From the NCBI GenBank assembly GCA_027575765.1, contig JANBPT010000097.1, forward strand, positions 1 to 64,000: 64,000 nucleotides of DNA, read 5' to 3'. Numbering within the stretch: position 1 is the first letter of the stretch; each line of letters begins with the position of its first letter. A model generated the notes under the pieces. It was given only the letters and a program-made list of their open reading frames with translations, searched no databases and had not been told where the DNA came from. The DNA comes from Tieghemiomyces parasiticus. Lineage: Eukaryota; Kickxellomycota; Dimargaritomycetes; Dimargaritales; Dimargaritaceae. The position numbers and the translations under genes are program-made. Below are positions 1-64,000 of this stretch, in pieces.

Positions 1-1574
1 ATGGTAGATGAAAGTCGGAGGAAGGGAAGCGTGAAATGTATTAAAAAAGATAACTTCAAAAGTGATTATACGGAAATGTAAAAGATGAGAAGAGTTGCGA
101 TAGAAAGAAAAGGGGAAAGAAGGGGACTGGAAGAAACGGTGGGAGTATCGAGGGAAAGGGGAGAAAAAGTGGGGCGAGAGCAAGAGGCGTAGTAGGGGGA
201 GGTGAAATAATAGTAGTGAAGGGCCGGACCAAGGGAGGGAAGGGGCGGATGAGCATCAGTATATGTGACGAGCGAACGGATGTCCGAGCCATGGGGTTCG
301 TGGCCCAGGCCCTATTCACCAGCCACGGAACTAGCGGCCGCCCGGGCGTCATCGTGAACTTATGGTGCCAGCCCCACCCCGTAAAAGGAGGGGAGAAACG
401 GAGGGGCGGGGAAGGACGGTGGGAGAGAGCGTCGCCGTCAGACCAAAACAACCCGAGAGTGCCATCGTCGCAGGAGGGGGGGAGCACAAATTATCCCACA
501 TCCGTTGCCTCCGCACCCTTGGCCGCGCGGGGAGCGCTGCAAGTCCCGCAAGCTAAGCGACGGGGGCTATCGCGGTCCAAGAGCAAGGCGGAAGGCCTAA
601 AAAGGAGCACCAAGAGAGCGACCGGGTTAGTCACCCCGCCTGCCTTATCTGGGTGAGGCAGTGGGCATGCACGCATGCGGTTGGGGCCGCTCCAATATAC
701 GGGAGACAGGGCAACGTGTCCACTCCCTTCGCCCCCCCAGCTGGGTACAGCCGGCTATCCTGTGGGCCAATGAAGCCTAGGCCCGATCGGACGAATCGCC
801 GCTGTCCTGGTATGTCGTGGTGGCACCGGGGCGAGGCGGCCAGTAGGATAGTGGAAAAAAAGAAGGTGAGGCGAAGAGTGCTCGCAGCAAAACTCTCCCC
901 TTCCATGTAGGTGTGGGAAAGGTGGTTCGGCGGGGTCTTACCACCACTGCCAACGGTTCACCTATCACCCCCCCCACTCTCATCCTTCCCCCATCTGCAA
1001 TGGTGCTGGTCACGTTGTTCTCCCTTGGCATTGGACCATTTCGTTTAGCATTTTTGACTAGCGCCAGGTGTGCTGCGCCACCGGGCCAGCTGGAATGACG
1101 TGCAGGATACGCAGCATAATCTAATCGGTCACCCTCAAACGCTAATGGCGAACCCCGCTGCAATGCAGCAGCAATCGCCAGGCGGAGACAAGCCCGCAGA
1201 GCTCAGTGGTCCCCCCCGCTAGTTCCAACATCTGCATAGTCGGGTTGGGGAGGTTCGGTGCTGAAAACTTCATGTCAGGTGACCAATAGGACACTGGCAT
1301 CGGACCGCTGCACCTCATTTCTCGACCCTACACTAGCTGATATTCGTATGATCAGGACAGGGGCAACAGTCCCGTCCACCCAACTGTAGGGTGGTCCAGT
1401 ATGTATGTCACCTCGATTTTCATCAATTCTAGTACACAGGTAATTTAATATTGCGATCCTAGTCAAATACAACAGCTCGCTTCACCACATCCATAAAAAA
1501 GGGGCGATGCCCTCCCACATTTGCTGCTGTCCTTATGTACACCACATGAGACCGTCCGGGAGATGTCAACGGTC
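1..1574. other. Intergenic, no gene recognised
   Basis: GC-rich sequence at the left edge, downstream of the dCMP deaminase gene, which reads leftward and stops at 1575. Open frames on both strands here are short, Pro/Arg/Gly-rich and match no family I know, as expected for chance frames in GC-rich DNA. No tRNA-like cloverleaf or clear repeat was seen. It may hold the 3' UTR of DCD1 and the flank of a gene outside the window. Confidence 0.5.
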
Positions 1575-3352
1575 CTAAAACAGGAACAGCTCGCCCTCGA
1601 TATCGGCCTTGAGGATAGGCGGAATGTGCTGACGGAGGATGACACCGGCCTCGCTAAACACGCGGGCAGAGAGCTCGTCCATTCCGTAGGCCTGTGAGTA
1701 TACGACCTCCTGGACCCCGACCTGAACGATTTTCTTGGCACAGCCTAGCGGAAGGGGAAGGGGAGGGGGAGGCCAGATGAGAGCAGTGGTAAATGGAAGC
1801 CGGGAGGGTTGGCCAGGTTTGTTAGCCACCCCTGGGTACAACAGTCTTTGTGTCCACTGACCTCCTGGAACATTTCGCGCTCTCCTCTAGGGACAGTCTC
1901 ACTTACCTAGACAGGGACATGTGTTGCAGTAGAGAATACAGCGGCCTTTTCCTTCTACGCGGACCCGCCCGGCCTCCAACAGGGCATTCTCTTCGGCGTG
2001 GAGACACAGGCAATGGTGGAGGGACTGGCCGCATGGGGTGGCGGCGTTACAGCGCGGGCATCCGCCGTCGGCGCAGTTACGGATCCCGCGGGGACTGCCG
2101 TTGTACCCCGTTGAAATAATACGGTTGTCCTTAACCAGGATGCAGCCCACGCGCCGCTTCATGCAGTTGGACCGCCGTGACGCCAGTTCGGACAGCAACA
2201 TAAAGTATGTGTCCCACGAGGGTCGTAGGCGTTCCGGATTGTCCAGTCGTAACTGCTCCAGGTGTTTAAAGTAGTCGACCTGATCAGCGAACGAGTTGAC
2301 AATGTACATGTCAGCCGTCGCAATGATTTTGTAGAATGGGATAGCCTCGGCGGTGGTCACCGTCGTCTTGTCGCTGGGTTTGGCCCACGAGTAAAACCGC
2401 TCGCGATCCTGGCGTTCCAAAAACTCTCCCAAGTTGGGTGCATCGGCGCCTACTAGGTTGCATCTGTTGGGGGAAGTGCATGAGGCAGGCGCGGGAAAAG
2501 ACGCTCGGCTCGTGGTGGTTACTCAGAGTCGGTTGTGAGAGGCGATGCCTCATACCACTATCATTTTGGGAAGGGGTTGGGGGGGGCGGAAAAACCGATA
2601 TCACTAGGTATCAAGCTACGGCGGAAACCTCTGTCTGCCCCACGAACTTACTTGGATTGGAGACGCTTATAGCGTATCGTGGTGGGTGCATCAATTGCGA
2701 TGAGCAGGAAGAAGGGTCGTTTTCTGTACGGCATGGTAGTTGTGATGGTGTATCGGGTCCTCCAGTTAGGTTGTCAGGGGCAAACGACATGCATGCACAC
2801 GCAGTGGGGTAAACTCCCTGGGTTCCAAATGATAGTCACCAGGCAGGTCAAATATGGTTGACACCCGCCTCACCTACTACTTACCTGAGCAAGGTCAGGT
2901 CGGCGAGGCTGTCAATATCGCACACTACAAAGTTCTCCCGCCAGTGCTGCGTGGCGTACAGGAGTAGCGCCGCTACCGATGTGAAGAACTTGGTGTTCTC
3001 CGGGAGGTACGGCTTCGGGGCCAGCGCCACAGGCTGGAACTTGAGCGTATCGGCAAGAAAGGCCAGCGTGGTTTTTTTCCCACTGCACTCGGTACCTGGA
3101 GAGAGTAAGGGAAGGTGGATGGGGGGGGGAGGACGAGAAAGGTTAAGCCAGCAGTGGAGTAGGCAGATAATGTTTTTAGCCAAAACTAAAGTCGAGTCAG
3201 AGCCGTTCGATACGCAGCAGTTTTTGCCGAGACAAGGCATACAAAGTCGTTGGCAGGTAAAGTTGGGCATCCGACTTTCCTAGAATCGCTTGGGCTACCC
3301 ATGAGGGCGAATCGACTATGCCCAACTACCTACCAATGATAGAAATGAACAT
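1575..3352 (-). CDS. DCD1: dCMP deaminase, four exons
   Basis: Deoxycytidylate deaminase converts dCMP to dUMP, feeding thymidylate synthesis in the cytosol. Exons on the minus strand: 3352-3334, 3095-2885, 2463-1907 and 1744-1575, giving 318 residues (yeast Dcd1 is about 312). The first exon is only 19 bases (MFISIIG). It joins a P-loop-like start TECSGKKTT, the kinase-like N-terminal domain found in fungal Dcd1 proteins. The catalytic half carries SRSNCMKRRVGC, the zinc and proton-shuttle motif HAEENALLEAG, the second zinc ligands in CNTCPC, and a cysteine-rich loop CADGGCPRCN. The last exon restores CPCLGCAKKIVQ and ends LFLF. All junctions use GT-AG and keep the frame (phases 1, 2, 1). 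Identity is near certain; the first splice is inferred from frame and homology. Confidence 0.93.
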
Positions 3353-4164
3353 GTCGGTGACTAGAAGTGGGGACTACGGGCGAAGGGATGGAATGGACGA
3401 ATGTACTACGTGCTCGGGTCGAATCGGGTAATGCGGAAATAGTGAAAGACCAGGCAAGGGAATCGCGGCGGGATAAATACGACTGGAGGTTAGGAGTTAA
3501 GCGAGACGGACTGTGCGGACTTTAGATTTGTTCGGCGCCGGTGTAAACGGTATGGGGTTTGTTGGCCAGGCAGTACAAGCAGGTCCACAGCGTCAAGGTA
3601 AGGGGGAAGGGGGTGAGGTGGCTGTGTGCGATGTGAGAGGGGCGGTAGGGTGCTGCGAGGGTCAATGCGTGGACTGCCATGCACAATCCAGAATCTCGTA
3701 ATCTCCCCCCTAGGTCTTCAATGCTCAGATTTACCTCCAAGCCCGCCTCGTTCTTTAGGCCAAGCAGCGATCCGATAGTGCAACTGCTAAATCGTGGGGG
3801 GGGGAGTGGCGTGAGTTAGACTGCAGAAACCATTGTATTCATGACGAGCCGCCTTCTGGGCCACGGCGCCCCACCGAGATAATGGGCTCTGGAGCAAGAA
3901 AGAGGGCGCCGCACACACGTTTACTGCGCGATGGTAGCTCATTTGGCCCGCCGCTCAAATCAGCAGGTTACTTATTATCACATTCAAACGTGGTCGGATA
4001 GTCATTTACTAGTAAAACACTGATGGTAGAGGAAATGGTCCCCCAAATAAAGAAAATCTCGAGCGACCCACAAAAAAGTTAAACGGGGTCGAGTTATTCG
4101 ATCGGCAATGTGGAGTAATACAAGACAGTGGTAAGAAGCCTATATAACCCAAAGGCAACCCAGC
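3353..4164. other. Intergenic: DCD1 upstream region and 3' flank of CUE gene
   Basis: About 0.8 kb between the start of DCD1 and the stop of the CUE-domain gene, both on the minus strand. It should hold the DCD1 promoter and the 3' UTR of the upstream gene. The only open frames are 60-72 residues on opposite strands over 3490-3740 and look like noise. Confidence 0.5.
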
Positions 4165-6039
4165 CTACAGTGCCTTGGAATGGCCTCCGTTACTCCGCTG
4201 CTGGTCTTCGGCGTCGATCATGTTCCAGTCGGTCTCGGCCGAATTTGAAGTTGGCGACGTTGAAAGGGCATTGGCTTTAAAGGCCGCAGCCGTTGTATCG
4301 CCACCGGCTGCGGCGGGCGATTGACGCAGGGCGGCTGGGGAGGTGTGGAAATCCACCTCGGTAAACTCCGAGTTAGAATTACGAGCTGGCACCGACGTCG
4401 AAGGCGAGAATGTCGTCGTCGTCTGGTTGACATGCGGTGAGGTGTGGTTTGACCAGTCCGCCGCAGTCCCCGGAAGTGTGGGCGAGGCCTCGTGGGTGGT
4501 AGGGTAGCGGTGAGCGTTATCCCCGGCGTGGCCAGTCGTCGTCGTTGGGAGGGTACTCGGCACCGGTGGTGCGGCCGGGACGATGAGGACCGGGGACGTG
4601 GACGAGAGGCCAGCGGGCACAGGCGGCGACGGCATCGTCGCAGGACGGGCCGGCGTGACGGCCGGACTGTGGTCGTTGGACCGGCTGGAGTCGGACGATA
4701 TACGGAAATCGGTCGGTCGAGGCGGGAGCTGGGGCGCCGGACCGCTGGGCAGATCGTCGTCCAGGAGGAATGAGGTGGTACGGTCGCCGGTGCCGGTACC
4801 ACGGCGCGGGAGCGTCGGCGGGGGTGGGCCATACAGGTCCACTTCCTCCTCTTCGTCCTGGATAATTCGGCGATGACCGGAGGTGTGGGTGTTGGCGCGG
4901 CGCAGGTGGTCCGTGGGGTCGCCATTGGATCCGTGCCGGCCCTGGGAAGAGGAGGGGGCGGTCTGCGGGTTATAGAGCGGGGTGGCGCTGGGACTCTGGT
5001 ACTCGGCGGTACTGTCGTGGTTGACCACCTCGTTGAACTTCTTGGACATCTGAGAGAAGAACCCTTGCATCTTGACCTTAGTGGTCTCGGCAAACGTGTT
5101 CATCTTGGCCACGAAGTCCGTCTCGTCTTCGTAGTCCCCGTAACGGCGCCGATCGCCACCCGCGTTCGGTTCGACCGGTCGTTGCTGGTAGTGGCCATTC
5201 GGGTCGTAGTAGGACGCCCGTGGGTTTCGCCCGTCGTTAGGCCGGTTAGGCAGGTGCGGAGGTGCCTGCGACGGCTGGTTACGAACTTGTTCGGCACGAC
5301 GATTCAGCTCTTCGAACGCCTCGCGCTCCTCGTCTTCGAGCCGGAGGGCTAATTCTAAGTCGCGGGCAATCTGTTCGTCCTGGCTGGTGTCGACAACCCC
5401 TGCAGCATTCCCGTCCGCAGGCAGGGTGGGTGCCGCCGCAGTGGAGATTGTGCGGGGTTCGGCAGATGTGGTGTCGGTAGTAAGGTGGGTATGGTTACCA
5501 TCGGCCGGGGACGTCGGATAGAGGTTGGTGGTAGCAACGGCGGGAGTCGGGGCAGAGGTTACCGCCGTCCTCCCTGTGGTGTCCACCGAGGAGAAGGGGC
5601 CTGCAGCATGGTCGGTACTGGGGGTGGCCCAGACGGCGCCAGCGGGCTCGTCACGCTGTATAGGATTACTCATCGCCGAGCCCGGCCGCTCGTTGTCATT
5701 CAAGTATGGTGAGGAGCCTAAGGCTGAAAAGGTGACAGCGCGCGCCAAGGACGAAGTGGACCTGCGCCGGTCGTCGGCCGGGGCAGCGCACGCTGGGTAC
5801 GTGGCGGGCTCCGCGTCCGAATGCTGGCTGTGCGCCGTGGCCTCACCGGTGGCTACGGGATGGGCGGGCTTATCGGTCACGACTTGGTCTTGACCCTTAT
5901 GGCTGGGGCTGGAAATTTCTAGGAGGGAGCTGATGGTGGAGTTGAGGTTCCCGTTGTTGGCCTGGAGCACGGCCTCGCAGATTTCCGGGTCCACGTCTGG
6001 AAACATGCGCTTCAGGATGGCAATGTTCGGGTCGGCCAT
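4165..6039 (-). CDS. CUE-domain protein, Cue5/Tollip-like ubiquitin-Atg8 adaptor candidate
   Basis: Intronless, 624 residues, starting at the first in-frame ATG (context CCACCATGG). Residues 5-43 form a CUE ubiquitin-binding domain: the MFP motif at 12-14, then PEICEAVLQANNGNLNSTI and a dileucine near 39-40. Next comes a long Ser/Thr/Pro/Ala-rich disordered region. A charged helix around EQIARDLELALRLEDEERE and a conserved-looking segment DETDFVAKMNTFAETTKVK follow in the second half. The C-terminus has TDWNMIDAED (W605 to I608), a good Atg8-interacting motif. Yeast Cue5 and human Tollip bind ubiquitin through CUE and Atg8 through such a motif, delivering aggregates to autophagy, so I infer that role here. 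The CUE assignment is firm; Cue5 orthology is likely but unproven. Confidence 0.85.
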   Translation of the reverse strand: MADPNIAILKRMFPDVDPEICEAVLQANNGNLNSTISSLLEISSPSHKGQDQVVTDKPAHPVATGEATAHSQHSDAEPATYPACAAPADDRRRSTSSLARAVTFSALGSSPYLNDNERPGSAMSNPIQRDEPAGAVWATPSTDHAAGPFSSVDTTGRTAVTSAPTPAVATTNLYPTSPADGNHTHLTTDTTSAEPRTISTAAAPTLPADGNAAGVVDTSQDEQIARDLELALRLEDEEREAFEELNRRAEQVRNQPSQAPPHLPNRPNDGRNPRASYYDPNGHYQQRPVEPNAGGDRRRYGDYEDETDFVAKMNTFAETTKVKMQGFFSQMSKKFNEVVNHDSTAEYQSPSATPLYNPQTAPSSSQGRHGSNGDPTDHLRRANTHTSGHRRIIQDEEEEVDLYGPPPPTLPRRGTGTGDRTTSFLLDDDLPSGPAPQLPPRPTDFRISSDSSRSNDHSPAVTPARPATMPSPPVPAGLSSTSPVLIVPAAPPVPSTLPTTTTGHAGDNAHRYPTTHEASPTLPGTAADWSNHTSPHVNQTTTTFSPSTSVPARNSNSEFTEVDFHTSPAALRQSPAAAGGDTTAAAFKANALSTSPTSNSAETDWNMIDAEDQQRSNGGHSKAL

Positions 6040-7701
6040 GGTGGCTAAACTAAAGGAGGCTGGGTGAGAGCGGAGTGGCAATTCCTAAGCAGGGTAGGTG
6101 TGACGGACAAATTGGTGAATGAAGCGGACACTCTCGGAAAGTAGGTTATGGAAATGAGAGTCAACGTTCGGGGGAATATACAGGGTGTTCAAGAGGGCGA
6201 GGTCAACGAGAAGGAAAGAAATACGTGGTGAGGGAAGTGGTAGGGAAGCCGCTGGACGGGATATTGGTAGGTGCTGTGTGCGATACCCAAAAGGTGAGCG
6301 GCGGGATATTATGTGCTACGCACGTCATACACACGCGCCAAGGCTCTTTCAAGCGTCAATTGAAGGCCTGAGGGGTGGTAAAAATCGCCAAGGGTCTCTC
6401 GTATGGCGTAGCGCGACGGTAGGGATGACGGACTGGTCAAGTCCTGGGGTAAAAGAAAAGCGTGGGGTCAAGGAAACAGGTACGCTGCAACGAAGGGTTC
6501 ACGGCGATACGTAGCCGGCTGTAATGGAAGCCTGCCGGAGCTAGTGAGGGGCAGGGGCAAGTGGGTTTAGGGAGGGATGTCGCAGGTGCCACGAAAGGTG
6601 TGGCGCTCAACAGCTCGGTCGGAGATGGGGGGGGGTTTAGCAGGTGTCAAGGCGGTGTAATGGGTAGGCTGCGGACGTTTGGAGTTAGTAGGGCTGGCCA
6701 CAGTATGTTGGAAGGGAAGTTTAAGCTAACAGCGAGTCAAACGACGGCTGAAGACGAGGATTAATGGGAGAGGCGTGGTATAATGCCCTGACACCCGTCT
6801 CCCTTGCCTTTTATACTCACCCATTCCCTCGGGACTATTTCATGGACAACGCATACAAAGTAGTGCCGTCTACATTTCCCCGCGGAAAGGGGCAGCGGCC
6901 AGTATTGGCGCGTGGAGGGAGGGAGGGGACATACAGTGCCGAGGTCTGCCAAGCCTTGGCCGCCGCCCCCTTTCTCTTGACATTCGGTGAGACAACAGGC
7001 CTATTGGGTGCAGCCAACCACAGCGGCGTGGTCAGTTAGAGCCGGCAGGTATCCCCACATCCGATGCCAAGAAATACTCCTAGTTGGTCACGCTTGGCCC
7101 CCTCGTTACCGGATATGGTACGAGTAGCGAAAAATCGGTATATAAATGTTGCGCGAATAATCCGACCTCCCCCCTGCTGGATTGGGCGCCGTGAAAGACG
7201 GTATTACTAAATTGTCCATACATGTCACCTCAAGGCCGTGGCTGCCAGGGGGAAGCACCTCAAGCACATGGTGGCCCAGACGAGATTGGGCGCTGGTCGG
7301 TTACTGGCCATGGTAGCAGGCGAGTGTCGACGTATGCCCAGCTGGGTGGGCTTGGCCGCACGCCAAGCACCGTCTTTGGAACCTTCTATGCACACCGCCC
7401 TCGGTCTGTGTAACGGTATACAACCTCACCACCACTTGGTCGCTTCCCATTTCTCCAATCTCACCCTTGCCCTCGCTCGTCTGCGGTCCAAACCGGTGTG
7501 CAATAGGCAATTCGCTACATATGGTCCGAAAGGCCAGGCTAAAGATCTAATGTACGATTGTTCGCACGGCCTACGATAAATAAACTAAAAGGTACAGGTT
7601 TTATTCGTACCTATCCGTGCTGTGGCGTAGCCTACCGTGTTCAAAAGTAGCACAGTCCTCCCTAATCCCCTTGGGCTTCGCGACGTCGATTCACCAGCGC
7701 G
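6040..7701. other. Long intergenic region, no gene recognised
   Basis: About 1.66 kb between the start of the CUE gene (minus) and the stop of NDUFA8 (minus). It must contain the CUE gene promoter and the NDUFA8 3' UTR. Open frames up to 113 residues occur on both strands but overlap one another, lack recognisable motifs and have skewed Arg/Gly composition. A small unrecognised gene or a non-coding RNA cannot be excluded. Confidence 0.45.
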
Positions 7702-8533
7702 TTAGAATGTGTTACGGCTGTTACCAAAGTACCGCTTGGTCTGCTCGTGCACGGGTGTCCCGGTCTTGGGGGCGCCGGGGACCTGCTTTTTGTAGCCCTA
7801 CCAAGTGCCAGCCAGCGGGAAGAGTAAGTGCGAATTAGGCAGGTTAGTTTGATAAAACCAGGGTATTGTGTGTACCGCCCCCGTTCGCCCATGCGCGTCC
7901 GCGGAGCTCAGCATAAGCCCCTAGGTCCTTAGTCGTAAACTAAATACGCCACCCGCACTTACAAAGTTCTTGAAGATGCATTCGTTGAGTGGCTGCTCCT
8001 CGGGACGGCAGGAATACAGCTCGTGGTTGTTGAGCTCCAGACAGTTCCAATGGGCCGTCAGTTGTTTATGGCAGCGCTCGCGTAACTTGGTGAGTCTGGT
8101 AATTCAGAGGGGGTAGAAGGGGGTGACAGGCGTGGTGCGAAGAAAAGGCTGATTAGCTATCGCAGTTGCTGACCACCTTAAATCGAACCCCTAGAAATCG
8201 ACCAACGTATCGGACGGAGCACCTCTGCACGAATAACCTAACGATTCTCAACGGAAATGCATATAGCCAAGGTCGCATCACTTACAGGTCGATGGAGCAG
8301 CGGGTAACGCGGGCGCCCTCCTTAAGGCAGTGAGCGGGGTTCTCGTCCTCGGCCTTGCACAGCATAAAGTCTTCGTTGTATTCCTTGCAGTGGGCGCCTA
8401 GGGCAAAGGCCGTCGAGGCCAGAATCGCCGACGTGGCCCCCACATTGGGTACATCGGCCACCTTGGCCGGTGGCGGGGTGGGGTCGACCCACTCCTCGTA
8501 CGGCTGGTGATCGTAGCCTGGCCGGTTGCTCAT
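7702..8533 (-). CDS. NDUFA8: Mitochondrial complex I subunit NDUFA8, three exons
   Basis: Accessory subunit (19 kDa, PGIV) of NADH:ubiquinone oxidoreductase on the intermembrane-space side. Exons on the minus strand: 8533-8286, 8095-7963 and 7797-7702, giving 158 residues. Four CX9C motifs are intact: CKEYNEDFMLC, CLKEGARVTRC, CHKQLTAHWNC and CRPEEQPLNEC. This quadruple pattern is diagnostic of NDUFA8, and its proteins are imported and oxidised by the Mia40 pathway. The protein has no cleavable presequence, as usual for the family. The C-terminal exon gives GYKKQVPGAPKTGTPVHEQT, matching the conserved family end. Donors are GTAAGT and frames continue through both introns. Its presence shows the organism has complex I. 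It is transcribed divergently from DCC1. Confidence 0.95.
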
Positions 8534-9327
8534 GGTGGTCGTAGACTAAAACAGAGGGAGGTCCAAAATGGTTGTGCGAAAATAAAGGGAACGATGATAG
8601 TTGGGGCCACGGGACAGATGGTGGAGGGGCAAGGCGAACGGTATCTAAAACAGGGAGGGCGAGGGTCGGAATGGAATGTGACGAAGCGGACGAAAGGCGG
8701 TAGAGGTCACGGTTAGATCAGCGATAGTGCCCAGCAGGAAGACGAGAGCTGACATTGTGGGGTGTGGGCGGGTGAAATGGGGAGGGGGAGTCAACTTGGG
8801 GTCTTACCATTGGCACGCGGTGCATTCTTTGCTCCGCCTTTTGGTAGCTCATCCTAGCTGGCAAGTATAGGGAGCTGCTAGCCCTTTCGCTGCCTACGGT
8901 AGGCGGATGCTGCTGGCCTAGTTTGGGAGTATAAGTTGGATAGTGACCCCGTCTCTTTACTCCTGCTAGGGACTTACCAGGCAATGCGGGTTGGGTTGGT
9001 GCAGAATGTCGAACGCGCTGCGGAGGAGGCGATGCGTGCGACAAGCCCCTCCCCCTCCCACCATGCTCACTACGAGGGCCAGCGAGGGTAGGGTGGAGGC
9101 GGTAGTTAGAGAGCTCATATGCGGGACTTGTTTACGCTACCATGGGCCATCGACTACGTTTCCCTAGCGTTAGGCCTCTTTACTAGACTCTATTGGCAAT
9201 CGCTCACTCGCCTTGCCGGCCTTATCCCATTCTCGCACCTACCCCGGTTCCGAAGCAGCTTGCACCCTCGGGCCGGATCCTTTGCCCTCCCGACTCACCC
9301 ACCTTCGCATACACAAACCGATTCGCA
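8534..9327. other. Divergent promoter region between NDUFA8 and DCC1
   Basis: About 0.8 kb separating two genes that read away from each other, so both promoters lie here. The last 100 bases before DCC1 are pyrimidine-rich. A GTAAG-like donor on the minus strand near 8974-8984 has no plausible coding partner. No conserved coding sequence was seen. Confidence 0.5.
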
Positions 9328-10542
9328 ATGGCAGCCCCTACAACCAAATGCCGTGTGGTGATAGCCGACGACTTCCACCCGGTCAGTGCACACCGCCTCC
9401 TTGAGATCCCACCGGAGCTCGCCGACTGGCTTGAGCAGCCATCGACGGGCGAGAGTAGCGCGACCCAGGTCTACGGGTCGGACACCCGGGTCCTGGAGTT
9501 GCGCGGCCTGGAAGACGACACAGCGGTATTATGCACCCCGGAAGTCACATATGAGATTCGCCAGGTCAACGTGTCAAACTCCCTCCTCATCGTGGGCCCG
9601 CGACAAGACGCTAACGCCGCGGTCGAGGTCGGTATGCAACTTGATGACGATGGCGAGGATGCTGGTGCTGTCTGCCTACCAACGCTGGAAATCCTAGGGG
9701 CCATTGAAAGCCACCTCGAAATCGAGGTTTGTCCGCCGCGACCACACCGGCTCCGGGAAATCCTGCAGGTGACCAGTTACCGGGGCCCGGACTACGAGTC
9801 TCTGGTCTTGCAGGACGTGCGGCCACCGACCTGGGAGGAAATCCGCGAGCGCGTGCAGATGAGCGACACCCAACTCCAACGCGCCCTCCGCGACGCACCG
9901 GCCATCCTCATCGACGGGCACTACCGGCTCCTTGAGGGTAACTACCTACGATCTCTTCTGCAACTTATCACTGCTGAATGCACCATCCAGGATATTCCGC
10001 TCGACCGGATTCCCGTCACCGACTGCGCCCGCTATTTGGCAGATCACGACGTAAGTCCAGATCTCCTAGCTCAGGTCCTATGGGCCTTTGCACCGGATAC
10101 CCACGTCACGTACGAACCACGCGGAGTCTACACTCTTGACCCCCGCAAGTACGCCCGGTTCATGGCCCTGCAACTCTTCGAGGCCGAGGCCGACCGGCAG
10201 TGGCGACGTCGCGATTTCCTGGGGGCCTGGCGGGCCTTAGTCCCGGAGTGTCTACCACTTGAGCCGGGAGTCCTTGAGGATCTGGCCCTGTCCTTCGTTA
10301 ACGAGCGAGACCAGCTGCAGTACCTTCGCTACTTTCCCACAACGAACCTGCCCGCCGATCCGGTGCATTGTTTCCGGATACTATTCCAGGCCAAAGAGAA
10401 GTGGGCTCCGACCGAGATGCTGCCCTACGTGCGCCATCTCAGTGCTTCTCCCAAGAAACTAGATGCCCTTATCCTTAAGTATTGCCGGTCATCCAAGGTA
10501 CGTGGCGAGGTTATGTACTCCAGTCGGGTGCGGACTCATTAG
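9328..10542 (+). CDS. DCC1: Sister chromatid cohesion protein Dcc1
   Basis: Subunit of the alternative Ctf18-Dcc1-Ctf8 clamp loader, which loads PCNA and supports cohesion at replication forks in the nucleus. Intronless, 404 residues (human DSCC1 about 393). The start is the first in-frame ATG (MAAPTTKCRVV); the open frame extends upstream without ATG. Family marks are the early strand RVLELRGLEDDTAVLCTP, followed by TYEIRQVNVSNSLLIVG, which matches the conserved DCC1 block. The C-terminal winged-helix region carries LLAQVLWAFAPDTH and the end LILKYCRSSK. A GTACGT string just after this could look like a donor, but reading through gives GEVMYSSR, matching the typical end of the family, so I keep it unspliced. 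Confidence 0.92.
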   Translation: MAAPTTKCRVVIADDFHPVSAHRLLEIPPELADWLEQPSTGESSATQVYGSDTRVLELRGLEDDTAVLCTPEVTYEIRQVNVSNSLLIVGPRQDANAAVEVGMQLDDDGEDAGAVCLPTLEILGAIESHLEIEVCPPRPHRLREILQVTSYRGPDYESLVLQDVRPPTWEEIRERVQMSDTQLQRALRDAPAILIDGHYRLLEGNYLRSLLQLITAECTIQDIPLDRIPVTDCARYLADHDVSPDLLAQVLWAFAPDTHVTYEPRGVYTLDPRKYARFMALQLFEAEADRQWRRRDFLGAWRALVPECLPLEPGVLEDLALSFVNERDQLQYLRYFPTTNLPADPVHCFRILFQAKEKWAPTEMLPYVRHLSASPKKLDALILKYCRSSKVRGEVMYSSRVRTH

Positions 10543-10768
10543 GTGGGAGTCGAAAAGTCGGCCTTTATCTGCTGGCAGATTGCGTTTGTCACGGCTTTCG
10601 GTAACTGGGCCAAGTTTAATGAATGGTAAACGTATACAAGAAAATTGATATATATTTTTTTGGAAAAATAAGTAAACAAAGGAAGAGCAACGAGCTATGT
10701 ATGCGAGGTATGGATGTGGGAAGCCCGCTGGAATCTGAGGAACCGGAGGGTGCCAAAGGATCGTAATT

Positions 10769-13449
10769 CTAGAGGGGGATCTGGTAGGCGAAGGGGTTCC
10801 GCGTGGCCTGCGTATTGACCCTGTCCTGGCGGTAAGAATCCTTGGTGGCCTTCTTCTCCTGGCGGCGAATCTGAGAGACAAGACGAGAAGGCAGAGAGAG
10901 AGAGTACAAACAAATACAACGTCATTAGTCATGGAGGTTAGTGCACAGATGACGGCGTCTAATCCGATCCAATTAGATATGCCCACTGCTAGCTCATGCC
11001 TACCTTCTTGAGTTCCTTGGTCGCTTGCTTCCGCTGCTTCTTTTCCTCCGCCGTCTCTTTCTTGGACCGGGGAGCGCCCAAGTTGACACCTGGGCGAGCA
11101 ATGGGTGGGGTCGTAAGATCAAATGGAATGCAGGTTAGAATCAATAGGTCGACTAGGGGAAGGCTGGAGAGCTCGGTTGGTCTACCACGTTTTTAAACCT
11201 GGCTGTCTAGTATCACGGCATTAACCCAATTCCGCTGAACGGCCAATTCTACTTACTGGGCTCCTGGTTCTCCTCGTCGTTCTCATCGCTCGCATCCTGG
11301 TCCTGCTGAGTCGCAGCACGGTGGTTGGGCGTCGACGACGGCAGTCCTGTCCGCTGGTTAATCTTGATCCGGCGGCTGGGCGCCTCAGGGATTAGGCTGG
11401 GGTGGTTCTCGAGGTTCGAGTATGTGCTAAGTACGGACTCGCAGTCCCAGTTATCGTACTTCTTGGCATGGTCAACGCAGTGCACAACCTCGTAGCCGGT
11501 CTCGCCACGGCGGCTCCGGCCGGCGTAATGCACAAGGTTAACGATTTCATCGCGCTCGGTGGTATCGCGGACCTCGCCACCTTCGCCGTCGGACAAGGTG
11601 GTACGAACGAGGGTGCGCCGCACCGTATCCCACTTATCCACGCCACGCTCACCCTCGACCTTGACCATCATCTTGCGGCCAGCCACTTCGTACTTGTCGA
11701 GGAACTGGTCTAGAATCTCTTCGAAATCGTCGCGCACGTTGCGTTGGCCCATAGCCTCCGAATTGTCATCCTCGTCCGATTCGTCGGTGCTCGCATAGAT
11801 TCCTTCGAACTGGTCGAACCGCTCGTCCAGGAGGGTAAGGTTCTCGTTACGGAACATGGCTGAGGAGGACATCGAAAACCCCGTGCCGGTGGTGCGGCGG
11901 CCGTCATCGTCGTTCCAGCCACCACTGCCGACGGAACCCGCATCACTGCCGAAGTTGTCGCGGCGCTGATTGGCCCTGGTAAAAATGAAACCAGTGGCCA
12001 TGGTGGCAAATGCGGTGGAGGGAGGGGGGCACTTGGTTAGTCCCTAGCAATAGGACCTGATGCTGGTTACCAGTTCGGTACCGGCAGTTTCCATCGAGTG
12101 CCTCGTTAATCCGATGCCAATTGCCTATCACTGGGATGTAATACTTACTGCTTGACACGCCACAGGAAATCTTGCTCCTCGTTGTCGGCGTCGTGCGTCT
12201 CCTCATCACGCTCGTACTCGATGTCGCCCTCGGCGTTTAGCATGTCGAAGAAATCCTGGTCAACGTCAGCCTTGGTACACTGCTCGTCATCGAGGGCATA
12301 GATGGCCTCGCGCACCTCATGGTCATATTCGAGAAGGAGGCCTAGAGGTAACGGAAAGGTGATATAAATAACAGCGAGGTGTTCAGAAGGTAAGCCACGT
12401 GATGATTGACGAGCGTAACTAGCTTTAGAGGCTGCTAAACAAAATACAGGTAATATAGATGGGGCCATCTAGACCTCCGGCTTATCGAAACTTACCCTTG
12501 GGGTACGCCTCCTGGTTGAGAATACCCACAGGCATCTGGACCCGAGAGGGCAGAGCCTCCTCGGGAAGGACCAGCCCCTTCGAAGGACCGGCCTGATAGT
12601 TGGAGCGATGCAGTATTATGTTTTAAAAGTAATAATAATAAGGAGACAGGGGGCGTGGGTTAATGCTGGAGCAAATAATTTTTGACGGAGAGCATGGCTG
12701 CCGCACGTTAGCCCTTGCTCGTAGCCAAAAACTCACCTCTGGCGTGTCTCCCTTCAGCGCGAATCCCGTACGGCGGCTACTCTCAGTTGGGGCGGCGCGG
12801 CTACCTGGGCCCGTGTACACGGCGCCGGGCTCCGTGCTCATGACCTTGAGATGCTTCATGTAGTCGTATTCAGTGTCGTCATAATAGATACCGTGCAGGG
12901 CGGCCTGACCGACGCGACTGGAGCGGGGGGAATCCAAAGGGAATGCGGGTTAAGGGATTCAATAACGTTAGACTTCAGCCGGTAGACAGTATGCCAAATA
13001 GGGCCAGCGGGGGGGGTCAGGTCCGGTCAAGCCTGTAATCGAGAACGGCTGCATCTATAGCTCAAAAATCTTATGACACCGGCCCAAGTAATTTCTCTTC
13101 TTTTAAAAACCTACCTGGCAGCGGCATCCTCGAACTTCTTCGGATAAGTATTCTCGGGTTCCTGCGTAATGGCGACGGTCGTAGATCAGGTTGAAGAGAT
13201 GACGTTAGTTGAGGGCAAGTGAATCCTCGCTCAGATATAGGTTCATCTACCTGGGCATTTGTGAAGACAGAATATCCAGTGTAGGTTCTCAACAATACTA
13301 CATACTTGGGTCTCGGCCTTGTTCTTGTTGACCTCGACCAACACACGCTGGGAACTCTCGGGGTCGACGACCAGCGGGTCGTGCTGCGACCGATGCAGCA
13401 ACTGGAATACCCGGGCCTCATCGCGTTCGATAAAAGGCTTCTTGACCAT
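10769..13449 (-). CDS. LTV1: 40S ribosome assembly factor Ltv1, eight exons
   Basis: Ltv1 joins pre-40S particles with Enp1 and Rps3 and must be phosphorylated and released before cytoplasmic 40S maturation. Exons on the minus strand: 13449-13306, 13161-13115, 12917-12737, 12592-12496, 12341-12149, 11975-11257, 11089-11004 and 10870-10769, giving 522 residues. The N-terminus KKPFIERDEARVFQLLHRSQ with DPL and the block YYDDTEYDYMKHLK are hallmarks of the family. Acidic stretches (LLLEYDHEVREAIYALDDEQ) follow, then the DNWDCESVLSTYSNLENHP motif typical of Ltv1. The C-terminus is a basic coiled helix (SKKETAEEKKQRKQATKELK) ending in NPFAYQIPL. All seven introns have GT-AG ends and keep frame. 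It is the most intron-dense gene in the window. Confidence 0.94.
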
Positions 13450-13787
13450 AGTGATAGGTATAGAATTTACGAATGAGATGTAATTGTGATACGCGAGGTG
13501 AAGGTGAGCTGCAGAGGCGGTATTGGTTGCAGTGAAGAAATGCCGTGTCTCGAGTTTGGGCTAGAATGGGGGCGATTGGTTAATAAAACCAGAAGAGGCA
13601 ATGAGCGAACGGAGGTACTGGTCACCTTCACATGAGCGGAATCTGGAATGCCTCGGGCTACTACAATGCAGTCCACTTTTTTTTTAGTTTATGGTCGAGC
13701 ACCACTCTTTCCGTAGCAGGGCCAAGATAATGAAGGCTGGACTTCGAAACGCCATGGTAGAGTGGTTTTAACTCAAGGAGCTATGCG

Positions 13788-13797
13788 ATCACGTGAT
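13788..13797. promoter_or_regulatory. Palindromic E-box ATCACGTGAT upstream of LTV1
   Basis: Perfect 10-base palindrome with a CACGTG core, about 340 bases upstream of the LTV1 start codon. CACGTG flanked by RTCAC is the site of Cbf1/USF-type bHLH factors in fungi. The same 10 bases occur again at 55382-55391 in another intergenic region. Function is inferred from the motif only. Confidence 0.3.
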
Positions 13798-13894
13798 AAA
13801 CTCTGACTGGTTTCTCGCTGCACTGGCCTCTTGTCAATAGGGTTTGCCCTATCGATGGTGAGGATGGGTTGACAGTTCCTTCTTGGAAAAGAAG

Positions 13895-14353
13895 TCAGGT
13901 ATAGTCAGCTTGTAAAGAAACTGGTCCGTAGAAGACCCACAGAGGGAGCGGCGGATATACCATAGCCTTTCTCAGCTCAACGTAGAGAGAACTACTTCTG
14001 GGGCAGAGCAAGGTTATAAAAAGGGACCGTTTACCCTCAAAAAAATACCCTCCTGCAGGGAATATCCCACAAGTGTGAGCCGCTTCCATATTTTTTGTAA
14101 AACGGATTGGCTCCCCCGGCCCTCGATCGACCACATATCTGCTAGGTCGTGTTGCTCGGGGTACCTTTGCCACTCCCAATCCTTCACGGGGTTGTGTTGA
14201 GCATGGCTGTGTCCTTTGTTCATTGTACATTCCCAAAACCGTACTTTGGACCGTGGCGTTTGGGAGTCTAACGATTCCTTTGCGTTGGAGGAGCGTCAAA
14301 ACCTGGTGGAAAGTAGCGGGCCCACTCGGGCCTACTCCGTGCCTCGCCCACAT
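13895..14353 (-). CDS. Doubtful 152-residue open frame
   Basis: An ATG-started frame on the minus strand inside the LTV1-VPS39 interval. No domain, signal peptide or family is recognisable. Composition is not strongly coding-like, and shorter frames overlap it on the other strand. I list it because it is longer than chance frames in the lower-GC sequence around it. Most likely it is not a gene. Confidence 0.12.
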   Translation of the reverse strand: MWARHGVGPSGPATFHQVLTLLQRKGIVRLPNATVQSTVLGMYNEQRTQPCSTQPREGLGVAKVPRATRPSRYVVDRGPGEPIRFTKNMEAAHTCGIFPAGGYFFEGKRSLFITLLCPRSSSLYVELRKAMVYPPLPLWVFYGPVSLQADYT

Positions 14354-14736
14354 AAGGCCACAAGTCGGTCGGTGTTTCTCAGGAAAGCCGAATCAATTGC
14401 GGCTTTCAGCGGGGTGCAGGGACAGACCATCCGTCAGGTTTCCGAAAAATAAGAAATGGAGAAAGAACGAACGCTTCCCTTCTTCGCACCCATCCGCCAA
14501 GCCTGACAATGTGGAGTATTGAAGACGTAGTCTAATCCATGAAGGATAATAATCTACCTGTCGTCGTTCCCCCAACGTACCGTATGATCATGTCATCGAC
14601 ACGGCATATACGTCATCTACAGTCGACTCTTTGTCATGGCTAACCCGGCGTATTCCAGTTTATAGCTCAAACCGCACATCCTAAACAAGCAAAAAATCTC
14701 TAACTACTACTAAACTTCGGTTTATTAGACGTCCCA

Positions 14737-17700
14737 TCAACGCTGGCGACGCTGGTGGCATGAGTAGTGGACTACCACAGGCTCACTAGTGAGTCCCGCG
14801 GGTCGGAACCACGCCGGGGCGATATCATCCTTAGGTAAATCGGACACGGCCGGCTGATCGCGTGGATCGAGGACGAAAACCGTGGACCCGATACGTTTAA
14901 GGCATAGTGGGCAGACACGGTCGGAAGTGATGACGACCCGTCGGGCGCGCAGCTGGGACCACTCAGCCTGGACCTGGATCCGTTCAGCAACCATGAGGTT
15001 CCGCACAACCCGGCGGGTCTGCTGGCGGTGGTGAGAGGCGCGAAGGGACTCTTCAAAGAACGGGTACAACTTTTGTAGTGGGAGCGAAGCCGGAACCAGG
15101 GGGAGGGCGACGAGTGGGTCAAGATGGCGGCCGTATCGCGTCATGAGGTCCAGGGCCTGCGTGAGGTAGGGCGAGTCGGTGGGGTCGCCCAGGGCCTTGG
15201 ATTCCGGCCGTAGGTAGATGCGGAGGAGCGTCAGGTAAATGTCGGCTACGTCGGCCTGGCGGTCGTGACAATAGACCTCGGCCTGTGTGTGGTCAGCCAG
15301 CTGGTAGATGATGATCTGGAGAGCCTGCTCGTGCCGGCCCATATGGGCCAGGACTAGGGCACGTTCCTGGTGGAGAGCGTCGTCTGGCAGTCGGCTGAGG
15401 ATGCTCTCCGGGGTGTAGTACGCGGACGTGCGTAGGAACGCTTGGAGGCGGATCCGAGCAGGACTGTCGGGCGATACCTCAGCGCCCTCGTTATCGGTGG
15501 ACTGAGTCACAGCGTCTAGGTAGAGAAGTGCCAGGCGCTGATCAACGGTGCGGAAGACTCGGTCCAGGACCTGCGGGGCCACAATGTTGTTGCTATCACT
15601 AGCATGGGACGCATCCCCGGAGGTGTCGGGTGACGCGGAGAACTGTAGGAGGGCCGGGAAATTACCTGTGCTGTGGCCTACGTCGATATGGCGCCGCCGC
15701 CGCCCGGTCTCTGTCGCCCCGCTGTCCGCCTCATCGCTCTCCGTTGGTGCCAATGTTGCGGCCGCCTGCTGGGCGCTCAAGGGCACGAGGACGTACGACC
15801 GGATAAACTCGAGGTACCGCATCGACCACGCGACGCCGAACCGCTCGAGGAACTGAGCGACGCGGTCCACAGGCGAGCGAAGGTAGTCGGCAGGGGATCG
15901 ATTATCGTCAGCGAACACCGTGATACCTGCGGTCGGATCCCGCTGCATGACCCACCCGGCGTACTCAAACAAAAGGTCCAAGTGCTGTAAGGGTAGTTTC
16001 GCGAGGTAGCCCACGGTAGCGCTGGGACCGGCCAATGCCGGCGGGACCGGGTGGCGCGGATCCGTACCGGCTTCACGTTCGGTTCGGGTCGCCAACGCGT
16101 GCAGCAGCTGTAAGGCCTTCCGATGGAGGGCCTTGCCATAGTAGAGGTCGACGAGTTCCTGGTAGCGGCGGTGTCGCAGGAGGAGAGATTCACCGATTTC
16201 CACCTCACAGGCGTTGTTGTGAACGCGGACCAAGGGCCCTACCAAACTTGGGTTGGTGAGAAGGTAGGCCTTGAGAAGGGCCGTGTCGACCAGGGCGGCG
16301 AGGGGCGCGAGCGGCACGGCCACTGGGACCAGCCGGAAGGGCAGACGCCGGTGGAGAATGGCGTCCAGCGGGGAGAGACCGTCTCCGGGCACAGGCTGCC
16401 GCGTTGCAAACGTCAGCTGAGTCTGCTTGCGGCTGATCGCCTGAGATATCAATCGGCGTTGCTCAGTGAGGTACCCAACCAGGAGCGCGGTCCGGTCGCG
16501 CAGCTGGGCTGTGGCCGCCGCGGCGGTATCGGCGTCGCCATCGTCGTCGTCCTTGGGATCACCGTGACTACCATCGGTATCAACCAGGGGTGGGTCCTGG
16601 GTATCCTCCTCCGGCCGGGAAGGTGGCGGGCGGGGCGAGGCCGGAGGAGTCGGTCCCTGAAGGTACTCGTCAAGTCCCCGAGTGAATAGGTGGACCACGT
16701 CGGCGGGAGCCACCTCCAGGTCCTGGAACAGGCTGAGGGCGGTCTCGAAGTCGTGGCTCCAGAACAGGTAGTAAGCATAGAGCAACTTGATGGCCGGAAC
16801 GTAGGCGGCCTTGACGTCGACCAAGATCCCTTCGCTCTGGTCGACGAAACTGAGGACCTCCACGTACTCGTGGTGGGCCAGCAGCTGGGCGACCTGGACC
16901 TGGTAGGGGAGAGCGATGAGCCGCCACACGGTGTGGGCGCCCAACAGGTAAAGCGCCTTGCCCCCGGTGATGCGTTCGGCCGGAGCGGGCAAGTCAAGCT
17001 GCTGGACCAGCGCCGTGGTGTCCAGGTTGCGTACCTCGACGTGGCGGCCGCTCAGGGCGATCACGTACGGATAGGCGTAGCCAAGGGTCAGCGGGCCCAC
17101 CGTCCATACCATGTCGGACTTTTGGGATGGGGTCGGGTGGAGGCCCACGCGCAGTGTCTGGCGGTCACGGTTGACCAGAATTTCATCGTTAGGGAGTTTC
17201 GCGACGAGGGCGTCTGAACCGGCCACAGGTCGGTCAGGGTCATCCGTGCCGCTCGCGCCCAGGGTCATACTACTGAGTACACCGAATCCCATCGACCCCC
17301 ATTTGCTCAGGTTATTGCGGCCGGCCCCGGCCCCGGTGGCGCTGGAGAAGACGGAGGCCCCCGACGACGTGGCGAAGCCGACGGTGTCGGGACCAAGTAA
17401 CTCGGTGAGCGTACCGGTAGCTAGAGGGAGTAGGTGGTACTCAGCACGACCCAGTCCCAGGCATAGCTGGGTCGCGGTGGCCCAGGTCAGGGTGCGCACG
17501 CGGTCGGGAACCGTGAATTGCTGAACTCCGGCGAATTCGGCGTCCTTCCAGGTAAAAACCAGTAGCCTGCGGCGGACGGCGACGGCCACCCGGCTGACCA
17601 AGGTGGGGATGCCCCCGCCGTCCACCATCTCCACGCCGGTGTGCACAGTCATCCCGGTGGCCCCCTTGGTATTCGGTAGCTGGGTGTTGAGCGCAAACGT

Positions 17701-18090
17701 TCCCAGGTCGTACAATGTTACAAGGCCGTCGGCCAGCACCACGAGTAGACCAGCCTCTTTGACCAGGTCGAGTTGCTCGATGGCCCGCCGCGTAAACCCT
17801 TTCTTGCAGTCGATGAGTTCCAAGGTGACCTGATCCTGGAACAGGGCCGTGTAGTCGACGGGCTCGACATCGGTCGCGCCGGAGGGTGGCGGGGGCTGGT
17901 CAAGGACCAGGGGGGAGAGGGTATCGCTCGGTGACTGCACAGACACGGCTGCCGCGGACTCTTTGACAGCGTACACGAGGAGCACGCCCGAGTCGGAACC
18001 GACAAGGAGGCGGTCGCTATAGGCGAGGCTTGCCGTCGCACGAAGTGGTAGCTGCTCCGCCACGGGAAGCACGGCGAAGGCGTCGTGCAT
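14737..18090 (-). CDS. VPS39: HOPS/CORVET-type vacuolar sorting protein Vps39/Vam6
   Basis: Large subunit of the HOPS tethering complex, which binds Rab7/Ypt7 and drives fusion at the vacuole or lysosome. Intronless, 1,117 residues (human about 886, yeast Vam6 1,049). The start MHDAFAVLPVAEQLPL is the first ATG and matches the typical Vps39 start. The N-terminal half is a CNH-type beta-propeller (for example LLVGSDSGVLLVYAVKES and KGATGMTVH). The middle is an alpha-solenoid with clathrin-like repeats, interrupted by a Pro/Asp-rich loop near residues 490-540. The C-terminus carries the zinc-finger-like module CPLCLKRIGSTVF and HYSCHQ expected of Vps39/TRAP1-type proteins. It is transcribed divergently from alpha-COP. 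Vps3/TGFBRAP1 is the closest alternative; the start and zinc module favour Vps39. Confidence 0.9.
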   Translation of the reverse strand: MHDAFAVLPVAEQLPLRATASLAYSDRLLVGSDSGVLLVYAVKESAAAVSVQSPSDTLSPLVLDQPPPPSGATDVEPVDYTALFQDQVTLELIDCKKGFTRRAIEQLDLVKEAGLLVVLADGLVTLYDLGTFALNTQLPNTKGATGMTVHTGVEMVDGGGIPTLVSRVAVAVRRRLLVFTWKDAEFAGVQQFTVPDRVRTLTWATATQLCLGLGRAEYHLLPLATGTLTELLGPDTVGFATSSGASVFSSATGAGAGRNNLSKWGSMGFGVLSSMTLGASGTDDPDRPVAGSDALVAKLPNDEILVNRDRQTLRVGLHPTPSQKSDMVWTVGPLTLGYAYPYVIALSGRHVEVRNLDTTALVQQLDLPAPAERITGGKALYLLGAHTVWRLIALPYQVQVAQLLAHHEYVEVLSFVDQSEGILVDVKAAYVPAIKLLYAYYLFWSHDFETALSLFQDLEVAPADVVHLFTRGLDEYLQGPTPPASPRPPPSRPEEDTQDPPLVDTDGSHGDPKDDDDGDADTAAAATAQLRDRTALLVGYLTEQRRLISQAISRKQTQLTFATRQPVPGDGLSPLDAILHRRLPFRLVPVAVPLAPLAALVDTALLKAYLLTNPSLVGPLVRVHNNACEVEIGESLLLRHRRYQELVDLYYGKALHRKALQLLHALATRTEREAGTDPRHPVPPALAGPSATVGYLAKLPLQHLDLLFEYAGWVMQRDPTAGITVFADDNRSPADYLRSPVDRVAQFLERFGVAWSMRYLEFIRSYVLVPLSAQQAAATLAPTESDEADSGATETGRRRRHIDVGHSTGNFPALLQFSASPDTSGDASHASDSNNIVAPQVLDRVFRTVDQRLALLYLDAVTQSTDNEGAEVSPDSPARIRLQAFLRTSAYYTPESILSRLPDDALHQERALVLAHMGRHEQALQIIIYQLADHTQAEVYCHDRQADVADIYLTLLRIYLRPESKALGDPTDSPYLTQALDLMTRYGRHLDPLVALPLVPASLPLQKLYPFFEESLRASHHRQQTRRVVRNLMVAERIQVQAEWSQLRARRVVITSDRVCPLCLKRIGSTVFVLDPRDQPAVSDLPKDDIAPAWFRPAGLTSEPVVVHYSCHQRRQR

Positions 18091-19145
18091 GGTCGGTACG
18101 GGCACTAGAGGGGCCGTGTCAACAAAAATTCCGTATGTTAGACGCGCGGGCACTCAGTGCAACGAACCCGTCGAGGATAGGCGGGGGGCCGGAACGGCGT
18201 GTAATTCAGCGGGATTCGGGTGTGTGTGCAGTGGGCGGTGGCAGACAGTACTGAAAGGCGATTGCTAGGGCTATGGACGATACGGTGAGTAGAGGAAAGA
18301 CGGCAAATGTACTGGCTAGAAAGGGCCGGGTAATAGGGAATAGAGTTTAAGCACCGGTCGAATAGGTGGCGCAGGACCCAGTGCGGACGGGTGATGAATG
18401 AGAACAGAGCCTAGGTGGGGCAGCAATTGGGTACAGATGCGACGACCTGCCAGCGTAGACAGGCGAACCGAAGAGCGCGGTCGGGAGTTCGAGCAGTGGC
18501 TAATAGTCCAATTGACCCGTCACCCCTGGTCCTCCTTAGTGCCTTCTGAATGTGCCCATCAATGGTAACGGGCGACCCCAGCAATTCCCCAGTCACGAAA
18601 GGTGCCCCACCATGTGCATAGGAAAGCAACCGGTCCAGGTCCGCCTGGGCCCTTTCACCCACGTCAAACTCCGCCCAGCAGTGTCCGGAAGGCAGGCCTC
18701 TACCAGCGCCGCGCCTTTGCCACTCCTACGGCTGGTAGGATATATCGGGCGTTAGCCCGTCAGCGTCGACCGAAAGGCCAGCAGGCCCTGTACCAGCACT
18801 ATGCTATTCACGTCCAATCCCGTGGTCACCACTGGCGTGCCACGTCAAGCGACAGCCCTTGGCCGGCCGGCCGGCCTAGGGGTTTGCCCATCTGCTCCGC
18901 ACGACCGTCATCTCGTCCCACGCCCGTCCTGCCCTCGACCTCCATCCCCTAGTCCTAATCGCTGTACCGTAGCGACCCGTCCCTCTCTAACTCTTCATGA
19001 CTCTCTGCCCATTCGTGCGTCCCTCTACGGCTCCAGTCCTTACTCTGCTCCTCATCGCCCCCCCTCCAACCCTGCCTGAATCCCATCCCCTCTTTATTCT
19101 GTATACATCCCCCGAGTCACCCCGTTTCATCTCGGCACTGGCACG
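18091..19145. other. Divergent promoter region between VPS39 and alpha-COP
   Basis: About 1.05 kb between divergent genes. The side next to alpha-COP (about 18940-19140) is strongly pyrimidine-rich on the coding strand, a CT-rich core promoter style also seen before SEH1 and eIF3e in this window. An 83-codon frame on the minus strand (18411-18662) lacks an ATG start and is not supported. Confidence 0.5.
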
Positions 19146-22100
19146 ATGCAGATGCTAACGAAGGTACGTCGCCAACTCCGCCACCGTCCGTCCGTCCCAT
19201 GGCGTCTCGGGCCTTAGCGTGCGAGGGGCCGGTTATATTGGCCCCGCGGCTGGTGTGGGCTTTGGCACCACGCCTGCATCCGGCCACCCTTATTGATGTC
19301 TAGCACTGGTAGCCCCCTCTAGTGTGTACTCGTCACCCGCCCACCGTTAACTCCATCCACCCCTTCCCTGCTCCGCCGCTTTCGCCCGCCCCAGTTTGAA
19401 ACGAAAAGCAACCGTGTGAAGGGCCTCGCCTTCCATCCCAAGCGCCCATGGATCCTGGCGGCTCTCCACAATGGCTGCGTGCAGCTGTGGGACTACCGGA
19501 TGGGTACCCTGCTCGAGCGCTTTGACGAGCATGAAGGTAAGCGCCAGGGCCAGGTCTGATGCGGCGACACCAAACCTCGCCTACCGCTTACACCGCCGTC
19601 AACTGGCTCACTAGTCCCGACCCCCCCTCCCACCACCATTGCTTCGGCCTGCTAACCACCCCGTCTTTGCTCCACGCCATTCTAAACTCCCTCGATTAGG
19701 CCCCGTTCGCGGCGTGGCCTTTCACCCCACGCAAAATCTATTCGTGTCGGGCGGTGACGACTTTAAGATCAAGGTCTGGAACCATAAGACGCGGCGCTGC
19801 CTGTTCACCCTCAACGGCCATATGGACTACATCCGAACTGTGTTCTTCCACCATGAATTGCCCTGGATCCTAAGCGCCAGCGACGACCAGACCATCCGCA
19901 TCTGGAACTGGCAGTCCCGCCAGTGCATCGCCATCCTACCGGGCCATACCCACTATGTTATGTGCGCCCAGTTCCACCCCAAGGATGACCTGATTGTGTC
20001 GGCCTGTCTGGATGAGACTATCCGCGTGTGGGACTACAGCGGCCTGCGCAAGAAGAACAGTGCTGGTGCCCCTGCTCCGTACGAGGACATGATGAGTGCC
20101 CACGGCGGATCCCGTAGCGGGCCCGGTCAGGGCGACATCTTTGGCAATACCGATGTGTATGTCAAATTTGTCTTGGAGGGCCACACCCGAGGTGTCAATT
20201 GGGCCACGTTCCACCCTACCATGCCCCTGATCGTTTCTGGTGGTGACGACCGCCAAGTCAAGCTGTGGCGCATGAACGGTAGGTGACCGCCCTAATGACT
20301 ATGTTTATTGTGTATTCCCGCGGGCTGTAACCATCACCTAGGATATGCGGACGCCTGAGCTATCCACGTTGCCATTATTATTATTTTTTTACGCCTAGAG
20401 GTTCTAATTCGCCATCGCCCCTCTCCTCTATCAATCCATCGCACTGCTGCCTCCAGACTCTAAGGCTTGGGAGGTGGACACCTGCCGCGGCCACTTCAGC
20501 AACGTGTCATGTGCGCTCTTCCACCCGCGCCAGGAAATGATCGTGTCGGACTCGGAAGACCGCACCATCCGGGTGTGGGACAGTTCGCGCCGCACCCTAC
20601 TGCAGACCTTCCACCGCGAGGTTGACAAATTCTGGATCCTCGCCGCCCACCCTGAGATCAATCTGTTCGCCGCGGGCCATGACGGCGGTCTGATGGTGTT
20701 CAAGCTTGAACGCGAGCGCCCGGCTTTTGTCGCCTCCCCGCGTGCTCTCTACTTCGTCAAGGGTAACCAAGTGCGTTTCCGGGACGCCCAGACTGGTGAC
20801 GAGAACCCGGTCGTCACGCTGCGCCAATTTGCCGACAACCGCTACAACCAGCCGCCGCGCACCATCGCCCACAATCCAGCCGAGAACGCCCTGCTCGTGT
20901 CGTACCCGACCGACGGTGGCACCTACGAACTGTACACCCTTCCCAGCAACCCGCTGACTCACGTTGACACCAGCCAGTATTACCAGCGCGGCAGCGGCAC
21001 CTCCGCCATCTGGATCAGCCGCAACCGCTTCGCCGTTCTGGACCAGCCCCAGCAGCAGATCCTCATCAAGGATCTCTCCAACGCCACCACTAAGAGCCTC
21101 AAGTTTGCCCACCCCGTCACCAACCTGTTCGCCGGTCCGGGGTCGATCATCCTGGCCACCACTGCCAGCGCCGTGCTCTTTTACGACGTGCAGCAGCGCA
21201 TCGTGCTTAAGGAGGTCAACGCCGCCCCCGTCAAGTACGCCGTGTGGAACGCCGACATGTCCCTAGTGGCCCTGTTGTGCAAACACACCGTTACGGTAGC
21301 CACTAAGGCCGGTGAGCAGGTGTGTCAAGTCTCCGAAACCATCCGCATCAAGAGCGGGGCCTGGGACGAGAGCGGCGTGTTTGTCTACACCACCCTCAAC
21401 CACTTGAAGTACTGCCTTCCCCAGGGAGACAACGGCATCATCCGCACGTTGGACAACCCTGTGTACCTGACCCGGGTGGCCGGCCGCGACGTGCACTGCC
21501 TGGACCGCGATGCCAAGGCCGGCGTCATCACCATCGACCCCACCGAGTATCGGTTCAAGCTGGCCCTGGTGAAACGCAACTACGAAGAGGTGGTGGGCAT
21601 CATCCGCCGTTCCAACCTGGTGGGCCAATCCATCATCGCCTACCTGCAGAAGAAGGGTTACCCGGAGATCGCCCTTAACTTTGTCAAGGAGCCAGCCTCG
21701 CGTTTCGAGCTGGCGGTAGCCTGCGGTAATCTGGATATTGCGCTGGAGACCGCCAAGGTCCTCGATAAGGAAACGTACTGGATCAAGCTGGCATCCGAGG
21801 CCCTGCGTCTTGGTCAGGTGCAGGTAAGTACCCCCGATTTAGGCGCGCCAAGGGACCCGGCGCCACACCGCTGGGTTGACCACCGGTCCGTGCTCGATGG
21901 TTTATTAACGCTACTTTCCGCACCCTATCATTCTCCCTTCCACCTACCTTCCCCTCTCAGACCGTTGAGTTCGCTTACCAGCGCATTAAGAGCTACGACC
22001 GCCTGTCCTTCCTCTACCTTATCACGGGTAACACCGACAAGCTGCAAAAGATGCTCAAAATCGCCGAGATCCGAGGCGACGCCCAGTCACGCTTCCACAA

Positions 22101-23595
22101 TGCGCTATACCTGGGCAATGTAGATGAGCGGATCCGTGTGCTCAAGGATCTGAAGCAGTATGCCCTGGCCTACACTGCGGCCAAGGCCCACGGGTTGGAG
22201 GAAGAGGCCGCCGCCATCTTACAGTTGGCGGGGATGCCCATCGAGGAGGTTGAACTTCCGGCTGACCTTACTGGGGCCGCGCTTTTTGTGCCCGCTGCGC
22301 CTGTGGTCCGTCAAGCTGACCTCAACTGGCCCCAGTTGGCGGTATCCAAGGGCGTGTTTGAGAACCTGTTCGCCAACCAGGCCGCCAGTAAGTCCGGTTC
22401 CGGTGCGGTGGCAGCGTCCGCCATGAGCCTGCTGGACGAGCCCGTGGCGGAGATTGGCGGCGACTGGGGTGGTGACGACCTTGACCTCCCTGGCCTGGAG
22501 GGGCCCTCCGATCCATCGGCTCGCGCGGACGCTACGGGCAGTCACGGTGACGACGTGGCCGACGAAGCTGGCGCCGGCTGGGACATTGACGACGATCTCA
22601 AGTTGCAGCTTGATGCTGAACTCGCCGCCGACGCCACCGCCAGTGTGGTCGGAGAGTTTTCCGCCCCGGCCCCGGGCACTCCCGAGGCCGACCTATGGAG
22701 CCGCAACTCGTCGCTGCCCGTGGACCACGTGGCAGCCGGAGCCTTCGGCCAGGCCATGCAGTTGCTCACCCAGCAGGTTGGCGTCGTTCACTTTGCGCCT
22801 CTCAAGCCACACTTTTTGGCCATCTACCAGGCCACGCAGTCTGCCCTACCGGGCAACCCCGCCCTGCCGGCCCTGAGCGTACCCGTACGCCGGACTCTGG
22901 ACGAGACAGAGCCCCGTCGCCTGCTCCCGGCCAACGCTATGGACCTACAGGCCCTCATCACCCAACTCCAGGAGGGATACCGCAAGACCACGGCCGGCCG
23001 GTTCGAGGACGCCATTGCGCTGTTCCGCAGCATCCTCCAGGCCCTCATGTTCACCTTGGCCCCCACAAAGGTGGTGGCTGACGAGACCCACCAGCTTATT
23101 CGCATCTGCCAGGAATACCTGGTGGGTCTGACTCTGGAGCGGGCCCGCCAGCAACTGGTCACACAGCCCGACCAGGTACGGCGCGTTCTAGAACTGGCGG
23201 CCTACTTCACGCACTGCACACTGCAGCCCGTGCACCAGCAGCTGGCACTGCGCTCGGCGATGGTGCTGCACTATAAGCAGAAGAACTTCCAGTCGGCCGG
23301 TAACTTTGCTCGGCGCCTCCTAGAACTTGCCCCGGCGACGGCGGTGGCCACCCAGGCCCGTCAGATTCAGACCATCTGCGACCGGAACTCGCGCGACGAA
23401 ATTACCCTCGAGTACGACCAGTATAACCCCTTCGTCGTGTGCGCCGCTTCCTTCACCCCGCTCTACAAGAACAGCCCCACTGCGGACTGCCCGTACTGTC
23501 ATGCGACATACCAGCCCAACCACACCAGCTCGGTGTGCCGTATTTGCGAGGTGGCTGAGGTGGGTCGTCAGGCCACGGGCCTGCGGCTGGCCTAG
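19146..23595 (+). CDS. COP1: Coatomer subunit alpha, five exons
   Basis: Alpha-COP (yeast Cop1/Ret1, human COPA) forms the outer COPI coat with beta'- and epsilon-COP for Golgi-to-ER retrieval and binds dilysine signals through its propeller. Exons: 19146-19163, 19395-19536, 19700-20278, 20457-21823 and 21961-23595, giving 1,246 residues. The first exon has only six codons (MQMLTK), and the second continues [19 protein letters not shown] as in all alpha-COPs. WD40 repeats fill about residues 5-320, with signatures [18 protein letters not shown] and [10 protein letters not shown]. The solenoid follows, with [14 protein letters not shown]. The C-terminal domain ends with two CxxC pairs (CPYCHA, CRIC) and [10 protein letters not shown], as in the family. 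All introns are GT-AG and frame-consistent. Confidence 0.97.
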
Positions 23596-24269
23596 ATTTG
23601 TTGGTGCTGAATCTTCCCCCATCCTGCTCTCTGACCTTTGTTCCGCCGCTTTACATTCCCTTCGCCTCACCTGGCCCGTATTGCTTCCATTCTACAATAT
23701 TTTTATTAACTTTTTGGTTTTGGCTTTCTCCGCACGATACTAGTCAGCGCTGTTTGGACCAGGCTGCAAGAGGGGTCGACGATATGCAAACACATTCACA
23801 CACTCACCTTGTTCCTCGCCCAATGGTTCGGAGTATTCGGAAGAGTTGTCGTTCCGACCCGAACCCACGTATAAATTTCACATAGCTACTCACGTTTCCA
23901 TGTCAGTAGCTGTAATGTAAACGGATTGGCCTGCGTTGAACTTGGGAATAGATGCATTTTTTATTGCTCGGGGTACCTGGGGCCAGGCATGTTCCATGGT
24001 GATTAATTATGCGGAAGGCAATCGGACTGGGCCCGACGTGTGCATAGAGGCCCACCCTTGCGGGGACTCCGAGGCCCGAGCGGTACCTGGTGGAGTTGCC
24101 CAAATGCCCACCGCAGAGTCACACGTTTGCCTTTCCATTCCGGCCGCTTATCCCATCCGTGGGCCCTTTACACCCTGTTGACTTCTCCGTTCTGCCCTCA
24201 TTCGCATCCCTTCCAACCCCTCATTCCCTTCTACCGTTACCTCCCCCGCTCACTTTTCAACACGCGACC
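23596..24269. other. Intergenic: alpha-COP 3' flank and SEH1 promoter
   Basis: About 0.67 kb between two plus-strand genes. The first part includes a T-rich stretch near 23698-23730 that may be the alpha-COP 3' end. The final 90 bases before SEH1 are CT-rich, as in other promoters here. No further coding sequence was seen. Confidence 0.5.
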
Positions 24270-25860
24270 ATGAACCAGTTGGTCCAATTTGATCCCGCTC
24301 ACGACGAGCTAATCGCGGACATGGAGTTTGACTTCTCCGGCACGAAGTTGTGCACGGTGGGGTCAGACCACACCATCAAGGTCTGGCAGAATCGGCCAGA
24401 AACCGGCCAGTGGAAACTACTCTCGAGTTGGAGCGGCCACGACAGTTCGCTCACCAAAGTGTGCTGGGCTCACCCGGAGTTTGGCAACCTCATCGCGACG
24501 GGGTCGTTCGACCGGACTGTACGAATCTGGCAGCAGACCTCGAACCAGAACTCAGCGGCGGGTGCCGGATTGGACACCGTGTACCCGAATGCTGACGGCC
24601 AGGTTGAGGAGCTCGCGGCTGAGGGCGGCATCAACCGCTGGCACCACATTGCCACCAAGAAGGATGCCCAGGGCATGATTGTCGATCTGGCCTTCGCCCC
24701 GCACTATATGGGACTTCAGCTGGCCGCTGCCTCATCCGACGGGTTCGTTCGTATCTATGAGACTGGATCACCCGTCCGTTTCGATAACTGGACGCTGGCC
24801 AGCGAAATCGACGTCAACGGCATCGCCGTCTACGCACCCTACCTGGAGCACCGCACCGACAGCGCCGACGAGGCCGAAACCACGACGCCCGCTGTCCACA
24901 CTGCCGCCGCCACCGCGACGACCACTTCTTTGGGCGCCCAGACAGAGGCGACTACTCCGGCGGGGACGGACTCCTCGGTCACAGGTGGGGCCAGTCACAC
25001 CGGTAATGGCGAGGACAGCCTCGCTGATGCCGCCGAGAAAAGTCTTTTGGTGCAATCCAATACGCTACAGGAGGCTGGTAACAATGTGTGCATCGCCTGG
25101 TGCCCCACGCGGTTTCTACCCAACACGCTAGCGGTCGGGTGCGGTCGCGAAAAGGACGCCAAGATTTACAGGTACATTAACAACCGCTGGGTGGTCTACG
25201 CCGTCCTGCCTGACCACACCGATATCGTCCACACCATCAGCTGGGCTCCCCAGGTCGGCCGGTCGTACCACCTCCTGGCCACGGGCTCACGCGATCACTA
25301 CGTACGCATCTTCAAAGTCGAGGCGTCATACGGGCACATCGCCCTTACCGAAACGAAGGACCTGGTCGAGGAGTATACCGCCAACGCCAGTAACCTCCAC
25401 ATCAAGGCCAGCCTCATCGCCGCCTTTAGCGACCACAATGCTGAGGTAAGCCCGAGGGATCTCTTCTTCGAACCCTGTGACAGCACAATCGTACTTTGCA
25501 GGCGACTAACCTCACAATGGATCGACATAATTTCGCCTCACCACCCTCTAATTGCGAAATTACATACCAGGTCTGGTCCGTATCATGGAACGTTACTGGT
25601 ACGATTTTGTCTTCGTCGGGCGATGACGGCAAGGTGCGACTATGGAAAGGTAAGTTTAGCAACTTCAACGACTCTCGTATGCAGGCCTCTTTGGGGTTAT
25701 CGCTATGGCTTGTTATATCCACTAACCTCTTTCGCATGGCAACCCTGCCTTCTTATATCTTTTTTAACCTCGTTCACACTCTTCTCTTTCGCTGCCAGCT
25801 TCGTCAACGGGAGAATGGAGCGAAATTCAGACCATTGCGACCGAACAGGGTTCCGAGTAG
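24270..25860 (+). CDS. SEH1: Nucleoporin Seh1, three exons
   Basis: Six-bladed WD40 propeller that pairs with Nup85 in the Nup84/Nup107 nuclear pore complex and with Sea4/Mios in the SEA/GATOR2 complex at the vacuole. Exons: 24270-25445, 25571-25649 and 25799-25860, giving 438 residues (yeast 349, human 360). The start is [20 protein letters not shown]. Blade motifs include [60 protein letters not shown] and, in exon 2, [19 protein letters not shown]. The extra length is a Ser/Thr/Ala-rich insert at about residues 192-256, between blades. The last exon encodes only 20 residues after LWK. Both introns are GT-AG and in frame. It is followed convergently by YOS1. Confidence 0.95.
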
Positions 25861-26130
25861 GTATGCGATGGGATCCTGTCTGTACCTTACTTGTCATATG
25901 GTTCAATGTACCCACACTTCGGCAACGGCTACTTAATGTATTCCGAACATGTAATGCCGTCGCTTATCGTCGTACATGTTTCAAAACATGCCCTCTCCTA
26001 TTAAGCTGAATTCGTAGGCAGGGACGAGTGACCGGTTTATTTTAAAAAATTGTGTGAATGGTCAGAGATAGGTAAACATGGTATAATCAAAAATTATAGA
26101 ACAGAGATGGTAGCGATGCGGTTATGCAGA

Positions 26131-26736
26131 CTAGCCGAGTAGAATTTCATACACGATCACAAGAGCGTTGATGGCGATCAAGGGAACTAGGTGAACAATA
26201 GGGGTAGCGATGACAGGGTGGGGAGGTGACATCGCCGTTAGCGGGCAGTTGTAGGATAGTGTATTTTTGATACCAATGGCTGCAAGCAGTACCCACCGTA
26301 ACGACACTGTAACATCCCTAGCCGGGTCAAATTATGCACTTACACCGTAGTAGAGTCCGCACAGCAGAGATGAGATTGATGAGACGGGCCTTGATGCTTT
26401 GGTTAGGGTCGTTGAAGCCCTGAAGTTGCGCTGACGACCAGCCGACTGGTTAGGTGACAACGAGTAGATGCAAGTCAAGCCAGTGGGTATATTTTTTGGT
26501 CAGGACGTTAATTCTCGGTGGAATCTGGCGCGACCATATGTGAAGACATTAAGGTTACAATTTACCAAGCCTGGTAAACGAGGGCGTCTCCAGTGTGCGA
26601 CAAGTAGAGCCTTCCAGCGCATCGAAAGGGGCCGAGTCATCCACTTACTTCGCGCAAGGAACCGCTGCTCATTCAGGATGGCAACGGCATTGAGCAGCAG
26701 TAGGCCCACATAGAACAATGTGCCCAAGGCGAACAT
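26131..26736 (-). CDS. YOS1: Golgi transport protein Yos1/IER3IP1, three exons
   Basis: Small integral membrane protein needed with Yip1-Yif1 for COPII vesicle function between ER and Golgi. Exons on the minus strand: 26736-26649, 26445-26344 and 26186-26131, giving 81 residues, the family length (human IER3IP1 82). Exon 1 gives MFALGTLFYVGLLLLNAVAI with NEQRFLAR, the first membrane segment and conserved ERFL-like end. Exon 2 encodes a soluble loop ending LINLISAVRTLLR. Exon 3 gives FPLIAINALVIVYEILLG, the second membrane segment, with the typical Gly end. Splice sites are GTAAGT with CCAG and CTAG acceptors, phases 1 and 1. It faces SEH1 with convergent transcription. No single exon is long enough to be noticed easily. 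Confidence 0.93.
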
Positions 26737-27221
26737 GGCGGCAGTTGTGACGAGGTGGTAGTGGGGCGTTCGGGATTAAAAACGGGGATGGGGGTGCTAG
26801 CGAGATGGGATGGGGAGAGTATGCAGGAATCCGGCGAGAAATGCAGAAGGAAACAGACGTGACAAAATGAAGTTGGGGAGGGAAGGGAATCTGGATAGAC
26901 TCCGATGCCAACCCAAAGCGGAGTTGGCGGTTCAATGGAATTGGCAAGGTTGCCAAACGACCCTCACCGATGTCCTCCCCGTCACGATTGGATTAGGGTG
27001 GTAAGCGTTCGACAAGCCACATCGACCGGACCCCGCTTGTATAATCTAAACCAGTTTGTCTTGTATCAGATCTAGTTGGTAGGTGCCACATAGGTGCCAG
27101 CGCTACATATTTCAATGGCTTCACCCGAAGTCCATCAAGACCCCCCTCAATTTAAGTGACTATTAAGTGTTTTATTGAATTGGAGGTCAAACGAGCGGCC
27201 AAGGCAGTCAGGCTCACTCAT
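26737..27221. other. Intergenic: YOS1 promoter and CFT1 3' flank
   Basis: About 0.5 kb between two minus-strand genes. Nothing coding is recognised. The part next to CFT1 (about 27100-27180) is AT-richer and probably includes its polyadenylation region. Confidence 0.5.
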
Positions 27222-30200
27222 TTAAAAGTAAGCTATATCCTGGCTGACCACCGCCAGGTCGCGTTCCACGCGTTCGAAAGTCGTGCCTACCTGGTGGCTC
27301 ATCTCCCGGCGGCGGACCAGGGGCAGTTGCTCGAGGTTCTGCCGGAGAAACGTAGCGTCGACCACGCCCTTGCTAGGGTTCACATTGTTTCGCTGAGCCT
27401 GTGGTACCAGCCGGTATGCGCGAGGGTTCAACCCGCCGACGTGCGGCACCGTGCCCACTAGATGGAGGTAGAGCCGTTGGAGACGTTTCGAAGCCTTCTC
27501 AGGGACAGTGGATACGGCGTACACGGCACCGGTTTCGGTGAAGCACAGACAGGATTGTTTCTGCGGGAGCTTGGTGGTCAGAGCATTCTTGGCACCCGGC
27601 TTGCCGCCCGCAGTCCCGCTGCTAATCACAGTAGCCGGCAATTGGGTTAGGGCAGCACGGCCCGGGAGGCGCTGGATGGCCACCACCTGACACCCGAGAT
27701 GAAAATCTGCCCGGCGGAGGAGCTTACGACCGGCGAACGACTGGATGTGGCGGGGCGAATAACTGAGGAAGTGCAGGTTACGCTCAGCATCGGCCACAAC
27801 GAAGTAGGAGGCCCGATCGTCGACCAAAAAATCGCCACACACGCTGGTCATAGGGAGGTAGTCCCGGCCCAGCATGGTAAGTTCGGCCGGGCCATCCTGG
27901 AACCCCACAAAACTGGCGCCTTTGCTCACGTCGCCCATAACTAGGAAGTTCTTGAATGCGGTGGCACTGGTGACATAGAGGAGCAGGTCGATGAAGGCGA
28001 TACTCTGAAGGGTCCGGCCGTCCTTCAGCTCCTTGGCGAACACCCGGGGCCCGGCCGGCACGACCAAGTACCCGTTAACCGATGCCACCGCCGTGACGGG
28101 CCCGCTCACCTTCTCGTGACACACATACTTGAGTTTAAACCCCGTCTGGGGTCGCCCAGGTTCCGGGACCACCTCGATGATGTCCAGGACATAAACTTTC
28201 CCCTTAGCTGCCCGGTCCTCACTGGCTACGGTGCACGTGCCGGCGGTCACATAAAACTTGCGGCCCGACACAGTCTCTCGACTCTTGAGGGCCAGGCATT
28301 TCAGATCCATGACGGAATCGTGAGGCTCCATATCGTAGCTATCTACGACCTCCCAGGTAAGCGGCGATATCAGCTCCAGACGGTACCGGTTGACCAGCGG
28401 GGGCATCCCCTGGGTGCTCACGTCAGCCGGACGCGGGGCCGGCGGTTCTGTCGCGCTGGGACGGGGTGGGGACAGCGGGAGGGGCGCACCGCCGGGGCGG
28501 TGGGCGGCTGCGCCGATAGCCTCCGCGATCTTCATATCGTCGTCCTCGTTCTCCCCAGGCAAGTCGAATGGGACGGGTCGCGAGGTGGCCACGCAGTACT
28601 GGGCCAGTCCCGGGTGGTAGGTGAGGTGGTGCACCGTTCGGCCCAGGGGAACGTGCCGCAGCGGCCAGGCGAAGTCATAGCGAAAGGCAGGGTCAAGCTG
28701 GCCAATGTGGAAGCGGCCGGCGGTGTCAAGTAAGACGAATCCGTGTGGGCACTGTGGATTATGGAATGGCGCGAAACCCGTGAGGCCCGTGGCAAACGGT
28801 GCGGTCGCTATATCGGTCGGGGCGACATCCGACTGGGGTGCTTCGTCCACCACTGCGGCGGATGCCTCTTCGTTCCCACCTGTCGCCTCCGCCGGCTCAT
28901 TGGCTGTACCCGGGGAGGCTGGTCGGTCCGGTTTGGGCCCAGTTCCGGCACCATCCGACCCGGACGCCGTCTCGACCTCAGCCAGAGCGGCCTGGTCTAG
29001 ACGTACCGGGTGAAGGTATGGGTGGGCGTTGGTGGGGGCCACGAAGGCCACGACCGGCCGCGGACCGGTAATGAAGAAGCCACGGTAGGTTTGGAGGTTA
29101 TGGAAGGCTGTAACGGCCGCAGGGGCGCGGTCAGGCAGCGTAGCGCCCGGATGGTCGTCGTGTGCGTACTGCAGGGCCGGCACGGGACATTTGACGAAGC
29201 GGAGGGCCAAACGAGCCAGTACGGCGCGTTCGTCGAGCCGGGGGCGCCGGTCAGAATCCGCTGGGGCGGTCTGCGGGTCACTAAGCCCCGGGACACTCCG
29301 GGCCACCAAGGCAGCGTGGCGTGAGTTGGCCACGTTGAGAAACGGCACCGTCTCAAGCGGATCCTCCTCGCTGGCCGTGTAGGACAGGCCGTGGTACATG
29401 GTCGCATTGTGGGCGGCGTCCACAGCGCAGAGGTAGACGTCGGCGGCGGTCGGGCCGAAGGCGTGGGCGCTTAGCAAATTGATCGGGGAGGTGGCGGCGG
29501 CAGTAGGGTCACCGGACGAGTCTGCGGACGGAGCGGCGGCGAAGGCCGCAGCTAGCGCGTCGTCGGCGACCACGCCCGGACGCTGGGCAAAGTCAGGCGC
29601 CGAGAACACGCGCTGTAAACCCGGCAAAGCATAAATCTCCAGGGTCCCAACCCGCGTAACTACAAAGCACCAGCACCGGGTGGCGCTGGCCGCTGATACC
29701 GTGTTTTGCAAGTTACTGACGTTGAACTCGTTAACGTCCTCGCCGCCACGGCTCGGACCGTTGGGGACCGCGGCGGTAGTTGGCGTAGGTACCGTGGGGG
29801 AGTAGAGTGGATCCTCATCCATGGAGTCGTAGTCAATCTCGTCCTCATCGTCGCGCGGCCGAAGTGTGAGTGGTGGGGCGGTCGGGGTAGCGGTTGCCGG
29901 TTGAGCTATGTCCACCCCCATGGTTGTAATGATCGGGTTGACGACGGCCGCGTCCTCCAGGCCGAAGGTTCGGGTTATATCAAAGTTTGGCGGGACTAGA
30001 TCGCGGAGGTATTGTAGACAGTTGTAGGTATCACCAAACAGGCAGGCGGCGGAGGCGACCATCCGGGCGAAGGCTGCCGGTAGAGGTAGGAACCGCAGGC
30101 GGCGGGCGGCGGCGTCCCAGGTGACGACAGCGACGGATGCGTCGTCAAGATGAAGGAGGGCGTATGGGTCGACCAGGGAGCAGGATGTGACGGTGGTAGT

Positions 30201-32441
30201 GGGAGATCGCGTAAAATCCTGCAGTTGAAGTTCGTGGACGGCCTGGAGGTCAGCGTCGAGGAGGCGCACACCGCCAGGGTAGACCTGGAGGACCAGGGTG
30301 GCGCCAGCCCAAGGGGTGGCCCCGAGGGTGGGGCCGTCCGTGAATGCCCCCGTCCGGTCAAGTTGGGTCAAGGATTCGCTGGCTGTCAGGATGATCGTGC
30401 TGCTCGGGCGGGAGAGGAAAAGGTAACGGTCATATGTGTCGTCCAACTCGGCGCCGTAGTCCAGGTTGGAGGTGGTGTAAAGGGCCGGGGCGGTCAGGTC
30501 GCGGAGCCGAACCGTCCAGAGGCGGTCGAACCCCGGGAGGGCGAAAGAAGTGAGCAAACGCGGCCGGACAGCACGCTGGAGGACACTGAGCCCGCCGGAT
30601 CGCTCGCTACCTGTTCCTAGGACCAGTTCAAGACGGCGGTCAAGCGTGACGGCATCATCGGTCCCCGCGGCCCCCACGCTAGCACAGGTAACAGGACCCA
30701 GGCCGCAAAGCGTGTCACACACGCGGAAGCGGTAGTGGGCGTACCATTTGGTGTTGGCGAAGGGATTGGCAAGGGCAGCGATAGCAGGGTGCGGACCGGA
30801 CTGGGAGTTGCCGCCACTGGGGGCGTAGAGGTCATCATCCCAGTCGTCATCATTGGCATCAGCCTCTGGCTTCACGGCCGATTCCTGTGGTGATGACTTC
30901 GCACCGTCGTGACCCTTAGCGGTCTTGTCCGTTATATCGTAGTTAAACTGGTGGGCACTACCCTTAGGCGGGACTTGGAACCGGATGAGAAGTGAGTCGC
31001 CTACGGCAGATCCGAGGAAGAGCAGGTCAGCGTTGAGCCGAGCAACGCACGCAGACACGGCGCTGCGGCCCACAATCACCAAACGCAGGTCTGAGACGCT
31101 CCGACCATGGCTGAGGCAACGCACCAGGACGAGCCGACCGTCGCATAGGGTGAGCAGCAGGGTCTCCGGGTCAAGGAACACCGCCTGGCTGCGTTCCAGC
31201 GCTAAGGGCTCAGTTGTGGCCGCCGCAGTGGCGTCTTCAATGACCGCACGGGTCAGAGGGAATGCCGTGTAGGGCGCCATGAGACCCATGGGATTCACTG
31301 ACACCCCCACCCCGGCCGACCCCTGGTCCAGGTGGATCACGGCGTTTGCAGCGATGACCATTACGCCGCCGGTCGGGGCCGGAGCGGCCACCAGCCGGAA
31401 GCAGTCGTAGGGCAGGTTACGGTGGTGGTTGATGGCCGGGGCCGTCTTATTGGTCAGGTCGAGTGACAGGACCACCACAGCGCAAGTGTCGCGACGGGTC
31501 TTGAGGTTACCTGTCCAGGTTACGTTGGGAGCCTCGTACAAGACGGCGAGAGTGGGTTCATAGTAGCCGTGGAGGAACGCAATGTCAATGACGTTGCGAA
31601 TGGGCGGGTCGAGGGTGGCCAGGTCTAGGACGAAACTAGGGAAGTAGGGCCACTGGGCACGCGGGTGACCTTGGGCGTGATCGAACGACGCGGGGTTCTC
31701 CTCCAGGCCGCGTTTTTGGGCGGGGTCATCCTCATCCAGCGACACAGCGGCGTGCGGGGCCGTGGCGGGCTCGAACGCGCCCAACGCGTCTGCCTGGCGG
31801 AGCGGGAGTACGGCTAACCGGTCGCGGTAGATCTGGAGCACGGCGCACCGGTGGGTCGGGTCCGTCACGACTCTAGGGGGCCAGGCAGACTCCAAGTAGT
31901 CTGCACGGAATTCGTCACGTTCGTAGTAGTGTAGGGAAACGGTTACCAGTCGATGGCAAGTTGGGGCGTACTCTAGTAGCGCCATCTTGGCCTCGGTGAA
32001 GCCGGCGAGCAGACTCAACCGACCATGTCGTTCGGTAGCCAGAGTTCGCACGAGGCACAGGGACGTCACCTCGCCTTGGAGGGCGGTGGACCAGACCAGT
32101 CGCAGCCGCGGGGTCCCCGCCCCCGTGCCGCCGGTCAGAGCGGAGAGAGTGTGAAATTCTGATGAGTCCATATCGCGCTGGCCGAAGGCGTCCCCGGTGG
32201 GTTCAGCATCGAGTCCTGCCTCGTCGGACTGGTAAGTATAGGCGAACTCAGATCCATCCCTGGGTTGCAGCCGCTGTGGGGGTACGCCTTCGAGATCGTG
32301 TTTGGAAACGGTGTAAACTTCAAGGAGGTTACCCTTGACGACAATCAGGTTGGTATCGTTTGCGTTCGTGAATGAGCCCGTCGCACAGTGGTGGACGGCC
32401 GTGGCCGGGAGGACCTCCTGGCAGATGGGATAGAGCGACAT
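27222..32441 (-). CDS. CFT1: Cleavage and polyadenylation factor subunit CPSF160/Cft1
   Basis: Scaffold subunit of the nuclear cleavage and polyadenylation factor, forming the core with the WDR33/Pfs2 and CPSF30/Yth1 homologues that reads the poly(A) signal. A single open frame of 1,739 residues, with no intron. It is longer than yeast Cft1 (1,357) or human CPSF1 (1,443). The start MSLYPICQEVLPATAVHHCA is typical. The N-terminal propellers (MMS1-like) include the conserved FPSFVLDLATLD and the acidic insert DANDDDWDDDLYAP. The C-terminal CPSF_A domain (about residues 1,390-1,700) carries KGKVYVLDIIEVVPEPGRPQ, FIDLLLYVTSATAFKNF and YFVVADAERNLHFLSYSP. Extra length lies in acidic and Ala/Pro-rich loops around residues 855-900 and 1,140-1,210. 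It heads a run of four minus-strand genes. Confidence 0.95.
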   Translation of the reverse strand: MSLYPICQEVLPATAVHHCATGSFTNANDTNLIVVKGNLLEVYTVSKHDLEGVPPQRLQPRDGSEFAYTYQSDEAGLDAEPTGDAFGQRDMDSSEFHTLSALTGGTGAGTPRLRLVWSTALQGEVTSLCLVRTLATERHGRLSLLAGFTEAKMALLEYAPTCHRLVTVSLHYYERDEFRADYLESAWPPRVVTDPTHRCAVLQIYRDRLAVLPLRQADALGAFEPATAPHAAVSLDEDDPAQKRGLEENPASFDHAQGHPRAQWPYFPSFVLDLATLDPPIRNVIDIAFLHGYYEPTLAVLYEAPNVTWTGNLKTRRDTCAVVVLSLDLTNKTAPAINHHRNLPYDCFRLVAAPAPTGGVMVIAANAVIHLDQGSAGVGVSVNPMGLMAPYTAFPLTRAVIEDATAAATTEPLALERSQAVFLDPETLLLTLCDGRLVLVRCLSHGRSVSDLRLVIVGRSAVSACVARLNADLLFLGSAVGDSLLIRFQVPPKGSAHQFNYDITDKTAKGHDGAKSSPQESAVKPEADANDDDWDDDLYAPSGGNSQSGPHPAIAALANPFANTKWYAHYRFRVCDTLCGLGPVTCASVGAAGTDDAVTLDRRLELVLGTGSERSGGLSVLQRAVRPRLLTSFALPGFDRLWTVRLRDLTAPALYTTSNLDYGAELDDTYDRYLFLSRPSSTIILTASESLTQLDRTGAFTDGPTLGATPWAGATLVLQVYPGGVRLLDADLQAVHELQLQDFTRSPTTTVTSCSLVDPYALLHLDDASVAVVTWDAAARRLRFLPLPAAFARMVASAACLFGDTYNCLQYLRDLVPPNFDITRTFGLEDAAVVNPIITTMGVDIAQPATATPTAPPLTLRPRDDEDEIDYDSMDEDPLYSPTVPTPTTAAVPNGPSRGGEDVNEFNVSNLQNTVSAASATRCWCFVVTRVGTLEIYALPGLQRVFSAPDFAQRPGVVADDALAAAFAAAPSADSSGDPTAAATSPINLLSAHAFGPTAADVYLCAVDAAHNATMYHGLSYTASEEDPLETVPFLNVANSRHAALVARSVPGLSDPQTAPADSDRRPRLDERAVLARLALRFVKCPVPALQYAHDDHPGATLPDRAPAAVTAFHNLQTYRGFFITGPRPVVAFVAPTNAHPYLHPVRLDQAALAEVETASGSDGAGTGPKPDRPASPGTANEPAEATGGNEEASAAVVDEAPQSDVAPTDIATAPFATGLTGFAPFHNPQCPHGFVLLDTAGRFHIGQLDPAFRYDFAWPLRHVPLGRTVHHLTYHPGLAQYCVATSRPVPFDLPGENEDDDMKIAEAIGAAAHRPGGAPLPLSPPRPSATEPPAPRPADVSTQGMPPLVNRYRLELISPLTWEVVDSYDMEPHDSVMDLKCLALKSRETVSGRKFYVTAGTCTVASEDRAAKGKVYVLDIIEVVPEPGRPQTGFKLKYVCHEKVSGPVTAVASVNGYLVVPAGPRVFAKELKDGRTLQSIAFIDLLLYVTSATAFKNFLVMGDVSKGASFVGFQDGPAELTMLGRDYLPMTSVCGDFLVDDRASYFVVADAERNLHFLSYSPRHIQSFAGRKLLRRADFHLGCQVVAIQRLPGRAALTQLPATVISSGTAGGKPGAKNALTTKLPQKQSCLCFTETGAVYAVSTVPEKASKRLQRLYLHLVGTVPHVGGLNPRAYRLVPQAQRNNVNPSKGVVDATFLRQNLEQLPLVRRREMSHQVGTTFERVERDLAVVSQDIAYF

Positions 32442-32832
32442 GATGACGAGTGGCGGAGTAATGAAATTGGCAGGCCCGCACCGGCCGGGTGTGGGATAGA
32501 CAACGGGAATAAGATCGTGTTCGTTACAAAGAATGGCAATCTGAAGTGTGACAGGGGGGGGACGTGCGGTTGGAAGGTGTATTTAGGCTGCCCTCTAGAA
32601 GTAAAGCTTCCGCATGCGCCCAATGTGACAGGTCTACACGATGGTGAGTGAGATTTGGCCTTCGGGTATTGTATGGTAAATCAATTATTTATTTGCGGTC
32701 CACCAGGTACGCTGCTCACTAGCACGTGTCGTGTACGCTGATTGAAATTTACGCACCAAACATCTGCGCCTACGCCCACGGGCAAACCGACCATACCTGC
32801 TCTCCCCGCATCGCATCGGCCCCACTACCGGG
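32442..32832. other. Intergenic: CFT1 promoter and EXO84 3' flank
   Basis: About 0.39 kb between two minus-strand genes. Short open frames only. It probably holds the CFT1 promoter and EXO84 polyadenylation region (AT-rich near 32670-32695). Confidence 0.5.
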
Positions 32833-35625
32833 CTATCCCACCCGGCCAAAGTCTGGGTACCCAGGCCCCATTGCTCCGATTGTCTCGGCGACGCGGGCGT
32901 CGTACCACGGCTTGGTCTTCATGGCCATGGTGCGATCCCGGTGTGTGCTGAAATACAGGCGCAGGGCCTTTTCGCACAGCTTATTGGCCACGGAGTTGGC
33001 GTTCTTGGTGACCCAAGGCCCGGCGACCCGTAGGAAGAAGTGGATGTCGAGTACCAGCTGTTGGACCCCGCGGGCACCGAAGGATCGGCGGCCCCCGGCG
33101 GTGTCCCAGCCGGCTGGGTCGGTCAGGTTATAAAAGAAACGCTCAATCACGGCGCCCAGCATAGCCTTCTTGTCAAGTGGGGCCCAGGCGTCCAGAGCCC
33201 GGCCGAGTTCGGTGAGCTCGCGCACTACTTCACGCATAGGGGTCGTGGGACCGGCCGTGTCGGGGATGGCATCTGGGGCCGAGAAGTCCATGGTGGCGAA
33301 CGAGTAGAGGACGGAGCTGGCGTATTGGCTCTTGCGGTGGCAAAATACCTCTTGGATAGTGCGTGGAAATGTATCGAGGCGGACTCGCAGGTTGTCAAAG
33401 TCCACAGCTGGTCGGTGGTAGAGCTGGCCGAATTCGTGGGCCAGGCGCGGGATCACCGTCTGAACTAGGAGCCGGCCGTTAATGATGACGGCAAAGCACT
33501 TGGTGTCACTGGCCTCCGGGTCCCGACATAGCGTGAGCAGCTGTTTTAACGTGCTCTCCACCAGGCCCGAGGTGGAGGCGATAATTTGACCGTAGAGGGT
33601 CTCGCGCGCGATGCACCGCACCTCGCGTAGAAACTCACAGACGGCCGACTCGAACGCGTAGAGGCTGCTGGCGAGCCACCGCTCAGGCTCAGCGTTGGGA
33701 TCGGCCTCCCGGCCCCCGCCCAGTACGAGAAAGTCGTCGTGGCGGACCGCCTTGGCTACCTGGGTGGCGCACTGGCTCTCACATCGGGCCACCACCTCGG
33801 CCAGATCCCGCGCAAACTCCTGCTCCAGCATAAAGTTGAGGTCAAGCCCCGAGTACATGAGCACGCTCATCTCGCGCTCAGTACTATCAAGACAACTGGC
33901 GATGACCGGCAGGCGCTGCAGACTGTGAAAGACCTGGCGGCGGAAGATGTCGGCATAGACGGCCAGTTCCTCACGGACCCAACGGATCAGGCCCGACGTC
34001 ATGGTCGGTTCGGCAAAGCACTCGGCGTACCAACTGCAAGTGTTGCGGATGAGGTTGAAGAAGATGATGGCCAGTTCGCGGATGTGAAGTTCCGTACTGC
34101 CCTCAAGTTTGAGCTGGCGGGCGCGGTGGCGGATGGTGGCACTCCGGGCCGCCAGGAACACGTTCTTGGCCTCTACGGCCTGATCGAGGCGGACCAGCCA
34201 CCGTACGCCCTGGACCACCCGGGCTTTAGGGACATTCGGGAGGGACAGGTCACTGATGATCCAGGTGGCCAGGTCAGCTTGGCGCTGACGGATGATCCCG
34301 GTAAGTCGCTGCACGGTATGTGACTGGTCGGCGGCAGGCGGGGAGAGCCGACGGGCCCGCTCGACGAGCTTGACCGCCGCGTCAAAGTCGCGGTGGGCGA
34401 TACGTACGTCCAGCTCATCGCCTAGGCGCTCCAGTTGAGCGGTCAGGTCTTCGTTGTCCTCCTTGACAAATACAGCACGGCCGCCTAGAGTGGCCGCCGT
34501 GACCTTGCGGTCACCAGGGGCGCCACCCGTATCAACGAAGGCACCTGCTGCCTGCTTACCCATGGTGACCAGATCGCGCTTAGCCTCGGCCGATCCACAG
34601 TAGAAGAGAAACACTTCGGCCTGGCGTACAATCTTGACGGCGTGGGTGAGGTCGCGGGTATCCTGGAGGTCCACCAGGGTAATGTCGGCTAAGGCCCAAC
34701 ACTTGTCAGCCACCAACACTGGCTTAGATCCCTTGGTGCGCTTGCGGCGGGCGGCCACGAGTAGACTGTCGTTGAGTAAAATGAGGCTAACGCTCTGTTT
34801 GAATTGGTAGGTGGTGGGGTTAAGCTCGCGTAGGCCGTGATACTCAGTCACGACGTGACGGTGCGGGTGGAAGGGCAGGAACCGCTGAGAGTCCTCGACC
34901 GTATTGTACAAGCTGGTCATCTGGGCCTGGAATAGGGCCTGTTGGTCAGCCACCGAGTTGCGGAGGGTACGCCGCCTTTGCAGCTTGGCTGTCGCCGCCG
35001 ATGACGAAAGGGTGGGATCACCTGACGGGGTCGCCGTCGAGGTAGCGGTCGTGGACAGCGTACCCTTGCCCACGTCACTGGTTAGGTCCTCCCCTATGAC
35101 CTTCATTTCGGAAAGCAGGTCCTTGAGCAAGAACATGTCCGTCTCGAGCTTCATCATCTCCTTGGCTATCTCAATGAACTCCGGGTAGGTCCTGTACACA
35201 TTGCGACGCAGGGCGGCGTCGGCGGCCTGCTTGGCCTTGTCCAGATGCGCTAGCAGGGTGCGAATGTCCTTCTCATTGGTCGACTTGAGGTTGCGGGCCA
35301 GGTAGGCCTTGGGGTCGAACCCAGCCTCGGCAAACTCGTGGAGGAAGCGGTGGTTCCACGTCACCCCCGCGTCGACCAAGGCATTAGGTAGCGGGGAGCC
35401 GTTTGCAGGGGGGCCACCCGCGCCGCTCAGGGTGGTGTAGCCGCCGAGGCTGCCCTGGTGGCTGAGGGCCGGGGACTGCAGGTGACTTGTCTCCAGCCGC
35501 CGGATGATTTGCACGCTGCCGGCCTTGGAGATGGACTTGGGAACCGGGAAGGCCCGGCTGCCTTGCTTGCGTAGGCGCGACGCGCCCTTGGGCATCGGCG
35601 AACTGATGGTGTTTTTACGAATCAT
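32833..35625 (-). CDS. EXO84: Exocyst complex subunit Exo84
   Basis: Subunit of the octameric exocyst, which tethers secretory vesicles to the plasma membrane. Intronless, 930 residues (yeast 753, human EXOC8 725). Order of parts: a basic Ser/Pro-rich N-terminus with RAFPVPKSISKAGSVQIIRR; a helical Vps51-type region at about 95-180 (FDPKAYLARNLKSTNEKDIR and MMKLETDMFLLKDLLSEMK, the conserved Exo84 signature); a PH-like domain at about 250-358 (HVVTEYHGLRELNP, SLILLNDSLLVAARRKR, VFLFYCGSAEAKRDLV); and C-terminal CATCHR helical bundles ending WYDARVAETIGAMGPGYPDF. The start is the first ATG. The PH domain of Exo84 binds Ral in animals; whether it does so in fungi is unknown. Confidence 0.93.
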   Translation of the reverse strand: MIRKNTISSPMPKGASRLRKQGSRAFPVPKSISKAGSVQIIRRLETSHLQSPALSHQGSLGGYTTLSGAGGPPANGSPLPNALVDAGVTWNHRFLHEFAEAGFDPKAYLARNLKSTNEKDIRTLLAHLDKAKQAADAALRRNVYRTYPEFIEIAKEMMKLETDMFLLKDLLSEMKVIGEDLTSDVGKGTLSTTATSTATPSGDPTLSSSAATAKLQRRRTLRNSVADQQALFQAQMTSLYNTVEDSQRFLPFHPHRHVVTEYHGLRELNPTTYQFKQSVSLILLNDSLLVAARRKRTKGSKPVLVADKCWALADITLVDLQDTRDLTHAVKIVRQAEVFLFYCGSAEAKRDLVTMGKQAAGAFVDTGGAPGDRKVTAATLGGRAVFVKEDNEDLTAQLERLGDELDVRIAHRDFDAAVKLVERARRLSPPAADQSHTVQRLTGIIRQRQADLATWIISDLSLPNVPKARVVQGVRWLVRLDQAVEAKNVFLAARSATIRHRARQLKLEGSTELHIRELAIIFFNLIRNTCSWYAECFAEPTMTSGLIRWVREELAVYADIFRRQVFHSLQRLPVIASCLDSTEREMSVLMYSGLDLNFMLEQEFARDLAEVVARCESQCATQVAKAVRHDDFLVLGGGREADPNAEPERWLASSLYAFESAVCEFLREVRCIARETLYGQIIASTSGLVESTLKQLLTLCRDPEASDTKCFAVIINGRLLVQTVIPRLAHEFGQLYHRPAVDFDNLRVRLDTFPRTIQEVFCHRKSQYASSVLYSFATMDFSAPDAIPDTAGPTTPMREVVRELTELGRALDAWAPLDKKAMLGAVIERFFYNLTDPAGWDTAGGRRSFGARGVQQLVLDIHFFLRVAGPWVTKNANSVANKLCEKALRLYFSTHRDRTMAMKTKPWYDARVAETIGAMGPGYPDFGRVG

Positions 35626-36177
35626 GGCCGTAACATGGATGCGTTGGGGAGGGTAGAAGAGAAGGAGGGTGGGGTCGGAATGTGGTCAGAGGCGGCGCGA
35701 ATCAGATGCCGGTCGGTGTGCAGCGCTTGGTATGGGGAGGGGCAGTCAAGTGAAACCAGGGCGGCTGTCATAAGCGGAAGTGGCCCGTGGTAGTCACGCC
35801 AATGAGTCCCAGGGACCCAAAAAATGAGTGGGCTCTGATGCTTCCCGCTAGTTTAATCGCCCTCCTATGGTGGGCGGACATTTAATATCAATTCGACTCT
35901 GTGGGGCGAGGTAACTCCAACTAACAATGGCAGCGGCGCTACCTGGGACTATTGAGGTCGATTTGACAGTTGTACTGCAGACTGCTTTCAGTTTAGCTCC
36001 ATCCCCCCTTCTATGACCAGAGGATGTATGACACGCAGTTTCACCAGCTAGCCGGGATCCGCTCGTGAGAGCCGCCGTCTCAAGGGAGATGCTTTACTGA
36101 AGGAAAAACAAAAAAAACCATTCTTCGAAGCCTAGGAATACACAAATTACGCGGCCGGCTTCTACCGGCCCTCGTAC
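35626..36177. other. Intergenic: EXO84 promoter and PSF1 3' flank
   Basis: About 0.55 kb between two minus-strand genes. No open frame of note. An A-rich run near 36102-36118 lies just after the PSF1 stop in its direction of reading and may be part of its 3' end. Confidence 0.5.
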
Positions 36178-36768
36178 CTAACCGTCGATGTGTTGGAGCA
36201 GTCCCCGACTGACGAGGTGATCCACATCGGTGCGTTTAACGTGGTGTTGACTGTTTTTAGACAACAATAAAGATCCGTTTTCCAATTGCACCTCCCCGCA
36301 GTCCTGGAGCACCCGGACCTCGATGTACAGATCCTTAGGCGGAAGATCTGATACGGTCAGGTCCAGGTCGATGAACGGCGCCTTGTACGTGTTTACAGCC
36401 AGGGCATACCCGCTGAAGAAGTCGAGTTCGGCAGGGGAGAGCTGCGGCTTGATCTCCTCAGGCACCCCGCCGACCTGCCAAAAGACGTTCTGGAGGAACC
36501 GGAGGCGCTGGGCCTGGTAGGCCAGGAGGCAGCGCTTGTTGCGCTTGACGGTGGCGTGCTTAACCGCCAGTTGGGCGGCGACTGACCGGGTGTCGGCGTC
36601 GGGCTCGTCGCGGATGGTCTCGAGGGACTGTAGCAGGGTCTCCAGTTCGCCCATGATGTGTCGGGTTTCGCGGCAGAGGTGATGCACCAGGGCTTCGTTG
36701 TACATGGGCAGGTGCGCCTGCGTGCGCTTCGTCTCCAGCGCGAGTTTGTAGGCGGAATCCCCCAACAT
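36178..36768 (-). CDS. PSF1: GINS complex subunit Psf1
   Basis: Psf1 is one of four subunits of GINS, which with Cdc45 and Mcm2-7 forms the replicative CMG helicase. Intronless, 196 residues, the same as human GINS1. The N-terminal A domain starts MLGDSAYKLALETKRTQA and continues LPMYNEALVHHL and KRNKRCLLAYQAQRLRFLQN, the most conserved part of the family. The C-terminal B domain carries PPKDLYIEVRVLQDCGEVQL and ends KRTDVDHLVSRGLLQHIDG. The B domain of Psf1 is needed for Cdc45 and polymerase epsilon contacts. Two other replication genes (DCC1, ORC4) lie elsewhere in the window with no evident co-regulation. Confidence 0.96.
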   Translation of the reverse strand: MLGDSAYKLALETKRTQAHLPMYNEALVHHLCRETRHIMGELETLLQSLETIRDEPDADTRSVAAQLAVKHATVKRNKRCLLAYQAQRLRFLQNVFWQVGGVPEEIKPQLSPAELDFFSGYALAVNTYKAPFIDLDLTVSDLPPKDLYIEVRVLQDCGEVQLENGSLLLSKNSQHHVKRTDVDHLVSRGLLQHIDG

Positions 36769-37188
36769 GGTGTGAATGCGAGGGCGAAGGTGCCTAGAAA
36801 AAAAAGCGACGCAAGGTGGGGGCAGAGGGCGGGGTCGTGTTTTACGATGGTGGAAGGAATGTAAACAACGTTGTAGGGAATGGGCGGGATACCTTAGCCG
36901 GTGACCGAACGGGAAGCCGTTGCCAATGGTATCACCCGGAGTTGTTTTAGCCTGGGCGCTAGGACATCAAGGCCATGGGCTCGATGGTAGTATCACTTCC
37001 GGTCTGCTCCGCTTTCTCCCCGCCGTCCTCTACCTGCTCCATGCTCTCATAACTTCGCCTCCCAGTGGAGGCCCTGTAACCGTACTCGACATTTCCAGTA
37101 CCAATCGACTGAAGGCCTTTGTGTATTGATTTCTTTACTGTCAATTTGATGAGACTAACTAATAATCTATCGCCCTGAGGTTCATCGA
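36769..37188. other. Intergenic: PSF1 promoter and COG4 3' flank
   Basis: About 0.42 kb between two minus-strand genes, with nothing coding. The COG4 end (37120-37170) is AT-rich. Confidence 0.5.
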
Positions 37189-39916
37189 TTACAGCCGCAA
37201 GCTCTTGACCCGGACGGCGTCCAAGTCCAACCGGTTAAGTAGCAGCCCGCGGAACTCGTCGGCCGACAGATACATGGCCTGCGCCAGATGGTTGGCCTGC
37301 CACAGTTCCTCGGCGTCTTCTACCTGTTCCAGGGTGAGCACGTCGGCCATCTGGCCCAATTTAGCAAATTTATCGCGTAAGGGGGTCTCGCTATACAACG
37401 CAAAGTGCTGCTGGAGTACGCGCAGGTCACTGTCGAAGCAGAACGCACCCAGTAAGTTGAATTTGGACAGCCCCACCGCCTTCTCCCAGTCAGCCACGAG
37501 GTAGTCCAGGGCCGTGGCGAGGTAAAGGTCGAGGTTGGCTGGGGTGAGGCGGGCCTGGAGAGCCACCGCAACGGCGTTGAATTTCATCACGAAGCGTTGG
37601 ACGAAGAGGTTATCATTCTTGACGTCCATGTACTCTTCGTCGCTCAGGACGTACTTAATGTCGCGGTAGGACTCCTGCAAGATGGTCCGCATGACCGGCC
37701 GCGCCGTGATTAAGGCAAACTGCTCCAATAGGCTGCGACTCAGTTGGCCCAAGCGCATCTCCACCGCCGCCAGCTCCCCCAGGGCGTCCTGAACCCCGCG
37801 TATTGCCGCGGCTGGGTGCGGGGCCCAGATCGGGTTGACCTCCGGGTCGATTCCCCGGCGGAGCTCGGCCACAAGCTTGCCCATGTACCGCGCCGCGGTC
37901 TCGAAGTTGTTGAGCGCCACCGCGACCCGCTGGTTGCGCACACCCACGTCAGCAAAAGCAGGCAGAGGGGTGCCATCTGGGTGCGCTGGAAGGGTGTGCA
38001 CGTTATGTTTGGTAAGGGTGAGGTTACCGTGCGAGGCCGCAGGGGTAGTATTGGCCGGGGATGTCGGGAGCAGACGCTGCAGGTACGGCACAAATCGGTG
38101 GGTCGAGAGAGTCTGGGCGGTGTATATGACGTTCTTGAAAGCCGTCGGTTGCGCAGTCGCCAATGCGCGCTGCAAGGACCGTTTAGCCACGAAGAAGTAG
38201 TCGTCCACGCCAGCGCTTACCAGAGCATCCGGTTCAGTCTCCTCCAGGGCCAATGCCAGGCGGGCGGTGTAACGCAATATGAAGTTCTCCAGGGCGATAT
38301 AGGCGGCCGAGAGGTGCTCGACCGCGGAGGGCAACGGACTGGTACGAATGAGACCGGCCTCGTTGAATAGCAGGGTTGGGTCGTCATTAAGGTAAACCGT
38401 GTGCACACTGGCCCCTGCCGACACGATAATTTCCACTTCGGGGGCAGCCCTTGACTCGAGGAACCGCATGTACAAGGTAATACGCTGCACGATCAACGAG
38501 AGTTCCGTCAGCAAAGGATGCAAAGGCTTGATGTCCACGGCGGGTTCTTCGCGGTGGGCACCGGTCCCCGGCCCTGTGGTAGAGGCCGTGGGGGCCAAGC
38601 CGTCTACGAGACTCCGTGTCAGAGACGCAGGTAGGCCGTCATCACGGCGTGCAGGATGGCCTCGCTTCCCAGGGATCGGTGAACCGAGTTTGCCATTACG
38701 GTTCGAGCGGTCCTCGTAGTCGCGGATGTCGGCGAGCTAAGTGGATGAGGCGAACCGGGAGAGGGTGAGGGGAAATGGGTAAGTAGGGCTTTTTATATGG
38801 TCTAGAAACGGATTGAATTGGCAAGGTTGTCAAGCCCATTGTCTGTCAGGACGCTGCCAGACCTAGCCTGGCTCAGTTTACCACTCGCCGGATGCCATCG
38901 GACGGGCATTGTGCTCTTACCTGTCGGTCCAGGGAAATATCCTCCTTGAAGTTCTCGAGCAGTCGGCACACGCGGCTGTCGATATCACGTTGGAGATACT
39001 GGATAACACGAACCATTTTACCGGGTCCGTAATGGGTCTCCACGACAGGAAAGTGATTATCGACAATACGCGCCACGGACTCGAAGAGTTGGGTGAGACG
39101 GGCAACTGTACGTCCACGTTCTGAAGGGGCGCCCCCCGCTTGGGGCGCGCTTCGAGCCGTGAGCTGCTGGGCTAGCGTGGCGCACAGGAACGCCGAGTAC
39201 CGGTCTAGGCCGGCGTTCTCCTGTTTGAGTAGTGGGAACAGTTTGAAACACTGGCTAATGGTGCGAGTGTCGTGGTCGGCCACCGCCTGGTCGAACTGGT
39301 CGGTCACCAGCCGGACGAGCTGTGCGCGGACGCGTTCGAAAAGCTCCCGTACGAGTACAGGTCGTGTCGTTACCGAGTCGCCATCTCGGGGTTGTCCGTC
39401 GACGCCGTCAGCCCGGTCCCACCATCCGCTGCCTTCGTCCTCCTCACCGTTACCAGTGGGCGGCCACACGAGCGTGGTGAGTTCTGAATCGAGCAGCTCG
39501 GGAGTTACATCGAGATACCGATGGACCAGGGCCGAGGCCTGGTCGAGGGCCGACCGTTCTAGTGCGGTGCGGAGGTCGCCAATGGCCTGGCCCAGGGCAA
39601 TGGTCTGTTCGACCTTGGCACGTGCCCCGGCCACCACCACCTTTTCCTGATCTAGCTGTTCCACACGGCCTTGGATGGCAGCGGCGAGTCGGGCTGAATT
39701 TTCGAGTTCCGGCCGGACGGGCGTGAGGTGGGCCACCTCCAGCTGCGTGGTTCGGTCGGCTACAGCGGCCATACGGTCTGCCCAGGTCGGCTGCAGCTCG
39801 CGGACCTGGTTGAGGAGGTCGTCCAGCTCATCTAGGACCTGTGCCTCCTCAAAATCTAACTCTTGGAGGGCGGCGTACACCTCCTCGACGGAAGCTATCG
39901 CCTCCACATCGGGCAT
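37189..39916 (-). CDS. COG4: Conserved oligomeric Golgi complex subunit 4, two exons
   Basis: COG4 is a lobe-A subunit of the COG tethering complex for intra-Golgi retrograde transport and binds the SNARE regulator Sly1. Exons on the minus strand: 39916-38921 and 38736-37189, giving 847 residues (human 785, yeast 861). Exon 1 begins MPDVEAIASVEEVYAALQEL, then a long coiled helix and ALVHRYLDVTPELLDSE, matching the family's RYL motif, and ends FKEDISLDRQ. Exon 2 starts LADIRDYEDRSNRN and has a Ser/Pro/Gly-rich linker. The conserved helical region PLLTELSLIVQRITLYMRFL and DDYFFVAKRSLQRALAT follows; it ends MYLSADEFRGLLLNRLDLD. The intron is in phase 0 with GTAAGA and TTAG ends. It lies 1.1 kb from, and divergent to, the eRF3 gene. 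Confidence 0.92.
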
Positions 39917-40994
39917 GTCCGAGTGCTTGTCTGATGGCGTTGGGAAGATGGTGTTGGTCGGTCGGTCGCGTTGCACCGAAGGCGTAGGAGTGGCCAACGA
40001 GCTGGGCAGGCAAGACAAGAGAGCAGTGTGGAGCGATGGGCAATGCAGAAAGGTTCGGAGCGCACAGGTGGATGCGCAGGCCTAGGCCAGCACTTTGCTG
40101 CACCGCGCCTGACGATCGGGCGCACGCCTGAGCCCTGGCGTGGAAGCCCTGCCTGGACGGGTTTGGTCTTACTAATCCTCTGGCATCCCACCTCCTGCCG
40201 CAGTAGCGGACCTAGACTAGCAGAGCCTTGGACTCCAATGTGATGCTCCCAACCACCAACCCCACCTTGTAGCAGCGACGTGGATAGTGGTTTATATGAC
40301 ATTGAGACGCTAGCCTATAGATAAGTCGTATGCTCTGAGTACCGTCGGGAGGATTGGGTCCAGCCACGCCTGCGCTCGGACTCCCGAGCCTAGCCCTCAG
40401 GGTCAGGTGCTGCGTGGTGGTTTTCACCAGTTTTGCGGTACAAAGCTGCGACCAGAGAGCCGGTGTTAATCGGCGAGGTTAGCCACCACCGTGGGCGACG
40501 GCTGCGGCCTGTTTAGCATCCGAAGAAGTTGCGGCATGGGTTACTCTGCATTATCCACACGGGCCCCAATGATCACGACGGTTTGGCAGCGGCGCACGCC
40601 GGTTCGTCGCTCTACTACGCCCGTCAATGTCGTCACTGGCCTTTTTTTTTTGAAGCCAGCATGGACCCTAGGCCCACCTTCCCCACACCCCCATGGCCCG
40701 AGAGTGACCGGCTGTTCGCATCTGCTATAATCAGCTCCGGCCCGGAGAATCCTCTGAACTGATCCGCGGTACCTCCCCCCCCCACTCTGACCCATCTCAT
40801 CCCGTGCGATCTTCAATTGGTTCATAACTCGGCATTATTTTATTTTACTAACCGTGCTTCCCTGTCTGCCTCACGATCCGTGCTCACTTTGCATTCATCC
40901 CGGATCGCAACGCTATTGTCTCATACCCACTTCCCTCGCCAATCCACCGGGGGTTATTTTTTTTTCATCTCGCATAACCCGCTACTTCACCATC
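39917..40994. other. Divergent promoter region between COG4 and eRF3
   Basis: About 1.08 kb. The final 150 bases before eRF3 are CT-rich with T runs, consistent with a strong promoter and 5' UTR. Several Pro/Arg/Gly-rich frames up to 136 codons overlap on opposite strands and look spurious. Confidence 0.5.
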
Positions 40995-42680
40995 ATGAGC
41001 GGAGAAGCCCCGCAACAGCAGCCCCCCGTGGTCGACAAGGCCCAGGCCCAGGTCGATTTGACGGCCAAACTGAGCGCCATGGGAATGAACGCCAGTGCCC
41101 ATGACTTCAAGCCTAGCGTCAAAGCTCCGACCTTCGTGCCCCGGTTCAAGCGGGCCGATCCCGCCCCGGCTAACCCACCAGCGCCGGCCGCTGCTGCTCC
41201 CCAGCAGCCTGCCCCCACTCCCGTTCAGCCCACTCCCGCCCCAGTTCAGCCTTCAGAACCAGCCCCACCCACGCCCGAGAAGCCCGCGACGAATAAGGCT
41301 GCCGAGGAACCAGCAAAGGCCCCGGAGCCCGAGAAGGTTGAGGAGGCTATCTCAGATGAAGAGTTTGACGAGAAGCTCCTTGACGAGAACTTCAAGGAGC
41401 ATTTCAATGTCGTCTTTATCGGCCACGTCGACGCCGGTAAGTCGACGATGGGCGGCAACCTGCTGTTTTTGACGGGCATGGTCGACAAGCGTACCATGGA
41501 AAAATACGAGCGCGAGGCCCGCGAAGCCAACCGCGAGTCGTGGTATCTGTCGTGGGCCCTGGACACCAATGCCGAGGAGCGGGCCAAGGGCAAGACGGTT
41601 GAGTGCGGCCGCGCCTACTTCGAGACCGACAAGCGCCGATACACTATCCTGGACGCCCCTGGCCACAAGAACTTCGTTCCCAGCATGATTGGCGGTGCCG
41701 CCCAGGCCGATATTGGCGTGCTGGTTATCTCGGCACGCAAGGGCGAGTTCGAGACTGGGTTTGAGCGCGGTGGCCAAACCCGCGAGCACGCCGTGCTGGC
41801 CAAGACCTCTGGTGTCAAGAAGCTGATCGTGGTAATTAACAAGATGGACGATCCGACGGTGAACTGGTCCAAGGAGCGCTACGATGAGTGCATCTCCAAG
41901 CTCACGCCGTTCCTGAAGGGCGCGGGCTACAATCCCAAGACGGACCTGGACTTTCTGCCCGTTTCGGGCTACACTGGTGCTAACCTTAAGGACCCCGTCG
42001 GCCAAGACGTGTGTCCGTGGTTTAAGGGCGAGCCGCTGCTCACCCTCCTGGACAGCATGCAGGCTGTGGACCGCAAATTCAACGGGCCGCTGCGCCTACC
42101 CATCTCCGAGAAGTACAAGGACATGGGAACAGTCATCGTTGGTAAGCTCGAAACGGGCCACCTGGTCAAGGGTCAGAACGTAGTCATCATGCCCAACCGT
42201 AAGCCGTGCGAGGTCACCTCGATCCACAGCGAGGACAAGGAGCTCAACACAGCTGTGTCGGGTGACAACGTGCACATTCGCCTCCGTGGTATCGAAGAGG
42301 AGGAAATCTCCGTTGGCTACGTGTTGTGCGATACCCGGCACCCGGTCCACGCCGTCACGGCATTCGAAGCCCACCTGGTGATCCTGGAGTCCAGGAACAT
42401 CATATGTGCGGGTTACAACGCCGTCCTGCACGTCCACACTGGCGTCGAGGAGGTCACCCTGGCCACACTGCTGCAGCTTGTGGATAAGAAGACCGGCCGC
42501 AAGTCCAAGCGCCCCCCGCCGTACCTCAAGAAGAACCAGCACGCCATCGTCCGACTCGAGTGCGAGCAGCCCATCGTCATTGAAACTTTTGAAACTGCCC
42601 CCCAGCTCGGCCGCTTCACCCTGCGTGACGAGGGTAAGACGATCGCCATTGGCAAGGTGACCAAGCTCATCACCTCCTAA
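40995..42680 (+). CDS. SUP35: Translation termination GTPase eRF3 (Sup35)
   Basis: eRF3 stimulates eRF1-driven peptide release at stop codons in a GTP-dependent way. Intronless, 561 residues, starting at the first ATG. The N-terminal 135 residues are short and lack a Gln/Asn-rich prion domain. They hold two overlapping PAM2 motifs at 31-40 (MNASAHDFKP) and 40-49 (PSVKAPTFVP) for poly(A)-binding protein, then a Pro/Ala-rich and acidic linker. The GTPase has G1 GHVDAGKST (143-151), DAPGH (220-224) and NKMD (282-285). The eEF1A-like beta barrels follow, with RLECEQPIVIETFETAPQLG near the end, which contributes to eRF1 binding. The closest paralogue is Hbs1, but the PAM2 motifs, linker and GTPase sequence favour eRF3. 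Confidence 0.95.
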   Translation: MSGEAPQQQPPVVDKAQAQVDLTAKLSAMGMNASAHDFKPSVKAPTFVPRFKRADPAPANPPAPAAAAPQQPAPTPVQPTPAPVQPSEPAPPTPEKPATNKAAEEPAKAPEPEKVEEAISDEEFDEKLLDENFKEHFNVVFIGHVDAGKSTMGGNLLFLTGMVDKRTMEKYEREAREANRESWYLSWALDTNAEERAKGKTVECGRAYFETDKRRYTILDAPGHKNFVPSMIGGAAQADIGVLVISARKGEFETGFERGGQTREHAVLAKTSGVKKLIVVINKMDDPTVNWSKERYDECISKLTPFLKGAGYNPKTDLDFLPVSGYTGANLKDPVGQDVCPWFKGEPLLTLLDSMQAVDRKFNGPLRLPISEKYKDMGTVIVGKLETGHLVKGQNVVIMPNRKPCEVTSIHSEDKELNTAVSGDNVHIRLRGIEEEEISVGYVLCDTRHPVHAVTAFEAHLVILESRNIICAGYNAVLHVHTGVEEVTLATLLQLVDKKTGRKSKRPPPYLKKNQHAIVRLECEQPIVIETFETAPQLGRFTLRDEGKTIAIGKVTKLITS

Positions 42681-44298
42681 GGCGTTGAAGTGGAAATCGG
42701 CCGTCCAAGCCATTAGAGGAGGGGGAGGGGAGCCTGTGGAACGGACGGTCTAGGCTGCACTCTTCCACCCCCCCAAACTTCTTGTCTTGGTGGAAGGCTA
42801 TTTTCCCGGCCGGTTAAGTCCAATAGTTTACATATTTCATTATTTTCTTTGCAACCATATTTTTTATGCAATAAATGCCAGTCGGCTAACCCGGGGCACT
42901 GTTTGAGACTTCTATTGTGAGGCCCTCTTCTCAATGTTATCGGTCGTGATCAAAGCACATGGCCTGGTCGGGACTCAGATATATCCCTAAGTACTCCAAA
43001 CATCACGACCCAGCCTCCCTATACTCCACCACCCCATTCTAGAGAGGTATGGGCCAACGCTAGTCCTTTCCAAAGAAGCATCACCATCATCGACATGCTT
43101 TCATGGTATGCGACAAGCTGCGGCAGACCACTCAGCAGGTGCGTTCTCCATGGCAACATCAGTCACAGGGATAGATTGCACAGTCGGGTGAGACGGGGGG
43201 CGCCGCACCAATGTGATCTTATCGGCCCCCACTTCCAATGCACTACTTAATATAATACCAATCCCTGCCCAATCCCTTCCGGGGCTGTCGAGATATTTGA
43301 TCACCAGTGGTGGGGCACAGCATGTAGCCGTGGGTTCGTACGTCATGGCCGCCACTTTAGCGTTCCCATGATAACAGCTAGTTTAGCGGTTATCACAGTC
43401 CCCACATACTTCACATTGGGGTCACTTTAGATGCTGTTAATTACTCCTACCGAGGACCTCCTGGCTTGCTTCCCCGTTCCCCTCCCGCACTGTTTAATCC
43501 GTACGCGCCCATCGGGTTCTGCCCCTTGTCTCTAGCCTTCCCGCCTAATCAGGAACTAATTGAGCCTGGATGTTGTTGTCGCCCACAGTGGGCAAGTTAA
43601 CGCTCTCATTAACTGACTGAGGGGACCAGTGCCTTTTAGGCGCCCTTTACAGTGGGAAGCAAGGGGATTGGCGGTTAGAAAGTCGTCCGAATGTAGTGCT
43701 CAAGGCCACCTCTGGGTAGGCCGGCTGGATAAATTAGGAGATAAGGTTTGCGGTAGGGGTGGTGGCTGCGAGGGGCAGGGGAATTGCGGGATTTCAGGAT
43801 GGGCGAAAAGCGAGGGGCAGGTATCAGATTCCACACGAATGATTGGATGGACCGTGTCGGTTCCGTCATTTGCGGAGCTGGCAGCCATCAGACCCTCTTG
43901 TGCAAGCCGACCAACTTGCTCGGAAAATACATGCCCTCGGCTCACAGCCAAAGGGATCTTTTAGGGCAGTAGGGACTACAGATAAGCCTTTATGCGGACA
44001 TCTTGAGGCCGACTACCCTAGAAACAAACGCTTTCCTCCGCCCGGCGTCTCATTAGCTCACTTACCTTTTTTTTATCGGCCGTGTATCTGCCGCTCGTCC
44101 AGATACCCTGGGTAATACAGTTGTGCCACTCTATCCCTTCGCCGCAATACAGCTTTCTGGCACAACCGTTTCGACGTTCCCCCTCCCACTGCGACCTTGG
44201 CTTTGCACATTCACCGCTGTACCGATAGTCTCTCCTACCCTTGTGTCGGCTACCAAAGTCCAGGCCAGTTTCGCCCAGCACCACCTCCCGATACCACT
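42681..44298. other. Long intergenic region after eRF3, no gene recognised
   Basis: About 1.6 kb between two plus-strand genes. The first 200 bases hold the eRF3 3' UTR with an AATAAA. The rest has only short overlapping frames; an 84-codon minus-strand frame at 43101-43355 has no ATG at its edge and no known relatives that I recognise. A CT-rich tract precedes the FUSC gene. A non-coding RNA or decayed gene cannot be excluded. Confidence 0.45.
42870..42875 (+). terminator. Probable polyadenylation signal of eRF3
   Basis: AATAAA about 190 bases after the eRF3 stop codon, following a T-rich stretch (42841-42867). This is the standard layout for a poly(A) signal; the cleavage site itself cannot be placed from sequence. 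Confidence 0.5.
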
Positions 44299-47200
44299 AT
44301 GCTTCGACCCCCTTCGCCAGGTCCTGACCATGCTAACTCGCCGCCATTCGACCACACCCCTACTCGGGTCCTATCCCGTAGCAGCACTGCCCCGTCAGCC
44401 CGGGTTTCATGGGCTGGTCCCGCTCTCGGCACTGGCCACCGTTCCCGATCGATCCACGCCACTGACGAGCCGGGCGCTACCCGACCCAAGCTAGACCGAC
44501 CGGCTTCCTACATGGGCGCTCCCGCTGCTGCCCTTCCGCCGCCCGCCCCATCTGCGCCCATTCCTGCCGCGGCCACCCCGACTCCGGGCCCGGGTCCGGC
44601 CCAGACGCCGTTTCTAACACTGCCCCGCCGCCACGTACTCAAGGCCGCCCTCGCCTTTATCGTTGCGTCGCTCTTCTCGTTCCACCCAGCCCTGCAGGCC
44701 ATTGTCGGCAACTCGCCGCACCTGGTGGCCAATGCGGTTCTGTTTTTCAATCCGGTGCGTTCTCGGGGCGCCTTTATCGAGTCGGGCGCCATGGGAGTGC
44801 TGGGCTTAATCTACTCGGCTGTCCTGGGCTATCTGAGTCTCTGCGTGGCGACGGCCTTGGTGTCCTACGAGGGGCTTGTCATCACCAGTAAGGTCATCAG
44901 CCTGGTCGTGTTCATTTTCATCCCCATCTTTGTCCTAGCCTACGTCAAGGCCAACCTCGGCCGCCCGGCCATATACACGGGTAACTCGATTGCCCATATC
45001 ATGCTGCTCATTGTGCTCACCCAGGAGACGCCCATTGTCCACTTTGATGGTGTCGTGGACCCAAAGCGAGCCGAGGATAACGCAGCGGCCTTGCTCATGG
45101 GCCTGGTCATTTCATTCCTCATTGGCTGGTTCCTCTGGCCGCAGCGCGCCCACACCCGCCTCCAGCGCAGTATCCATGGCACCATAGACTCTTGCCAGCA
45201 CCTGCTCCATGAGATTGTGGACGTGTTTATTCTGGACGGCTGGTCGATCGGAACGTTGCCGAATGGCGCAGACGGTCTTTCCGAGGACAGCGTCCATCTA
45301 GCCCTGCTCTCGCCAACTCCCGAGGCCCGCACACGGTCCACGGCCCTGGCCGGTCTGCTGCAGAAGCACCGGCAGAGCTTCACCACCTTGGAGAAGGCTC
45401 TTGACGAAGCCCGTCCAGAGGTATCCGAGTACCACGCCTGGCGCATGCGATCACTGTACGCCAGCGCCGTACGGAGCCTCAATCAGCTCTCCCAGCACCT
45501 GGGCGGGATCTACAGCGGCGTCGACACCCAGATCCGCTGGATGCGGCGCGACCTAACCACTGCCGACACCCCACCGCCCACCCCGACCGGCGTGACGCCT
45601 TCCTCCGCGTCCACGGGTGCCATTCTTACCACCCGGCAGAAGAATGAGCTGGTATCGCTCATCGAATTCATCGCCCACGTCCAGCCGACCCTGGTGGCCC
45701 TCACCAACGGCTGCCAAATGACGTTTTCCAGCATCCGGACCATTCTGGACGCCTCGTTCCAGGCCCGCCCGGACGACACCGCCGTGTGGGCAGAGGTGCG
45801 CCAGCAGTTGACCGACCGACCGTCGTCCCCACAACCGGCCAGTCTACCCCCTGAGCGGGTACGCCTACCTTCCCAGCTCTGGCGTCAGCTCCGACAGATT
45901 ACCTCCCAGGCTGTCCGCGACGCTGGGCAGCTTGGGGAGCCCCTATTTCGGCCTTTAGCCCGCGGTACCACGTACGGCACCCTGCCTACGGCTACCCGTG
46001 ACGCAGGTGGATGCCCAGCCTGCTTCGTCTGCCGCCAGTGCGGCGGCCGGGCAGTCCGGCCCGGTACGGTCGCCGAAGACATCCACCGCAGCCGTCCCTG
46101 TACGTACGCCCTCCTCCGCCGGCTGCGAGTGCACCTTATCGCCAACCTCGAGTGCTTTAATGCCGCGTACACTCACGCTCTCTCCGAAATGTATCACCGG
46201 CGTCCGCTCTGGCGCCGCTGGCACGACGCGTACACCTCGCAGCCCGAGCCAATGGGGGTTCCCTCATCCAGCGCACCTGGTCCACCGGCTAGCAGCGCAG
46301 GAAACCTACCGACCCCAACGGGCCGGCCCCCGTCGAGCGCGTCCCTCACCTCCCTCTGGGTGGCCTTCGGCACCCCGCCGGCCGACCCTTCGCTCTTGTC
46401 ATCGAGTACCGCCTCCCCGTCTCTCTCCCCGCGGCCCGGCGAGGGATTGCCCGAGGTGGGCCGCCGACCCAGCACGCACGTCGGAGTCCCATCTCCGCTA
46501 CGCCACACCACGGAGGAGGGTCTTTCCCATAGTATGCATGGCTCCGAAGGCTCGTCCCTGTCTCGAGAGTCCTCCACCCACGCCGCTCTGGGCTCCCACC
46601 CTTACGAACACCTCTTCACCGTCTACTTCTTCGTCTTCAGCATCCAGGAGTTCGCCGCCGAACTTCTCAGCCTACTACGCGTCACCGAAAATATCGTTGC
46701 CGCCCATCCGCGGTTGGGCCGTGCCGGTGGATGTGAACCCCTCGGGGCCACACCTGACCGTGGCCCAGCCGCTCCCTGCGAGTGTGATACGCCGGTGGAT
46801 CCCCACCAGCCTGCGTCGCCCTGCTCACCGGCCTCGTTGATCGTCAAGCCCGGCGGCTCTCCCGGCATGCCAGGCGGCACTGAGATTGACGCGGCCCCGG
46901 TCTTTGTCCGCACCCCGACCCAGAGGTCTCTCGGCGCAAGCTTGCGACACGGACCTAGCCTCATGATATCTGCGGTTGGCAACTTCCTGAGCTGGCTCTT
47001 CCGCCCCCCATCGGAGCACCGTGAGTGGCACATCCCGGCCTCCGAACTGGACCCGCCGGGCCTGCACAACCCCGTCCCGGCCACACGGGACCAGGCCGTG
47101 CGCTACCGTCTGTGGCGCTTCTTTCTCTGGTTCCGCTGGTTCCAGACCAAGTACGCCATCAAGGCTGGCACCGTCGCCACCCTACTGGCCCTGCCGGCCT

Positions 47201-48807
47201 TCGTCGAGTCCTGGAACCCCACCTTCCGCGCATTCCGTGGGGAGTGGTCGGCCATCACGGCCCTCGTGGTAATGACACCCACCGTCGGCGGGTCCAATAT
47301 CACCTCGGTGTATCGCGTCCTGGGCACCGTGGTCGGGGGCCTTGTGGCATACTTGGTGTTCTTACTCTGCGACGAGACCTACCTCCCCGTTCCGAGCTGG
47401 CTCGTCGGTTTGTACCATCTTTTACTCCCCTCCGCCGCCTGGCGCGCCACTCTGGCCCACCTTGCCGACACCCTGGTGCCATTCCCCATCCTATTCCCGG
47501 TCACCATCTTTCTGGTGACCCTCCCGGGCTTCCACCTGCTGCTCAATTCCAAATTTCCCAAGGTCGGTCAGTACTCGCTCATCACCTTCTCGGTGGTCCT
47601 CCACAACAAGGTCAAAGGCGGCGAGGATGCTGACGTGCCCATCGGATCCCTGGCTATGCATCGTACGACTGCAGTCTTGTTTGGCGTGGTTGTGGGTCTG
47701 CTGGCCACAATTTACATCTGGCCTTTTGAAGCCCGCGTGGAGGTACGCCGTGGCCTGTCCGACCTCTTTATCAACATGTCACTGCTCTACGATAAACTGG
47801 TGTCGACGTTCTCCTTGGGTGCCGACTTGGAACCTCTGCCGGCCTCCCACGGTGCGTCCCGTCCAGTAACCCTCCACCGGCCGCCCCCGCCACCTCGCCG
47901 ACCGACTGCCGCCGGGTCTGATAGCAGCGATGACGACGACGCGCCCTGGCAGCATTCCAGTCTCACCGTATACGCCCAAGAACAGCAGTGGCTGGAGCCC
48001 CACCTACACGAGTTCATGGAGATGGAGCTATCCCTACAAAAGGCTTTACTCGGTCTCCAAATCCTGCTCAACGACACCGCCCACGAGCCGCGCCTCAAGG
48101 GCCCTTACCCGAGTCACGTCTACCAGCGCATGTTCCGCAGCTGCCAGGTCATCCTGGACAAGTTTGTAGCCGTGCGTGGGGCTGTGACCAAGCAAATGTG
48201 GCAGCTGCGTCGCCTCCACCACGTCCACCAGACCAGTACACCGCCCAGCGGCCTCTCGCGTACGGGCGGCGGTGCGGACCCTGGGCGGGTGCCCGATTCG
48301 GCCGGTGAGACTCTCGGCCGCCGGGACCGCGGCCCGTTCCTCTCGCCCATGGAAGCGTTCGCCATTAACTTCATGCACCCGTGCCGCCGGGAACGTGTCA
48401 ACATGGTCGGCTGTAGTCTCCTTTATTTTTACATCCTGGCCTCGGCCTGTTTACTCAAGACGCCCCTTCCGCCGTTCCTGCCCCCACTGACCCAGGCCCA
48501 CCGTAAACTGGTCGAGAAGATGCGACAGCTCGACCAGCAGCACCGGTTACGATACCAGCGTCGGTTTCTCAATGCCGAACAGCTGCCGACCACCACCGGT
48601 CCCACGGCAACTAATGGCGGGCCGGGTGGCGCTCGTCACGCCGAGGATGAGGCATACGAGGTCCACCACTTGTTCTACTACGCCCAAGCCGTCCTCTTTG
48701 GTGACATTGTGCGCGAGCTGGAGAGTCTGGGGGCTTGTATGGTTGAGCTGTTTGGGTGCTATGGCGGCAAGGAGTTGCGTCATTTACAGGCACACCGCAC
48801 CGTGTAG
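44299..48807 (+). CDS. FUSC-family membrane protein, BRE4-like
   Basis: Intronless, 1,502 residues, starting at the first ATG (MLRPPSPGPDHANSPP). Two membrane blocks are visible. The first spans about residues 113-290 with segments such as VLKAALAFIVASLFSF, ISLVVFIFIPIFVLAYV and LLMGLVISFLIGWFLWP. The second spans about 950-1,150 with KYAIKAGTVATLLALPAFV, VLGTVVGGLVAYLVFLL, FPILFPVTIFLVTLPGF and TAVLFGVVVGLLATIYIWPF. This double FUSC/aromatic-acid-exporter layout and the C-terminal motif LKTPLPPFLPP are typical of fungal brefeldin A sensitivity (BRE4/DUF2421) proteins, thought to be transporters. The long middle part is Ser/Pro-rich and disordered. It contains an unusual CxxCxxCxxC cluster at C572-C581. 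The substrate is unknown. Confidence 0.8.
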   Translation: MLRPPSPGPDHANSPPFDHTPTRVLSRSSTAPSARVSWAGPALGTGHRSRSIHATDEPGATRPKLDRPASYMGAPAAALPPPAPSAPIPAAATPTPGPGPAQTPFLTLPRRHVLKAALAFIVASLFSFHPALQAIVGNSPHLVANAVLFFNPVRSRGAFIESGAMGVLGLIYSAVLGYLSLCVATALVSYEGLVITSKVISLVVFIFIPIFVLAYVKANLGRPAIYTGNSIAHIMLLIVLTQETPIVHFDGVVDPKRAEDNAAALLMGLVISFLIGWFLWPQRAHTRLQRSIHGTIDSCQHLLHEIVDVFILDGWSIGTLPNGADGLSEDSVHLALLSPTPEARTRSTALAGLLQKHRQSFTTLEKALDEARPEVSEYHAWRMRSLYASAVRSLNQLSQHLGGIYSGVDTQIRWMRRDLTTADTPPPTPTGVTPSSASTGAILTTRQKNELVSLIEFIAHVQPTLVALTNGCQMTFSSIRTILDASFQARPDDTAVWAEVRQQLTDRPSSPQPASLPPERVRLPSQLWRQLRQITSQAVRDAGQLGEPLFRPLARGTTYGTLPTATRDAGGCPACFVCRQCGGRAVRPGTVAEDIHRSRPCTYALLRRLRVHLIANLECFNAAYTHALSEMYHRRPLWRRWHDAYTSQPEPMGVPSSSAPGPPASSAGNLPTPTGRPPSSASLTSLWVAFGTPPADPSLLSSSTASPSLSPRPGEGLPEVGRRPSTHVGVPSPLRHTTEEGLSHSMHGSEGSSLSRESSTHAALGSHPYEHLFTVYFFVFSIQEFAAELLSLLRVTENIVAAHPRLGRAGGCEPLGATPDRGPAAPCECDTPVDPHQPASPCSPASLIVKPGGSPGMPGGTEIDAAPVFVRTPTQRSLGASLRHGPSLMISAVGNFLSWLFRPPSEHREWHIPASELDPPGLHNPVPATRDQAVRYRLWRFFLWFRWFQTKYAIKAGTVATLLALPAFVESWNPTFRAFRGEWSAITALVVMTPTVGGSNITSVYRVLGTVVGGLVAYLVFLLCDETYLPVPSWLVGLYHLLLPSAAWRATLAHLADTLVPFPILFPVTIFLVTLPGFHLLLNSKFPKVGQYSLITFSVVLHNKVKGGEDADVPIGSLAMHRTTAVLFGVVVGLLATIYIWPFEARVEVRRGLSDLFINMSLLYDKLVSTFSLGADLEPLPASHGASRPVTLHRPPPPPRRPTAAGSDSSDDDDAPWQHSSLTVYAQEQQWLEPHLHEFMEMELSLQKALLGLQILLNDTAHEPRLKGPYPSHVYQRMFRSCQVILDKFVAVRGAVTKQMWQLRRLHHVHQTSTPPSGLSRTGGGADPGRVPDSAGETLGRRDRGPFLSPMEAFAINFMHPCRRERVNMVGCSLLYFYILASACLLKTPLPPFLPPLTQAHRKLVEKMRQLDQQHRLRYQRRFLNAEQLPTTTGPTATNGGPGGARHAEDEAYEVHHLFYYAQAVLFGDIVRELESLGACMVELFGCYGGKELRHLQAHRTV

Positions 48808-49400
48808 CGTAGTACTTGTCGATTTCAAAGGTGGGTCTACGGTCAACATCAATCCCGGCCCAGCGGAGTGATTTCGCCCCTTTGTCTCCGTTTCTAATAC
48901 CCTTTTCAAACCCCCTCCCCCGTATCTCCACTTTTAGCTGCCGAATTAACCGGCAGATCCATTGTAAGACAAGCAAAAATTTAAGATTATCGTATGTCGA
49001 GGATTGCCCGTTAATAATCTATTATATGTGACCCTCCCCTCTTAGTATTTCAGCTACACCTTGCTTCGCACCCCAAGTTTGATAGACTCCACCCAAATGA
49101 AATTTGGACCGACTGCGGCGTGGCTTCAACAGTCAGACCCTCGGGTCCACAGGGGCTTGAATAAATATTTTTTTCTCCAGCATGGCGCTCATGTGGGCTG
49201 CATTTACCCATTTGCATTTTTTTCCAGTAGCCTCCCTTGCTACATGTCCATTGCCAAACGACATTCCCACCGCTTGCCCTGTACTGCCTCATTTTTATAG
49301 GTCTACCTCTTTCTCTACCCCTATTTCTAGTCTCAGGTACCTCGGCCCAACCCGTTGACAATTCTGGAGACCCGCGGCCTATCATTCGCCTTCGCCCACC
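48808..49400. other. Intergenic: FUSC 3' flank and promoter of the repeat protein
   Basis: About 0.6 kb between two plus-strand genes, AT-rich around 48960-49030. I looked for inverted repeats that could be relics of a transposon end flanking the next gene and saw none by eye. No coding sequence is recognised. Confidence 0.5.
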
Positions 49401-52289
49401 ATGGACCGCGACCTCTACGTCGCCGAAGTGCGTAAGCGCGTCCACATGAATGCCGAGGAACGTGCGGAGATCCTGTACCTCTCGGAAGGAGGTGCCACCA
49501 TTGGCGAAATCGCCCTTCAGGTCAACCGACCCTACAAGACCGTTCAGAAGTGTTTACTCTACCTGAAAAAACATGGTTCTATTGACCCTTTGAACCAGGG
49601 GCCCGTCTTGCGGCCCGAGGCCATCACCTTCATCAAAGAACTGTTCAGGAAACGGCCCGGGTACACGATCGACCAACACTACACCCAGTTCATTCGACGG
49701 GTGCGTTACATCTGCTTCAGGACGTTCGAGAGAAAGGTTATGGAACTGGGACTGTGGTCGCTGCCCGCCCCAGGTACCGCCGACCCGCCGCCGCCCGACC
49801 AGGTATCCAGTCCCTCATCCATTTTCGATGCCAAGGCTGAGGCCTTCATCCGCAACGACCTTGAACTTAGCCCGGACATGCCGGTCTGTAACCTCCACGC
49901 GCGGTTCACTAAAGCCGTGGGTCCCGTCGACTACCAGGTGTTTAGGGCAAAGGCCAAGGAACTAGGCTATAAAGTGCCCAGAGTTGACAACAACGAATCC
50001 ATCGCCTTCATTCGGGCGAGTTTCGCGGAACACCCCGAATATACCATGGGTCAGCAGCACATGCGCTTCGTCAAGGAAATGCGGGTGATAGGGTTTTCTC
50101 TGTTCAGACTAAATGTGCACAAGCTAGGGCTCCAAGCCGCCGGGGACCATGAGGACCCGCAGCCCCTTACCGAGCCCGAGGCCACCACCTTCATCCAGAA
50201 TAACCTCCAGCGCTACCCAGACTACCCCTCAACCTGGCACTTTGCCCAATTCATCCGCGAGGTGCGCGAAGTGACTTATCAGCGTTTCGTCCTGACCGCC
50301 CGCCGATTGGGCCAATTTAGACGGTTCGTTCAGCAGGACCTCAGCACCGATTCCCAGGCCGTTTCTTTCCTTCGGGCAAGCTTCGCAGAGCACCCCGAGT
50401 ACACCCTAGATCAGCAACACGCGCACTTCGTCAAAAGGTTAAGGGAGGTCGGCTTCCGTCGCTTTGAACAAGCCGTCAGAACACTCGGACTTCGGGCCAC
50501 CGCATGCGACGAGGATGCACCGCCCCTCACCGATTCCGAGGCCATCGCATTCATCAGGGCTAGTTATCGTAATTGTCCCACCGAGCCTCTATCCTACCAT
50601 CACCTCAGGTTCATCCAGACAATCCGCACGGTTTCGTACCGTCAGTTTCGGATCACTGTTATCCATTTGGACGTTGGCAAGCTATGCAGGCAGCGACTTG
50701 CCGAGAATAACGAAGCCGCTGCCTTTATCCGGACCAGTTTTGAGGAGCACCCGGATTATACCCTGGCCCGGCAGCACCTACACTTCGTCAAGACTCTGAA
50801 GGAGGTTCGATTCCGCCAGTTCGAGCGAGCTGTCAGGGAACTCGGTCTCCGAGCCGCCACCGACCGCCAGCTCCCAGCTCCTCTGACCGAACCCGAGGCC
50901 GTTACTCTCGTTCAGGCGAGCTTCAGTCAACACCCGCGACGCCCACTTGCGTGGCACCACCTCAACTTCGTGCGCACGGGGCGCGATGTCACCTATTGGA
51001 GTTTCCGGGCCACCGCTATGCAACTGGGCCTATTCACCCCGCCCACTATGCGCAGCCTCCCGAATCAGCTTAGTGCTGAGTATGTAGACACATCGGACGA
51101 CGAGGCTGGCGCCGAACTTGAAGAGGAGGACGCTGACGACCTTACTGACGACGAGGATCTTGGCGAAGCTACTAATGACGCCGATATTATCGAAATGGAA
51201 GAGGAGGAGCTTGGAATGTGGACTGACCCGCCCGAGGCGGCGACCGAACCGGACACGGCATCCAGCGACAGCAATGACGAAGACTCGGACGAGTCGGATA
51301 CACTGCAGCAAACCAGACGGCCGGCGATGCAACACGCATCTGCAACGGCTGAGCGTGGCACGCTGGCCAGACGGTCAGCCTCAAGCGCAAACATGACACC
51401 CGAGGCCATGGTCCAGCGTCGCTCGCCGGGCAAGGCCACTGCGAGCCGCGCTTCGCTACTACAGGCTCTGACAGCCCCGTCTGCCAAGGGCGGCGGTTCG
51501 GCGTCCGCCATGACCCCTACACCGGCGAAGGTGGGTAGCATCCTATCCGAGGCCGCCTCCCAATTCGTCCAACCACGACGCGACCTGGGCATAACGTCAC
51601 CCTCGAGTAACGGCCCACAAGGGCGGGGAAGTGCGGCGGCCCGCAACGGCCCAGGGCCGAGTTGTACAACTTCAACCCCGCGTCAGCACCCTGGGGCCAG
51701 CAGACAGCCCACCCGCCCCAACCGAGAGCAAGGCCCGGCACATAACGTGACAGTCAGTAGTACCGGATCCAAGGCAATTCTGTCGATACCGCCACTTGGA
51801 CCTACTCCAGCCGTCCAGCTTACCTCGCAGTCGGGTAGGAAGCGCAGGCGAAAGGCCCGCCCCAATGCAAGTGGAATAGTGAAGCCCGCCACCACAACCC
51901 AAGCAGATACTCAAATTGCGCCAGCCTCGAAACCGATCCAGGCTAAGCCCCCTGTCCAACAGCCGGGTAAGAAACGCAAACCAAATCCGCAACGCAGCGA
52001 CAACGAGCCCGTGAAAGTTACTACCACTGCGCCGCCAAATATCCAGGCACCTACACCCCAGAATAACCCTCCTGCCCAGCAGTCGAGAAAGGAAAGCAAG
52101 CAGAATTTGCAGCCCAGCGGCGGTGGACCGGTGAAACCCATTCCTGCAGCGCACCAGGCTACTCCTGGTAAGCCAACCAACGAATCCCCCGCTCAGGTGT
52201 CTAACCCACAGAGTTCCGTGAAAGGAAACCTTGCCGCGCGCCCCTCAGGCGAGAAGGAAAGCGGCCGAAATCGCACTCGCCGACGGTAG
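49401..52289 (+). CDS. Unknown protein with eight tandem 46-residue HTH-like repeats
   Basis: Intronless, 962 residues, start in good context (CCACCATGG). I recognise no named family. Residues 16-60 form a helix-turn-helix resembling the first half of a Tc1/mariner transposase DNA-binding region (GGATIGEIALQVNRPYKTVQ). Eight repeats, each exactly 46 residues, follow at 73-118, 145-190, 199-244, 260-305, 319-364, 380-425, 438-483 and 499-544. Each has the form EAxxFIRxSFxxHPxYTxxQ, then FVK, F..FE and LGL, and resembles the second HTH of such transposases. Residues 564-633 are very acidic. The tail (634-962) is basic, Pro/Gln-rich, with NLS-like RKRRRK and KKRK and its own roughly 40-residue repeats. 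No DDE catalytic domain is present. I infer a nuclear DNA-binding protein, possibly domesticated from a transposase; the function is unknown. Confidence 0.8.
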   Translation: MDRDLYVAEVRKRVHMNAEERAEILYLSEGGATIGEIALQVNRPYKTVQKCLLYLKKHGSIDPLNQGPVLRPEAITFIKELFRKRPGYTIDQHYTQFIRRVRYICFRTFERKVMELGLWSLPAPGTADPPPPDQVSSPSSIFDAKAEAFIRNDLELSPDMPVCNLHARFTKAVGPVDYQVFRAKAKELGYKVPRVDNNESIAFIRASFAEHPEYTMGQQHMRFVKEMRVIGFSLFRLNVHKLGLQAAGDHEDPQPLTEPEATTFIQNNLQRYPDYPSTWHFAQFIREVREVTYQRFVLTARRLGQFRRFVQQDLSTDSQAVSFLRASFAEHPEYTLDQQHAHFVKRLREVGFRRFEQAVRTLGLRATACDEDAPPLTDSEAIAFIRASYRNCPTEPLSYHHLRFIQTIRTVSYRQFRITVIHLDVGKLCRQRLAENNEAAAFIRTSFEEHPDYTLARQHLHFVKTLKEVRFRQFERAVRELGLRAATDRQLPAPLTEPEAVTLVQASFSQHPRRPLAWHHLNFVRTGRDVTYWSFRATAMQLGLFTPPTMRSLPNQLSAEYVDTSDDEAGAELEEEDADDLTDDEDLGEATNDADIIEMEEEELGMWTDPPEAATEPDTASSDSNDEDSDESDTLQQTRRPAMQHASATAERGTLARRSASSANMTPEAMVQRRSPGKATASRASLLQALTAPSAKGGGSASAMTPTPAKVGSILSEAASQFVQPRRDLGITSPSSNGPQGRGSAAARNGPGPSCTTSTPRQHPGASRQPTRPNREQGPAHNVTVSSTGSKAILSIPPLGPTPAVQLTSQSGRKRRRKARPNASGIVKPATTTQADTQIAPASKPIQAKPPVQQPGKKRKPNPQRSDNEPVKVTTTAPPNIQAPTPQNNPPAQQSRKESKQNLQPSGGGPVKPIPAAHQATPGKPTNESPAQVSNPQSSVKGNLAARPSGEKESGRNRTRRR
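49446..49580 (+). other. N-terminal helix-turn-helix segment of the repeat protein
   Basis: Residues 16-60: EERAEILYLSEGGATIGEIA then QVNRPYKTVQKCLLYLKKHG. The pattern (acidic first helix, GGATIGEIA second helix, recognition helix with YKTVQK, then a G-S/N turn) is that of homeodomain-like HTHs at the start of Tc1/mariner and related transposases. This is pattern recognition, not a computed match. Confidence 0.55.
49617..51032 (+). repeat. Array of eight 46-codon protein repeats
   Basis: Repeat copies at 49617-49754, 49833-49970, 49995-50132, 50178-50315, 50355-50492, 50538-50675, 50712-50849 and 50895-51032, each 138 bases, with spacers of 24-78 bases. Copies 3, 5 and 7 resemble each other (QQH..FVK...VGFR.FE..VR.LGL type), and so do copies 4, 6 and 8 (WHH..FIR..R.VTY..FR.TA..LG type). 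The true unit is thus a pair of about 360 bases, present three clear times plus a diverged first pair. Copies 3 and 5 share the 11 residues RASFAEHPEYT but differ at six of those 11 codons by synonymous changes only. Confidence 0.85.
51818..52200 (+). repeat. Basic 40-residue tail repeats of the repeat protein
   Basis: At least three degenerate copies in the C-terminal tail. Each starts with a Q-rich then basic cluster (SGRKRRRKARPN, QQPGKKRKPNPQRS, QQSRKESKQNLQPS). A PVK or IVK step and a Thr/Ala/Pro/Gln stretch ending in PPVQQ or PPAQQ follow. The basic clusters look like nuclear localisation signals. Boundaries are approximate. Confidence 0.55.
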
Positions 52290-52696
52290 AATGGCTAGGG
52301 TATTCACTTGGGTTGATATAATTTCAACATCTTCGACATATCACGACTGTGGCAACTCCATAAAGGTTAATGTATTTTTTCGTAAACCATAGGACTTGTG
52401 TGTGGTCGCTGCAACGAACATTTTGGGCCTAGAATGTAGGGTGTGTGTGTGCGTGTGTGAGGGGGGGGGTAGCCCAAGCTCGCGTAGTAAGAACCGACAC
52501 TTAGGGGGCATATGATGGCTCACTACACGCAACCTTGTGTCCTCACTTTCCTAAATGGTCGGGACCTCGCGTCTCAGTAGCCCCTCTAAAAAAGCAGCAG
52601 CTAATGGCTCTGACAGCCCCTGGGTAATTGCACTCCCCATTTTACCTTAACTCAATTTCCCCACCTCCAATTCGTCCGCATTCAATCCTTCAAGCC
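52290..52696. other. Intergenic: 3' flank of repeat protein and promoter of neurochondrin-like gene
   Basis: About 0.4 kb with a GT-dinucleotide and G-run tract at 52440-52469 (listed separately). Nothing coding is recognised. Confidence 0.5.
52440..52469 (+). repeat. GT microsatellite followed by a G run
   Basis: A GT/GC dinucleotide tract (52440-52458) followed by nine G's (52461-52469), just downstream of the repeat-protein gene. Simple repeat; no function is implied. Confidence 0.8.
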
Positions 52697-55153
52697 ATGC
52701 CGGTCGAATCCTCCGCGGGTCCGACGGAGTCTGCACCCCCCGCCGCTCTGGAACAGTGCCTTGCTCTCCTCGGCCCACGGCGGTCCGACGAGGAAAAGTT
52801 TGCCGGTTTGCTTCTGCTGACTAAGGTGGTCGAGCCGCAGGACGAGGCAGCACTGGAGCGGATTCTCGAAGCGATCGACCCCCGGTTCCTCGGTCGACTG
52901 GTCTCCGCCACAGGTAAGTTGGCTGTAATTGGCAACAATGTGAGGTGGTGTTGGGCTATTGATGCCATTTTTAATGGGTTGTTTCGAGGCCTGGCCGTGA
53001 CCTAGCTCTGACGGCTGTATCTCCTAGCGACCCGAACTGATATGTTACCCACTCACCATCCGAAACCATTTGCCCACCGTTTCCTCTGATCTGAAGGTGA
53101 GGACGCCCGTGCGTATCAGGATCTGGCCGTGGCTATCGTGAGTAGCTTTGCCGCCCACCCGCGGCTCCTCGGTCACCCTAGCCTCACAACGGTAGTGCCA
53201 GGCCTGGCCCGCGTACTCACCACTGCCCTCGCGGCCCAGGACCACGCGCACATTCACGAGCTACTCCCACTCGTGGCGCAGTTTGCCAGTGTCCCGGCGG
53301 GACTTGCTTGCCTGGTCAAGCCAGGCGCCACGCTGGTCCCGCAACTGGCGGCGTTGTTGCTATCCGACGGCGAAACAGCGACCTTTGTCCAGTCGGTGAT
53401 CCGCAGTATCCTGGTAGACCTCCCTGCCCTCGTCGCGGCCGATACGTCACCCAGGCCAGCTTCCCAACGACCAATGGTGCGGCCTAGGGATGCCACCTAC
53501 CTGTGGGCGCTGACCTTCTTTAATGCTGCCCTGGCCGTCCACCAGAGTTCTGGCTCGCGCAAACTCGCCCTACTGGAGGCTTTCTGTGACACCCTAGGCG
53601 CGCAGGCCGATACGGATTCGGCGTTTCTGCTGACTCTTATGTACCCGACGGCTGGTGACGGCCCAACGTCATCCTCCGTCACTGCGATGCCGTTGGAACA
53701 AGCCCTCCTACTCCACGCGTTCTATTACATTAAAGTGGTCATCGCCGGGACTCAGCGACGTAATTCAGGTAAGCTCGAATGCGTAAACGCCTTACCATAT
53801 TTTTATATATATTTTTTATACTCTACTTGAACAGTCTGACGTAGCTCTTGCTGCGATATCCTATGGACTAATCTGCTGGTATCTTTTTCAACTCTTTCAC
53901 CATCACCCCCTCCCCATTATCTAATGTCACCAGGCTCGACGGAGGACAAAGACGTTAGTGTCCTGGTCATAGCCCACTTGCTCCGACTCTTCGGTGACTT
54001 GTTTTTGCTTCCGGTCGGTCCCTGCCACGATGATCCGCTATCCGCGAGTATTCTCGAGGCCGAGGCCCGTATTAACCGGCCGCTCAGTGCCCTGTTAGGG
54101 AATCGGTCCGGATCACCCGCCCTATCCCTCGACATCGGCGAACAGAATGCCGAAGAGGATGAGCCGAAGGAGGCGGCGGCCTCGGTAGTCAAGTTCACAG
54201 CCCTGGCCGTCCGACTCGCCAGCATCGAGCTGAGGATCACCCTGGACGAACGCATGATCTGTCCCCCTGGAAAAGTACTGGACGTAACCACCCGCCAGCG
54301 CCACGACGACCTGGTTCCAGCCTGCCTGGTAATCCTGGAGAAGGCAATCGACTGCCTACTTCTACTCGAAGACGATGACGAAGATGATCTCAATACCAAG
54401 GCCCAGACTGCGCCCCATCACACTGTTTCGTTTCCCCGGTCAATGGACGAGACCCGCCAGAGTCTCGCTGACGCCATGGCCTCTCAGTCCCACGAGGAGA
54501 ACCTTACCTGGATGACCTCGCTGCGGGACTGCTTTGCAGCCGTGCTCGCATACCTCGAGGAGATGAAGGTAAGTTTACGTTGTGCACTGCTGTAACTGCC
54601 GGGCATGATTCGGGCAAAAGGGGGGGTGCATACCGTGCAGTGAGACCCAGATCTAACCAGCGCCCCATTTCAAACACGATACTGACCCCTTACGCCCGAC
54701 AGGAACGGTTGGGACCGACGGCCATGGTCAAGGACCCCATCCTGGTGGCCGTGTTCCGTGGGCTCTGCTTCTGGCTTGCCCAGGACCTGTCCCTGCTCAA
54801 GGACCATCCGGCCATCGTCCAGGTCTTTAGCTTGATTATCGACGCCAGGTAAGTCCATTGTTGAATGGTCGGACGCACTGTCGTACACGCGTACCATTGC
54901 TTACGGTGCCCGCTGCAGACGGCGATAGATCATTAACCGCTGACCACTCAATGAACCCGCACACGGATTCGATATCCCCCATAACAGTACCCGTTCTGCT
55001 GACGAATACCAGACCGTTCTGCCGTTTATGGCGCCGCCCGTTAGACTTTGGGCTAGTATTGCTGACGAGGCGGGGCCTGCATGTCCGATCACCCCGGCCG
55101 ACCGGGTCAAGGTCCTGGCGATGGCCCGGCAGCTTGAGTCGCTAGACTGGTAA
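52697..55153 (+). CDS. Neurochondrin-like ARM/HEAT repeat protein, five exons
   Basis: Exons: 52697-52913, 53097-53768, 53934-54568, 54703-54848 and 54988-55153, giving 611 residues (human neurochondrin 729). The N-terminal block DEEKFAGLLLLTKVVEPQDE is the neurochondrin signature. The rest is an alpha-helical solenoid: LLGHPSLTTVVPGLARVLTT, FVQSVIRSILVDLPALVAA and VFRGLCFWLAQDLSLLKDHP. The last exon ends RVKVLAMARQLESLDW. All introns are GT-AG with GTAAGT or GTAAGC donors and keep frame. An acidic loop (LLLEDDDEDDLN) sits in exon 3. In animals neurochondrin acts in neurite growth and interacts with GPCRs and Rab5. A fungal role is not established to my knowledge, so I give no function. Confidence 0.82.
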
Positions 55154-56164
55154 AGGTGGTTACCATTAATACATTTTGGGACCGTCGCGGCATTAGAAAG
55201 ACGCTCAATATATAAAAGCGCCTCGCCTATGATGCTTATTAATGTGTGGTGTACTTTTCACGGGCTACGGACAAACCGGTCCCATAAAATACAGAGGGAC
55301 ACGGGTTTGAAAGTCCTGGGAGACGGTCCCGTTTCTGAAGCTTATGAGCTCGACCTGAAACCCCAGGCCTGGATGCTGCGAATCACGTGATCGTGAATTG
55401 TAGATCGGAAAACAGGGCATTCCTGGCGGGCCGCCTTTTGACACCAGCGAGTGGTCCTTGCACCGCCTTTTTTTCCTAGAGAAGAGACCCGTTGATCACG
55501 CCGAGTCTGGCTGAATAGGCTTCTTACGGCCACCCCCCCTCCCCTCAGCCCGTTCGTCGGCACACTGGACAAGGCAGACGGGGACAGCCGCCCCGCTTAT
55601 CGGACCTTCAACCCATGCCCATAGGCACCCTGTCATGTAGCTTCTGCGCCCTATTACTGTCACCTAGGCACGTTGTCTAGCCACCTCCCCTCCCGGCCTA
55701 GACACTAGGCTGTCTGCGCCTAAACTGGCCCACCCGTTGTGAGGATCCAGTACACTGCCCAAGGGTTTTTGCTGGTCTTTGAACCCACCGATCGCTCCAC
55801 CTCTAGATCTGCTTTACTCCCGCCTAGTTGGTCACCCCGCCCTCCAATCTCCCTGGACATAATTTCCACCACTTGCATTTCGTGTGTTCGGAGAGTCTTT
55901 CCGTCTCGACGCTAGTCAGTCCTCGCCTCTACTCCCACCAGGTTCGCATCCCAGCTTTTTCCTCCATCCCCTCCCGGCTCGATCCCACAGGTCATCCCGG
56001 CATCCTCACTTCTCCATCTCCCTTCCCCGGCTGTCCTCTCCTCCCGGAACACTTTCCCGTGATTATCCCGCTGTTCAGATTCCCTCTTCCCCGACCCCGG
56101 TCATCATCCCCCTAGTTCCCGCCTTCATCGCGTCGTTGTGCCCGGTATCAGACCTCAAGTCACC
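55154..56164. other. Intergenic: neurochondrin-like 3' flank and eIF3e promoter
   Basis: About 1.0 kb between two plus-strand genes. The right half (about 55700-56150) is strongly CT-rich on the coding strand, as before other highly expressed genes here, and probably includes the eIF3e 5' UTR. A palindrome ATCACGTGAT lies at 55382-55391. No coding sequence is recognised. Confidence 0.5.
55382..55391. promoter_or_regulatory. Palindromic E-box ATCACGTGAT
   Basis: Second copy of the 10-base palindrome found upstream of LTV1, here about 230 bases after the neurochondrin-like stop and 770 bases before the eIF3e start. It fits a Cbf1/USF-type bHLH site. The distance to eIF3e is long, so regulation is only suggested. 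Confidence 0.25.
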
Positions 56165-57820
56165 ATGGCGGACTACGATCTAACCCAAAAAATGATCCCC
56201 TTTTTGGATCGGCAGCTGGTGTTCCCGCTACTGCAGTTCCTGTCGGTCAAGGAGCTGTACGATGAGGGAGATCTATTGCAGTCCAAGTACGACCTGCTCT
56301 CCAAGACGAACATGGTCGACTTTACCAAGGAGCTGTACAAGCAGATCCACCGCATCGAGAACGACCCCGAAGGTGAGTCCTGCTCCCAGCAGTAGATCGA
56401 AACCCCGAGACGTTCCGCTTGTCCCCGGCCTCACCTCCTGTCCCTGCTATACCCAGCCTCGGACCCTGCCCACCCTCCCGCGCCACGGATTACTAACCAC
56501 CTTTGTACCGTTTCCTTTCTTCTTGCTCTACCCGCTAACCCCAATCACTTGCACCGTTCCCCAGAGTTCCTCGAGCAACGCGAGAAGGTCCTGGCCACTC
56601 TGAATGACCTGCAGGACAACGCGGAGAAAGTCATGGAGGTCATTGAGAACCCCGACGTGATTGGCTCCCTGCGGCAGGACAAGTACCACAACATGCAGTT
56701 CCTCAAGGACAACTACAACTTCACCGACGAGATGATCGAGACCCTGTACCACTACGGCAAGTTCCAGTACGACTGCGGTCAGTACGGTATCTCGTCCGAT
56801 ATGCTGTACCATTTCCGGGTATTGTCTACCGACAACGAGCTCAACCTGTCGGCCTTGTGGGGAAAGCTGGCCTCGGAGATTTTGCAGGGTAACTGGGAGG
56901 CCGCCTACGAGGACATGCAGAAGCTACGCGAGAGCATCGACATGAAGGCCTTCACAGACCCCATCCAGCAACTCCAGCAGCGCACCTGGTTGATCCACTG
57001 GTCGCTGTTTGTCTTCTTCAACCACCCCAAGGGCCGTGACGGCATTGTCGATATGTTCTTCTTGCCGCAGTACCTCAACACCATCCAGACCAGCTGCCCG
57101 TGGATCCTGCGCTACCTGGCCGCCGCCGTCATCACCAACAAACGCCGCAAGAACCACCTGCGGGAGCTCGTCAAGGTGATTGAGCAGGAGACGTACACAT
57201 ACCGCGACCCCGTCACCGACTTCTTGCTGGCTATCTACGTGGACTTCGACTTTGAGCTCGCCCAGGCCAAACTCCGGGAGAGCGAGCGGGTGCTGGAGAA
57301 CGACTTCTTTTTAGTCTCTACCCTTGAAGACTACTTAGAGAACGCCCGCGGTTTCGTGGCCGAGGCCTACTGCCGCATCCACCAGCGGGTGGACATTGCT
57401 GAGCTGTCGGAGCGCATCAACCTGGACGTCGAGGAGGGCGAGAAGTGGATCGCCAACTTGATCCGGGACACCCGCATGGATGCCAAGATCAACTACAAGG
57501 ACAACACCGTCGTGGTCAACCCGTCCGCCACCTCGCTCTACCAACAGGTCATTGAGAAGACCAAGGGCATCTCGTTCCGCTCCCAGGTACTCACGACGGC
57601 TATCGAGAAGCGCGAGAACCTCATCGTGGCCGGCAACGGCAACCCTGTCGCCGCCAACCAGAGCGACAAGGCCGGCGAGCGCGGTGACGACAAGCACACC
57701 GGGGGCAAGCACCACGGCAAGCATAGCAGCAACAACAACAACCGGTCGTCTAACGCCGGCTCTTTCAAAAACAAGTCCGGGAGCAGCTACTCTTTCAACA
57801 AGCCCCTCCGCGCCAACTAG
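56165..57820 (+). CDS. Translation initiation factor eIF3 subunit e (INT6), two exons
   Basis: eIF3e is a PCI subunit of the eIF3 complex, which recruits the 43S complex to mRNA. Exons: 56165-56372 and 56565-57820, giving 487 residues (human 445). Exon 1 begins [20 protein letters not shown] with the conserved [11 protein letters not shown]; exon 2 continues [20 protein letters not shown]. The helical solenoid has LTSEI-like [20 protein letters not shown] and [14 protein letters not shown]. The PCI winged helix has [20 protein letters not shown] and [20 protein letters not shown]. The C-terminal tail (about 445-487) is His/Asn/Ser/Lys-rich and not conserved. The gene is absent from Saccharomyces cerevisiae, so its presence sets this organism apart from budding yeast. 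It faces ORC4 convergently. Confidence 0.96.
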
Positions 57821-58315
57821 TTGCCTGGGCTTGGTTTTATTCGGCCGCTCCCTTTCCTCCTCGCAGGCTTCCGCCTTCCTCCTCTCGCTTGCTGCCGCTT
57901 CGCCCCTCTTTCACCGTTCCTAGGTTGTTTTGATTTTTCCTTTTTCTTTTTTTTACCATCCGCTCCCTTTTCCCTCGCATTCCTTCCAGTTATATCCACC
58001 GCACTTTTTGGTCAACGTCCCTCCGGCAACAAGTTTAGCGTCGGCTTGGCCCGTACAGAGCTCGCCGCTCGCGTGATTAAAAATGTCATAACCACACATC
58101 CTATTGACAACTGCCTTGGTGGACTGTAGTGACGGCGGTCAACCCCCTTCTCAGCGCACCGAAGCGTCAAGTGACTTAGCCATGTGTAGGATGGAAACCC
58201 CCTTCCTCTCGACCGCGGCGCTAGTCAGCATGTCCATTCATAATATGTATGGCGGGTTTACTATAACAAGTGATACCGGGATGGTCTAACAAAGCTTCAC
58301 CTACGGGGCTAGGGC
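57821..58315. other. Convergent 3' intergenic region between eIF3e and ORC4
   Basis: About 0.5 kb shared by the 3' ends of eIF3e (plus) and ORC4 (minus). The first 150 bases are T- and CT-rich, consistent with the eIF3e 3' UTR. No gene is recognised. Confidence 0.5.
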
Positions 58316-60734
58316 CTAGTTCGCCCATTGGCGGATCAGAGGCGGGCAGTTCGGGTAGCGTGCCACGGCATCCTCGATCTGAACGGCGTCGATGAGGAGA
58401 GTCACCGCGGCAAACTCTTTTAACCCGGAAGCTGAGGCAAGTGGCGCAGTAACCTGGCCGGCCCGCGACCCGCCATCACCATCGGCACCCGCTCCCGCAC
58501 CGCTGTCCAGTGGCCCGATGAGTTCGAGGGCAAACAGGTGCTCGAAGGCTTTGAGGGCCACGGCTTTCTTGTACAGTTTCATGCCGCTGCCTGACACAGA
58601 CCCGGTGCGGCTCATGAATGTCTTGTACTCGTCGTAAACCATCTCAAAATTGACCTTGGTGATTTGTAGGTCCGCATACTGTTTGATTGCAATGAGCAGG
58701 CACAGCTCTAGTAGCGAGAGGTCTAACAGGAAGTAACACACACACAAAGAGAGAGAGAGAGGTGATTTAAGGTAAAAGGTGAGCACCATGGTCACCACCG
58801 CGCCGTATGCACGTGATGCACAGCTTTAGGATAGATCTCTGGCAGAGTGAAATGGACCGTTGAAGCTCCTTACCCAGTAGAATCTCGACGTGGCAGTCGG
58901 TGAGTTGTTCCGATATGGCCTCCTGGAATGTCGCCAGTTGTAGGTATGGCGAGTCGGCGCCTAGCAAGGCCACCCATGGCATCTGAAGGGGTACAGTGTC
59001 ATATCAGAGCAATAGGAGGGCGGTTGGGTTAGTTCGGCTGTTGGTCACGGTCATGTGGTACCGAGTCAAGTGCCCGAGGGTTCGCGACTAACTTACCAGG
59101 AGCCGGTAGAGACTGCGTAAATCACGATAGAGGTCGAATTGGCGGCGCAGCAGCTGTGGTAATACCGATCCGTCAAAGTGGTTCTAAAACCAATGTGGAT
59201 AAACCGAGATGGTGGGGTAAGAAGAGATGGTAAAGTTTCGCATTAGCGTCGCAGTACGGCTGTGGATTTACCATCCGGAGAGAAGCGCATATCCTCCTGC
59301 CCTGAGAAAGCCGACAGAATGTGGCCTCCATGTTCCACTTGACGTACTTTGACCGTTGTGTTAAAGGCCTGGCGATAAGCCACGTCGGTGGCGGTGCGCG
59401 CACTCTTCCGGGGCACGTCGACCGTGAGTGCCGACTGGGCGGCCTGGACATATGCCTTGTAGTTAGCCGGCGGATATATCTGGATCTGACGGTGCGAGAA
59501 CCGACTCTTGACGCGCTTTTCGAGTAGCTCTACAGCGTCAAGGCGCGCGGTCACTCCGATGACGGCCAGCGGTAAAGGTTGGCTTTGGACGATATCAAAG
59601 AGGGTGTAGAGGAGGGTCTGTTTCGGGTGCTGTGTGAAGAGATCGAATTCGTCCAAAATGATCACCAGTGGCGTCGCCGACCGTCCGTCAGGGCGTTGCA
59701 GGACCGAAAGGAGGTAGAGCAGGGTTTCGGCAAACGTCCGACGGGGCCCTCTGGTACCGGCGCTCGCAGTCGGCAGGGTGGCGGCCGCAAAGCCCCCGGC
59801 GGCGAAGGCCGTCGATCCGGCAGTCTGGCCCTCGTCGTCTACGTGGTCGTCGTCCGAGGCATCGCCGTCCGTATCGAGCTCACCGGCTAATTGCGCCGAT
59901 AGTGTCCCACTGTCGCCGTTAGTATGGTGTCCGGCCTGCCGCGCGTCGAGTTGCTGGGCTATTTCGCGCAGGGCCGACCGATCATCGGTATGAATCAGGC
60001 CGTTCAGCGGGATAACTTGGAAGTCAGTGGTTCGCTGGGCTAGGTCCTCCACGGCCTTGCGGATCAGCTGGTGCATGACAGAGAGATGGGGTGGTCAAAG
60101 GGACATCCGGCAGGGGGTGGGGGAGATAATTAGGCTAGGATAGGCCTGCGGTGACCATTGCCCTTCTTCGGAATATCCGCAGGGGCTACTGATGTCACGG
60201 TAGCTCAGTGAGGAACAGGGTGGCGAGGGTGTACATCTTACCGTTGTCTTGCCCGAACCGCGCTGGCCTATGATCAGGGCTGAGTTGCTCTCGGACTCCA
60301 GGACGGTCTTCTCGACCAGGTTACGGATTTTACTGTTGAGGATTCAGAGGGTGTGGTGGTGGTTGTGTCAATGTGGTAGCAAACGAGGCCGTCAGCGAGC
60401 GATAGAAGGCCACCTGCAAAGTCGCATAATGCCTGCCCTCTGGTCCCGTTCGCGTGCCGGATACTTGCTAAGCAGTCGACCCCGTCGGACTGCGAGAGGC
60501 ACCCCGCCGACCAGCTAAGCTAGACAGCGATACTTACGCGTAGGTCTCGTCCAGCTCCACCAGTTCACGCGGCTGCCGGCGCTCGTTGAGGACGCTCATG
60601 AGTTCATTTCGGACCTGACGGATTCGCGCAGTGCCCTCGGGGCCGGTCTGTGGGGGCCCTTGCACGACATCGGTGGGATGGGTAGGTAAGTCATCGCCAG
60701 ACAATCCACCGTCGTGGTCAATGTCCATAAGCAT
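58316..60734 (-). CDS. ORC4: Origin recognition complex subunit 4, six exons
   Basis: AAA+ subunit of ORC, which marks replication origins and loads Mcm2-7. Exons on the minus strand: 60734-60538, 60332-60242, 60067-59348, 59183-59097, 58982-58874 and 58722-58316, giving 536 residues (human 436). The Walker A motif GQRGSGKT is at about 88-95, Walker B VIILDEFDLF at about 231-240, and the ORC4 signature LLEKRVKSRFSHRQI follows. Between the Walker motifs is an extra acidic then Ala-rich insert at about 137-205. The C-terminal winged helix gives FEMVYDEYKTFM, ALKAFEHLFALELI and RYPNCPPLIRQWAN. All introns are GT-AG and frame-consistent. The start is uncertain: an in-frame ATG at 60884 would add 50 residues without recognised homology. 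Confidence 0.93.
58737..58761 (+). repeat. CA/GA microsatellite in an ORC4 intron
   Basis: A short CA tract (58737-58746) and GA tract (58748-58761) inside the last ORC4 intron. Read on the minus strand it is a CT-rich run ending 14 bases before the TTAG acceptor at 58723, so it serves as the polypyrimidine tract of that exon. Confidence 0.75.
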
Positions 60735-61160
60735 GGTAGTGACAGCGTTGATGTCGAGGACAGAGGAAATAAGTGGAGGGGAGGAAAAGGTCAACAGAAC
60801 CGCCTGGCAAGGGGGGGCTGATGATTGACTAGTGGGGATTCCCTCCCAACCAAGTTCGCGAATGAGTCCCTCCGCGCAGGTCATCCAACGCGGCTCTACA
60901 GGGCTAGCGCCCCTTCGGAGCCGAAAAATTGGAGCCTTACAGAGGCGAGAGATCAGGCAGCCCAGACCACCTGTGGACTTGTCCCACACGGCACTCCACG
61001 ATCCTTATCCCCACATGCTTGTGGCTTCTTTTATAATTTTACTATGATCCACCATCATGCCACTTAAACCTACACCCACATATAAATAACGGAACGACAT
61101 CAAAGTAGAGTAAACTATTTATTTTATCATGACCATTCAACCCAAAATCACATACAATGT
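60735..61160. other. Intergenic: ORC4 upstream region and GTPase 3' flank
   Basis: About 0.43 kb between two minus-strand genes. The ORC4 frame stays open up to about 60989, so part of this stretch could be coding if the upstream ATG at 60884-60882 is used. The rest (61030-61130) is AT-rich and likely the 3' flank of the GTPase gene. Confidence 0.45.
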
Positions 61161-62939
61161 CTAGCGCTGCTTCCGCACGCCGGAGCGGAACTTACTCAGT
61201 CGGTACTGGTACTCAAACGGCATGAGCGGCGGCCGAATGCCGGCGCCGCGGCCGCCAAGGGAGTGCACTTGGATGACGGCGTGTTTGAACCGGCCGGCGA
61301 TGGCCACCCAACCTACCCCCATGAAGTACACATCGGCGCAGGCCATGGTGGCGTTCTCATTGGAGAGAGTGTGGTTGCTCACGAACTTGAGCCGCGGGAG
61401 TACGGCGGCGCGCGCCGGGGTCATGGTCCGCCCCGGTGGGTGCAGATCCGGGACGAGTTCACCCGCGGCCAGGCGATCGAACATGTCATCCGCCTTCTTG
61501 GTCTGCGTGATATGAACGGGGAGGTTGCTGAACACGGACACCATGATGCGACCCGTGGCTGCGTCGCCACCCTCCTGCAGGTCGATGCGACCCAGGCCGC
61601 CGATACACAGGGACTGGCCACACTTGAGGCCGTAGGTCGCTACCGACAGGTGCGGTTTGGGCCAGGTGAGTTTGAGCTCATCTGGTTTGAGGTATTTGGC
61701 CAGTGAGTAGTTGTTAAAAACGCCCGGGGTATCGTAGAGGGTGCCGGGGTCGATTACTTCGCCGCCGGCCCGTTGGGCCTCCCCAGGGGTGTACGGGACC
61801 AGTGCTTTGCGGAACCGCTGCAGCGGAATTTCTACCACGTCACAGGTGGTGCCCGGGATAGGGAATGTCGTGACCTTGTACTGCGTGCCCCCGTAGCTGA
61901 TACGCAGCATGGCGTTGATGAGCTCAGATTTGCCCACATTGGCCCGGCCCACCATGTAAATATCTGGTGGGGACTGCGTGAAGCGACGGCGTAGGGCCAT
62001 GAGATCGGCGCATAGTTCGCGGACGCCGTGGACCTTGCGCGCACTCACCACGTGCATGGCCACGATATTGAGGACCCCGGAGTCCTTCATCATGCGCTGC
62101 ACGTAGGTAGCCACCCGCGGCAGGTGTACGTCTTTAGGCAGCAAGTCGACCTTGTTGACCACCAAGATCACCCGATGCTGGTGACCGATGAAATTGGAGA
62201 GACCCTTGAGGAGACTGCCCTGGAGGTCATAGACGTCCAGAACATGGACGACTAGGGCCGACGGCTTGGACTTCATAAACTCGAGCACCTCTGGGTCGTC
62301 CGCCACGTCGCGGTGCCAATTAGGGGCTATCCGGTGGTGATGGTTCATCTCGTGGCAGCGTTTACAGACCACGCGGCGAACGTTGGGGTCTGCCCCGTTG
62401 GACTCCTCCGTATTGATCGCCGCGGTAGTGGAATCAGTTGGGGCCGAGGACGTCGTCTTGGTAGGGGCTGGCGTATCCACGCCAAAGTGACGCCGGAGCT
62501 CGGGATCCAGGGCCTCAACCCGCCGGCGGAACTGCTCGTCACTCAGCACGTTTTCGTTAGATCGTAGCTTTTTTGATTCGATGTACGCGGCCGGGGCAAT
62601 AGATTTGTCGGCCTTGATGAGGGGAAGGTACCCTGGCTTGTAGACATCATTGAACTGGAAGGCCGCACCACAACCTGGACAGTTACGTGTGTCCGGTTGG
62701 GCATATTCAACTGGTTGGTCCTCAGTGAGAGGGCGGGGCTCGGCAGCATTTGTGCAGGCCGGAATGTCGACCGCAGGTGTCTCCGTGCTGAATGTGCTTC
62801 GGGCCGAGCATTGGGGTTGAGCGGCGATAAGAGGTAGCCGGCCCGTGCAGGGTAGCAGGGATCGAGAGGCCGAGCGGACTCGAAGGGCGACGGTGGCGCG
62901 GGGGGCCAGTCGCCGAAAGACAGGCGTTAGAGCATACAT
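61161..62939 (-). CDS. Mitochondrial circularly permuted GTPase, YqeH/NOA1 type
   Basis: Intronless, 592 residues (yeast Gep3/Mtg3 556, human NOA1 698). The first ATG opens a basic, Ser/Arg/Ala-rich N-terminus (MYALTPVFRRLAPRATVALR) that looks like a mitochondrial targeting sequence. A zinc-finger-like split pair CPGC (87-90) and CKRC (192-195) is typical of YqeH-type proteins. GTPase motifs occur in permuted order: NKVD (262-265) and SARK (299-302) come before the Walker A GRANVGKSE (331-339) and DTPGV (403-407). Bacterial YqeH and its mitochondrial relatives act in small ribosomal subunit assembly, and I infer that role here. The C-terminal beta-rich domain carries the RNA-binding-like region. 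Gene naming varies (GEP3, MTG3, NOA1), so I leave the symbol empty. Confidence 0.92.
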   Translation of the reverse strand: MYALTPVFRRLAPRATVALRVRSASRSLLPCTGRLPLIAAQPQCSARSTFSTETPAVDIPACTNAAEPRPLTEDQPVEYAQPDTRNCPGCGAAFQFNDVYKPGYLPLIKADKSIAPAAYIESKKLRSNENVLSDEQFRRRVEALDPELRRHFGVDTPAPTKTTSSAPTDSTTAAINTEESNGADPNVRRVVCKRCHEMNHHHRIAPNWHRDVADDPEVLEFMKSKPSALVVHVLDVYDLQGSLLKGLSNFIGHQHRVILVVNKVDLLPKDVHLPRVATYVQRMMKDSGVLNIVAMHVVSARKVHGVRELCADLMALRRRFTQSPPDIYMVGRANVGKSELINAMLRISYGGTQYKVTTFPIPGTTCDVVEIPLQRFRKALVPYTPGEAQRAGGEVIDPGTLYDTPGVFNNYSLAKYLKPDELKLTWPKPHLSVATYGLKCGQSLCIGGLGRIDLQEGGDAATGRIMVSVFSNLPVHITQTKKADDMFDRLAAGELVPDLHPPGRTMTPARAAVLPRLKFVSNHTLSNENATMACADVYFMGVGWVAIAGRFKHAVIQVHSLGGRGAGIRPPLMPFEYQYRLSKFRSGVRKQR

Positions 62940-63118
62940 GGCGAAGGGTAAAATGACAAGTAGGGAGTTGCATTGGGTAGGAAATCCCACCACAAAAACT
63001 GAAGAGCCAACGAACCCGGGTTAGTCGTTGGCACAATGCTCATGCCTCGAAATCAAATCGCTCATGGAAAAAAAAAAAAGTGACCACGACACTACTTTGT
63101 ACTGACGCCTGATCAAAT

Positions 63119-63124
63119 AAAAAA
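63119..63124 (-). terminator. Pol III terminator of tRNA-Asp
   Basis: Six T's on the minus strand (AAAAAA on plus), starting six bases after the tRNA discriminator base. This is the expected RNA polymerase III stop signal. Confidence 0.8.
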
Positions 63125-63129
63125 GTGAT

Positions 63130-63201
63130 CTCTCCGGCGGGGAATTGAACCCCGGTCTCCTGCGTGACAGGCAGGGATACTTACCACTATACTACCGAAG
63201 A
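63130..63201 (-). tRNA. tRNA-Asp (anticodon GTC)
   Basis: 72-base tRNA without an intron. The acceptor stem pairs TCTTCGG with CCGGAGA (one T-G pair), discriminator G. The anticodon arm CCTGCCTGTCACGCAGG reads anticodon GTC. The T-arm holds GGTTCAATTCC, the standard B box; TAGTATAGTGG is the A box. A T run follows as terminator. All arms fold without mismatches that would suggest a pseudogene. Confidence 0.95.
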
Positions 63202-64000
63202 TGCTCACAAAAATTTTCGATGAATGTTAATTATCTACCTAGATTTCATTTAGTTATTTGTGGCGATCGTCCCGAGTATTTTTTTACCTCTATTCGAGTC
63301 TTTGTTGATGATCCCTCCTTGAGTGAGTCGACTGCAGTTTTATGCCAGATTTCGTGCAGGTCGCAGTATTTATTGCGCATATACACTTTACTTTCTTTAC
63401 CCAAAGTTGGTCACCTAGGGCTCAATACCAGTTCATGTTATGTGGCTTCTTATTGCCGCCATTACTTCGTGTTATTTTTTTTGCTATTTTTTTGCGTTGG
63501 GCAGTTACAGTTGCGTCCTCCTCGGGCGTAAACACCCTTGAGATTGTATTTTTCGTGAATGCGCAAAATTTTTGGCGTATTCCACCTTTTCATTGGGCTA
63601 GGTAGGGGCCTTCAGGAGAATTTCAATAAGCCATTCCAATTATCTCCCCATTTTCCCTGTACTCAGGTCATGCACCACATAATCGTTTTCCTTGTCTTAA
63701 ATTAAGGGATATAGCAGAACGCATTGGTTAGGACCATTAGCCATCTACTCAAGACTATGATTGGGTATGCTGGCAGAGAATCGCCTAAGACCAGAGACCT
63801 ATATCCGTGGGGGAGAGTTGATACACACTACCTAGTATTAATACCAAACCCAGGGCTGAGAAGTTGTCTTATTTTCGTTATTATCCGATATTGGTTATTC
63901 TCGCAGTTTTAACTGTCGTTTTAAATAATCACTAGATAGTCCCTTTCCTCCCCCTACAATTCATCGTTCCCTCTGTTCCTTTTCACTGTGCGGGTAGGGT
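63202..64000. other. Right edge, no gene recognised
   Basis: About 0.8 kb of AT-richer sequence upstream of the tRNA gene. Frames up to 128 codons run through it but are hydrophobic, Phe/Leu-rich and unlike known families. It may be the flank of a gene outside the window. Confidence 0.45.

Follow-up and report, generated by a model that had tools for sequence, protein, structure and literature searches.

Proteins that carry three-helix DNA-binding domains in long tandem arrays are already known, and the protein described here differs from them in its repeat unit, its pairing and its N-terminal helix-turn-helix (HTH). The largest subunit of SNAPc has 4.5 Myb repeats, and Myb/SANT domains have regularly spaced tryptophans. 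SNAPc and tandem Myb proteins (PMC4227766) share tandem three-helix DNA-binding repeats with the array protein; the latter, in contrast, has no conserved tryptophan in the 47 columns of its repeat (any one column holds Trp in at most two of the eight repeats), and its repeats gave no Myb match in Pfam. The paired domain of Pax proteins (6pax, 1k78) and the DNA-binding region of Tc1/mariner transposases (Mos1; 3hos, 3hot, 4u7b, 5hoo) represent one bipartite pair, whereas the array protein has four pairs plus an extra HTH and no detected sequence similarity to either. According to PMC4448998, CEH-100 of C. elegans consists of 12 tightly packed tandem homeodomains of about 55–60 residues each and is among the genes without an obvious orthologue in other Caenorhabditis species, while CEH-92 carries a double-homeodomain unit in three copies (HOCHOB being double homeodomains). 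CEH-100/HOCHOB and the array protein have in common a lineage-restricted gene that encodes a series of numerous small three-helix domains of DNA-binding type; the array protein differs in its 47-residue unit, in the absence of a Pfam homeodomain match for all eight repeats, and in its four linkered A-B pairs behind a separate N-terminal HTH.

A systematic survey of DNA-binding tandem-repeat proteins (PMC11417379) covers STAR, MOON and pTERF, which share with the array protein the use of tandem repeats as a modular means of DNA binding (predicted for the array); in its main text, neither 'HTH' nor 'helix-turn-helix' occurs. Unlike the proteins described there, the modelled R7-R8 pair is predicted to form two discrete three-helix domains. 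A protein of such layout was not found in the literature covered (titles and openings of abstracts, mostly outside subscription journals), nor was any literature on Tieghemiomyces parasiticus within a similar range of journals. The layout is uncommon. A reading made earlier from the sequence alone had called the architecture unfamiliar, which holds for this particular layout but not for long three-helix arrays as such, considering CEH-100 and CEH-92.

The gene was found in a 64,000-nucleotide stretch of T. parasiticus DNA (the window, at the beginning of contig C1331), and its features are given in Table 1. Its start codon lies in the context CACCATGG, which we take to be Kozak-like.

Table 1. 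Features of the array gene (window positions) and the basis of their assignment.
Feature	Residues	Position	Strand	Basis
Whole ORF	962 aa	49401..52289	+	ATG to TAG, without internal stop, intronless as read
N-terminal HTH (putative)	about 18-57	49452..49571	+	Below-cut-off HTH_23, HTH_38, TrmB and Tc3_1 matches; low-confidence helices; dN/dS 0.12 (residues 1-72)
Repeat 1, type A	73-119	49617..49757	+	Gap-free repeat alignment
Repeat 2, type B	145-191	49833..49973	+	Gap-free repeat alignment
Repeat 3, type A	199-245	49995..50135	+	Gap-free repeat alignment
Repeat 4, type B	260-306	50178..50318	+	Gap-free repeat alignment
Repeat 5, type A	319-365	50355..50495	+	Gap-free repeat alignment
Repeat 6, type B	380-426	50538..50678	+	Gap-free repeat alignment
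Repeat 7, type A	438-484	50712..50852	+	Repeat alignment and AlphaFold2 pair model
Repeat 8, type B	499-545	50895..51035	+	Repeat alignment and AlphaFold2 pair model
Acidic stretch	556-640	51066..51320	+	Composition (41% D+E, net charge -33)
Basic low-complexity tail	641-962	51321..52286	+	Composition (pI 12); dN/dS 0.93

The eight repeats span residues 73–545 and align in 47 columns without a gap, so that the equal-length, indel-free repeats of the sequence-only reading were borne out, albeit with 47 instead of 46 residues. Four positions (P14, F25, F37 and L44) are invariant in all eight, and the identity between repeat pairs varied from 23 to 65%. The mean BLOSUM62 pair score was 84; 500 shuffles within the repeats gave −41 (sd 2.9, maximum −30). 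The constant length had been read as a sign of a folded unit under selection; the predicted fold of R7-R8 and the selection on the array (see below) agree with this, but the linkers between the repeats vary (25, 7, 14, 12, 14, 11 and 14 residues). The array is basic, with a pI of 9.5 and a net charge of +12. It is also rich in histidine (19 of the 473 residues encoded by window 49617–51035), and column 22 is occupied by His in six of the eight repeats.

Two repeat types alternate along the protein, the odd-numbered being A (T17, F34) and the even-numbered B (P17, Y34). When all 16 repeats from both copies of the gene were placed in one tree, for which the tool warns of long branches, a single branch separated odd from even repeats (78/83, 76% of bootstrap trees), and because this support is modest, the A/B split is likely, not firm. 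The natural unit is the A-B pair, which is about 119 residues long and occurs four times. A DNA repeat finder returned spacings of 360 and 357 nt (family D1), about one A-B pair; three of the four A-to-B linkers have 14 residues, and prolines precede the B repeat. Seven of the eight repeats paired in their own fork with the counterpart from the other copy (R4 was placed beside R2 without a resolved fork), and all four A-B pairs did so in a tree of pairs; therefore, the array is older than the split of the two copies.

AlphaFold2 predicted a three-helix HTH-like fold for one A-B pair, R7-R8, with the H1-H2-turn-H3 pattern appearing twice (pLDDT 91.5, pTM 0.83), and the remaining three pairs presumably fold in the same way. 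In a low-confidence model of 551 residues (pLDDT 51, pTM 0.21), which served for secondary structure only, the three-helix pattern was present in each repeat, except for R5, with H2 and H3 merged. Among the 50 structural neighbours listed, which test mainly R8, 28 were, by title, transposition complexes or DNA-binding proteins of the HTH, winged-HTH, Myb or homeodomain kind, with Pax-6, Pax-5, Mos1, TnsB and DUX4 on the list; LrpC and Fur are DNA-binding proteins as well and were counted with them. For this pair, the outcome is suggestive of the HTH fold that had been proposed. In Pfam, the repeats alone had no match to an HTH family, neither they nor the whole protein matched PAX (Pax being a fold neighbour only), and one repeat matched PPTA with an E value of 0.025. 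Nothing relevant was found among solved structures by sequence or profile, with best E values of 0.4 for the array and 1.5 for the repeat profile and nothing for the pair profile. A possible resemblance to RFX, Pox_D5 and DUF4817 domains was considered as well.

Upstream of the array, HTH_23 matched residues 18–50 in Pfam with E values of 0.013 on the whole protein and 7e-4 on residues 1–119, both under the cut-off, and the low-confidence model placed helices at residues 18–29, 34–40 and 45–57. The HTH previously suggested ahead of the repeats is thus weakly supported by sequence, the HTH-family matches, including HTH_38, all being below the cut-off.

The single database match of the protein is IWQ60_007508 (P0001) from T. 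parasiticus (Dimargaritales); C816, a contig in the same assembly as the window, encodes this match letter for letter. C816 (33,206 bases) is collinear, end to end, with bases 40029–73128 of C1331 at 94% identity (two blast pieces; loci L005-L008), and the two regions are probably haplotypes, or homeologues of a recent doubling. Among the best-scoring candidates, queries with the whole array, the N-terminus and R7-R8 matched C1331 and C816 only, and no third locus was found. The frame and all eight repeats are kept at both loci; residues 1–551 have no indel, and the indels between the two proteins amount to 48 residues, are in-frame and confined to the tail. Protein searches (7996, 7998 and 65 candidates scored) found no relatives beyond the second copy; since they rely on shared 5-residue words, other relatives in Dimargaritales may have escaped (in one of the searches, a length filter left out P0001 itself), and no uniqueness is claimed.

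Comparison of the two copies demonstrated purifying selection on the N-terminus (residues 1–72, dN/dS 0.12, p 0.009) and on the array (0.44, Fisher p 0.001), while the tail was neutral-like (0.93, p 0.78); these p values come from rounded counts and are uncorrected. In the repeats, dN/dS was 0.19 (p 0.004) in the 17 core columns, picked from the observed repeat conservation and thus not blind, vs 0.75 (p 0.34) in the non-core ones. What is kept is therefore the N-terminus together with the core of the repeats, and the rest drifts. With mechanically set frames that may include introns, dN/dS between the copies was 0.09 for the adjacent FUSC/BRE4-like ORF, a strong purifying selection, and 0.76, 0.28 and 0.42 for three frames of neurochondrin.

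Because of its fold, charge and layout, the array protein is probably a host-encoded DNA-binding protein, sequence-selective and with a presumed nuclear location and regulatory role. Behind the N-terminal HTH, four bipartite A-B pairs of HTH-like domains would follow in series, the third helices of each pair gripping DNA, and the linkers of 7–25 residues would allow successive domains to track it; a long or repeated site could thus be bound tightly through the sum of many weak-to-moderate contacts. Partners may be recruited by the acidic stretch, in a role like that of an activator or a chaperone, and nuclear import signals may be supplied by the basic tail, whose clusters RKRRRK (813) and KKRK (857) we take to be NLS-like. 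If the array binds DNA, it represents a nine-unit, pairwise-modular HTH scaffold in one chain and a natural test of whether HTHs can be strung like zinc fingers; an early-diverging fungal lineage would then make a large DNA-binding-type protein without relatives detected here. In IWQ60_007508 (P0001), the 48 additional tail residues add a third cluster, KKRKRK, apparently by tandem duplication.

The main rival, to which we give a clearly smaller share of belief, is a scaffold whose HTH-like repeats hold chromatin or cytoskeletal proteins, with only the N-terminal HTH, or nothing, touching DNA. RecX modules and SANT domains are HTH-like shapes that hold proteins, and if this applies here, the same small fold has been reused as a scaffold; however, the basic charge of the array and the predominance of DNA-binding proteins among the listed neighbours argue against it. 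That the ORF is spurious or decaying and looks repeated by chance is very improbable: the failure to find relatives beyond the second copy and the neutral-like tail would fit, but not the frame kept in both copies, the low dN/dS of N-terminus and array, the confidently predicted R7-R8 fold, and repeat scores far beyond the shuffles. An extension of the DNA-binding reading, in which each A-B pair would read its own sub-site of a long site (composite, satellite or transposon), the third helices changing between alleles and perhaps racing mariner-like copies, appears improbable as well. DNA-contacting parts do change between alleles in PRDM9 and the KRAB zinc fingers, and allele differences in H3 (15 nonsynonymous, 2 synonymous) stood out against H1 (7 and 10; p 0.01), with helix limits (1–13, 17–30, 33–44) fixed ahead of the model and slightly different from those seen there. 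Nevertheless, H3 did not exceed the neutral expectation (p 0.20, and 0.38 in a second test), nor was it more variable between repeats than H1 or H2 (p 0.25 and 0.27); recognition-helix diversification is suggestive in the first comparison only and was not adopted.

A further question concerns origin and is compatible with DNA binding: the protein could be a domesticated Tc1/mariner/IS630 DNA-binding region, a transposase minus its DDE domain with the second HTH multiplied, which we regard as rather doubtful. In its favour are a weak NCBIfam IS630 match at residues 20–86 (E 0.007, residues 1–551 of the window copy) and Tc3_1 at the N-terminus (E 0.23); the fold neighbours Mos1 and Pax; and a genome with 39 DDE_3 matches at E <= 0.001, copies presumed mariner-like from their motifs, and 41 HTH_Tnp_Tc3_2 matches at E <= 1. 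On the other side, the full-length other copy had no NCBIfam match, and comparison with ten HTH1 or HTH2 regions of the genome's mariner-like copies, using shallow profiles, gave no signal. The weak HTH_23, Tc3_1 and IS630 matches, with R1 beginning next at residue 73, may or may not correspond to the two-HTH layout of that group. The 962-residue ORF holds no DDE family at E <= 10 in Pfam, in keeping with the earlier view of one HTH and eight repeats without a catalytic domain, and DDE_3 was absent from C1331 and C816 among the matches listed. None of the five pairs found at 48500–53500 by an ungapped search were flanking inverted repeats, and instead of the mobile, multi-copy habit of Tc1/mariner/IS630 elements there are two mutually collinear loci only. 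Given weak family matches, yet no signal in the profile comparison, a transposase origin is possible and unproven. The likeness of the repeats to the second HTH of a Tc1/mariner transposase, as formerly proposed, is partly supported, by the predicted R7-R8 fold and its neighbours but not at the level of family or profile matches.

The genes surrounding the array ORF are of housekeeping type: a FUSC/BRE4-like membrane protein upstream (window 44197–48807), neurochondrin downstream, and COPI alpha, a CPSF1/DDB1-type protein, Exo84, COG4 and eIF3e farther out. Of the many mariner-like copies in the genome (loci L026, L031, L033, L035, L048-L056), several have stop-free frames of 341–367 codons. 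At the end of the window (63001–64000), the GC content falls from about 0.58 to 0.43; this part holds a tRNA-Asp gene at 63130–63201 (−).
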